Part shown: positions 1 through 44,191 of the stretch, piece after piece
Layout of the letters: every line of letters begins with the position of its first letter
Numbering within the stretch: position 1 is the stretch's first letter
Source of the DNA: an uncultured Pelagibacteraceae bacterium
GTDB taxonomy: Bacteria; Pseudomonadota; Alphaproteobacteria; Pelagibacterales; Pelagibacteraceae
Direction: 5' to 3'
Assembly (NCBI GenBank): GCA_902615435.1
Contig: CACMOZ010000002.1
Span: forward strand, 1-44,191
Length of the DNA: 44,191 nt
Position numbers and translations under genes: made by a program
Notes under the pieces: generated by a model
The model's input: the letters and a program-made list of their open reading frames with translations, nothing else
Database searches by the model: none
What the model was told of the DNA's origin: nothing

Positions 1-5
1 CATTT

Positions 6-140
6 ATGAAAAGAACATATCAACCTAGCAATCTAGTTAGAAAAAGAAGACACGGTTTTAGAGCAAGAATGGCATCAAAAACTGGTAGACAACTTATCGC
101 GCGTAGACGCGCTAAAGGTAGAAAAACTCTATCAACTTAA
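6..140 (+). CDS. rpmH: 50S ribosomal protein L34
   Basis: This 44-residue, strongly basic protein begins MKRTYQPSN and continues with RKRRHGF and a Lys/Arg-rich tail, which is the L34 signature. It is a small protein of the large ribosomal subunit that binds 23S rRNA. The length matches the family exactly. It starts the widely conserved rpmH-rnpA-yidD-yidC order, which supports the call. The ATG lies only five bases inside the window, so its promoter and ribosome-binding site are outside. The gap to rnpA is 6 nt, so the two are almost certainly cotranscribed. The gene falls below many ORF-length cut-offs but is unambiguous. Confidence 0.97.
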
Positions 141-146
141 ATCTAA

Positions 147-497
147 ATGGTTAAGCTTGAAAGTTTGAAAAAAAGCAACCAATTCAAAAAAGCTCTTAAA
201 GAAAAAAAAGTTCATACAGATTATTACTCTGTATTTGCTGCCAAAAACTTTTTTAAAGCTAAACATAAAGCTAATTTAATTATTAGTTTTGTGATGAAAA
301 AAAAAATCGGTAATGCTGTTAAAAGAAACAAAATAAGAAGAAAATTAAAAGCAATTGTACAAAAATTATTAAAAAAAAAGGGTGCAATTAATAAGGATTA
401 CACTTATATAGTTTTTGGTAAGTCTAATGCTTATGCTCAAAAACAAGATGTGCTTTTGCCATTAATGGAGAAAAGTTTTAGCAAATTAAAAAAGTAA
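147..497 (+). CDS. rnpA: Ribonuclease P protein component
   Basis: RnpA is the protein subunit of RNase P, which works with the catalytic RNA to remove 5' leaders from pre-tRNAs in the cytoplasm. The 116-residue product is very basic and contains the family signature near residues 54-70, where GNAVKRNKIRRKLK provides the conserved RNxxxR helix that contacts the RNA. An N-terminal SLKKSNQFKKAL stretch corresponds to the usual start of the RnpA fold. Length is typical (about 110-130 aa). It lies 6 nt after rpmH and 1 nt before yidD, as in most bacteria. No start-site ambiguity was seen. Confidence 0.95.
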   Translation: MVKLESLKKSNQFKKALKEKKVHTDYYSVFAAKNFFKAKHKANLIISFVMKKKIGNAVKRNKIRRKLKAIVQKLLKKKGAINKDYTYIVFGKSNAYAQKQDVLLPLMEKSFSKLKK

Positions 498-498
498 A

Positions 499-753
499 AT
501 GACAAAAATTCTTATTTTTATAATCAAAATTTATCAATATTTAATTTCTCCAATGCTGGGTAGTAGATGTAGATTTTTACCAACTTGTTCCGAGTATTTT
601 ATTGAAGCACTTAAAACTCAAGGCTTAACTATGGGAATTAGATTAGGCATAAAAAGAATTTTAAAATGTCATCCAATTAAGAAACTTGGCGGTAGTCACG
701 GTTTAGATTTTGTTCCAATTCCGAAAGATAAAAAGGAGAGCAAGAATGGATAG
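499..753 (+). CDS. yidD: Membrane protein insertion efficiency factor YidD
   Basis: This 84-residue protein has the YidD hallmarks: an N-terminal amphipathic/hydrophobic helix (ILIFIIKIYQYLISP), then GSRCRFLPTCSEYFIEAL with the two conserved cysteines, and a CHP motif followed by GGSHGLD. YidD sits at the inner face of the cytoplasmic membrane and helps YidC-dependent insertion. The gene begins 1 nt after the rnpA stop, and its 3' end overlaps the start of yidC by 8 nt, which suggests translational coupling with the partner it serves. Length matches the family. Confidence 0.94.
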   Translation: MTKILIFIIKIYQYLISPMLGSRCRFLPTCSEYFIEALKTQGLTMGIRLGIKRILKCHPIKKLGGSHGLDFVPIPKDKKESKNG

Positions 754-2428
754 AAATGTTTTTGTTGCAATTGCTCTTTCAATGTCTGTTTTGCTTTTCT
801 GGGGTGCTTTTTTCGAAACTCCAAAAAAAACTTCTGAACAACAAATTAATCAAAAAGTAGAACAAAAGAGTGAGCAAGGCTCTATTACACCAACAATTAA
901 TCAGCCACAGATAATAAAAAAAATTACCAGAGAAGAGTCTATTAATTCGAGTAAAAGAATTAAAATTGAAAATGATAGTATAGTGGGTTCTGTTAATTTA
1001 AAGGGTGCTTTAATTGATGATATATCTTTTAAAAAACATAAACAAAAAGTGGAAGATGGAAAAAATATAATTTTTTTAAACCCATCTGATACTGAAAACG
1101 GTTTTTACATAGAGACTGGTTGGACAAGTATTGGAAATAAAATTAAAGTTCCAACAAAGGACTCTGAATGGAAAGTAAAAGGTAATAATATATTAAGCGA
1201 TAAATCTCCGGTTATTTTGCAATGGGATAATAATGAGGGTGTTACCTTTGAAAAAAGAATTGAGTTAGATGACAAGTATTTATTTAAAATATCTCAGCAA
1301 GTAAAAAATAATTCGAATTCGACTATTGATCTTTACCCATATGCACAGATGACAAGGAATAAAATCCCCGACGATATTCAAAATTTTTATATTCAGCATG
1401 AGGGGTTCATCGGTGTATTTGATGATGAATTAAAAGAAGACGACTATGATGATGTAGAAGAAAAAAAAATAGTAAGAGGTTCAAGTGAAGGCTGGCTTGG
1501 AATAACAGATAAATATTGGATGACTGCATTTGTCCCTGAGTCAGGTAAAAATTTTAAATCTACATTCCTTTACGAAAATGGATTCAAAGCGAATTATATT
1601 ATTAATGAACCGGTAAATATTGGAAAATCATCAACTGGAGCAAATAAACTGAGATTATTTATTGCCGCTAAAGAGGTTGAGACAATTGATGGATATGCTG
1701 CAGAACAAAATATAAATAAATTTGATTTAGTTATAGATTGGGGATGGTTCTACTTTTTCACAAAACCTTTGTTTTTTGTTATAGATTATCTATTTAAAAT
1801 TTCAGGAAATTTTGGAACAGCAATAGTGCTATTAACTATTGCTATAAGACTTATTTTCTTTCCACTGGCTAATTTCTCATTCAGGTCAATGGCAAAAATG
1901 AAAGCAGTTCAACCGGAGATGATGAGGCTCAAAGAGCTACATAAAGACGATAAAGTTAAATTACAGCAAGAGATGATGGCTTTATATAGAAAAGAAAAAA
2001 TAAATCCTGCATCAGGTTGCTTGCCAGTTTTAATACAAATACCGTTCTTTTTCGCAATTTATAAGATGCTTTTTATTTCTTTAGAAATGAGGCATCAGCC
2101 ATTTTTTGGCTGGATAAAAGACTTGTCAGCACAAGACCCAACTTCTTTGTTTAATTTATTTGGTCTAATTCCGTGGGATCCCCCAGGGTTTATGATTATA
2201 GGCATCTGGCCTATATTAATGGGGGCCTCTATGTGGGTTCAACAAAAATTAAACCCTGCTCCTGCTGATCCTATACAAGCAAAAATATTTGCTTTCTTCC
2301 CATTGTTTTTAACGATAATACTTGCCTCTTTCCCTTCTGGGTTAGTTGTTTACTGGACGATAAATAATATTCTCACAATTGCTCAACAGTACGTAATTGT
2401 TAAAAAAACGACTGTGAAAACAAATTAG
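746..2428 (+). CDS. yidC: Membrane protein insertase YidC
   Basis: YidC inserts and folds inner-membrane proteins, alone or with SecYEG. I chose ATG 746 over an upstream in-frame ATG at 710: it is preceded by an AGGAGAG site at 734-740 and gives the usual N-terminus MDRNVFVAIALSMSVLLFWG, a transmembrane signal anchor. The result is 560 residues, normal for proteobacteria. A large periplasmic domain covers roughly residues 25-340. The conserved insertase core follows (GTAIVLLTIAIRL), with the groove arginine at about residue 368, a cytoplasmic coiled-coil hairpin (MKAVQPEMMRLKELHKDD) and the PASGCLPVLIQIPFF segment. argB begins with no spacer after the stop. Confidence 0.97.
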   Translation: MDRNVFVAIALSMSVLLFWGAFFETPKKTSEQQINQKVEQKSEQGSITPTINQPQIIKKITREESINSSKRIKIENDSIVGSVNLKGALIDDISFKKHKQKVEDGKNIIFLNPSDTENGFYIETGWTSIGNKIKVPTKDSEWKVKGNNILSDKSPVILQWDNNEGVTFEKRIELDDKYLFKISQQVKNNSNSTIDLYPYAQMTRNKIPDDIQNFYIQHEGFIGVFDDELKEDDYDDVEEKKIVRGSSEGWLGITDKYWMTAFVPESGKNFKSTFLYENGFKANYIINEPVNIGKSSTGANKLRLFIAAKEVETIDGYAAEQNINKFDLVIDWGWFYFFTKPLFFVIDYLFKISGNFGTAIVLLTIAIRLIFFPLANFSFRSMAKMKAVQPEMMRLKELHKDDKVKLQQEMMALYRKEKINPASGCLPVLIQIPFFFAIYKMLFISLEMRHQPFFGWIKDLSAQDPTSLFNLFGLIPWDPPGFMIIGIWPILMGASMWVQQKLNPAPADPIQAKIFAFFPLFLTIILASFPSGLVVYWTINNILTIAQQYVIVKKTTVKTN

Positions 2429-3298
2429 ATGTCAGAAAATATTTCTTTAGACGAGATAAAAGAATTTTGGCCTGATAAAGCTCCTGACATTAATATTGTT
2501 CAAAAATACGTAAAAAAATATGAAAATGAGAAAATTGTAATTAAATATGGTGGAAATGTTCTAATAGACAGAAACGTTTTTAATAACTTTATATCTGATA
2601 TAAATGTTCTTAATAGATTGGGTTTATCTGTAATAGTGGTCCATGGCGGTGGTCCAAGAATCAAAAGAGAGTTAGATGAGAAAAAAATAGTATCAAAATT
2701 TATTAATGGTTTAAGAGTTACTGATAAAAATATAATTGATATCGTGGAGCAAGTTTTAATTGATTTTAATAAAGACATAGCTAGTTCTCTTAAGAAATTA
2801 GGTTCTCAAGCAGCTATGTTTAATACAAAGACTGAAAACATTATAGAAGTTCTGCCTGAAAGAGAGGAACTCGGATTTGTTGGAATACCAAATAAAATAA
2901 ATGATAATTTAATTCAAAACGCATTAAATGAAAATAAAATCCCAATTATAGCACCTTTAGGTTTAGGAAAAAATGAACAAACATATAATATTAATGGTGA
3001 TACTGCAGCCAGTGCTATTGCAAAAAAACTTAAGTCTAGAAGACTAATATTAATGACAAATGTTGAAGGTGTATATGATGATCAAAAAAAGTTGATATCA
3101 GAAATTAAACCTTTTGATCTAGAAAATCTTATTAAATGGAAAGTTGTTCAAGGAGGAATGATCCCGAAAATAGAAAATTGTGTAGATGCAGTGCAAAACG
3201 GAGTCAGAGGTGTTGTAATTCTAGATGGAAGAAAACCCCATTCGATTTTACACGAAATTTTTTCTGATAAAGGATCTGGAACACTGATTAGAGAATGA
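2429..3298 (+). CDS. argB: Acetylglutamate kinase
   Basis: ArgB phosphorylates N-acetyl-L-glutamate, the second step of arginine/ornithine biosynthesis. The 289-residue protein shows the amino acid kinase fold: VIKYGGN near residues 37-43 (phosphate-binding Lys/Gly-Gly), VVHGGGP at 70-76 binding the acetylglutamate, a NINGDTAAS segment, and a C-terminal VVQGGMIPKIENC motif typical of ArgB. The length is normal. The ATG follows the yidC stop directly, and the stop overlaps the next gene by 4 nt (ATGA), so it is embedded in the operon. In many alphaproteobacteria the GTPase gene engB lies between yidC and argB; it is absent here. Confidence 0.96.
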   Translation: MSENISLDEIKEFWPDKAPDINIVQKYVKKYENEKIVIKYGGNVLIDRNVFNNFISDINVLNRLGLSVIVVHGGGPRIKRELDEKKIVSKFINGLRVTDKNIIDIVEQVLIDFNKDIASSLKKLGSQAAMFNTKTENIIEVLPEREELGFVGIPNKINDNLIQNALNENKIPIIAPLGLGKNEQTYNINGDTAASAIAKKLKSRRLILMTNVEGVYDDQKKLISEIKPFDLENLIKWKVVQGGMIPKIENCVDAVQNGVRGVVILDGRKPHSILHEIFSDKGSGTLIRE

Positions 3299-3960
3299 AA
3301 GATTTAAAAAATATAAAATTTTGGTTATTTGACCTAGACAATACGCTTTATGATGGAGCTACCAAAGTTTTTGATCAGGTAGACAAAAAAATGTCAAAAT
3401 TTATTTCTGAAAAACTTAATGTCGATATTGAAGAAGCTAGAAAAATTCAAAAGAACTATTTTCAAGAATATAATACAACTTTAAACGGAATGATAAAACA
3501 CCACAAAATAGATGCTGATGAATTTTTAGAGTTTGTTCATGACGTAGATTTAAGTTTTTTAAAAGAAGATAAAGATTTAGAGGGCGAAATCAAAAAATTA
3601 GAAGGAAAAAAAATAATTTTTACAAATGGCTCTAGAGCGCACGCTCTCAATGTTACAAAACGAATAGGGATAGATAAGCTTTTTGATGGAATTTTTGATA
3701 TCCGAGATTGCGAATTTATTCCAAAGCCTTCAAAAGAACCTTATAAAAAATTAGTAGAAAATTACAAAATTGAGCCACAATATTGTATATTCTTTGAAGA
3801 TATTGCAAGAAATTTAAAACCAGCATACGAATTAGGAATGAAAACTGTTTGGATTAAAAATGATGAACCTTGGGCAGCAGAATATTCTGACTCGAATTTC
3901 ATTAATTATAAAACAGATAACTTGGCTAAATTTTTAAAGGAGATAAATGGGTTACTATAA
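3295..3960 (+). CDS. HAD-family pyrimidine 5'-nucleotidase-like phosphatase
   Basis: This 221-residue protein belongs to the haloacid dehalogenase superfamily. Motif I is [10 protein letters not shown] at about residues 12-21, with D13 as nucleophile and D15 as acid/base. Motif II is FTNGS, and motif IV is FFEDIARN with the magnesium-binding acidic residues. The layout resembles the Sdt1-type pyrimidine 5'-nucleotidases that alphaproteobacteria carry next to argB or dapD. Substrate specificity is inferred from family resemblance, so a more general phosphatase role is possible. It overlaps argB by 4 nt and dapD by 14 nt, implying tight coupling with arginine and lysine biosynthesis genes. Confidence 0.85.
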
Positions 3961-4774
3961 ACTTGAAAAAATAATAAACGAAAGTTTTGAAAAAAAAGAA
4001 AAAGTAGGTCCAAAATCAGATAGAAAATTAGTTAAGGCTATTAATGAAACTATAAATTTAGTTGATAGTGGAAAAATTAGAGTAGCAAATAAACGAGATG
4101 GAAATTGGATAGTAAATCAATGGATTAAAAAAGCTATTTTGTTAAGCTTTAGAATAAACAAAATGGAGATGATGAAAGGCCCATACACAACTTGGTATGA
4201 CAAAGTACCGGGCAAAACGGTAAAGTGGAAAGATAAAGATTGGAAAAAGGCAGGATATCGCCACGTGCCTAATGGAGTGGTAAGAAAAGGAGCCTTTATT
4301 GCTAAAAATGTTGTTTTAATGCCTAGTTTTGTAAACCTTGGAGCTTATGTAGATGAGGGTACAATGATTGACACTTGGGCGTCTGTTGGCTCATGTGCTC
4401 AAGTTGGAAAAAATTGTCATATCTCTGGAGGAGCAGGTATAGGAGGTGTGCTTGAACCACTTCAAGCTGGACCGGTAATTATTGAGGATAATTGTTTTAT
4501 CGGCGCTCGATCTGAAATTGCTGAAGGTGTATTAGTAGAAGAAGGTGCAGTATTATCAATGGGAGTTTACATCGGCGCATCTACAAAAATAGTGGATAGA
4601 AGTTCTGGAGAAATACATTATGGTAAAGTGCCTGCATATTCTGTTGTTGTTCCGGGAAGCTTACCTAACAAATCGAACCCAAGTGGACCTTCATTATATT
4701 GTGCAGTTATAGTTAAAAAGGTTGATGAAAAAACTAGAAGTAAAACTTCTATAAATGAATTGCTTAGAGACTAA
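3947..4774 (+). CDS. dapD: 2,3,4,5-tetrahydropyridine-2,6-dicarboxylate N-succinyltransferase
   Basis: DapD transfers succinyl from succinyl-CoA to tetrahydrodipicolinate in the succinylase route to meso-diaminopimelate and lysine. The 275-residue length matches the family. The centre shows left-handed beta-helix hexapeptide repeats (about residues 105-215), including [21 protein letters not shown] and the family-specific [16 protein letters not shown] region. The start is fixed by a good AAAGGAGA ribosome-binding site at 3936-3943, inside the end of the upstream HAD gene, which it overlaps by 14 nt. dapE follows with a 1-nt overlap (TAATG), so two enzymes of the same pathway are translationally coupled. 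Confidence 0.97.
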
Positions 4775-5931
4775 TGACTGTAATAAATGAAATACAATTA
4801 TCCAAAGATTTAATAAAATTTCCAAGCATCACTCCAAAAGATGCGGGCGCAATAAACTTTTTAAGTAAAAAACTGAAAAAATTAGGTTTTAATTGTAAAA
4901 TATTAGAATTTAAAGATAAAGGAAGTAAACCAATAAAAAATCTTTATGCAAGAATAGGTAAAAAAGGACCTAATCTTTGCTACGCTGGACATACCGACGT
5001 AGTTCCTCCTGGAAATTATAAAGATTGGACTGTTAATCCTTTTAAACCAAAAATAAAAAAAAATTACTTAATTGGAAGAGGAGCCAATGACATGAAAAGC
5101 TCAATCGCCTGCTTTGTTGCAGCTGTAAGTAAGTTTTTGCAAAAAAACCGAAAATTTAATGGATCAATTAGTTTTTTAATTACTGGTGATGAAGAAGGAT
5201 ATGCAATTAATGGTACGAAGAAAGTCGTAGATTACCTTAAAAGAAAAAAAGAAAAAATTGATTTCTGTATTGTGGGAGAGCCGACTAATCCAAATAGACT
5301 TGGAGAGATGATTAAAATTGGGAGAAGAGGAAGTTTGTCGGGAAAAATCGAGATATCTGGTACTCAAGGTCACATCGCGTACCCTCATCTTTCAAATAAT
5401 CCAATAAACACATTAGTAACTATATGTCAAAAACTTAAAGAAAAAAAACTTGATAAAGGGAATAAAAATTTTCAGCCTTCAAATTTAGAATTTACATCTA
5501 TAAATGTAGATAATAAAGCCCATAATGTAATACCTGCGAGAGCAAGAGCTCAGTTCAATATAAGATACAATAATTTTCACAGTTCTTACTCATTAAGGAA
5601 AAAAATTAATTTAATTGTAAAAAAAATTAGTAATAAAAATAAATGTAAATATAAAATTGATTACATTTCAAATGGCGAAGCTTTTTTAACAAAACCAGGA
5701 AAAACCATATTTATGGCAAAAAAGATAATTAAGAAAATAACAAGAATTAACCCTAAATTTTCCACCACTGGGGGAACTTCTGATGCAAGGTTTATAAAAA
5801 AAATATCTCCTTGCCTTGAGTTCGGACTTGTAAATAAAACAATGCATAGAGTTGATGAATGTGTCTCATTATCGGACTTAAGAAAACTTACAAAAATATA
5901 CAATAATATTTTAGTAGAGTATTTTAAGTGA
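4774..5931 (+). CDS. dapE: Succinyl-diaminopimelate desuccinylase
   Basis: DapE removes succinate from N-succinyl-L,L-diaminopimelate, feeding peptidoglycan and lysine synthesis in the cytoplasm. It is a dinuclear zinc M20-family enzyme. The 385-residue protein has AGHTDVVPPG with H73 and D75, GRGANDMKSS with the bridging D106, and TGDEEGYA with catalytic E140 and metal ligand E141. A late KTMHRVDE supplies the last histidine ligand. The family length is about 375-385. The start codon overlaps the dapD stop by 1 nt, and the stop overlaps the GTG start of the SET-domain gene by 4 nt. Confidence 0.96.
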   Translation: MTVINEIQLSKDLIKFPSITPKDAGAINFLSKKLKKLGFNCKILEFKDKGSKPIKNLYARIGKKGPNLCYAGHTDVVPPGNYKDWTVNPFKPKIKKNYLIGRGANDMKSSIACFVAAVSKFLQKNRKFNGSISFLITGDEEGYAINGTKKVVDYLKRKKEKIDFCIVGEPTNPNRLGEMIKIGRRGSLSGKIEISGTQGHIAYPHLSNNPINTLVTICQKLKEKKLDKGNKNFQPSNLEFTSINVDNKAHNVIPARARAQFNIRYNNFHSSYSLRKKINLIVKKISNKNKCKYKIDYISNGEAFLTKPGKTIFMAKKIIKKITRINPKFSTTGGTSDARFIKKISPCLEFGLVNKTMHRVDECVSLSDLRKLTKIYNNILVEYFK

Positions 5932-6383
5932 AATTATTCAAAATTAAAAAATCCAAAATTGACAAAAAAGGTTTGTACGCAAATTGTAATATAGAAAAAG
6001 GCACTAAAATTATTGAGTATAAAGGAAAAATAATTTCAACAAAAAAAAGTGAAGCTGACCCTAAATTTGATAATGGTAAAGCAATTTATCTTTTTAATAT
6101 AAATAAAAGATATGATCTTGATGGTGATTTTAAATTTAATAAAGCAAGATTAATAAATCACTCTTGCGATCCAAATTGTGAAGTGACAGGAACTGGGCTG
6201 AAAGTTTGGGTTTATGCAATTAAAGATATTAAAAAAGGTGAAGAATTTTCATATGACTATGGGTTTAGTTTTGATGAAGATTTTAAAAATTATCCATGTA
6301 GATGTGGTTCTAAAAAATGTTGTGGTTATATAGTAAGAGAAGGATCAAGATGGAGAATAAAAAAGAAAAGAAAAAAAAATTAG
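5928..6383 (+). CDS. SET-domain protein-lysine methyltransferase
   Basis: This small (151 aa) SET-domain protein should transfer methyl groups from S-adenosylmethionine to a protein lysine. The sequence shows the full core: an N-terminal KGLYANCNIEKGTKIIEYKG strand region, the NHSCDPNC signature at residues 77-84, FSYDYGF with the catalytic tyrosine near 111, and a post-SET CRCGSKKCCG (C124, C126, C131) that would bind zinc together with C80. The tail is strongly basic (KKKRKKN). It uses a GTG start overlapping the dapE stop (GTGA), and its end overlaps the convergent truA by 4 nt. The substrate is unknown; ribosomal proteins or nucleoid proteins are guesses. Confidence 0.9.
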   Translation: MKLFKIKKSKIDKKGLYANCNIEKGTKIIEYKGKIISTKKSEADPKFDNGKAIYLFNINKRYDLDGDFKFNKARLINHSCDPNCEVTGTGLKVWVYAIKDIKKGEEFSYDYGFSFDEDFKNYPCRCGSKKCCGYIVREGSRWRIKKKRKKN

Positions 6384-7120
6384 TATTTTACATCCATTAA
6401 ATACAGTCCCTCTGCTGGCGCAGGTGGTGCACATTTTAATCTATTTTTAGATTTAAAAGCTTTTTTAAAATCAATTAGAGTCCATTTATTTGTAGATAAA
6501 TATTTTAAACAGCCTACCATTGATCTTACTTGGTTTTGTAGGAAAGATTTTGAAACAAATTTAATATAAATTCTGCTATTAATTTTTTTTACAATTATAG
6601 TCTCCATTTTTTTAATTGGCGAATTGGCTCCGCAAGATGCAGCTCTGAAAGTAGAAAAATCATGTGTTCCCTTAAATATTTTTATACCCTTCTTCAAAAG
6701 GTTTAAGTCTATTTTTTTTTTTATATGCCATGCTTTATTTTTATCGATTGTTAATGGGCTTTGTCTATTAATAATTAAATATTCATATATTCTTTTTTTT
6801 GCATTATACCTTGCATGAAAATTTATTTTTTTAGATTGAATCTTGATAACTGAAATTAAATTTTTTTTTAAAAAAAAATTTATAGACTCTAAAAATTTTT
6901 TTTTATTATCTATTTTTTTTGTGGTTTTGAAATTTGCATATTGCCCAAGTGCATGTACGCCTTTATCTGTTCTGCCTGCTCCTGTAATTCTAATTTTTGA
7001 TTTTAATATTTTTTTTAACACTCTCTCAATTACATCTTGAATTGATTTTCCATTTTTTTGACTTTGCCAACCAACAAAGCCTAATCCGTTGTATTCAATC
7101 TTGATAAGATAATTAAACAT
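6380..7120 (-). CDS. truA: tRNA pseudouridine(38-40) synthase TruA
   Basis: TruA isomerises uridines 38-40 in the anticodon stem-loop of many tRNAs. The 246-residue protein has YNGLGFVGWQ near residues 10-19 and the catalytic motif GAGRTDKGVHALGQ at 47-60, with D52 as the nucleophile. RSMVG and a proline/alanine-rich PPAPAEGLYL end are also typical. Length matches the family. It is the last gene of a minus-strand unit after fmt (1-nt spacing) and ends tail-to-tail with the SET-domain gene. The coding sequence contains an unusual perfect A/T palindrome at 6857-6882, described separately. Confidence 0.96.
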   Translation of the reverse strand: MFNYLIKIEYNGLGFVGWQSQKNGKSIQDVIERVLKKILKSKIRITGAGRTDKGVHALGQYANFKTTKKIDNKKKFLESINFFLKKNLISVIKIQSKKINFHARYNAKKRIYEYLIINRQSPLTIDKNKAWHIKKKIDLNLLKKGIKIFKGTHDFSTFRAASCGANSPIKKMETIIVKKINSRIYIKFVSKSFLQNQVRSMVGCLKYLSTNKWTLIDFKKAFKSKNRLKCAPPAPAEGLYLMDVKY

Positions 7121-7121
7121 C

Positions 7122-8042
7122 TTAAAATAAACTTAAGCCTTTTTGTAATTTATTTCCTTTAAGAAATTCCTTGCTTGACACTTTTTTTTTACCTTCTTTT
7201 TGAATTTCTAAAATTTGAATAGCATTTTCGGAACAGCCTATCGTCAATTCATCATCAAGTACTACACCAGGATTACCTGTAATTTTTATCTCTTTGGCTT
7301 TAATTATTTTTATTCTTGACCCGAAAAATTTAAACCAGCATCCTGGATTTGGGTTTAAAGAATTTATTTTAGCAATTATTTTGCTAGCTTTTTCATTCCA
7401 GTCAATTTTCGACTCTGATTTATCAATTTTTTTAGCATACGTCGCCTCCCTTTCATCTTGATCTACGAAATTTGCTTTATTCTTTTTTATCAAATCTAAA
7501 GCTTTTATCACCAGACTTGCACCAACGTCAGCCATTTGTTTGCTTATATCTATAAAGTTACTTTCTTTTGTTATTTTTATTTTTGATTTTAACATTACTG
7601 GTCCAGCATCTAATTTTTCCACAATTTTCATTACTGAAACCCCAGTCTCTTTGTCCATGTTCATTATAGCTCTTTGTATTGGCGCAGCCCCTCTCCACCT
7701 TGGAAGCAATGAAGCGTGGAGATTGATAAACATAACTTTACCTAGATTTAATAATTTTTTAGGTAAAATTTTTCCATAAGCCACAACTAATACTACATCT
7801 GGGTTTAAGCTTTTGAAGTGATCTAATTCATTATCAGATTCTAATGAATTAGGAAATCTTGTTTTCAAATTTAATTCATCTGCACATTTATGCACTGGGG
7901 AACTAAGAATTTTTTGTCCTCTATTTTTTTTTTTTGGTGGTTGTGTATAAACTTCTAAAATTTTATTGTTTGATTTAAAAATAGATTTTAAAATTGAAAC
8001 AGCAAAATCTGGTGTTCCCATAAAAATAATTTTCAGTGCCAT
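7122..8042 (-). CDS. fmt: Methionyl-tRNA formyltransferase
   Basis: Fmt formylates the methionine on initiator tRNA using 10-formyltetrahydrofolate, which is needed for normal initiation. The 306-residue protein shows FMGTPDFAV at residues 7-15, the folate/catalytic motif INLHASLLPRWRGAAPIQ with N107 and H109, and LDAGPV with D145, matching the known catalytic triad positions closely. The C-terminal domain (about 205-306) would bind tRNA. It lies 5 nt downstream of def, the classic def-fmt pairing that links formylation to deformylation, and 1 nt upstream of truA. Confidence 0.97.
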   Translation of the reverse strand: MALKIIFMGTPDFAVSILKSIFKSNNKILEVYTQPPKKKNRGQKILSSPVHKCADELNLKTRFPNSLESDNELDHFKSLNPDVVLVVAYGKILPKKLLNLGKVMFINLHASLLPRWRGAAPIQRAIMNMDKETGVSVMKIVEKLDAGPVMLKSKIKITKESNFIDISKQMADVGASLVIKALDLIKKNKANFVDQDEREATYAKKIDKSESKIDWNEKASKIIAKINSLNPNPGCWFKFFGSRIKIIKAKEIKITGNPGVVLDDELTIGCSENAIQILEIQKEGKKKVSSKEFLKGNKLQKGLSLF

Positions 8043-8047
8043 TTATA

Positions 8048-8572
8048 TTAAAGAACAATTTTTTTAAGTTCTTTTCTATGTTTAATTAATTTTTTTATTA
8101 TCATATCTTTTTTTAATTTCGATAAATAATCGATAAATAATATTCCATTCAAATGGTCAACTTCGTGCTGTATACAAGTTGATAAAAGTCCTTTTGCTGT
8201 AATTTTTTTTTTTTTTCCATTATAATCTAGATAACTTACTTGGCATTCTGCTGGTCTCTCTATTTCTGCAAAATGTCCTGGTAAAGATAGACAGCCTTCC
8301 TCATAAGTTGAAGTATTATTTGATTTAGAAATTATTTCTGGATTTATTAAGAATAATGGATCTTTTTTTTCATCTTTTTTTGAAATATCAATAACAATTA
8401 ATCGTTTTAAGATACCTATCTGAACTGCTGCTAATCCTATACCTGGTGCAGCGTACATAGTTTCTAACATATCATCCATTAATTTCTTAAGTTCATCATC
8501 AACTTTTTCTAAGTTTTCACTTTTTTTCCTCAAAATAGGATCAGGTTCAATAACGATGTTTCTTTGGGACAT
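8048..8572 (-). CDS. def: Peptide deformylase
   Basis: Def removes the N-formyl group from nascent proteins at the ribosome exit. All three metalloenzyme motifs are present in this 174-residue protein: GIGLAAVQ at residues 44-51, EGCLSLP at 92-98 (C94 metal ligand), and QHEVDH at 135-140 (two histidine ligands and the catalytic glutamate). The length is that of type I deformylases. It precedes fmt by 5 nt, and an unknown exported protein lies 17 nt upstream, so the four genes def, fmt, truA and the unknown probably share a transcript. Confidence 0.97.
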   Translation of the reverse strand: MSQRNIVIEPDPILRKKSENLEKVDDELKKLMDDMLETMYAAPGIGLAAVQIGILKRLIVIDISKKDEKKDPLFLINPEIISKSNNTSTYEEGCLSLPGHFAEIERPAECQVSYLDYNGKKKKITAKGLLSTCIQHEVDHLNGILFIDYLSKLKKDMIIKKLIKHRKELKKIVL

Positions 8573-8589
8573 TGCTAATTATATTTTAA

Positions 8590-10323
8590 TTATATTCTTT
8601 TTGGTAGAGCAGAATTTAAAACTTTATTTCTTATAGTCACTAATTTCATTTTATTTAACAAATTGGTTACAAAATATATTGTCTCTGGGTCAAGTTGGTA
8701 AGGCTCATCCTCACCAATTATCTCAACTATCTTTAATCCTAAAAAAGCTTTTTGATCATTCTCAATTAATTTTAATAGATTTTTAGGTACATCAAATTTT
8801 TGAGCAAGTTCATTATATTTAAAGTTAGTGGGAAGAGAAAAACCGTCAGTAATTAGAGCATCTGCTAATGCTAAATCTTTTGCAGAGATAAAGTATTTTT
8901 TATTTTTAGTAATTTTTTTAAAAATTTTATCTATATCTTTTTGAGTCTTTTTTTTATTTTCTCCCTCAACAAAATACTTGAGTATTTTCGATTGATGTAT
9001 AATTTTATCATTGTATCTAACTTTTCCTAAAAAAAGGTCTTCATCTGAAAAAATACGTCCCAAAGCTACTTCTTGATATTTTTCAGGAATATTTTTAATT
9101 CCAATTTCTTGTATCTTATCGCTCAAAAATTTTGAATAAACATTAGTTAAATCATTTTTTTTAAATAACTCCTCTAATAATAATAAATACTCTATTTTTG
9201 ATTCGCTGTTATCTGAAAGCAAATACTTTTGATAAATAAGCGCTCTAGCATCACTTTCATTTAATGTTTGGTAGCTTGTTTTGGCGTTTATTAAAGTATT
9301 TAAGCTAAATGGTATTTGTTTATAAATTTCAAAAATTTTATTTTTATCCAATTGATTTTTATTTGCTGCTAGTTCCAATTCTTTTAACTTCTCTTTATCA
9401 GAAGCATCATCAAATTTGATTAAATTTGCAGCATTCAAATACTTCCAAACTTCTGGCTTAGTTTTAATTGTTGGTTCGTATTTAAAATCAGCTATAGTTA
9501 TACTTGAGAGATAAAAATTAAGAAGATTTTTTTCGTTTATCTTTTCATTAGTTTTGTCTGAAAGGCCTAGAAGAAAATTAATTTTATCGTCATAAAATTT
9601 ACTTGATTGATTTTGTTCGCGTAAAAGATCCAACAAAAGCTGTGCTTCACTTTTTTTATCATTAAAAACTAAACAATAAATTTTAAATTTTTCTAAATAT
9701 GCGTCTTTAATACTTGCGTCAATAAACTTGATTTTTTCACAGCCTTCTTTTATGTTTGCGCTTGCTATACTTTTATCAACTAAATATTGAACAGCTCTAC
9801 TTTTACCGTCAAATTCCTCATTTTGTTTTAAAAAACTTTCAATCAAAGGAGCTCGGTCATTTTTAATTAACCAATTTATTTTTAAATTGTTAAATTCTTT
9901 TTCAGTCATACCTTGAGGGGGATATGAAAATGAAAACAAAATCATTTCCAATATATCGTTTGAGGATTTTGAAAGCTCGATTTTATCTAATCTTTTTAAA
10001 CTTGACCTTAAATCTTCAGCTTTAGTAGATGACCACATATTTAAATTTAAATCATAATTTGCAGGTTCATAAATTCCATATACTTTTTGATCATTTGATT
10101 GAGGTAATATACCTTCTTGGATTTGAACTGTATCTTTAAATTTAATAGGTTGAGACGAATTTGAATTAAGTTTTTTTTTTATTTCACCTTTTTTTTGTGG
10201 CGTTATTGTTACAGCTTCTTCTTTTTTGTTTTTCCAAATATCTATTTTTTCCTCACTCAAAAGAGGTGAAAAGATAAGAACAATTAATAAGCCTACTAGA
10301 TAATTAAAGCTTTTTAATTTCAT
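8590..10323 (-). CDS. Exported protein of unknown function (577 aa)
   Basis: I do not recognise this 577-residue protein. Residues 1-23 form a clear Sec-type signal peptide (basic MKLK, then a hydrophobic stretch ending near SPLLSEE), so the rest is probably periplasmic or attached to the outer membrane. The mature part is rich in Lys, Leu, Asn and Glu, lacks further membrane segments and has few aromatic or cysteine residues. It looks predominantly helical, with possible TPR-like or solenoid character, but I cannot point to a consensus repeat. Its start overlaps a 59-aa membrane protein gene by 20 nt, and def follows after 17 nt, so it sits at the head of the def-fmt-truA unit. Confidence 0.75.
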   Translation of the reverse strand: MKLKSFNYLVGLLIVLIFSPLLSEEKIDIWKNKKEEAVTITPQKKGEIKKKLNSNSSQPIKFKDTVQIQEGILPQSNDQKVYGIYEPANYDLNLNMWSSTKAEDLRSSLKRLDKIELSKSSNDILEMILFSFSYPPQGMTEKEFNNLKINWLIKNDRAPLIESFLKQNEEFDGKSRAVQYLVDKSIASANIKEGCEKIKFIDASIKDAYLEKFKIYCLVFNDKKSEAQLLLDLLREQNQSSKFYDDKINFLLGLSDKTNEKINEKNLLNFYLSSITIADFKYEPTIKTKPEVWKYLNAANLIKFDDASDKEKLKELELAANKNQLDKNKIFEIYKQIPFSLNTLINAKTSYQTLNESDARALIYQKYLLSDNSESKIEYLLLLEELFKKNDLTNVYSKFLSDKIQEIGIKNIPEKYQEVALGRIFSDEDLFLGKVRYNDKIIHQSKILKYFVEGENKKKTQKDIDKIFKKITKNKKYFISAKDLALADALITDGFSLPTNFKYNELAQKFDVPKNLLKLIENDQKAFLGLKIVEIIGEDEPYQLDPETIYFVTNLLNKMKLVTIRNKVLNSALPKRI

Positions 10324-10483
10324 TTGTTACATCAATTTGATAATTTTTTTCTGGACTTGGAAAACTAATTTTTTCTATTAAGAAAATTACAAAAATTAAA
10401 ACAACAATAGCAAAAATTAATTTTATTAAAGTTTTGAATATTGAGCTGCCTAAACTTGGTTGTCTGTTGTATTTAAGTTGCAT
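10304..10483 (-). CDS. Small single-pass membrane protein (59 aa)
   Basis: A short reading frame starts at an ATG (bases 10483-10481) and ends at TAA (10306-10304). The product has a basic N-terminus (MQLKYNRQPSLG), one long hydrophobic helix at about residues 19-37 (LIKLIFAIVVLIFVIFLIE), and a short polar tail of about 20 residues ending EIKKL. This predicts an inner-membrane protein with its N-terminus in the cytoplasm and its C-terminus in the periplasm. It overlaps the start of the 577-aa exported protein by 20 nt, suggesting coupled expression and a possible shared function at the inner membrane. The family is unknown to me. The reality of the gene rests on its hydrophobic pattern, its position and its lack of a competing frame. 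Confidence 0.65.
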   Translation of the reverse strand: MQLKYNRQPSLGSSIFKTLIKLIFAIVVLIFVIFLIEKISFPSPEKNYQIDVTNEIKKL

Positions 10484-10555
10484 ACTTTAAGATTTAATTT
10501 AAACTCAATAAATAAGACATATTTATGAAAATTCAAAATCAAAAAGGAAGCTAAA

Positions 10556-11074
10556 GTGAGAAAAAACCTTACTTTGACCGGTATGATGGGAGTAGGAAAA
10601 TCTACAATTGGCAAAAATTTAGCCAAAAAGCTTAGTTATAATTTTGTTGATATAGATAAAATAATAGAAGCAAAAGAAGGTACTTCAATAAATTTGATAT
10701 TTAAAAATAAAAGCGAGAGTTATTTTAGAAAAATTGAGAGTGAAATAACTTTATCAGAGCTCAAAAAAGAAAGCTCGGTAATTTCTTTGGGTGGCGGAGC
10801 CTTTTTAAATAATACAATTAGAAAAAGTACAAAAAAATTATCTGTAAGCTTCTGGCTAGACGTTTCAATTAATGAATTAATTAGAAGATTAAAAAAAAGT
10901 AAAAAAAGACCTCTTTTAATAAATAAAAAAAATATAAGTGAAACTGTAAAAAAAATTTATTTTGAAAGAAAAAGTATTTATAATGAGGCTGATTTTAGAA
11001 TAAAATGTAATTCACTTAAATCTGAAGAAATAGTTGAAAAAATACTTGGCTTATATGAAAAATCAGGAAATTAA
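10556..11074 (+). CDS. aroK: Shikimate kinase
   Basis: AroK phosphorylates shikimate at the 3-hydroxyl with ATP in the chorismate pathway. The 172-residue protein has the Walker A motif GMMGVGKST at residues 9-17, VDID at 31-34 and FRKIE near 57-61 for shikimate binding, the SLGGGAF loop at about 78-83, and an RPLL lid arginine. I chose the GTG start because AAAGGAAG (10543-10550) lies just upstream and the N-terminus then begins directly with the first beta strand. The 3' end overlaps aroB by 20 nt, a frequent bacterial pairing of two steps of one pathway. Confidence 0.95.
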   Translation: MRKNLTLTGMMGVGKSTIGKNLAKKLSYNFVDIDKIIEAKEGTSINLIFKNKSESYFRKIESEITLSELKKESSVISLGGGAFLNNTIRKSTKKLSVSFWLDVSINELIRRLKKSKKRPLLINKKNISETVKKIYFERKSIYNEADFRIKCNSLKSEEIVEKILGLYEKSGN

Positions 11075-12167
11075 ATTCAAAAATAATACTAGCAGCTACT
11101 CAATTATAATTGGTAAAAATACAATTAATATTTTACCAAAGAGGATTAAATTACTTTGTCCAAAAACCAAGAAAATTGCTGTAATAGTAGATAAGAATAT
11201 TCCAGCAAACTTTAAAAAAAAAATAAAAAATAAATTAAAAAATTACAAGGTTATATTAGTCTCGTTTAATGCCAGCGAAAAAAACAAATCTATTAAATCA
11301 ATAAATTATTTTTTAAATTTATTGTTATCAAAAAATTTTAACAGGTCAGATTTAGTAATTGGACTTGGAGGTGGTATCACAGGTGATGTGGCTGGTTTTG
11401 TCGCTAGTATTTTTAAACGGGGAATAAATTTTATTAATGTACCAACTACGTTATTAGCACAAGTGGATGCAGCAATAGGAGGAAAAACAGGAATAAATTC
11501 TAATTATGGGAAAAATCTTATTGGCGCTTTTTATCAACCAAAATTAGTTATAAGCGATACATCTTTTCTTAAATCTTTACCAAATAAAGAGATAATTTGT
11601 GGTTATGCCGAAATTTTAAAACATTCAATTATAAAAGATAAAATTTTTTTTAATTGGTTAAGAAAAAATACTGAATTTATTTTTAAGAGAAGAGATAAAG
11701 AATTGACTTACGCAATTAAAAAAAGTTGTGAGATTAAATTACACTTTGTTAATAAAGATGTAAATGAAAAAAATTTACGAATGATCTTAAATTTCGGACA
11801 TACATTTGCACATGCGATAGAAGTTAAAAATAATTTTTCAAAAAAAATTACTCATGGCGAAGCTGTTTTGTCTGGAATAATTTTAGCTACAAGGCTTTCT
11901 TATGTTAAAAAGATTTGTTCTCTGAAAACATTAAATCATATTGAAAATATTTATAAGAAAAATAATCTATCTTACACATATAAAAAATATTCAAATTATG
12001 CTGCGATAAATAATTTAATCCCATATCTTAAAAATGATAAAAAAAATAACGACAATAATATAAATTTTATTCTTCTTAAGAAAATCGGAAAAACTGCTTT
12101 ACCTAATAAGAGTAAAATTTCTATTAATAATTTAAAAAAATTAAGTAAATCTATTTCTCAATACTAA
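11055..12167 (+). CDS. aroB: 3-dehydroquinate synthase
   Basis: AroB cyclises DAHP to 3-dehydroquinate with NAD+ and a divalent metal. I chose ATG 11055 over an upstream TTG at 11034, giving 370 residues, the usual length. NAD-binding GGGITGDVAGF lies at about residues 105-115, followed by TLLAQVDAAIGGKTGIN at about 132-148, and later NFGHTFAHAIE and HGEAV, which provide metal-ligand histidines and the catalytic region. The start lies within the aroK end, implying translational coupling. The end overlaps the convergent BolA-family gene by 17 nt. Confidence 0.95.
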   Translation: MKNQEIKFKNNTSSYSIIIGKNTINILPKRIKLLCPKTKKIAVIVDKNIPANFKKKIKNKLKNYKVILVSFNASEKNKSIKSINYFLNLLLSKNFNRSDLVIGLGGGITGDVAGFVASIFKRGINFINVPTTLLAQVDAAIGGKTGINSNYGKNLIGAFYQPKLVISDTSFLKSLPNKEIICGYAEILKHSIIKDKIFFNWLRKNTEFIFKRRDKELTYAIKKSCEIKLHFVNKDVNEKNLRMILNFGHTFAHAIEVKNNFSKKITHGEAVLSGIILATRLSYVKKICSLKTLNHIENIYKKNNLSYTYKKYSNYAAINNLIPYLKNDKKNNDNNINFILLKKIGKTALPNKSKISINNLKKLSKSISQY

Positions 12168-12408
12168 TTTCCAAAGCATGTATTTTTGTTTTAAGATCAT
12201 TACTTAAAGCTTTCATGACAATTTTTTGAGCGTTTACTCTAGACAAAGAGCTTAAATATAAAGATTTTATTTTAAGATGTAAGTGAAATTTTTCCGAAGA
12301 ATAAAACTTATGACCCTTGTGTTTATGGGAATTATCAACAATTACAATTTCCTCTAATTCTATCTCTTTATTTAATTTTCTTCGAATATCTTCAAAATAA
12401 TTTTTCAT
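12151..12408 (-). CDS. BolA-family protein
   Basis: This 85-residue protein has the BolA/IbaG fold signature: a VDNSHKHKGH segment (about residues 24-33), FHLHLKIKS at 41-49, RVNAQKIVMKAL, and the C-terminal IHALEI motif. BolA proteins bind monothiol glutaredoxins and [2Fe-2S] clusters and take part in iron-sulfur trafficking; some bind DNA through the same fold. Which subgroup this is cannot be settled here. It is divergent from the J-domain gene with only 30 bp between the starts, and its end overlaps the convergent aroB. A BolA gene beside a J-domain gene and cobST is a neighbourhood I recall from other alphaproteobacteria. Confidence 0.88.
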   Translation of the reverse strand: MKNYFEDIRRKLNKEIELEEIVIVDNSHKHKGHKFYSSEKFHLHLKIKSLYLSSLSRVNAQKIVMKALSNDLKTKIHALEISIEK

Positions 12409-12438
12409 TAATTTAATTTTACTATATAGAATTATTCA

Positions 12439-12954
12439 ATGAAAATAATTTGTGATTGGGAAAATTGTAATGAAACTGGGGCGTATAAAGCCCCAGTTGA
12501 GAGAGATAATAGTAAAAAATATAGGTTACTATGTTTAAATCATATTAAAATTTTCAATAAAAACTGGAATTATTTTGAGAATATGAATGATCAGCAAATT
12601 GAATTTTTTATAAAATCAGATTTAACATGGCATAAATCTACCAAAACTTTTGGCTCATCTGACAATTTCTTCAACATTCTTTGGAATAATGCGCTAGATG
12701 ACAAATTAAATATTTTCAAAAGTTCAAACTTTCGAGATTTTAAAAAAACAAAAGTATCTCATCAAGATAAAGATGCTTTACAAGTAATGGAATTAAATGA
12801 AGATGTAAAATGGGAGCAAATTCAAGCAAAATTCAAAGAACTTGTAAAAAAATATCATCCTGATAAAAACCAAGGGAATAAAAAATTTGAAGATAAATTA
12901 AAAAAAATTACTTTGGCTTATAGTCAATTAAAAAAAACTTTAGGAAAGAAATGA
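12439..12954 (+). CDS. J-domain protein with N-terminal Cys/His cluster
   Basis: A J-domain lies at the C-terminus of this 171-residue protein (about residues 113-168), with the diagnostic HPDK at 140-143, so it should stimulate the ATPase of a DnaK-type Hsp70. The N-terminal part carries C5, C10, C32 and H35 (CDWENC and LCLNH), which look like a small zinc-binding site. The order is reversed relative to classical DnaJ, and no G/F region or CxxCxGxG repeats are present. The stop overlaps the cobS start by 4 nt (ATGA). It may serve as a dedicated co-chaperone for the CobS/CobT machine; that role is an inference from position. Confidence 0.88.
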
Positions 12955-13928
12955 GTACTGAACAACTATTACAAAAAACTGATATTAAATTGTCCGTAAA
13001 ACAAACCTTTGGTTTTGAAAGTGATATGAAAGTAGGGGCATTTTCAAAAAAAAACGAATATGTACCTAAGATCGATCATGATTATAAATTTGACAAAGAT
13101 ACGACTTTAGCAATCTTGGCAGGCTTTTCTTTTAATAAAAGAGTTTTAATTCAAGGTTACCATGGAACAGGGAAATCTACTCATATTGAGCAAGTGGCTG
13201 CAAGACTTAACTGGCCATGCGTTAGAGTCAATTTAGATAGTCACATAAGCAGAATAGATTTAATTGGAAAAGATGCGATAGTTCTGAAAGATGGAAAACA
13301 AATTACTGAATTTAAAGAAGGAATTTTACCCTGGTCTATTCAAAATCCAGTAGCATTAGTTTTTGATGAATACGATGCTGGTAGACCTGATGTTATGTTT
13401 GTAATTCAAAGAATTCTAGAAAGTGAGGGAAATTTTACATTATTAGATAAAAATAAAGTTTTGCAACAACATGATTTATTTAGAATTTTTGCAACAACAA
13501 ATACTGTAGGTTTAGGCGATACAACTGGTTTGTACCACGGTACCCAACAAATTAATCAGGGTCAGATGGACAGATGGAATATAGTTGCAACTTTAAATTA
13601 TCTTCCATTTGAAAAAGAATTAGAGATAGTTTTAGCTAAGAATAAAAATCTCAACAATAAAGAAGGAAAAGAAATTTTGTCTAATATGATAAAAGTTGCT
13701 GATCTCACAAGAAAAGGTTTCATCAATGGTGATATCTCAACTGTGATGAGTCCTCGTACAGTTTTACACTGGGCAGAGAACACAAGCATATTTAAAGATC
13801 AAGGTTATGCTTTTAGAATTACTTTTTTAAATAAGTGCGATGAATTAGAAAAAAAGATAATTTCTGAATACTATCAGAGATGTTTTGGCGAAGACTTGCC
13901 CGAGTCATCTATCAATATCACACTATAA
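12951..13928 (+). CDS. cobS: Cobaltochelatase CobS-type AAA+ ATPase
   Basis: CobS is the MoxR-like AAA+ subunit of the aerobic (CobNST) cobalt chelatase. The 325-residue protein has Walker [10 protein letters not shown] at residues 69-77, Walker B ALVFDE at about 135-140, a sensor-like FATTNT, and arginines near the C-terminal lid. Length matches CobS closely (about 325-330). The overlap with the J-domain gene (4 nt) and the 1-nt gap to cobT indicate coordinated synthesis. In known CobNST enzymes CobS and CobT form a ring complex that drives CobN. cobN is not in this window, so the actual target here could be CobN encoded elsewhere or something different. Confidence 0.93.
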
Positions 13929-13929
13929 A

Positions 13930-15729
13930 GTGGACAATAAAAAAGAAAAGATAGCTGATTTTAAAACCGCAATAAGTTCAACTGTAAGGTCATTATCTAA
14001 TTCAGAAAAAATTGAAGTTTCGTTTGGTAACGAAAGCTCAAAATCTGGAGCAAATTCTATAAGATTGCCAGAGCTAAATGCCATTAACAATAAGTTAAAT
14101 TATAATCAGATAAGAGCAACAGCAGACTCGAAATCCTTAAGACATAGATTCTCTGATCCCAAAACACTTAAACAATATGAACCCGAAGGTAATATATCTA
14201 AGCAATTATATAAAATTTCAGAGAAAATTAGATGTGAAAAAATCGGTACTAGCTATTTTAAAGGGGTAAAAAATAATATTGAGACATTTTACCAAGAGAG
14301 AGTGTCTGGTTTAGATTTTAAAAGTAGTGAAGATAAAATCGTTGAATCTTTTGAAAATTATTTAAGAACAAAATTTCTTGAATTTGAAAATAATACTCAA
14401 ATTGATAAAAAACTTAAATCATACAAAAAAGATTTGAATGAGAAATTTAAAGATAAAATAAAACAATTAAACGATTTTACTTTAAATCAGAAAAAATTTA
14501 ATTCTTTAATTTCTGAGCTAATTACAGATATGAATCTTGATGAAAATCTAGAGGAGGAAGAAAAAAAAGATGATGAAAAAAATAACGACGATAAACAAAA
14601 TAAACCTGATAACCATGAAAAACAGGCAAAAGAAAAAGAGGATAAGCAAGAGGAAATGTCTATAGACTCAGGCATGCCTGATCTTGAGAATGAAGCCAAA
14701 GAATCAGACCAAGCAGAGGAGGATATTGAGATAGAGAACAGTTCTCAACCAGATTTAAAAAAAAAAGGAAAGAGTGCTTTAAGTGATATAAATTATAAAA
14801 CTTACACTACAGAATTTGATGAAATTATAAAAGCAGAGGAATTAGAAAATGCTGAGGAACTTATAAGATTAAGAAAAAATTTAGATCAACAATTATTACA
14901 ACTTAAAAATTTCATCTCCAAACTCGCAAATAAGCTACAAAGAAAACTTTTAGCTAAACAAAATAGGTCTTGGAATTTTGACCTTGAAGAAGGATTATTA
15001 GACACATCGAAATTGCCAAGAATAATTATAGATCCATTTAATTCTTTATCTTTTAAAAAAGAAAAAGATATTGAGTTCAAAGATACGCTGGTCACAATTT
15101 TAATTGATAACTCTGGTTCAATGAGAGGCAAACCTATTTCAGTAGCAGCTATCTGCGCTGATATACTTTCTAGAACATTAGAAAGATGTGCGGTCAAGGT
15201 AGAAATACTTGGCTTCACTACAAAACATTGGAAAGGAGGATCATCAAGAGAAAAATGGATGAAAAATGATAAACCAACTTTACCAGGAAGACTAAATGAT
15301 CTCAGACATATTGTTTATAAATCAGCGGACACACCTTGGAGACAAGCTAAAAATAATATGGGTCTAATGCTAAAAGAAGGGTTGTTAAAAGAAAATATTG
15401 ACGGCGAAGCACTTAAATGGGCCTACAACAAAATGAATAGAAGAAAAGAAGAAAGAAAAATCCTTATGGTAATCTCAGATGGAGCTCCAGTGGACGATTC
15501 TACTTTATCAACGAATACGAGCGACTATCTAGAGTCAAATCTCAAAAAAACAGTCAAGTGGATTGAGAATAAAACAAACATTGAATTATTAGCTATTGGT
15601 ATTGGTCATGATGTTACGAGATACTATAATCAAGCTGTAAAAATTACAGATGTTCAAGATTTAGGCGACGTAATGATAAATCAACTAACTGACCTTTTTG
15701 TCGAAAAAAATAAAAAAACTGTACACTAA
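13930..15729 (+). CDS. cobT: Cobaltochelatase CobT-type VWA subunit
   Basis: CobT partners CobS in the CobNST chelatase. I place the start at GTG 13930 (one base after the cobS stop) rather than at a TTG 45 nt upstream inside cobS; this gives 599 residues and an N-terminus ([20 protein letters not shown]) like other CobT proteins. An N-terminal helical domain is followed by a highly acidic, Glu/Asp/Lys-rich linker at about 204-275. A C-terminal von Willebrand A domain carries the MIDAS motif DNSGS (D393, S395, S397). No strong Shine-Dalgarno sequence is visible, consistent with reinitiation after cobS. The end overlaps the convergent VUT transporter by 4 nt. Confidence 0.92.
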
Positions 15730-16301
15730 TTTTTTATTTTTGAAACCGAACTTTCTGAAAAGTCTTTTATTTTTTCAATTAATATTCTAAATGGAATTAA
15801 CATTGCCAGTGCTATAAATAGTTTTACAGCTAAATCTCCAAAAGCTAAAGTCAACCAAGGTATTCCTGTTGCGTAGAAAGCTATTGAAAAAAATAAAAAA
15901 GTATCAGTCACAGATCCAATTATTGATGATACAAGAGGAGCTACATACCATATTTTTTTTCTTAGGGAGTCAAAGATTTGAACATCTAAATTTTGGGCAA
16001 TAAAAAAAGCAACTCCAGAGCCAATAGCAATCCTTATAGAAATAATATCTGAATAATTAGTTGACACAAATAATGTTAAGAGAATACCAATAGTAAATCC
16101 TATATACACGACCTTTCTTGCTACCAATTTGCCGTAAGCGCGATTTGCTAAATCTGTAACTAAAAAAGTAATTGGATAACTAAAAGCACCATAAGTCAAA
16201 ATTTCATTTAGTCCGAAATATGGGATAGGAAATTGAACTAAATAGTTTGAAAGAACTACAACCAAACCCATTAATAAAGAGAGTTTGTAAAATAAATTCA
16301 T
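15726..16301 (-). CDS. VUT-family queuosine precursor transporter (YhhQ-like)
   Basis: This 191-residue membrane protein has about six hydrophobic segments and the family feature [19 protein letters not shown] at about residues 36-54, together with a conserved NRAYG sequence. This matches the VUT/YhhQ family, whose E. coli member imports preQ0/preQ1, precursors of the tRNA nucleoside queuosine. A queuosine salvage role is therefore likely, but substrate identity is inferred from the family. The gene lies 5 nt downstream of rpmB and is probably expressed from the rpmB promoter. It ends tail-to-tail with cobT. Confidence 0.87.
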
Positions 16302-16306
16302 TGTAA

Positions 16307-16585
16307 TTATGATTTTGCTGAAATTGATGCTTTAATTTTTTTAACTTTTTTAGATAATTTAGCGTTTTTTGCTGATATTAGAAATTTATCTATACCGCCT
16401 TTGAAATCTACAGTTCTTAATGCTGCATTAGCTACATTTAATTTTATATCTTTTTTTAAGATATCGCTTCTAAAAGTAACTTTCTTTAAATTAGGTAAAA
16501 ATCTTCTTTTAGTTTTGTTTTTAGCATGGCTGACGTTATGACCTTTGAGAGGTGATATTCCAGTTAATTCGCATCTTTTAGACAT
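16307..16585 (-). CDS. rpmB: 50S ribosomal protein L28
   Basis: The protein begins MSKRCELTGISPLKGHNVSHAKN, the unmistakable L28 start with the KGHNVSHA(K/N)NKTKRR motif, followed by FLPNLKKV. It has 92 residues, normal for alphaproteobacterial L28, and binds 23S rRNA in the large subunit. An AGGA ribosome-binding site lies at 16593-16596, and a strong sigma70-type promoter is visible immediately upstream, so this gene appears to be transcribed independently of pyrD. The neighbouring rpmG (L33) is not adjacent. Confidence 0.96.
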   Translation of the reverse strand: MSKRCELTGISPLKGHNVSHAKNKTKRRFLPNLKKVTFRSDILKKDIKLNVANAALRTVDFKGGIDKFLISAKNAKLSKKVKKIKASISAKS

Positions 16586-16601
16586 AATTTTTTCCTGGTG
16601 T

Positions 16602-16630
16602 TATATAATTCTTGTATACATTGGGGTCAA
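16602..16630 (-). promoter_or_regulatory. Sigma70-type promoter of rpmB
   Basis: On the minus strand a -35 box TTGACC (16625-16630) is followed by exactly 17 bp and a -10-like TATATA (16602-16607), placing the expected transcription start close to 16595 and leaving only a very short leader before the rpmB ATG. The -35 box overlaps the pyrD stop codon (16627-16629), so the promoter is tucked into the end of the upstream gene. Spacing and -35 match the consensus well; the -10 is weaker. No experimental support is available here. Confidence 0.6.
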
Positions 16631-17673
16631 GCATTAATTCCAACTGCTTCACTAATATTTTTAAAATTTTCTTTTTTTAAAACTGATATTAAGTCTTTTT
16701 TAATCTCTTTAACAATACCAGGCCCTTTGAAAACCATACCTGTATATAATTGCACTGCATCAGCGCCTGCAGTTATTTTTTCAAAAGCACTTTTTCCAGA
16801 GTCCACTCCCCCGACTCCAATTATCTGAATCTTGCCCTTAGTTTCTTTATAGAATTTTTTAATTAAATTTGTTGAAATATCTTTAAGAGGTTTTCCTGAT
16901 AATCCACCAACCTCATGCCTTTTAATATCAGAGAGTTTGTCGCGATTGCTGTCAGTTGTATTAGAAACTATTATGCCTTGTATTTTATGGCTACTCACTA
17001 ATTCTACTATTTTGCTAATTTCATTATCATTTATATCTGGTGATATTTTTATTGCTATTGGACAATCAATCTTATTTTCTTTTATAATTTTGTTTATTCC
17101 AGATAAAAGTTTTTTCATCTCTCCTTGATCATGAAAATTTCTTAAACCTTCGGTGTTTGGAGAGGAAATATTAATTGTTATATATCCAGCGTACATTCCA
17201 AGTTTTGAGAGACAAATATAATAATCATCTTCTTTATTTTTTGTTTCTTTATTTGGCCCGATGTTAATTCCTAAAAATCCGTCAGGGTGGTTACTCGATA
17301 TTCTTTTTGATACAGTTTCTGACCCATGATTATTAAATCCAAGACGATTGATAAGCGCCTGGTCTTTTTCCAATCTAAATATTCTTGGTTTTGGATTCCC
17401 TAATTGTTGTTTTGGAGTAACTGTACCTACTTCAATAAAACCAAATCCAAATTTAAAAAGAGAGTTATAAACTTCAGCACTTTTATCAAAACCAGCTGCT
17501 AACCCAATTGGATTTGAAATTGTTTTTCCTAAAAGATTAATCTCAAGCATTTCTTCACTTTCAACTTTAAAAAAACTTTTTGGGAGAATATTCGCTTTTA
17601 AAGATTTAATAGCTAAATCGTGTGCTACCTCTGGATCTAAAGAAAATATATAAGGTCTTAAAATTGAAAACAT
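16627..17673 (-). CDS. pyrD: Dihydroorotate dehydrogenase (quinone), class 2
   Basis: PyrD oxidises dihydroorotate to orotate in pyrimidine synthesis and passes electrons to the quinone pool. The 348-residue length and the N-terminal amphipathic helix (MFSILRPYIFSLDPEVAHDLAIKSL) identify the membrane-associated class 2 enzyme. Also visible are NPIGLAAGFDK for FMN and substrate binding, FIEVGTVTP, NISSPNTEGLR with the class 2 catalytic serine, and GVGGVDSG for FMN phosphate. It starts at the last base of the lysK gene (1-nt overlap), so both are cotranscribed. Its stop codon coincides with the -35 box of rpmB. Confidence 0.96.
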   Translation of the reverse strand: MFSILRPYIFSLDPEVAHDLAIKSLKANILPKSFFKVESEEMLEINLLGKTISNPIGLAAGFDKSAEVYNSLFKFGFGFIEVGTVTPKQQLGNPKPRIFRLEKDQALINRLGFNNHGSETVSKRISSNHPDGFLGINIGPNKETKNKEDDYYICLSKLGMYAGYITINISSPNTEGLRNFHDQGEMKKLLSGINKIIKENKIDCPIAIKISPDINDNEISKIVELVSSHKIQGIIVSNTTDSNRDKLSDIKRHEVGGLSGKPLKDISTNLIKKFYKETKGKIQIIGVGGVDSGKSAFEKITAGADAVQLYTGMVFKGPGIVKEIKKDLISVLKKENFKNISEAVGINA

Positions 17674-19241
17674 TAATTATTGCTTATTTTATCTTTCATT
17701 AACTCAATTGTCTCTTTCAATCCGAAAAAACTGACAAAATAACCCATCCTGGGACCATTTTCTTCTCCAAATACTACCTCGTAAATTAATTTAAACCAGT
17801 CTCTTAGATTTTGTTCGTACCCGTTTTCTTTACCTGTAGCGTAAACAACAGTTTGTATTTCTTCTGGTTTTAAGTTTTGTTTAATTTCAGATAATTTTTT
17901 AACAAGATTTTCTAACGCTTTCTTCTCATTTGATGAAGGCCTTTTAAATTTTTTGTTTGGTTCAACTTTGTCTTTAAAATAATTTATAGCATACTCTGTT
18001 AATCCATCTAATATGGGATAATCTTTAGGTTTTATTTCTTTATGAAATCTATTTATAAACTTCCATAAAATTTCTTTATTATCTGCATTACTAGATCCAA
18101 CTAAATTCAATAACATCGAAAAAGACATTGCAATTTTCTCTGTTGGTGGTTTTCCATTGTGTACATGCCAAACTGGATTTAAAATTTTATCTTTTTCTTT
18201 TTGATTTGGATATTTTTCTATGCTTGTTAAATACTCATCAACTGTTTTAGGTACAACCTCTGCGTAAAGTTTTTTTGCTCTTTTTGGATTGGGGTACATA
18301 TAAAGAGATAAACTCTCTGGTGATGCATATCTCAGCCACTGATCTATAGAAATTCCGTTTCCTTTTGATTTAGAAATTTTCTCCCCTTTTTCGTCTAAAA
18401 AAAGTTCATAGGCGAAACCATTAGGAGGATTCTTTCCAAGAGTTTTACAAATCTTATTAGACAAAATTGCGCTCTCAGTTAAATCTTTGCCGTACATTTC
18501 AAAATCAACATCAAAAGTAAACCATCTCATTGCCCAGTCTACTTTCCACTGCAATTTACATTTACCATCTAAAATACTTGTCTCTATTTTTTCTCCCTTA
18601 TTATCAAAAATTGCTTTTCCAGTTTTATTGTCTATTTCAAGCAATGGTATTTCTAATACCTTTCCCGTTTTTGGACAAATCGGTAAAAATGGACAATATG
18701 TTTTTTTTCTTTCTTCTCGCAGAGTTGGAAGAATAATATTCATTACCTCTTCATATTTTTCTGCAACCCTCATCAGAGATTTATTAAAGACACCGTTTTT
18801 GTAATTTTCTGTTGAGCTTTTGAAAGTGAATTTAAATTTAAATTTATTTAAAAATTCTTTGAGCATCTCATTATTATGCTCACCAAAACTATTAAATTTT
18901 TTAAATGGATCTGGAATATTAGTTAAAGGTTTACCTAGATTGTCTTTCAAAACTTGATCATTAGGAATATTGTCAGGAACTTTTCTTAAACCGTCCATGT
19001 CATCAGAAAAAGTAATAAGCTCATAATTTAATTTTTTTATATGATTAAGAGCATTAATCATCATAGTAGTCCTAGCTACCTCACCAAACGTTCCTATATG
19101 TGGTAATCCACTTGGCCCATAACCTGTTTGAAACGTTATTATGCCCTTTTTTTTTATAATATCTCTTCTATCTTTTAACAGCTTTCTAATTTCTACAAAT
19201 GGCCAGGATGAAGTAGATTGAATTAAGTTATTATCCAGCAT
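17673..19241 (-). CDS. lysK: Lysine--tRNA ligase, class I
   Basis: This 522-residue enzyme charges tRNA-Lys. It is the archaeal-type class I LysRS also used by many alphaproteobacteria instead of the class II enzyme. The HIGH-type motif is GLPHIGTF at residues 45-52, and the KMSKS-type motif is KISKS at 288-292. A CPFLPICPKTGK segment near 183-194 corresponds to a cysteine-containing insertion. The C-terminal alpha-helical domain would recognise the anticodon. The length is normal. The ATG faces trkH across a 92-bp divergent spacer, which must hold both promoters. pyrD overlaps its stop by 1 nt. Confidence 0.95.
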   Translation of the reverse strand: MLDNNLIQSTSSWPFVEIRKLLKDRRDIIKKKGIITFQTGYGPSGLPHIGTFGEVARTTMMINALNHIKKLNYELITFSDDMDGLRKVPDNIPNDQVLKDNLGKPLTNIPDPFKKFNSFGEHNNEMLKEFLNKFKFKFTFKSSTENYKNGVFNKSLMRVAEKYEEVMNIILPTLREERKKTYCPFLPICPKTGKVLEIPLLEIDNKTGKAIFDNKGEKIETSILDGKCKLQWKVDWAMRWFTFDVDFEMYGKDLTESAILSNKICKTLGKNPPNGFAYELFLDEKGEKISKSKGNGISIDQWLRYASPESLSLYMYPNPKRAKKLYAEVVPKTVDEYLTSIEKYPNQKEKDKILNPVWHVHNGKPPTEKIAMSFSMLLNLVGSSNADNKEILWKFINRFHKEIKPKDYPILDGLTEYAINYFKDKVEPNKKFKRPSSNEKKALENLVKKLSEIKQNLKPEEIQTVVYATGKENGYEQNLRDWFKLIYEVVFGEENGPRMGYFVSFFGLKETIELMKDKISNN

Positions 19242-19333
19242 AGGTATGGTTTATTAAATTTTATATGCAAAATACAGATATAATTACGTCATATTAAGTT
19301 GAATTTTAAAACTATTTAAATAATCTCATTTTA

Positions 19334-20782
19334 ATGGCCAGTAACAAAACAGTTTTTTTCTTAATCGGAGTATTACTAATCGTGTTGGGGGTTTCAATGC
19401 TAGCACCGTATACTATGCAAATTTTATATAATGAAAATAGTCACAGCTTTATCTCATCATCTTTTGTAACAATATTTATTGGTATTTTATGCATATTAGC
19501 TAATCTTGAAAAAGATTTTAAATTAAATCTCAGACAAACTTTTTTATTCTCAACACTTGCCTGGGTTACTGTTGCAATCTTTGGAAGTCTGCCTTTTATA
19601 TTATCCAACCAAACATTTTCATTTAGTGATGCATTTTTCGAAAGTATGTCAGGTATAACTACTACTGGAGCGACAATAATATCTGACTTAGATAATAGTC
19701 CTAAAAGTATTTTATTATGGAGAGCTATCATGCAATGGTTAGGTGGAATTGGTATTGTTGTAATGGCTATTACAATTCTACCATTATTAAAAGTTGGCGG
19801 AATGCAGCTTTTTAAAATGGAAGGTCCAGCCAGCACTGAAAAAATTTTACCAAGAACAATTGAAGTTGCAGCTATAATAATTTCTACTTACATCGCTCTT
19901 ACTTTATTTTGTGGTTTTTTTTACTGGATATTTGGAATGTCAGTTTTTGATAGCATTTGCCACGCGATGACAACTATAGCGACTGGTGGCTTTTCAACTC
20001 ATAATGACTCAATAGGATTTTTCAAAAATTCAAATATAGAAATTGTAGCATGTTTATTCATTATTTTGGGTAGTATACCCTTTATCTCATATTTGAAATT
20101 TACTCAGGGTAATAAAAAAATTTTCTTTCAAGACGTACAAATTAAGGGTTTGATATATTTATTGGCTTTTTCAATATTGGTGATGTTTCTTTATCTATTA
20201 TTTATAAATTATGAGAGCAATGTTTTAGAAAAAATTAGAATTTCTTCCTTTAACGTAATTTCTATATTATCGGGTACAGGTTATGTTACGGATGACTTTG
20301 GGTTATGGGGAAAATTTTCCCTAATTTTTTTTCTATTTTTAATGTTTATTGGTGGCTGTGCAGGATCTACTGCATGTGGAATTAAAATTTTTAGATTACA
20401 AATGCTTTTGATTTTTTTAAGAAACCAGGTAAAAAAATTAATTTACCCTAATAGTGTAATTATAACAAAATATAACCATCAAAAAATTTCTGATGATTTT
20501 ATAAGATCAGTAATTATATTTATTTTTTCTTTTTTGTTTATTTTTTTGATAATTGCCATGCTTCTTTCTATAAGTGGTTTAGATTTTGTGACATCCATAT
20601 CTGGGGCAGCGAGTTCAATTTCAAATGTTGGGCCGGGATTAGGTGAGATAATTGGACCTGATGGAAATTATGAAAGTTTGCCTGATTTATCAAAATGGAT
20701 TTTAGCGACAGGCATGTTGCTTGGAAGATTGGAATTATTTGCTGTCTTAGTTCTCTTCTTTCCATCTTTTTGGAGAAATTAA
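19334..20782 (+). CDS. trkH: Trk-type potassium uptake protein TrkH
   Basis: TrkH is the membrane channel subunit of the Trk K+ uptake system, normally gated by the NAD/ATP-binding protein TrkA. The 482-residue protein contains about ten to twelve hydrophobic segments and the repeated selectivity-filter-like loops: TTGATI (about residues 112-117), TIATGGFSTHN (about 213-223), and later SGTGYVTDDFG and SNVGPGLG. This is the expected fourfold M1-P-M2 layout. Length matches the TrkH family. TrkA is not encoded in the window. The AmpG-like gene follows after 3 nt, so the two share a transcript. Confidence 0.95.
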   Translation: MASNKTVFFLIGVLLIVLGVSMLAPYTMQILYNENSHSFISSSFVTIFIGILCILANLEKDFKLNLRQTFLFSTLAWVTVAIFGSLPFILSNQTFSFSDAFFESMSGITTTGATIISDLDNSPKSILLWRAIMQWLGGIGIVVMAITILPLLKVGGMQLFKMEGPASTEKILPRTIEVAAIIISTYIALTLFCGFFYWIFGMSVFDSICHAMTTIATGGFSTHNDSIGFFKNSNIEIVACLFIILGSIPFISYLKFTQGNKKIFFQDVQIKGLIYLLAFSILVMFLYLLFINYESNVLEKIRISSFNVISILSGTGYVTDDFGLWGKFSLIFFLFLMFIGGCAGSTACGIKIFRLQMLLIFLRNQVKKLIYPNSVIITKYNHQKISDDFIRSVIIFIFSFLFIFLIIAMLLSISGLDFVTSISGAASSISNVGPGLGEIIGPDGNYESLPDLSKWILATGMLLGRLELFAVLVLFFPSFWRN

Positions 20783-20785
20783 GTT

Positions 20786-22159
20786 ATGGAAATATATAAG
20801 AAACAATCGCTTGCTGAAACTTTCTCCGTTTATTTTGATCGTAGAATGATAAAAATATTATTGCTTGGTGCTATAAGTGGTTTTCCTTGGGTCATTATTG
20901 GAAGCAGTTTAAGTCTTTGGCTAAAAGAAGACGGCTTAAGCAGAAGCACTATAGGATGGGCTGGATTAATTTTTGCAGTTTATGCTTTTAATTACTTATG
21001 GGCTCCAATAATAGACAGAGTAAGGATTCCATGGTTAACAAATAAGATTGGACATAGGCGCGGATGGATAGTTTTTATGCAAACTATCATTCTGATAAGT
21101 TTAATTATTTGGAGTTTAATTAACCCGTCTACAAATTTAGCATTAGTTATTAGCATTGGATTAATAATTGCTGTTGCCTCAGCCACACAAGATATAACTG
21201 TTGATGCATTAAGAATTGAGCAAATTGGGGAAAACGAAGGGAAGTCTATGCAAGCTGGTGCCGCAATGGCAGTTGTAGGTTGGTGGACTGGATATAAATT
21301 AGGTGGTGTAGTGGCTCTTACTTCCGCAGAGTTATTCCAAAATTTTGGTTTTGAAAATTATTGGCAAATAACATTTCTTGTTTTAGGTACTATAATTATA
21401 GCCTGTAACATTGGTTTAATGTTTATAAACGAGCCTTTACAAACAGATAGAAGCGAATCTCAAAAAAGAACCGACAAAATGATTGAGGATAAATTAGGTG
21501 TTTCAAACCTATTAACAAAAATTGTCGCATGGCTTGCTGGAACAGTAGCTGGCCCTATTATCAGCTTTTTTAAAAAAAATGGTTTCAAAATAGCTTTAGC
21601 AATATTAGCTTTTATTTTTCTATTTAAAATCGGAGAAGCTTTTCTTGGCAGAATGTCAGTTATTTTTTATAAAGAAATAGGTTTCACAAAGACAGATATT
21701 GCATTGTATTCCAAAGGTCTTGGTTGGTTAACCACAGTAATTTTTACTCTTCTAGGTGGATTGTTTGCTATTAGATCTGGGGTTATCAAGGCGATGTTTG
21801 TCTCTGGAGTACTTATGGCCTCGACTAATTTACTTTTCTCATTATTAGCATGGTCAGGAAAATCAGAATTATTATTTGCTATTGCAGTTATATTTGATGA
21901 TATGGCAGCAGCATTTGCAACAGTAGCTTTTGTTGCTTTCATTTCGATGCTGGTGGATAGAACTTATACAGCAACTCAATATGCTTTATTAGCATCGATT
22001 GGAACAGCAGGCAGAACTACTTTGGCAGCATCGTCTGGGTCTTTGGTTGATTGGTTGAATGGAGATTGGGGTATTTTTTTTATAATTACAGCTTTAATGG
22101 TGATACCCTCTCTTATATTTCTTTACATGATCAGACATAAACTAAAACTAAATGACTAA
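20786..22159 (+). CDS. AmpG-like muropeptide MFS permease
   Basis: This 457-residue protein has about twelve to fourteen transmembrane segments and resembles the AmpG/PAT branch of the major facilitator superfamily. Supporting features are GAISGFPWVIIGSSLSLWL near residues 28-46, WAPIIDR, RRGWIVFMQ, and ASATQDITVDALRIE at about 131-145, which parallels the QD.x.DA.R motif of AmpG. AmpG imports anhydromuropeptides released from peptidoglycan so they can be recycled. The next gene encodes a cytoplasmic NlpC/P60 peptidase overlapping by 8 nt, which fits a recycling pair. The exact substrate is inferred. Confidence 0.85.
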   Translation: MEIYKKQSLAETFSVYFDRRMIKILLLGAISGFPWVIIGSSLSLWLKEDGLSRSTIGWAGLIFAVYAFNYLWAPIIDRVRIPWLTNKIGHRRGWIVFMQTIILISLIIWSLINPSTNLALVISIGLIIAVASATQDITVDALRIEQIGENEGKSMQAGAAMAVVGWWTGYKLGGVVALTSAELFQNFGFENYWQITFLVLGTIIIACNIGLMFINEPLQTDRSESQKRTDKMIEDKLGVSNLLTKIVAWLAGTVAGPIISFFKKNGFKIALAILAFIFLFKIGEAFLGRMSVIFYKEIGFTKTDIALYSKGLGWLTTVIFTLLGGLFAIRSGVIKAMFVSGVLMASTNLLFSLLAWSGKSELLFAIAVIFDDMAAAFATVAFVAFISMLVDRTYTATQYALLASIGTAGRTTLAASSGSLVDWLNGDWGIFFIITALMVIPSLIFLYMIRHKLKLND

Positions 22160-22892
22160 ATATTTTACCAGCATTACTCCCATTGTGAATATTTATAAAA
22201 AACCTTCAAAGAAATCAGAGGTAGTCAGTCAGATGATTTATGGTGATAGTTTTTCTATAATCAAGAAAACTTTTAAATGGCTTAAAATCAAAACAAAAGA
22301 GGATAATTATATTGGTCATATTCAAAATAAAAGTTATTCTGATTATTTGAAACCAACACATAAAATTGATGTTTTAAAAACTTCAATCTATAAGTTGCCA
22401 AATAAACTCAAGAAAATAAATATTTTACCTTTTAATTCAAAAATTAAAGTAACTAAAAATAAAAGAAAATTTTTAAAATTTGAAAAGGGATGGATAGATA
22501 AAAATTGTGTAAAACCGATAAACTTTAAAGAAAAAGACATATTTAAAAAAATTAAAATTTTTAAAAAAATAAAGTATAAATGGGGAGGAAAATCTTATAA
22601 AGGAATTGACTGCTCAGCGCTAGTTCAAATATGTTTGAATTTTAACAATCAATATTGTCCAAGGGACTCGAAAGATCAAGCTAGGTATTTTAAAAGAAAT
22701 ATTAAATTAAAGAATATAAAAAAGAATAATATAATTTTTTGGAAGGGGCATGTTGCTGTAGCTCTTTCTAATAAAAAACTTATACATGCATATGGACCGC
22801 TAAAAAAAACAGTAGTAATGGATTTACAACATACAATCGATAGAATAAAGAAAACTGCAAATTTAAAGATTATTTGTATAAAAAAAATATGA
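22152..22892 (+). CDS. NlpC/P60 peptidase with SH3-like domains
   Basis: The C-terminal domain (about residues 130-246) is a papain-like NlpC/P60 fold with GIDCSALVQ (catalytic C154), GHVAVAL (H200) and a later HAYG (H213). The N-terminal half (about 5-125) forms two SH3b-like modules. NlpC/P60 enzymes cut gamma-D-Glu-diaminopimelate or related links in peptidoglycan peptides. There is no signal peptide, so it should work in the cytoplasm on imported muropeptides, consistent with overlapping the AmpG-like permease gene by 8 nt. The 246-residue size is close to the DapD-linked cytoplasmic NlpC proteins of alphaproteobacteria. The methyltransferase that follows overlaps by 4 nt. Confidence 0.88.
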   Translation: MTKYFTSITPIVNIYKKPSKKSEVVSQMIYGDSFSIIKKTFKWLKIKTKEDNYIGHIQNKSYSDYLKPTHKIDVLKTSIYKLPNKLKKINILPFNSKIKVTKNKRKFLKFEKGWIDKNCVKPINFKEKDIFKKIKIFKKIKYKWGGKSYKGIDCSALVQICLNFNNQYCPRDSKDQARYFKRNIKLKNIKKNNIIFWKGHVAVALSNKKLIHAYGPLKKTVVMDLQHTIDRIKKTANLKIICIKKI

Positions 22893-24034
22893 TTAAAAAT
22901 AAACTTTTTTTAAAAAAAATTGTATCTTACCTTCCAATTTTCCTCAGTCAGTACATAAGAAAAATATATTATAAATTTATAAATATAACCTATTTTATAC
23001 CAATTGAAGAGAAGGATACTCCAGAAAAAATTAAAAACAAAAAAAGTTATAGACTTAATATTAAAAATTTTAAAAGATTTAAAAATCAATATAATTTTTT
23101 TTTAGTATTTAAAGATAGATCAATAAAAGATTATTCCTCGAAAAAATTACAAATAATTAAAAATTTAATTTACACGAATAACGGAGAGATTGCCTATGAT
23201 GGAGATAACCCCTTTAATATAGAAATCGTTTCAAAAAATATATTGGATTTTTACTCAAAAAATAATGATATTGAAAAATACCCATATAGATTTTTTTATA
23301 TTAAAGATAAATTTAAGGTTCTTAATATTGGTGCTATGCATAGATCTTACAATTTTAATGGAACTTTTTCTCTTCCATCAGGTGGAACTAGTATAGGAGA
23401 TGGTGGTCCTGTTGAAAATAGATTACAATTTATACCAGACTTAAAAGGGAAATCTTTTTTAGACATTGGTTCTGAAGAAGGCTACGCAGTGTTTGAAGCT
23501 ATAAAAAAAAATGCTAAATTTGCTAAAGGACTAAATATAAATGAAACTAAAGAATATGATTTTTTTCCTGATTATTTAAGACCTGATGATATTACTTCAA
23601 GACGCAGGGTAGAAATAGATAAAACTCAAAAATTTTTGATGAAAGAATATAATCTAGAAAATAGTGATCAAATAAAATTTGAATATGATAACATATATAA
23701 TCTAGCTGAAGAAAAATATGACTTTGTTTTCTGTTTTGGTGTTCTTTATCACTTAAAAAACCCTTACCTTGCTTTAGAAAATCTTTTTAAAATAACTAAC
23801 GAAACTTTAATCATTGAGACTCAAGGAATCAAAAGTGAGAAATATCTTAACGCAGGAGTTTCAATGGAAGATGGTTTTATAAGACACTCCTCTAAAGCTC
23901 TTGTTTATTTATTAAAAAGAGCAGGATTTAAAAAGGTTGAAGTTTTAAAAGATGCTTACGATAAGAAAACTCTAATTGAAACGTATAAAAATGTTTCTAA
24001 TGTACAAAACATAGTGTTGAAGGCTGAAAAGTAA
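22889..24034 (+). CDS. SAM-dependent methyltransferase (CmoB/DUF1698-like)
   Basis: The 381-residue product has a Rossmann-type methyltransferase domain in its second half: motif I FLDIGSEEGYAVFEA near residues 190-204, and VFCFGVLYHLKNPYLALENL near 280-300. This resembles CmoB and DUF1698 proteins (DIGxNxGY and GVLYHLRxP). The N-terminal 180 residues are Lys/Tyr/Phe-rich and not recognisable to me. I chose ATG 22889, which overlaps the preceding stop (ATGA), rather than a TTG 15 nt upstream. The target is unknown; tRNA modification or a glycan/lipid acceptor are both possible. It is the last gene before the tRNA-linked accessory segment. Confidence 0.8.
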   Translation: MIKNKLFLKKIVSYLPIFLSQYIRKIYYKFINITYFIPIEEKDTPEKIKNKKSYRLNIKNFKRFKNQYNFFLVFKDRSIKDYSSKKLQIIKNLIYTNNGEIAYDGDNPFNIEIVSKNILDFYSKNNDIEKYPYRFFYIKDKFKVLNIGAMHRSYNFNGTFSLPSGGTSIGDGGPVENRLQFIPDLKGKSFLDIGSEEGYAVFEAIKKNAKFAKGLNINETKEYDFFPDYLRPDDITSRRRVEIDKTQKFLMKEYNLENSDQIKFEYDNIYNLAEEKYDFVFCFGVLYHLKNPYLALENLFKITNETLIIETQGIKSEKYLNAGVSMEDGFIRHSSKALVYLLKRAGFKKVEVLKDAYDKKTLIETYKNVSNVQNIVLKAEK

Positions 24035-24064
24035 ATACTTGAAAATATTTTATTTTTAAAAGGC

Positions 24065-24096
24065 AAAGGCAGTTTCAGTCTCCCTCCACTGCCTTT
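24065..24096 (-). terminator. Stem-loop, probable terminator
   Basis: AAAGGCAG (24065-24072) pairs perfectly with CTGCCTTT (24089-24096), giving an 8-bp stem with a 16-nt loop. Read on the minus strand, the stem is followed by GCCTTTT and then A/T-rich sequence, a weak but plausible Rho-independent tail. On the plus strand the stem is followed by A residues, so termination of the methyltransferase transcript is less obvious, although bidirectional action is possible. It lies downstream of the tRNA-Ser fragment and may be the original terminator of the tRNA-Ser transcript. Confidence 0.45.
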
Positions 24097-24164
24097 AAAA
24101 ATAAATTAAACGATTCGGACTTTAAGCTTAAGACTCTTTTTAGTTGAATGTGGATATAAAAAGC

Positions 24165-24238
24165 TGGCGGAGAGAGAGGGATTCGAACCCTCGAAACGGT
24201 TTCCCGTTTACACGCTTTCCAAGCGTGCGCCTTCAACC
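24165..24238 (-). pseudogene. Truncated tRNA-Ser(GGA) copy (3' 74 nt)
   Basis: This 74-bp stretch is identical, base for base, to nucleotides 17-90 of the intact tRNA-Ser at 25411-25484, including the anticodon stem-loop, variable arm, T arm, 3' acceptor strand and CCA. The first 16 nt (5' acceptor strand and part of the D arm) are replaced by unrelated sequence that cannot pair with the 3' acceptor strand, so no functional tRNA can form. The identity stops exactly at the CCA end on one side. The arrangement matches the att remnant left by an element integrated into a tRNA gene. Confidence 0.9.
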
Positions 24239-24298
24239 CAGCCTTCTAGAGTTATTGATTAGCGCAAAGTTTTTTGTGCAAATTTTAAAAAAGTAGAG

Positions 24299-24326
24299 CT
24301 GCTGGCGCCCATGCGGAGTCCAACTT
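24299..24326 (-). repeat. 28-bp imperfect motif, copy B
   Basis: This site matches copy A at 25342-25369 in the same orientation at 20 of 28 positions without gaps, with a conserved core read as GCGCCCAT/ACGCCCAT on the plus strand. Both copies can form a small hairpin (here CGC-CCAT-GCG flanked by TGG/CCA). It starts 6 bp beyond the stop of the 78-aa gene and about 60 bp from the truncated tRNA copy. Confidence 0.5.
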
Positions 24327-24331
24327 TTAAC

Positions 24332-24568
24332 TTAAAAAAATTGTACCCAAATTATTGTAATCTCCAAAATTAATAAAAGAGCAGCAGCCAAAAAACATAT
24401 AATCATCTCTGAAGTTTTTGGGGTAGTTACTGCTCGTCTTATTAAAAGAATAATAATCAGAGGCCATAGAATTAGAATTACAAAAAAAGCTATAAACACT
24501 CCAAAGTTTAGAGATAATTCTCCTAAATCGTAATCGAGAATTGAATTGATTATGTCTCTAAGTGTCAT
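24332..24568 (-). CDS. Small two-helix membrane protein (78 aa)
   Basis: I do not recognise this protein. Its 78 residues contain two long hydrophobic helices, at about residues 20-44 and 55-75, separated by a short basic loop (IRRAVTTPKTSE). The N-terminal 18 residues are polar and amphipathic (MTLRDIINSILDYDLGEL). The positive-inside rule would place the RR-containing loop in the cytoplasm. It lies 20 nt downstream of the 104-aa gene, in the same direction, as the last gene of the tRNA-linked segment. A role as a membrane anchor, holin-like protein or small toxin cannot be told apart from sequence alone. Confidence 0.65.
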   Translation of the reverse strand: MTLRDIINSILDYDLGELSLNFGVFIAFFVILILWPLIIILLIRRAVTTPKTSEMIICFLAAALLLILEITIIWVQFF

Positions 24569-24588
24569 TTTTAAAATGCAAGATCAGA

Positions 24589-24903
24589 TTACAAACAGTC
24601 CACTTTATAGCTACCTGCTGTTCCTGTCTTATTATCTTTACTATTTACTGTGAATGATTTGGAGCTTAAGTCAAAGAAAACATCGTAAACCGTCTTTTTA
24701 GTTTTTAATGTTCCAGCAAAGTAAGACTGATCTTTATTTGTAATTTTATATTTGTCGATGTCACCATTTGCAAATATCTGGTATATATATTTTTTATCTA
24801 CTGTAATAATACTCTTGCCGCATTTTAAGCCTGCAACTACTTCACTATTGCTATTTATACTCCACAATGAAATTAGAGTAATAATTATCAAAAATTTTTT
24901 CAT
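24589..24903 (-). CDS. Small secreted protein (104 aa)
   Basis: Residues 1-20 form a Sec signal peptide (MKKFLIIITLISLWSINSNS), leaving a mature protein of about 84 residues. It has two cysteines, at about 28 and 103, that could form a disulfide, and an alternating pattern (VYDVFFDLSS, SFTVNSKD) suggesting a small beta-rich fold. I cannot assign a family. It begins 3 nt after the stop of the 144-aa gene, so the two are cotranscribed. Both neighbours within the tRNA-linked segment are also exported or membrane-located, suggesting cell-envelope cargo. Confidence 0.7.
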   Translation of the reverse strand: MKKFLIIITLISLWSINSNSEVVAGLKCGKSIITVDKKYIYQIFANGDIDKYKITNKDQSYFAGTLKTKKTVYDVFFDLSSKSFTVNSKDNKTGTAGSYKVDCL

Positions 24904-24906
24904 AAT

Positions 24907-25341
24907 CTAAAATTTTTTCTTAGCAACTCTGCAATCGTATCTAAGAGTGAATGGGCTTCCATACGAGGAGTCTCTACCTACTACTTTTGAATAAACATCT
25001 TTAACAAGGACTCCTGTAATTCTGTTTAACTTCCAACTTTTTTTTAATTTAATAGTACCCTTTGGCCCTTTAAGGTCCTCTACCCATGTTATCTTTATTA
25101 TTTCATCATCAAATCTATCAGCTTTTCCTCCAGCAAAAAATTTTCTAGCTTCATCAATTGTAACAACTGTATCTTGCGAAATAATGTGATAATTCTCATT
25201 GTTAGAACTTAACTTCCTTACACTTCCATCCGACATAGAGTCGTATGCATCTTTGAATGAGCAATTAAGCTTTACTGCTTTAGCGTAACTTATTTCACTA
25301 ATGAGTAAACTTAAAATTATGATAATAAAAAATTTTTTCAT
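24907..25341 (-). CDS. Small secreted protein (144 aa)
   Basis: The true start is the ATG at 25341, which gives a Sec signal peptide (MKKFFIIIILSLLISEISYA) and a mature protein of about 124 residues. The reading frame stays open further upstream, but those codons run through tRNA-Ser and are not protein-coding. The mature part has two cysteines (near residues 27 and 138), many charged residues and no membrane segment. The N-terminus resembles that of the 104-aa neighbour, but beyond the signal peptide I see no clear similarity. Copy A of the 28-bp motif directly abuts the start codon, and no Shine-Dalgarno sequence is visible. The function is unknown. Confidence 0.7.
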   Translation of the reverse strand: MKKFFIIIILSLLISEISYAKAVKLNCSFKDAYDSMSDGSVRKLSSNNENYHIISQDTVVTIDEARKFFAGGKADRFDDEIIKITWVEDLKGPKGTIKLKKSWKLNRITGVLVKDVYSKVVGRDSSYGSPFTLRYDCRVAKKKF

Positions 25342-25369
25342 CTGTTGACGCCCATATGGCGACCAAATC
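25342..25369 (-). repeat. 28-bp imperfect motif, copy A
   Basis: This copy abuts the start codon of the 144-aa secreted protein and so lies in its leader. It can fold as CGCC-CATAT-GGCG with flanking TTG/CAA pairs. It shares 20 of 28 positions with copy B (24299-24326) in the same orientation. It lies about 42 bp from the CCA end of the intact tRNA-Ser. It may be a repeat of the element's ends, a regulatory RNA structure, or a dispersed genomic repeat. Confidence 0.5.
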
Positions 25370-25410
25370 ATTTTATTATATATTTCAGGTTGTGCAAGAT
25401 CATTAAATAA

Positions 25411-25500
25411 TGGCGGAGAGAGAGGGATTCGAACCCTCGAAACGGTTTCCCGTTTACACGCTTTCCAAGCGTGCGCCTTCAACCACTCGGCCACCTCTCC
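25411..25500 (-). tRNA. tRNA-Ser(GGA)
   Basis: The minus strand gives a complete 90-nt class II tRNA. The acceptor stem GGAGAGG pairs with TCTCTCC, the D arm is GCCGAGTGGTTGAAGGC, the anticodon stem is CACGC/GCGTG with loop TTGGAAA (anticodon GGA, reading UCC/UCU), the long variable arm is AACGGGAAACCGTT, and the T arm is GAGGGTTCGAATCCCTC. The discriminator is G and CCA is encoded. Its 5' nucleotide is also the last base of the stop codon of the glycosyltransferase gene upstream, so both must come from one transcript or overlap closely. Its 3' 74 nt are repeated at 24165-24238. Confidence 0.97.
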
Positions 25501-26525
25501 TAACTGTAACTATCAATATATTTAACAAATTTTTCAATAAATTCTTTATTAGTAGGAAGTTTATTTTTTTTCATCTCTTTTTGAATCTTCTTATAATTTT
25601 TTTTAATATTATTTAAGGTTCCTAAAAAATTTACAAAATTTCTTTTTGATACAAAGATACCTTTTTTAGTTCCAATCACATGTTGTATATCCTCAAATAC
25701 AATTACTGGGCGTCTTCTAGCTAGCGCCTCTAACAAAACCATAGGATGGCCTTCAGTATAAGATGGTAAAACAAATATATTATGATCATCATAATATTTT
25801 ATCAATTTTAATTTACTGCTTTGTGTTTGAAAAATTTTAACATTACTTTGACTTAAATTATGGGATATCTCTTTTTCAGCTCCAACTACCGTAAGAGAAA
25901 TATCTTTTTTATTTTTAATAAGGTTTAAAAGAGAATGTATCCCTTTTTCTATTTTAAATCTTCCAATGTATAATAGTTTAAAATTCTTAACTTCTATATT
26001 TTTAGGTTGTCTTAACCAGGTTGAGTCTAATTGGGACGGGCTAATAATTTTTCCTTTTCTTCCCCTTAAAATATACTCTCTACAGCTGATTAAATTTGAG
26101 ATAGTTGAGATAATACTGAACATCAAATGATATATAAGTGCACCAATTTTACCTAAAATGGCTTTATATTCTCCATATCCATCACTTCTAAGATAAACAA
26201 TTGGTTTTTTTCCCAATAATCTTAAGAGTATTGAAATGATAAATGTAGATGGAGTAATTGAAATTATTAAATATTTAGAATCTTGCTCTTTTGATGATTC
26301 TATTACAGAAGCAGCGTAGGAAAAAAAGTTTGAGAAGATTTTTATTTTTTTAATCTTAATCTCATGTGATCTATTTTTATTTGTTTTACGTCCAAATAAG
26401 TTTACCTCAAATTTTTTATTAAGCCCTTCAGGTGTTGTTTTAAGATCTATATTATCACAATAAAACTTTCCATCCTGAAACAAAATACTTTCGTTGGAAA
26501 ATATAAATAATTTTTTTTTCATCAA
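25500..26525 (-). CDS. Glycosyltransferase, GT4 family
   Basis: This 341-residue cytoplasmic protein has a GT-B type C-terminal domain: [18 protein letters not shown] near residues 182-199, and [24 protein letters not shown] near 251-274. The EGHPMVLLE segment supplies the E-x7-E motif for the nucleotide-sugar. The N-terminal acceptor domain is divergent. It probably adds a sugar in lipopolysaccharide or other surface glycan synthesis, but donor and acceptor are unknown. Its start overlaps the lepA stop by 4 nt. Its TAG stop shares its G with nucleotide 1 of tRNA-Ser, a very unusual contact. Confidence 0.85.
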
Positions 26526-28330
26526 GACTCTTTATTTATTTTTAAGACACCAATAAATGCCTCTTGGGGAATCTCTACTTTACCGAATTGTTTTGATCTT
26601 GCTTTACCTCTTTTTTGTTTTTCCAAAAGTTTTCTTTTTCGGTCAGTAGCACCACCTCCATGAATTTTAGTTAGTACATCTTTTTTGAAACCTTTTATTG
26701 ATTCTCTTGCAACAATTTTCCCTCCAATTGCTGCTTGAACTGGAATCATAAAGTTGTGTCTTGGTATTAAATCTTTTAATTTTTCACAAACTTGTCTACC
26801 TGTAGATTGTGCAAAATCTTTATGGATTATCATAGCTAGTGCATCAACGGGTTCCGAGTTAACAAGTATGCCAAGTTTAACTAGATCTCCTTCCCTGTAA
26901 CCAGAAATTTCATAGTCGAAACTTGCATAGCCACTTGAGATAGATTTTAATTTGTCATTAAAATCAAATACGACTTCATTTAATGGTAAGTCATAAGATA
27001 AAACTGCTCTTTTGCCTGAGTAGCTTAAATTTGTTTGTATTCCTCTTTTGTCCTGACAAATTTTTATAATTGACCCCAAATATTCATCAGGAGTAATGAT
27101 TGTAGACTTAATCCATGGTTCCTCTATTTTTTCAATTTGAGATGGGTCGGGCATGTTTGATGGATTTTGCAAATCTAAAACGTCACCTTTAGATGTGTGA
27201 ACTTTGTATATTACTCCTGGAGTTGTTGTAATTAGATTAACATCAAATTCTCTTTCAAGCCTTTCGGTAATAATTTCTAAGTGTAGTAGACCTAAAAATC
27301 CACACCTAAAACCTAATCCTAATGCACTAGATGACTCTGGTTCATAAGAAAAACTTGCATCATTAAGTTTTAATTTTGCTAAACCGTCTTTCAGTTTTTG
27401 ATATTCAGAACTATCGACTGGGAAGAGTCCGCAAAATACAACGGGTTTGCTTGGTTTAAAACCTGGAAGTGGTTTATCAATAGGTGTGCTTGCATCACAA
27501 ATAGTGTCTCCAACTTTTGTTTCCGATAGAGATTTAATTCCTGTGATAATAAATCCTATCTCACCAGAGCTCAATTCTTCTATATCATTTGGTTTAGGAG
27601 TAAATACTCCTACTTTTTCAACTACATATTCTTGATCATTAGACATTAATTTTACTTTCATGTTTTTTTTTAATTTACCGTTGATGACTCTTACTAAAAT
27701 AACAACACCAAGATAACTGTCATACCAACTATCTACTAGTAAGCATTTTAGTTTTTCATTTATTGTACCATTAGGAGCGGGTAATTTTTGAATAATTGCT
27801 TCCAAGATCTCGTCTATTCCTTCTCCAGTTTTTCCAGAACAAGAAATAGCATTCGTTGTCTCAATTCCAACAACGTCCTCGATTTCAGTTTTTGTTTTTT
27901 CGATATCTGAAGCAGGTAAATCTATCTTATTTAAAATCGGTATTACCTCATGATTAATTTCTAAAGCTTGATAAACATTTGCTAAAGTTTGAGCCTCTAC
28001 CCCTTGAGTGCTGTCAACAATTAAAAGAGATCCTTCGCATGCTGATAAAGATCGGCTTACCTCATAGCCAAAATCTACATGCCCAGGCGTATCGATAATA
28101 TTCAATATATAATCTTTACCATCTTTTGCTTTGTAATTGAGTTTTACAGTTTGCGCTTTAATTGTAATTCCTCTTTCTCTCTCAATATCCATTGAGTCGA
28201 GGACCTGTTGTTTCATTTCACGATCAGTAAGCCCACCACACTTATGTATAATCCTATCTGCAATAGTTGATTTACCATGATCAATATGCGCAATTATAGA
28301 AAAATTACGTATTCTTTTTATATCTGACAT
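26522..28330 (-). CDS. lepA: Elongation factor 4 (LepA)
   Basis: LepA is a ribosome-associated translational GTPase of 602 residues, the usual length. G1 is AHIDHGKST at residues 14-22, G3 is DTPGHVDFG, and G4 is NKIDLP. The family-specific C-terminal end is visible ([25 protein letters not shown] and VEIPQEAF). The protein lacks domain IV of EF-G, as expected, and carries domains I, II, III and V plus the LepA C-terminal domain. Its start overlaps the pheT stop by 1 nt. A glycosyltransferase gene is coupled at its end. Confidence 0.97.
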
Positions 28331-30732
28331 TAAGACCTAATTGTAGCGCCAGTTTTTTTACTCACTGTATCAATAATTTTTTTACTGATATCGTCAAAAT
28401 CATTCTCTGATAAAGTTTTATCGATAGCCTGTAAAGTAACATTAATAGCAACTGACTTTTTATCTTTTGGAATATTTTCTCCCTCATAAACATCAAAAGT
28501 TGATACATTTTGAATTAAATTTTCATCTACTTCTCTAATAATTTTTTCAAGAGCTCCAATTTTAAAAATTTTATCTATCACGAAAGCAAAATCTCTTTCT
28601 GATTTCTGGTAATCTGAAGCTCGAAAGCTTTTTTTGCTTTGTCTCAATTTTTTGTTTGGTTCAGGAATATTTTTTAAAAATATTTCAAATCCAAAAATAT
28701 TTTTATCTTTACAATCTAAGTTCTTAATAATTGCAGGGTGTATTTCTCCAAAATAAGCTAGATAAGGTCCTTTTTCTGATTTTAATGTTATCGATCCTGA
28801 TCTACCTGGATGATAACTGTGCTTTGTATTATCACTTACAAAAAGGTTTTTTTCTTCTATTCCAAGTTCGACCAAAGTTTTAATAGCGTCACTTTTTATA
28901 TCAAAAACATCGACGTTTCTTTCTTTATCTAGCCAGCTCTTTCTATTTATTTTTCCAGATTTTAAACCACCAACAACTATTTGTTGTTCGCCAGGATTCT
29001 TTCCAAAAAATGTTGGGCCAATTTCAAATAAAGATAGGTCTTCGTAACCTCTGTCTTGATTCTTTTTTAAGTAAATCGCTAAATTAGAGAAAATTGATCG
29101 TCTTAAAACATCTAGATCAGAAGAAATTGGATTATATATTGGAATTTCTTTTTCACCTTTAGAAAATTGTTTGTCAATTTTTGAGTCAGTAAAAGACCAG
29201 GTTATTATTTCCATATAGCCTTTGGAAGCTAAAGATCTCTGTGATAAATGGAATAGTTTTTGCTTAAAGTTTAAAGTATCTTGGGTTCTGTTTTTGCTAG
29301 GTTCAATTAATTTTATATTGTTGAATCCTTTGATCCGAATTAGCTCCTCAATCAAATCTTCATCCAAACTCACATCTGGCCTCCAGCTTGGTACTACCAC
29401 TTTAATAGCTTTTTGACTTTTTTTACATTTAAAACCTAGAGAGGATAAAATTTTATTAATTTCATTAGCGGTGATTGAAATACCAATTAGTTTTTCAAAT
29501 TTTTCTATTTGAAAGTTAATTATCTTATTTTTTTGGTTTATCTTTCCAATAATTTGAAAATTACTAGCTTCCCCTCCGCAAATTTTTAAAATTAGTTCAG
29601 TTGCAAGTTCTAGCCCTTCTTTAACCGAGTTAGGATCAATTCCTCTTTCAAATCTGTACTTAGCATCTGTGTTTATATTAAGGATTCTAGCTGTTTTTCT
29701 TATTGAAGATGGGCTGAAATAAGCAGCTTCTAAAAGTATATTTTTCGTATCTAATTCGGTAGAGGTAGATGTACCTCCGATAATTCCACCTAACCCAAGA
29801 ACCCCAGATTTATCAGAGATGACACACATATCTTTTTTTAATTTATATTTTTTATTATCTAATGCCTCAAACATCTCACCCTCTTTAGCATTTCTAACTA
29901 TAATTTCTTTATTTATTTTATCTGCATCATAAGCATGCAATGGTCTATTAAGGTCAAACATTACATAGTTAGTTATATCAACTACAGCAGAGATAGGTTT
30001 TAGACCTAGTGCGATTAATTTATTTTTAAGCCATTCAGGACTTTCTTTATTGGTAATATTTTTTATGTAACAGCTCCCGAAGATATCGCACCCTTGATTC
30101 TTTTCTTTTGTAATGGATGTTTTAATTAGGTGTTTTGTATTTTGTTTAATTTTCTTTCTATTTATTGATACTAATTTTCCAACTCCTGCTGATGAAAGAT
30201 CTCTTGCTATCCCTCTTACGCCTAAACAATCAGCACGGTTAGGGGTTATAGAAATATCGAAAGCTTTTTGTGAACTACTTTTAAAATAGCTTTTTCCTAT
30301 CTCTTTTTCTCTATTTTTAAGTTCTATAATCCCTTCACTTTCCTCAGATAAATTAAGTTCACTTTCAGAGCAAAGCATCCCTTTCGATTCAACGCCTCTA
30401 ATTTTAGCTACCTTTAATTCAAAATTGGTTTTAGGTATTATAGCTCCAGGAGGTGCATAGATTGTGATTAAACCTTCTCTTGCATTTGGAGCTCCACATA
30501 CAACTTTTAAAATCTCTTTCCCGCCAATAGTAACGTCACAAACTTTTAACTTATCAGCATTAGGATGTTTTTCTGCTTTTAAAACTTTCGCAATTTTAAA
30601 CTTACTCATCTCTCCAGAGTTTTCTTTTACACCTTCGACTTCGAGTCCGATATTTGTAAGACGATCAATAATCTCATTTTCTTTAGCTGATGTTTTTAGA
30701 TGTTCTTTAAGCCAGGGAATTGTAATGATCAT
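28330..30732 (-). CDS. pheT: Phenylalanine--tRNA ligase beta subunit
   Basis: This 800-residue protein is the beta subunit of the (alpha-beta)2 PheRS. The N-terminal EMAP/OB-type tRNA-binding domain (about residues 40-150) includes [12 protein letters not shown] and [10 protein letters not shown]. The B3/B4 editing region follows, then the B5 domain, the catalytic-like core, and a C-terminal FDX anticodon-binding domain with [11 protein letters not shown] (about 700-800). Length and domain order are normal for bacteria. Its start overlaps the pheS stop by 4 nt, giving the standard pheS-pheT coupling. Confidence 0.97.
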
Positions 30733-31796
30733 TTACTCAATCCTCTATAATTAGTTGGAACATCTAATGAATCAAATCCAAAATGGCTTAACCATCTATA
30801 ATCAGCCTCAAAGAAAGCTCTTAGATCATTAATTCCATATTTTAACATTGCTAAACGATCGATTCCTATACCAAATGCAAATCCTTGATATTTTTTTGTA
30901 TTAATTTTTACATTTTTTAAAACATTAGGATGAACCATTCCACATCCTAAAACTTCTAACCATTTATCCCCTTCGCCAATAACAATTTTACCTTTTTCAA
31001 TTTTGTATCCAATATCAACTTCCGCTGATGGTTCGGTAAAAGGAAAATGACTTGGTCTAAATCTCATTTTTACATTTTTAACTTCAAAAAACTCTTTTAT
31101 AAAATAATCTAGGCAACCTTTAAGGTGTCCCATTGTGATACCTTTATCTATGTGTAAGCCTTCAAGCTGGTGAAACATTGGAGCATGAGTTTGATCACTA
31201 TCACATCTATAAGTCCTACCTGGTACTATTATTTTAAATGGTGGTTTACTTGATAACATTGTTCTAATTTGAACTGGTGAAGTATGTGTCCTTAACAACA
31301 ATTTTTTATTTTCTTCTAAATAAAAAGTGTCATGCATATCTCTAGCTGGATGTTCTTCAGGTGTATTTAATGCTGTAAAATTATTATAATCGGACTCAAC
31401 GTCAGGTCCTTCTGCAACTGAAAAACCTATTTCTGAAAAGATAGATGATATTTCATCTATAACTTGTGAAACTGGATGAATTTTTCCTTGGCGTTCAGGT
31501 CTAATTGGCAAAGTAACATCAACTTTCTCATTTTTAAGTTTTTCATTTATCTCGCTTGTTTCAATCTCTGTATTTTTTTGCTCTAATTGATGTGTTAGAT
31601 CATCTTTAATTTTATTTAAATGTGAAGCAAATTCTTTCCTTTTCTCTGGATCTAAAGATCCTAGAGATTTGAACTGTAGGGTGATTTGACCATTTTTTCC
31701 AAAAAATTCTGTTTTAATATTTTGAAGATCGTCTTTTGTTTTAACGGTATCTATCTTTGCATTAAATACAGAATTTATTTTATCTAAATCACTCAT
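30729..31796 (-). CDS. pheS: Phenylalanine--tRNA ligase alpha subunit
   Basis: PheS is the catalytic alpha subunit, a class II synthetase that activates phenylalanine. The 355-residue protein has an N-terminal coiled-coil (about residues 1-90) and the core motifs: [37 protein letters not shown] with motif 2, [16 protein letters not shown], and the motif 3 region [14 protein letters not shown]. Length is typical. It follows rplT by 48 bp with no overlap, so there may be a separate promoter or an attenuation-type control there, although I see no convincing leader peptide. Confidence 0.97.
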
Positions 31797-31844
31797 TAGG
31801 TAATTGATTTTTTATATTAAGTTGAGATTAAATCAAAGACCCTT

Positions 31845-32201
31845 TTAAGCTAGGGAGGATTGAACCTTTTTCACTACTGATTTAAAGACTTCAGGATTAT
31901 TGTAAGCAAGCTCTGCTAGAACTTTTCTATCTAGCTTAATTTTTGATTTCGCCAAACCATTGATAAATTTTGCATAAGTTAAACCTTCGGCTCTTACTCC
32001 TGCGTTAATTCTTTGTATCCATAATGATCTAAATTCCCTTTTTTTTGCCTTCCTATCTCGGTAAGCATACTGCATTGCTTTTTCCATTGCTTGACGAGCT
32101 ACACGGATTGTATTTTTTCTTCTTCCCCTTTGCCCTTTTACTGCCTTTAAAACTTTTTTATGCTTAGCTCTACTTACTACACCTCGTTTTGTTCTAGCCA
32201 T
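31845..32201 (-). CDS. rplT: 50S ribosomal protein L20
   Basis: This 118-residue basic protein starts [19 protein letters not shown] and contains [24 protein letters not shown] and [11 protein letters not shown], the L20 signature. L20 binds 23S rRNA early in large-subunit assembly and in many bacteria represses its own infC-rpmI-rplT operon. It lies 1 nt after rpmI, and the conserved order infC-rpmI-rplT-pheS-pheT is kept here. Confidence 0.97.
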
Positions 32202-32202
32202 T

Positions 32203-32409
32203 TTATCCTCTTAAGTTATATGGCATGTACGATTTAACAATTTTAGAGTCTTGTTTTGTCATTATTGTAGTGCCTCTTTGTTTCCTAATTTGTGAATTTG
32301 TTCTTTTAATCATACCGTGTCTTTTACCAGCTTGAGGCATTTTTATTTTACCTGAAGCAGTAAATCTAAATCTTTTTTTAGCTGAGCTTTTTGTTTTAAG
32401 TTTTGGCAT
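32203..32409 (-). CDS. rpmI: 50S ribosomal protein L35
   Basis: The 68-residue protein begins [21 protein letters not shown] and contains the typical [17 protein letters not shown] segment of L35, a small basic protein of the large subunit. A possible promoter lies in the 60-bp spacer between infC and this gene, so rpmI-rplT may be expressed partly independently of infC. rplT follows after a single base. Confidence 0.96.
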
Positions 32410-32422
32410 AAAATATTTCGGT

Positions 32423-32451
32423 TTTATATAGGCATTAATAAATCTTTACAA
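32423..32451 (-). promoter_or_regulatory. Possible sigma70-type promoter of rpmI-rplT
   Basis: In the 60-bp infC-rpmI spacer the minus strand has TTGTAA (32446-32451), a 17-bp spacer, and TATAAA (32423-32428), with the rpmI ATG about 14 bp further on. Spacing is ideal and the -10 is good; the -35 matches 4 of 6 consensus positions. In such AT-rich DNA chance matches are common, so this remains tentative. Confidence 0.4.
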
Positions 32452-32469
32452 GCTGATATTATTGGTGAT

Positions 32470-33015
32470 TTACAGAGGTTGAATTATCATGACCATCTGT
32501 CTTCCCTCAAATTTTGGCTTGCTTTCAACTTTGGCAACATCTTTGGTCTCCTCGATTATTTTATTCATCAAATCTTTACCTAAATCTGTATGTTGCATTT
32601 CTCTACCTTTAAATTTGACCGTAAATTTTACTTTGTTGCCTTTAGTAATAAATTTTTTAGCGTTTTTAATTTTAAAATTGTAGTCATGAGTTTCTGTACC
32701 CGGCCTTAATTTTATTTCTTTTAAGGAAACAATTTTTTGTTTTTTTTTAGCTTGATTAGCTTTTTTTTGTAAATCATATTTATATTTACCCATATCCATT
32801 ATTTTGCAAACCGGAGGATTTGCATTTGGAGATATTTCAATTAGATCTAAACCTTCTTGTTTTGCCAAATCTATTGCTTTATTAAGAGGCATAGCACCAA
32901 GGTTGCTTCCATCGCTACCTATTACTTGAACATCTAAAGCTCTTATTCTTTCATTAGCTTTAGGGCCTTGAGGTTTACTTCTTCTTTGAAAATAATTGGG
33001 TTTAATATTTGACAC
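32470..33015 (-). CDS. infC: Translation initiation factor IF-3
   Basis: IF-3 binds the 30S subunit, prevents premature 50S joining and checks the start codon. The 181-residue protein has an N-terminal domain with NERIRALDVQVIGSDG and LDLIEISPNANPPVCKIMD, a Lys-rich linker (about residues 85-100), and a C-terminal domain with EIKLRPGTETHDYNFK and VKFKGREMQH. Length matches the family. The assigned start is a GTG directly after the thrS stop. Many bacteria instead use the rare AUU for autoregulation, and an ATT occurs here at codon 4 (33004-33006), so the start is not fully certain. Confidence 0.95.
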   Translation of the reverse strand: MSNIKPNYFQRRSKPQGPKANERIRALDVQVIGSDGSNLGAMPLNKAIDLAKQEGLDLIEISPNANPPVCKIMDMGKYKYDLQKKANQAKKKQKIVSLKEIKLRPGTETHDYNFKIKNAKKFITKGNKVKFTVKFKGREMQHTDLGKDLMNKIIEETKDVAKVESKPKFEGRQMVMIIQPL

Positions 33016-34935
33016 TTAATTTAAAGGCAACTTATTTGAGGCAAGCATATTTTTTATCAAATCTTCTCTTTTCATAGTTTGTTGTTTGTCCGAACCTAAT
33101 ATTCTAACTGTAACAGTTTTCTCTACAACTTCTTTTTTTCCACAAACAATTATAAACGGAATTTTCGCTAGAGAATGTTCTCTAACTTTATAATTTATTT
33201 TTTCATTTCTTAAATCCATTTCACATTTTATACCCTCTTTAAATAGATCTTCAAATAACTTTTTTACATATTCATTATGTTCTTCAGCTATGGAGCACAC
33301 AACTGCTTGTGTTGGTGAAAGCCAAAAAGGTAATTTACCTGCATAATTTTCAATTAAAATTCCAATAAATCTTTCCAGTGAACCAAATAATGCTCGATGT
33401 AACATCACTGGAACCTTTTTGCTGCCATCTTTAGAAATATACGAAGCCCCTAATCTTTCTGGTAAATTTAAATCCACTTGAAGAGTTCCACATTGCCAAT
33501 CTCTCCCAATAGCATCTCGTAAAACAAATTCAATTTTAGGACCGTAAAAAGCTCCCTCACCTTTATTAATTATATACTCAAGTTTAGATTGTTTTATTGC
33601 AGACAAAAGTGCAGCCTCTGACTTATCCCACACACTATCATCACCAACTCTCTTCTCTGGTCTGTCAGAATATTTTAAAATTACTTGATCAAAACCAAGA
33701 TTCTTATAAATTTCTAAAATCAAATTCGTCACTGATAAAGACTCTTGAGTTATTTGATCTTCAGTACAAAATATATGTGCGTCGTCTTGTGTAAACGCTC
33801 TTACTCTTAATAACCCATGTAAAGCTCCAGAAGGCTCGTATCTATGTACTTTACCAAATTCAGATAATTTTAGTGGCAAATCTCTATAACTTTTTAAACC
33901 TTGATTAAAAACTTGAACACAACCTGGACAGTTCATTGGCTTTACAGCAAAAGTTTTTTCATCTGGTGTCTCAGATGTAAACATATGCTCTCCAAATTTA
34001 TCCCAATGGCCAGATTTTTCCCAAAGTGTTTTATCTAATAATTCAGGTGTATTAATTTCTTTATATCCCGCAAGCCTTTGTTTTGCTCGCATATATTCTA
34101 CTAATCTTTGAAATAAGAGCCAACCTTTTTCATGCCAAAATACAGATCCCGGACTCTCTTCTCTAAAATGAAATAAATCCATTTCTTTTCCAAGTTTTCT
34201 GTGATCTCTCTTTTCTGCTTCCTCTAGTCTATTTATGTAATCATCGAGCTCTTTTTTTGAACTCCAACAAGTCCCGTAAATTCTTTGAAGCATTTCATTA
34301 TTTGAGTCACCTCTCCAATAAGCTCCTGATACTTTAGTCAATTTAAAAGCTTTCCCTATTTTTCCAGAAGATGATAAATGTGGGCCGCGACACAAATCAT
34401 ACCAAGTATCCCCATGATGATAAATAGATAATTCTTCGTTTTTAGGTATACTTTCTATTATTTCGGCTTTGTAGTTTTCTCCAATATTTTTAAAGTGTTT
34501 AATTGCTTTATCTCTTTTCCAAACTTCTCGTTTTGTTTTTACATCTCTATCAATTATTTCTGCCATTCTCTTTTCAATTTTGTTTAAATCATCACTAGTA
34601 AAAGGTTCTTTTCTTGCAAAATCATAATAGAATCCATTTTCTATAACTGGTCCTATTGTTACTTGTGTGCCCGGAAATAACTCTTGAACAGCCATTGCCA
34701 TAATATGAGCGGCATCATGTCTTATAACTTCTAAACCTTCTTTATCTTTTGAAGTAATAATTCTTACTTTTGAATCTTTATCGATTTCATGACTTAAATC
34801 TTTTAATTCACCATCAACTTCCATTATTAATGCAGACTTTTCTAGTGACTTACTAATTTTTTTGGTTAAATCAAATCCACTGATTGACTTTGTGAAAGAA
34901 ATTTTTTTACCATCTAATAATTGAATTTGAGGCAT
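33016..34935 (-). CDS. thrS: Threonine--tRNA ligase
   Basis: ThrRS is a 639-residue class II synthetase with the full bacterial layout: an N-terminal TGS domain (about residues 1-60), an editing domain with RHDAAHIMAMAVQELFPG (HxxxH, about 72-89) and CRGPHL, a catalytic core with zinc-binding MNCPGC, motif 2 around RYEPSGALHGLLRVR, and motif 3 MLHRALFGSLERFIGILIEN. The anticodon-binding domain follows at about 535-639. It overlaps the glycosyltransferase gene upstream by 1 nt and abuts infC downstream, the usual thrS-infC order. Confidence 0.97.
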   Translation of the reverse strand: MPQIQLLDGKKISFTKSISGFDLTKKISKSLEKSALIMEVDGELKDLSHEIDKDSKVRIITSKDKEGLEVIRHDAAHIMAMAVQELFPGTQVTIGPVIENGFYYDFARKEPFTSDDLNKIEKRMAEIIDRDVKTKREVWKRDKAIKHFKNIGENYKAEIIESIPKNEELSIYHHGDTWYDLCRGPHLSSSGKIGKAFKLTKVSGAYWRGDSNNEMLQRIYGTCWSSKKELDDYINRLEEAEKRDHRKLGKEMDLFHFREESPGSVFWHEKGWLLFQRLVEYMRAKQRLAGYKEINTPELLDKTLWEKSGHWDKFGEHMFTSETPDEKTFAVKPMNCPGCVQVFNQGLKSYRDLPLKLSEFGKVHRYEPSGALHGLLRVRAFTQDDAHIFCTEDQITQESLSVTNLILEIYKNLGFDQVILKYSDRPEKRVGDDSVWDKSEAALLSAIKQSKLEYIINKGEGAFYGPKIEFVLRDAIGRDWQCGTLQVDLNLPERLGASYISKDGSKKVPVMLHRALFGSLERFIGILIENYAGKLPFWLSPTQAVVCSIAEEHNEYVKKLFEDLFKEGIKCEMDLRNEKINYKVREHSLAKIPFIIVCGKKEVVEKTVTVRILGSDKQQTMKREDLIKNMLASNKLPLN

Positions 34936-36092
34936 TAATTTTTTATTAATCTTTTATACTCTTTTAAATTAGATTGGCACATTGTTTCAACATCAAATTT
35001 TTTAGTAATATTTTTTCTACCTTCATTTCCCATCGATTTCAATTCATCTTGAGATAATTGAATAACAGTATTTAAACTTTTCGCAAGTTCTCTTGGGTCA
35101 TCATGCTTATATAATAGTCCAGTTTTTTTATTTATTATTGTCTCTTTTGATCCTCCTATATTACTTGCTACAATAGGCTTACCCATTGCTTGTGCTTCTA
35201 CAGATACTCTACCAAAAGCTTCGGGCTCTATGGAGGCCGAAACTACTACATCAGCTAAAGAGTAAGCTAGTGGCATTTCTTTGCAATTTTGAATAAATTT
35301 TACTTTTTTATTCAGGTTATATCTTTCAACTAAATTTATTAATTTTTTTGAATAAACTTTTCTTCCTTGATCTGATCCAAGTATGACAGCTTGAAAGTTT
35401 GTTATATTGTAATCCTCAATTAAAATATTCAAAGATTCTATAAACTTCTCTTGACCCTTCCAATAAGTAAGTCTACCTGGCAAAAGTATGGTAATTTTAT
35501 CTGAAGCTAAACTCCATTCCTTTTTAAGTTTTTCTTGCTTTAAAATTGAAATATTTTTTGAGTTAAAATAATCCACATTGATACCTCTAAAAATAACTCT
35601 AAGTTTTTTTTCTTTACTTAAATATTCATTATAATTTTCGTTTATATGACTAAAGATAAAATTAGATCCAGCAATCGTTAACTTTGCTCTTAACATTACA
35701 CTGTTGTAAAATTTTTTTATATTATTTTTAAAATTATAAGTTCCATGAAAAGTTGTTACAAAAACTCTCCCAGTCAATAAACAAGCTAAATAACTTGCCC
35801 AAGCAGGTGCGCGACTTCTTGCATGAACGATATTTATCTTAAAAAAAATTATATATAAAACAAGTGCTAGAGTATTAAAGAATATAATTAAAGGATTTTT
35901 TGAGTGAACGGGTAACCTCAATATTTTCACTTTATCTTTTTTGACAAATTTTAATAATTCTCCACCTGAAGTTGCTACGAATGACCCACATTCATTCTCT
36001 GATAAAAAATGTGCAATATCGTAACAGCCTGTTTCTGCCCCGCCGTAACCAAGCTTTGGAATAACTTGAAGAACATTTATTTTAGTAGCCAT
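34935..36092 (-). CDS. Glycosyltransferase, GT4 family
   Basis: This 385-residue protein has a GT-B fold typical of GT4 enzymes. The N-terminal acceptor domain begins VIPKLGYGGAETGCYDIAHFL. The C-terminal donor domain contains ILLPGRLTYWKGQEKFIESL (about residues 203-222) and SIEPEAFGRVSVEAQAMGKPIVASNIGG (about 291-318), which carries the E-x7-E nucleotide-sugar motif. It probably transfers a hexose in lipopolysaccharide or exopolysaccharide synthesis. The glycan is unknown. Its gene heads the minus-strand cluster and overlaps thrS by 1 nt, so a surface glycan enzyme is coupled to a translation operon. The start faces the hydrolase gene across 36 bp. Confidence 0.88.
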   Translation of the reverse strand: MATKINVLQVIPKLGYGGAETGCYDIAHFLSENECGSFVATSGGELLKFVKKDKVKILRLPVHSKNPLIIFFNTLALVLYIIFFKINIVHARSRAPAWASYLACLLTGRVFVTTFHGTYNFKNNIKKFYNSVMLRAKLTIAGSNFIFSHINENYNEYLSKEKKLRVIFRGINVDYFNSKNISILKQEKLKKEWSLASDKITILLPGRLTYWKGQEKFIESLNILIEDYNITNFQAVILGSDQGRKVYSKKLINLVERYNLNKKVKFIQNCKEMPLAYSLADVVVSASIEPEAFGRVSVEAQAMGKPIVASNIGGSKETIINKKTGLLYKHDDPRELAKSLNTVIQLSQDELKSMGNEGRKNITKKFDVETMCQSNLKEYKRLIKN

Positions 36093-36128
36093 GATATTTG
36101 TTATATATTAGCACTAAAATAAACTTAT

Positions 36129-36884
36129 ATGAAAAAATTCAAATATTTTAAAATTTCAAAGACTAGAAAGCTTAGATTTATCGACAATTATTATAGAAAA
36201 AAACTTTATATTGTTTTTCTTCATGGGTTTATGTCGGATCTTGAAGGGAAAAAACCTAAGACTCTTTTAAATTATGCAAAAAAAAAACGATTGGGGTTTT
36301 TTGCATTAGAATATTCAGGTCACGGAAAATCATCTGGGGAATTTACTAAAGGCAATATCAGCTCCTGGACTAAAGATACAAGAATTATGATCAGAAAAAT
36401 TGTAAGAAAGAATAATTTTATACTAGTTGGTTCTAGCATGGGTTCATGGATTGGACTTAATCAATTTAAATTTTTTAAAAAACAAATTCAAGGTTTTGTT
36501 GGTATAGGCTCTGCGCCTGAATTCTTGACAAGATTAATGTGGGAAAAATTTTCTAAAAAAATTAAATTTGAAATTATAAATAAAGGAAAAGCAATTATTA
36601 AGAATGGAAATTACGAGTATCCTATTTCATATCAGCTCATAAAAGATGGTAGAAAAAATAAAATTTTAAATAAAAAAAATTATTCAAAAATTAAAGTTTC
36701 AATGGTACATGGGAAAAAAGACGAAGTAGTACCAGTTTATTTTTCAAAATTAGTATTATCTATATTTAAAAATGCTAAAAAAAAATTAGTAATTGTCGAG
36801 AATGGTGATCATAGTTTATCTAGCACTAATCATCTAAAAATTATTTTGAAAGAATTAAATAATTTGGTTGAAAATCTTAATTAA
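36129..36884 (+). CDS. Alpha/beta hydrolase
   Basis: This 251-residue protein has the alpha/beta hydrolase layout: the oxyanion segment FLHGFMSDLEG at about residues 30-40, EYSGHGKSSG, the nucleophile elbow GSSMG with S103, the acidic residue D198 in HGKKDEVVP, and the catalytic histidine H228 in NGDHSL. No signal peptide is present, so it is cytoplasmic. It resembles small serine hydrolases such as BAAT/CE10-like or YqiA-like esterases. The substrate is unknown. It ends convergently with the SDR gene, overlapping by 30 nt. Confidence 0.87.
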   Translation: MKKFKYFKISKTRKLRFIDNYYRKKLYIVFLHGFMSDLEGKKPKTLLNYAKKKRLGFFALEYSGHGKSSGEFTKGNISSWTKDTRIMIRKIVRKNNFILVGSSMGSWIGLNQFKFFKKQIQGFVGIGSAPEFLTRLMWEKFSKKIKFEIINKGKAIIKNGNYEYPISYQLIKDGRKNKILNKKNYSKIKVSMVHGKKDEVVPVYFSKLVLSIFKNAKKKLVIVENGDHSLSSTNHLKIILKELNNLVENLN

Positions 36885-37721
36885 TCCTTCTTTAAAAGTT
36901 GGATACAGCAATTTATAATTAAAAAATCTTTTCATTTTTTTATTGTCTACTTTTTTTGAATCTCTATAAAAATCTTTTAGCATCCCTTCCTCTAAATCAT
37001 CTATATCTAATAATTTTGGGGTATCTATTTTTAGTAATTTTGAACCGAATATTGCAAGTTCTTCCTGAGAAGCCGGTTTATCATCAGAAATATTGAAAAT
37101 TTCATTTCTTTTAAATTTATTTAAAGAAAGAAACAAAATATTAGCTATATCTTCAATGTGAATTCTTGAAAAAAAATGATCCTTTTTTTTTACAATTCTC
37201 GCTTCCCCACTTAATAATCTTTTTAAAATATTATTATCATTTGAATAAATCCCAGATAATCTTAAAATTTGTGTTGGCAGATTATATTCTTTCGAAAATG
37301 CAAGCCATTCTCTCTCTGCTGACAGTCTACTTTTACCGTTCATTGAGATTGGATTAGTTTCACTATTTTCATCTACCCAAGCACCGTTATGATTACCGTA
37401 AACACTAGTTGCCGACAAGTAAGTAATCCATTTGGTTTTTGTTTCTCTAATTACTTCTTTAAAATTTTCAATTACAATGTCCTGTTCTTCTACCGGTGGA
37501 ACCGAAATTAAAATATGGCTTGCCTCAAATATTTTTTTTATAACGTTTTTATCTTTTCTTTCTTTACTAAATTGAAAAGCATTATATTCAATTTTATCAA
37601 ATTTTAGTGAAGCTGATTTATTACGTGTAGTAATATTTAATTCAAATTTTACATTTTCTTTAACAAGTTTTTTTACAAAATGTCTTGCTACCTGGCCAAA
37701 TCCAAAACAAAAAATTTTCAT
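36855..37721 (-). CDS. NAD(P)-binding SDR-family epimerase/reductase (YeeZ-like)
   Basis: This 288-residue protein begins with an NAD(P)-binding motif FCFGFGQVARHF (glycine-rich loop at about residues 5-12). It later has ISVPPVEEQD, the ATSVYG segment near 105-110, and LRLSGIYSNDNN near 160, patterns of extended short-chain dehydrogenases of the YeeZ type. Its reaction is not known; nucleotide-sugar epimerase or reductase activities are the usual alternatives. It lies 8 nt downstream of the membrane protein gene and overlaps the convergent hydrolase gene by 30 nt. Confidence 0.82.
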   Translation of the reverse strand: MKIFCFGFGQVARHFVKKLVKENVKFELNITTRNKSASLKFDKIEYNAFQFSKERKDKNVIKKIFEASHILISVPPVEEQDIVIENFKEVIRETKTKWITYLSATSVYGNHNGAWVDENSETNPISMNGKSRLSAEREWLAFSKEYNLPTQILRLSGIYSNDNNILKRLLSGEARIVKKKDHFFSRIHIEDIANILFLSLNKFKRNEIFNISDDKPASQEELAIFGSKLLKIDTPKLLDIDDLEEGMLKDFYRDSKKVDNKKMKRFFNYKLLYPTFKEGLIKIFNQII

Positions 37722-37729
37722 TTTATATC

Positions 37730-39544
37730 CTATTTCTTTTTAAAAATTTCCCAATGACTAAATTTCTCAAAAAAAGTGTATTCATTGATTATAAAAGTAT
37801 TGAGCAATTTTAACCTGCTACCTGCATGCCCATACGCATCAATATCAGACCTGTAAATTAAATAAGATGGTGAATTTTCTTTTAAATCTTTTATTATATT
37901 ATTTTGAATGTTTAACGGGGTAGCCGAGTACATCAAAAAGAATTTACTACATGTTGGTTTTTTTAAAAAATAAGGAACAGCTACTTCATTAGTAAATATC
38001 ATTACACATTCATCTTTTGATGATAATTTTTTATAATAAGAAATTAAATCTTTATAGTCTTCATTTAAAAAAATATCGTCTGAAAAATTTATAAGTTTGT
38101 GAATACTACTTTTTGACATTTTCATGTTACTAAAGCTTTTGTTTTCTAATTTCTTATCTACAAAAATTGAAGCTACAAAAACTAATAATAAAAAATAACT
38201 CACAAAATTCAAATTTATTGAAAGAAATATTTTTTGTTTAAGTGCTGTATTAATAATTTTGTAATATAATAAAGTTATTAAAGGAATATAAAGAAAACTA
38301 GATGCTTCTCTTATATGTGGACTATCTGATCTACTTAAACCGTACTTGAAGTAAAAAATACTTATTATAAAAAAAACACATACAACTAGCAAAAATTTGA
38401 GATCCATTTTTTTGTTATTATTAATTTCTGTAATTATTAAAAAGCCTGTAATTAAAAATAATATCAAAGCCTTTGTTGCCCTTGTATCTAGGGATAAAAA
38501 GGGCGTAGGGAATATTAAACCTTGAATTTGGTCAATTGTAGAAATTGCTAATTTTACATTGATAAAAAATTGCTCAAATTCATAATTAGGAATGTAGTAA
38601 TATAAAGTTGTCCATCCCCCTACTATGGATATCAGCAGAATAATTGAAAATTTAAATTTTCTTTTAATAAGCAAAAAAATTAAGAATAAAAATAGTACTG
38701 AATTTATATAAATACCTATATCAATATACCAGAACATACTCGCAGAGGATAAAAGTCCAATTAAAATAAGATTTAAATTTTTTTTATTTTTTAATATTAG
38801 AAAATTCATAATTAAAAACATAAATAAAAGAAGAAGAATACTTCTTTGTAAGAATATTGGACTCATATAACTTGTAAAAGTTAAAAAAGTTAATGAAAGT
38901 ATTAAATAAAAAATTATTTTTAAATTAGTATTAAAATTAACACTTGATGAAATTCTATAAGCAATTAACAGAAGGAAAATCTTATTGAGAAGAGTAGCAA
39001 AAAAAGAAAAAAATCTAGTTATTCCGATGGTTTCAATATTAAAAAAATTCCATAGTAAATATGGAAAGAAATTTCCAACATAACCTCTTAAAATGTAAGA
39101 AGATTGCCAAAATTCATTTTTAATATTTGCATTGTTAGAGGGTGTTAACCATAATCCCTCATGAAAAATATCTAGTTGATAATTTAAGTCTTTAAAATCA
39201 ATAAAAAAAAACTCAATAATAATTAAATTAAGGCTTATAAATAAAAAAACTTTTAACCTAAATGGACTTTCAGAAACAATATTCTCATATTTAAAAATAA
39301 TATTTTTAATATTGTTGTAGAAAATCTTTTCATAAATTTGATAATAAAAAATCAAAACAATAAAAGGTATTGAAAGATATACAATAAAACGCAAAGTATC
39401 GTTTTGTGAGTGATGTTTATTTTGAAGGTAACTATCACCTACATGAGCACTCTCAAGATCAAATGGAATTGAAATTTTATCCCAAATTAAAGTAACAAAA
39501 ATTATTGAGATTAAAAATAAAAAATAAGGTTTTGTTTTTTTCAA
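37730..39544 (-). CDS. Polytopic membrane protein, GT-C glycosyltransferase-like
   Basis: I assign the start to a TTG at 39544, one base after the gltB stop, giving 604 residues beginning (M)KKTKPYFLFLISIIF; an upstream TTG at 39601 would overlap gltB by 56 nt. At least eleven hydrophobic segments are visible. A first extracytoplasmic loop contains LNYQLDIFHEGLW, an acidic, aromatic loop similar to the catalytic loop of GT-C mannosyl/arabinosyltransferases. The last 140 residues form a soluble-looking domain (DDIFLNEDYKDLISYYKKLSSKDECVMIF region). A GT-C transferase using polyprenyl-phosphate sugars is likely, but the family is not established. It lies between gltB and an SDR gene. Confidence 0.7.
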   Translation of the reverse strand: MKKTKPYFLFLISIIFVTLIWDKISIPFDLESAHVGDSYLQNKHHSQNDTLRFIVYLSIPFIVLIFYYQIYEKIFYNNIKNIIFKYENIVSESPFRLKVFLFISLNLIIIEFFFIDFKDLNYQLDIFHEGLWLTPSNNANIKNEFWQSSYILRGYVGNFFPYLLWNFFNIETIGITRFFSFFATLLNKIFLLLIAYRISSSVNFNTNLKIIFYLILSLTFLTFTSYMSPIFLQRSILLLLFMFLIMNFLILKNKKNLNLILIGLLSSASMFWYIDIGIYINSVLFLFLIFLLIKRKFKFSIILLISIVGGWTTLYYYIPNYEFEQFFINVKLAISTIDQIQGLIFPTPFLSLDTRATKALILFLITGFLIITEINNNKKMDLKFLLVVCVFFIISIFYFKYGLSRSDSPHIREASSFLYIPLITLLYYKIINTALKQKIFLSINLNFVSYFLLLVFVASIFVDKKLENKSFSNMKMSKSSIHKLINFSDDIFLNEDYKDLISYYKKLSSKDECVMIFTNEVAVPYFLKKPTCSKFFLMYSATPLNIQNNIIKDLKENSPSYLIYRSDIDAYGHAGSRLKLLNTFIINEYTFFEKFSHWEIFKKK

Positions 39545-39545
39545 A

Positions 39546-42500
39546 TTAGCTTGCTTTTTTTTTATAAACCTTATTAGTAATTGGATTTTCCAGTTTATCA
39601 AGCATTTCTATAGGGCAAACTTGTTTGAAGTTTTTAATCTCTGACTCGAAATTATCTAAAATTTGTTTTCCTATAAAAGAATTTGTTTCATTGGTAAAAT
39701 TTTTTAATTGTTCTTTTAAAAATGATTTCCAATAATCTGTTTCAATTTTTTGCCAGATAATTGAAGATGGATTTGCATAATTTTCAAAAGTATTTTTTTC
39801 GTCGTAAATAAAAGCCATTCCTCCAGTCATACCTGCTCCAAAGTTGTCACCAACTTCCCCTAATATAATTGCCGTTCCTCCAGTCATATACTCACAACCA
39901 TGGGCTCCACAACCTTCAACGACTGATAAGCTTCCTGAATTTCTTACTGCAAATCTTTCGCCCGCTTGACCTGAAGCAAATAATTTTCCTGAAGTAGCTC
40001 CGTAAAGAACTGTATTACCAATTATAATATTTTTGCTAGAAACAAGTTGATTTTTTGATGAAGGATAAACGACTATGGTTCCGCCAGATAAACCTTTGCC
40101 TACATAATCGTTACAATCTCCTTCAACTATAAGTTTGATGCCTTTTGTTAAAAAAGCGCCAAGCGATTGACCGGCCGATCCATTCAACTTAATTTTTATC
40201 GTCTCGTCATTAAGTTCATTATTTCCAAATTTTTTATAAACGTAATGAGATAATCTTGTTCCAACAGATCTATATGTATTTTCAATTTCATATTCAAAGA
40301 CATTTCCTGAGCTTCTGTCGATCTTATTATTTATTTGAGACCAAATTTTTTCATCAAGTGTGTCTGGAACTTGATTAATATTTTTATCTTTACAATATCT
40401 TTGGTTTTCTCCAGGGTCAGCTTGAACTAATAGGGGATTTAAGTCTAAATCATCTAAATTTGAGGCACCTTTGTTAACTTGTGATAATAGATCTGTTCTT
40501 CCAATAATTTCATTTACGGACTTAAAGCCTAATGATGCAAGAATTTCTCTCACTTCTGTCGCTACAAATCTAAATAAATTTACTACTTTCTCGGGTGTTC
40601 CTGTAAATTTCTCACGCAAAGATATATCTTGACTGCAAACTCCAACTGGACATGTGTTTGAGTGGCATTGTCTTACCATAATGCAACCCATTGCAACTAA
40701 AGATGATGTGCCCATACCGTATTCTTCAGCACCCATCATTGCTGCCATCACGACATCTCTCCCAGTTTTTAAACCACCATCAGTTCTTAAAGTAACATTG
40801 TGCCTTAAATTATTTAAAGTTAAAATTTGATTAGCTTCAGTTAAACCCATCTCCCATGGTATTCCTGCATATTTAATACTTGTTTGCGGACTCGCACCAG
40901 TTCCTCCTGAATGACCAGATATCAAAATGATGTCTGCTTTCGCCTTTGCAACACCTGCAGCGATTGTGCCAATTCCAGTCGATGCTACTAATTTTACCCC
41001 GACCCTTGCTCCAGGGTTTATCTGTTTTAAATCATAGATCAGTTGAGCAAGATCCTCAATTGAATAAATATCGTGGTGTGGCGGAGGTGAAATTAAAGTC
41101 ACTCCTGGTGTTGAATGTCTTAATCTTGCTATTTCTTCAGTAACCTTAAATCCTGGAAGTTGTCCGCCTTCTCCAGGTTTAGCTCCTTGGGCAATTTTAA
41201 TCTCTATTTCATTAGCGTTGTTTAAATAATCAACGGTAACACCAAACCTGGCAGATGCTATTTGCTTAACTCTTGAGTTTGAACTATCTCCGTTTGGTAA
41301 ACTTTTAAATCTTTTGGCATCTTCACCTCCCTCTCCACTACAAGAAGCTCCTTTTATTCTATTCATTCCAACAGCTAAAGTTTCATGGGCTTCTGCAGAT
41401 AAAGCTCCATGGGACATACTCCCGCTTCCAAAGCGTTTCAATATTTCATCTATGGGCTCTACCTCATTTATATCTATTTGATTACTCAAGTCTTTAAATT
41501 CTAACAAATCTCTTAGATTAATAGGTGGTAAATTATGTATTCCTGCTGAATATTTTTTATACTGTTCGTATGAACCACTACTTACTGCGCTTTGCAGCAA
41601 ATGTATCAACTTTCCTTGATACTGATGATCTTCTCCACTTTTTCTATATCTGTATAGGCCACCAATAGGTAAGCTAAATACATTTTTTGAATTGAATTTT
41701 TCGTGAAGCTCTTTAATTTTTTTTTCTATTCCGATGATACCTATGCCAGAAATTCTTGAGGACATGCCAGGAAAATAGTCAGAAACAATAGCTCTACTTA
41801 GTCCTACTGCCTCGAAATTACATCCTCCTCTATAAGAGCTTATTACCGAAATTCCCATTTTAGACATTATTTTTAGTAATCCAGCATCTATAGAGTTTTT
41901 GAATTTTTTTACACAAGTTTCAAAATCAGATTTACCAAATAATTTTTTTTCAAATCTTTGATGGATACTGTCAATCGCTAAATATGGATTAACTGTAGTC
42001 GCACCCACTCCAATTAATATAGCAAATGAATGGGTATCCATTGCGTCAGAGCATTCAACATTTAAAGAACAATAACCTCGTAAACCGTGTTTGACTAAAT
42101 GTGAATGAACTGCTCCAACAGTTAATATACTTGGTATGCTTGCTTTTTGATTGGAGATATTTTTATCAGACAAAATCAGACATGTGCTGCCTTCTCTTAC
42201 TGCTGTTTCTGCCTCTTCGCGAATTGACTCTATTCTGTTTTTTAGTGAATCGTTAATATCGAAAGTGCAATCAATTTCTTTTACTTTTTTTGAAAAAAAC
42301 TTTTTAAATTTTTTTAATTGAGAATTTGTAAGAATAGGGCTATCTAGGACATAAATATCCTCTTCAGTAAGATTGTCAAAATCCAAAATGTTTCCCAGAT
42401 TTCCAAATCTTGTTTTCAAACTCATTACTTTGTTTTCACGAAGTGAGTCTATCGGTGGATTTGTTACTTGACTAAAATTTTGTCTAAAATAATGTGATAC

Positions 42501-44042
42501 TGGTCTGAAATGACTTGAAAGTACTGCTACAGGGGTATCATCTCCCATTGAGCCAGATGCTTCTTTTCCTTCTTCGGCCATTGGATGAAGTATTAATTCT
42601 AAATCCTCAATACTTAAACCTGACAAATACTGTCTCCTTCTTAAATCGTCACTTAAAAAATTTGGCCTTTCATTCTCAGAGGATATTTTTTTTTCAAGAT
42701 CAATAATTTGTTTATTATACTTTTTATAGTCTTTAGCTAAAAAATCTTTTATTTGCTTATCTTTAAATAGTTTTCCTTTTTTTAAATCTATTGCAATAAT
42801 CTGACCTGGGCCAAGTTTTCCTTTTTCAACAATTTTTTCCTCTGGAATTTTTATCATTCCAGTTTCTGATCCTGCAAAAAATAAGTTGTCAGAAGTAATT
42901 GTGTATCTTAATGGTCTAAGTCCGTTTCTATCTGAGGAAGCTAAAACCCATTTGGCATCTGTAGCGCAAATTGCAGCTGGACCGTCCCATGGCTCAATCG
43001 TACTATTTAAAAAATTAAATAAATCTTGATGATTTTTTGGAACAGTTTTACTCCTCTTAGACCAAGCATCAGGGATCATCATTAATTTAATTAAAGGAGC
43101 TAATTTTCCAGAGTGTGTAAGTAACTCAAATACATTATCTAAAGCTCCTGAGTCTGATGTGCTTCTTATGACTGGTTTTAAATCTTTTACATTATTAAAT
43201 AATGAACTAGACATATCTTGCTCGTGTATCTTCATCCAATTTATATTTCCTTTTAGAGTGTTTATTTCCCCATTATGCGCAAGAGTTCTGAAAGGTTGGG
43301 CTAAATCCCAGCTAGGAAATGTATTTGTGGAGTATCTTTGGTGAAAGATAGCAAATCTAGAAGTTAATTTTTTATCATTAAGATCAGGATAAAACTCTGA
43401 CAACATTTCTGCCAAAAACATTCCTTTATATACAATTGATCTCGAACTGAAAGAGCAGATATAAAAGTCTTTTAATTGTTTTTCTCGAGCAATCTTTTCA
43501 ATTTTTTTTCTCGTTTCAAATAAATTTCTCTCTAAATCATTAGTTTCCAAATTTTCATTTTTTTTAAACATGACTTGAGCAATTTCTGGACGGTTTTGGT
43601 CTGCCGTTTTTCCAAGCACACTTGGATTGATTGGAACTTGTCTCCAGCCATAAATGTAATAGTTTTCAGATAATAATGAGGACTCAATTATTTCCCTACA
43701 TTTTTCTTGTTCCGAATAATCTGTTCGAGGTAGGAAAACCATACCAACACAAATTCTTTTATTGTCATCGGGTGTATGCCCAGTAGATAAAATTTTTTCT
43801 TTAAAAAATTCAGGAGCGATTTCTATTTGTATTCCAGCACCATCGCCAGATTTTCCATCTGCATCAACTGCCCCTCTATGCCAAATTGCTTTTAAAGCTT
43901 TAATTCCATATTCAACTATTTTTCTAGACTTTTTTCCATCAGTAGTAGCAATTAAACCTACTCCACATGCATCATGTTCCATATCTTTGTTGTAATTAAA
44001 ACTTTGTTCTAAAATTTTTCTATTTTTTATATATCGACTCAT
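39546..44042 (-). CDS. gltB: Glutamate synthase (NADPH) large subunit
   Basis: GltB makes two glutamates from 2-oxoglutarate and glutamine. The 1,498-residue protein has an N-terminal Ntn-type glutaminase domain, whose nucleophile is C27 in HDACGVG after removal of a propeptide. A central domain and FMN-binding synthase domain follow with GAKPGEGGQLPGFKV and the ISGHSGGTGASP loop, and the iron-sulfur cysteine cluster CIMVRQCHSNTCPVGVC. A C-terminal beta-helix (GXXG repeats, about residues 1260-1440) completes it. The length is normal. It follows gltD by 5 nt, the typical arrangement for the heteromeric enzyme that assimilates ammonium with glutamine synthetase. Confidence 0.98.
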   Translation of the reverse strand: MSRYIKNRKILEQSFNYNKDMEHDACGVGLIATTDGKKSRKIVEYGIKALKAIWHRGAVDADGKSGDGAGIQIEIAPEFFKEKILSTGHTPDDNKRICVGMVFLPRTDYSEQEKCREIIESSLLSENYYIYGWRQVPINPSVLGKTADQNRPEIAQVMFKKNENLETNDLERNLFETRKKIEKIAREKQLKDFYICSFSSRSIVYKGMFLAEMLSEFYPDLNDKKLTSRFAIFHQRYSTNTFPSWDLAQPFRTLAHNGEINTLKGNINWMKIHEQDMSSSLFNNVKDLKPVIRSTSDSGALDNVFELLTHSGKLAPLIKLMMIPDAWSKRSKTVPKNHQDLFNFLNSTIEPWDGPAAICATDAKWVLASSDRNGLRPLRYTITSDNLFFAGSETGMIKIPEEKIVEKGKLGPGQIIAIDLKKGKLFKDKQIKDFLAKDYKKYNKQIIDLEKKISSENERPNFLSDDLRRRQYLSGLSIEDLELILHPMAEEGKEASGSMGDDTPVAVLSSHFRPVSHYFRQNFSQVTNPPIDSLRENKVMSLKTRFGNLGNILDFDNLTEEDIYVLDSPILTNSQLKKFKKFFSKKVKEIDCTFDINDSLKNRIESIREEAETAVREGSTCLILSDKNISNQKASIPSILTVGAVHSHLVKHGLRGYCSLNVECSDAMDTHSFAILIGVGATTVNPYLAIDSIHQRFEKKLFGKSDFETCVKKFKNSIDAGLLKIMSKMGISVISSYRGGCNFEAVGLSRAIVSDYFPGMSSRISGIGIIGIEKKIKELHEKFNSKNVFSLPIGGLYRYRKSGEDHQYQGKLIHLLQSAVSSGSYEQYKKYSAGIHNLPPINLRDLLEFKDLSNQIDINEVEPIDEILKRFGSGSMSHGALSAEAHETLAVGMNRIKGASCSGEGGEDAKRFKSLPNGDSSNSRVKQIASARFGVTVDYLNNANEIEIKIAQGAKPGEGGQLPGFKVTEEIARLRHSTPGVTLISPPPHHDIYSIEDLAQLIYDLKQINPGARVGVKLVASTGIGTIAAGVAKAKADIILISGHSGGTGASPQTSIKYAGIPWEMGLTEANQILTLNNLRHNVTLRTDGGLKTGRDVVMAAMMGAEEYGMGTSSLVAMGCIMVRQCHSNTCPVGVCSQDISLREKFTGTPEKVVNLFRFVATEVREILASLGFKSVNEIIGRTDLLSQVNKGASNLDDLDLNPLLVQADPGENQRYCKDKNINQVPDTLDEKIWSQINNKIDRSSGNVFEYEIENTYRSVGTRLSHYVYKKFGNNELNDETIKIKLNGSAGQSLGAFLTKGIKLIVEGDCNDYVGKGLSGGTIVVYPSSKNQLVSSKNIIIGNTVLYGATSGKLFASGQAGERFAVRNSGSLSVVEGCGAHGCEYMTGGTAIILGEVGDNFGAGMTGGMAFIYDEKNTFENYANPSSIIWQKIETDYWKSFLKEQLKNFTNETNSFIGKQILDNFESEIKNFKQVCPIEMLDKLENPITNKVYKKKAS

Positions 44043-44047
44043 ACTAG

Positions 44048-44191
44048 TTAAGCTGCCTCAATTGTTTTATTTTTTTTCAATTTAAACTGTAAATATCTTT
44101 CAATCTGGGCTGCTGCGTCTCTGCCATCTCTTATAGCCCAAACAACTAATGATGCACCTCTTACAATATCTCCTGCAGCAAAAACTCCGTT
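44048..44191 (-). CDS. gltD: Glutamate synthase small subunit, C-terminal fragment
   Basis: The window edge cuts this gene; only the last 47 codons are present. They read [20 protein letters not shown] then [14 protein letters not shown], the GltD C-terminal FAD-binding motif (FAAGDxxRGxSLVVWAIxxGRxAA). GltD passes electrons from NADPH through FAD and iron-sulfur centres to GltB. The stop lies 5 nt before the gltB start, giving gltD-gltB order. Upstream sequence is outside the window, so completeness and promoter cannot be judged. Confidence 0.95.

Follow-up and report, generated by a model that had tools for sequence, protein, structure and literature searches.

What would a stand-alone SET-domain protein do in a streamlined SAR11 genome, and does its place behind the genes of diaminopimelate synthesis tell its function? 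These questions were raised by a short reading frame on a contig of an uncultured Pelagibacteraceae bacterium (44,191 nucleotides analysed; hereafter, the window). The frame is located at 5928..6383 on the + strand and encodes 151 amino acids from a GTG start to a TAG stop. The Pfam SET model (PF00856) matched its residues 14-112 with an E-value of 3.1e-23 (82.6 bits, the gathering cut-off being 22.4); besides SET, no Pfam family was hit in this ORF at E 0.001, and no NCBIfam model reached its cut-off. Of 14 named control genomes, the SET model matched one; in the window genome (1.04 Mb in 24 contigs, 87% complete) it gave a single match. On the 5' side of the gene are argB, a pyrimidine 5'-nucleotidase gene, dapD (3947..4774, + strand; TIGR00965, 441 bits) and dapE, encoding succinyl-diaminopimelate desuccinylase (4774..5931, + strand; NF009557, 525 bits), while truA (6380..7120, - strand; TIGR00071, 178 bits), fmt and def follow on the opposite strand; the convergent truA bounds the gap containing the SET gene, whose TAG stop overlaps the truA end at 6380-6383. 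The GTG of the SET gene and the TGA of dapE share 4 bp (GTGA, 5928..5931, + strand), and this overlap, which the first-pass annotation had taken as translational coupling, is repeated in 44 of the 45 Pelagibacteraceae loci (the window locus included) that have dapE directly upstream. Because 47 aligned relatives are 39-85% identical to the protein and dN/dS against nine relatives is 0.05-0.11, the SET gene stands far beyond chance; it is a genuine gene.

The motifs by which the protein had been recognized were all found and proved to be conserved in an alignment of 48 sequences, which were chosen across Pelagibacterales, HIMB59, other alphaproteobacteria, Verrucomicrobiota, other prokaryotes and phage with identity down to 39%. 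In the SAM-binding/pseudo-knot motif NHSCDPNC (residues 77-84; 6156..6179, + strand), N77, H78, C80, N83 and C84 are invariant, so that no loss of SAM-binding residues was seen at N77 and H78; in YDYG (residues 109-112; 6252..6263, + strand), the invariant residues are G112 and Y111, the latter presumably the catalytic tyrosine; and in the post-SET motif CRCGSKKC (residues 124-131; 6297..6320, + strand), they are C124, C126 and C131, which we take to be zinc-site cysteines. Y31 and G66 are likewise invariant. We assume the roles within NHSCDPNC from KMT structures, with C80 as the presumed fourth zinc ligand, and Tyr109 presumably occupies the F/Y-switch position. NHxCxPN and the catalytic Tyr are intact in the window protein, and the zinc-site pattern (CxCx4C plus the Cys of NHSC) is complete at the level of residues. 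CxCx4C was present, furthermore, in every cellular row counted: 84 of Pelagibacteraceae (f1), 25 of the group f2, 12 of HIMB59 (f32), 4 other alphaproteobacterial, 16 Verrucomicrobiota and 4 other prokaryote rows; it was also present in 4 of 4 viral rows (L142-L145), the rows L146-L160 being outside this count. Here, we infer the assignment of the order to Pelagibacterales, f1 to Pelagibacteraceae and f32 to HIMB59 from their nearest named relatives, which group with them in the tree. Within Pelagibacteraceae the tyrosine motif reads YDYG in 79 and CDYG in 5 of 84 sequences. We also noticed that L046, L048, L057, L060 and L102 have a Cys at the F/Y switch (TCDYG) paired with NHSC(D/S)NNC; this paired change may alter the methylation state.

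The SET gene is under purifying selection. Estimated by the Nei-Gojobori method against the nine relatives, dN/dS of the window gene was 0.049-0.110, with dS of 1.2-1.8 and hence nearly saturated, and the 25 closest of 67 pairs gave 0.03-0.15 except for two at 0.22 and 0.45, where dS was below 0.03. Internal stop codons were absent from the listed SET matches above the cut-off in the searches of the genus and the order. With invariant motifs, strong selection and no such stop, the gene agrees with the earlier proposal of an intact enzyme of the protein-lysine methyltransferase type that is worth retaining.

When the structure was predicted by AlphaFold2 with the 48-sequence alignment, the model had a pLDDT of 88.2 and a pTM of 0.80, with block means of at least 75 except for the last residue (52). 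The top Foldseek matches were MLL1-MLL4 (2w5z, MLL1, 3.5e-12), and VIA-align superposed model residues 1-136 on MLL1 with the H3K4me0 peptide (7w67) with a Z of 17.1 and an rmsd of 2.2 over 135 residues. Sequence and profile searches of the PDB also led to KMT2A (9e-24) and KMT2D (1.3e-36), respectively. Indeed, the closest solved relatives among the matches listed (the best 60 of 151, the best 60 of 137, and 50) are eukaryotic protein-lysine methyltransferases; bacterial SET structures, including BurB, were not among the 50 matches listed each by VIA and Foldseek, which excludes nothing. In the model, therefore, the SET fold spans most of the chain and is of the KMT2/MLL type. As for the zinc-binding post-SET methyltransferase that the first-pass annotation had described, the fold is borne out by the prediction, and the binding of SAM and zinc and the methylation of lysine are what we infer from knowledge of the family. 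The protein shares with the catalytic domain of KMT2/MLL (Set1/COMPASS) the fold, the motif order, the post-SET cysteines, the Tyr-Asp-Tyr and 33% identity over 135 residues, but differs in standing alone with only 151 residues and a basic tail. To our knowledge, neither the KMT2/MLL partners WDR5, RbBP5 and ASH2L nor histones are expected in these bacteria.

We consider, with a probability of roughly 0.6, that the protein is a free-standing, soluble and SAM-dependent SET protein-lysine N-methyltransferase with a zinc-clamped post-SET lid, nearest to KMT2/MLL, and that it acts on a basic cytoplasmic protein. If KMT structures are a guide, SAM would bind on one face, presumably near N77, H78 and Y54, and the target lysine would enter from the opposite face through a tyrosine-lined channel that we take to be formed by Y31, Y54, Y109 and Y111; C80, C124, C126 and C131 would presumably hold and clamp the zinc of the post-SET lid. 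As a rule, a Tyr at the F/Y switch leads to mono- rather than trimethylation, and with Tyr109 at this position, monomethylation instead of trimethylation is therefore predicted.

Does the neighbourhood then specify a pathway? Among 84 Pelagibacteraceae loci, some of which may be near-duplicates, 45 have dapE directly 5' of SET, 33 have an HDAC-like gene there and 6 some other gene; on the 3' side are a convergent truA (39), another gene on the same strand (39), another on the opposite strand (5) and the end of the locus (1). Three of the four downstream same-strand genes tested encode glycosyltransferases (PF00535, PF13692). The interval between SET and truA in L063, L064, L066, L068, L074 and others appears as a small flexible island with glycosyltransferase genes, which is absent from the window. 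The gap can also be free of SET: dapE, HDAC and truA are tightly arranged in G109, G206, G258 and G308, dapE and truA in G132, G154, G252 and also G118 of f2, and dapE is followed by HDAC with no SET in the ca. 580 bp read beyond in G136, G196, G302 and G323. In G101 and G107 (g2), the dapE-HDAC arrangement is preserved, with SET on the same contig at a distance of hundreds of kb. Indeed, SET is located outside the gap in f2, HIMB59, g2 and a few g1 copies. In the f2 loci tested, it neighbours galE and a gene for an O-antigen ligase in L036 and a gene for UDP-glucose dehydrogenase in L044; in HIMB59, it is found by the gene of a calcineurin-like phosphoesterase in L109 and by a GNAT gene in L110; in L091, SET adjoins an S9 peptidase, and a gene of equal length is found at that place in L092 and L103. 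No match to dapE or dapD was found around SET in f2 (in flanks of only ca. 1.5 kb), HIMB59 and other loci outside Pelagibacteraceae. Even within the family, with dapE directly upstream in 45 of 84 loci, the dap linkage is not conserved throughout.

Since the dapE-truA gap holds different genes across the lineages, HDAC-like and glycosyltransferase genes among them, the link to dap is positional; the gap serves as a landing site at which SET is one tenant among several. The functional tie to diaminopimelate synthesis that the location had suggested is thus not sustained, the gap being empty or otherwise occupied in relatives and the SET gene being elsewhere in f2, HIMB59, g2 and some g1 copies. 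The dap operon plausibly provides SET with transcription and translation coupling, with no role in the pathway indicated. We also looked for recurrent partners of SET outside the dap context, and discarded this idea as the shared clusters were broad and small. In four of the 16 Verrucomicrobiota loci (L107:5198-5953, L117:5441-6196, L123:2807-3688 and L135:2031-2894), a member of one cluster adjoins SET or is close to it; Pfam assigned Exo_endo_phos to three of these members, all those scanned.

These arrangements bear on a serious rival, which we nonetheless find unlikely: the protein might be a small-molecule methyltransferase that, like BurB, converts free methionine to S-methylmethionine, or one acting on lysine or diaminopimelate near the dap enzymes. 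SAR11 handles DMSP-type sulfur compounds, and dapD and dapE do adjoin SET in the window. According to the main text of its report (PMC12542666), BurB of Burkholderia thailandensis is a SET enzyme of 172 residues that S-methylates free methionine; compared by this description, BurB/MSMT resembles the window protein as a small stand-alone SET protein and differs from what we propose in its free-methionine substrate. The words “zinc”, “post-SET” and “cystein” do not occur in that main text (PMC12542666), however, and a different bacterial SET type matched BurB (9l4t) weakly and in part (E 0.021). Also against this rival, the closest solved relatives among the matches listed are the eukaryotic protein-lysine methyltransferases, and the dap linkage is not kept outside one family.

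The distribution of the gene is wide. PF00856 was found in 80 of 101 genomes of the window genus (7 of 7 of high quality) and, across the order, in 215 of 247 (133 of 149 of high quality), nearly always as a single copy. The first-pass annotation had regarded a post-SET protein as uncommon in streamlined bacteria, which is not supported, with 215 of the 247 genomes having SET and with its occurrence in HIMB59 and Verrucomicrobiota. In contrast, three related genera (g4-g6) had no SET match in 10 genomes, and where both sides were readable, as in 7 of these 10, the gap was closed and left no space for remnants; an irregular presence accompanied by decay, which had been considered, is thus half seen, as absence without remnants. 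The absence of SET in G202, G222, G253, G257, G334 and G110 is uninformative because the dapE orthologue was likewise not found there (only 23-32% matches), and G189 (g6) gave no dapE match. In the class, some SET match was obtained in 68 of 385 genomes, but E was below 1e-20 in only 12 of 385, including five Pelagibacteraceae and three f32. Relatives are encoded in at least 576 stretches of the genome collection, with Verrucomicrobiota at 41-49% and Woesearchaeota at 47-53% identity in the best 80; among the matches listed, relatives are carried by HIMB59 alphaproteobacteria, Verrucomicrobiota, Woesearchaeota and tailed-phage contigs.

As a protein-lysine methyltransferase, the window protein would need a substrate, and a clue may be offered by its basic C-terminal tail REGSRWRIKKKRKKN (6336..6380, + strand), possibly an anchor to nucleic acid or the ribosome. 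The net charge of the last 20 residues is +8, the joint highest (with ribosomal L28) of 38 window ORFs, whose median is +2, and the post-SET tail has a median charge of +7 in Pelagibacteraceae (87 of 88 f1 sequences measured). The Lys/Arg-rich tail might keep the SET protein near nucleic acid, in which case the likeliest targets would be basic parts of the cell's own nucleoid or ribosomal proteins. This clue is to be taken with caution, as SAR11 proteins tend to be lysine-rich and not all relatives are basic-tailed. Four of 16 Verrucomicrobiota (L126, L133, L134 and L137) have long tails rich in Lys and Ala, which by eye resemble histone H1; other Verrucomicrobiota tails are short, and the tail charge ranges from -2 to +36. 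As summarized in a review (PMC3980110), cpnSET, NUE, Go1-SET and a SET protein of Opitutus terrae are, like the window protein, short and stand-alone; the chlamydial cpnSET methylates the histone H1-like Hc1 and the archaeal Go1-SET methylates MC1-alpha, both being DNA-binding proteins of the own cell, while the related NUE, also chlamydial, left Hc1 unmethylated (PMC3980110). Together with the basic tails, the pairs of cpnSET with Hc1 and Go1-SET with MC1 would, by analogy, make basic DNA- or RNA-binding proteins the best guess. Hc1-like proteins (PF07432, a model matching in 1 of 14 controls) were found in none of 21 related genomes, and the chlamydial substrate is therefore not seen there. 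HU/IHF proteins were tried as the substrate and gave no signal: they occur in 18 of 18 genomes tested, with and without SET alike (three matches in 15 of 18), and no lysine-rich tail was found in the HU/IHF proteins examined (30 loci among the matches listed).

A special case of our reading, improbable to a similar degree as the small-molecule rival, is that SET takes the place of PrmA, with L11 or another protein of the ribosome as its target. Matches to the PrmA model in 18 genomes of the order were all partial ones to the generic methyltransferase region, at just 18-43 bits, as such a replacement would have it; full-length PrmA was, however, equally unseen in the SET-lacking genomes among those 18, and the model matched in 14 of 14 controls with scores not displayed, leaving no true-PrmA score for comparison. 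Apart from the role of SET, SAR11 may be without the usual L11 methyltransferase, given that full-length PrmA was not seen in these 18 genomes.

Somewhat more doubtful still is a writer/eraser pair, in which SET would methylate, and the adjacent class II HDAC-like enzyme would deacetylate, lysines of the same proteins. The HDAC-like gene, as exemplified by that in L067 (5067-5993, + strand; PF00850, 2.4e-88; HDAC6 in the PDB, 2e-83), separates dapE from SET in many Pelagibacteraceae, and in 33 of 84 loci it is the immediate 5' neighbour of SET. It is nonetheless found beside dapE without SET in the eight genomes described above (G109, G196, G206, G258, G308, G323, G302 and G136), and hundreds of kb apart from SET in G101 and G107. 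In 24 sampled genomes of the window genus, furthermore, SET was found in 23 but the operon-type HDAC in only 5 (G059, G069, G077, G230 and G302), and G302 has the latter without SET. The two PF00850 genes of the window genome are located elsewhere and share 48% and 32% identity with the operon-type HDAC, and enzymes of the HDAC fold can be polyamine deacetylases, as PDB names among the matches tell. An obligate pair is thus largely undone, each occurring without the other; this separability argues against obligate writing and erasing, while the two may still pair where both occur. For the HDAC-like gene, the link with dapE, which also encodes a deacylase, may carry more meaning. In L097, the HDAC-like gene between dapE and SET appears to be split into two ORFs by a frameshift, decay or a sequencing error. 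It would be a long shot to regard SET and HDAC in many Pelagibacteraceae as a co-transcribed unit, a minimal write/erase system for lysines of nucleoid or ribosomal proteins, with some tailed phages carrying their own writer and the unit reduced or lost in some lineages; if true, it would act in the ocean's most abundant cells.

A secreted effector acting on eukaryotic chromatin, like NUE or RomA/LegAS4, is far-fetched: the fold is nearest to H3K4 methyltransferases and a SET domain is shared with AnkI/LegAS4 at a weak NCBIfam likeness, but the RomA/LegAS4 model (NF043024) has 439 positions for a 151-residue protein and scored 29.9 bits against the cut-off of 550, the nearest relatives among the matches listed are other marine alphaproteobacteria, Verrucomicrobiota and phage contigs, and SAR11 are free-living plankton.

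Returning to the protein-lysine methyltransferase, we examined its descent. In the careful tree, which left out eight rows of the quick tree (six alphaproteobacterial and two human), the Pelagibacteraceae SETs form one clade (100/99) with HIMB59 as the sister (96/82) and then one Opitutaceae row (95/90), and the f2 SETs group with phage and other alphaproteobacterial SETs (96/86). Although the best tree splits f1 from f2, the AU test did not reject a single f1+f2 clade (p 0.25). Of the phylogeny foreseen at the outset, therefore, one clade of Pelagibacteraceae beside HIMB59 is obtained, while a single origin with f2 is neither supported by the best tree nor rejected. With regard to the eukaryote-like character noted in the first-pass annotation, the quick tree held just two human rows for comparison with KMT2, flagged for long branches, and nothing in this analysis shows a eukaryote-to-bacterium transfer. 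A bacterial origin is argued for in a 2014 review (PMC3980110).

Viral contigs carry 19 loci with a SET relative. Four of them (L142-L145) share the gene order and encode proteins 43-45% identical to that of the window; like the window protein, their SETs have NHSCDPNC and CxCx4C, but they have YNYG instead of YDYG and adjoin a phage-type DNA ligase. These are tailed-phage-like contigs; in L143, for example, SET (4923-5432) is near a gene for an ATP-dependent DNA ligase of the phage type (PHROG, 6e-96), a 2OG-Fe(II) oxygenase gene (8e-36) and a gene with weak virion/tail-fibre matches. The L143 ligase has matches in 1156 named phages, each below 60% identity. Its closest named counterparts come from Lysinibacillus and Bacillus phages (ca. 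33%), and a description of these contigs as T4-like and marine is unsupported. Searched against 50,697 records of named phages, the SET protein of the window gave one weak match, in a Synechococcus phage.

The window protein belongs to an already known enzyme family: a SET sequence of Pelagibacter ubique is included in a published tree of SET proteins (PMC9018016), and a figure legend on a HIMB59 island names a SET-domain methyltransferase (PMC10734472). No function for the SET protein in SAR11 is described in the retrieved passages of the literature combining the SET domain with SAR11 or Pelagibacter, and our literature search returned no paper on methyllysine in Pelagibacter. Related genera devoid of SET are at hand for comparison, and the copies in phages suggest a possible role of the target in infection as well. 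Streamlined genomes shed little-used genes, and most sampled genomes of the order have kept SET under strong selection; a lysine methylation event by this protein would therefore matter to a very large bacterial population.
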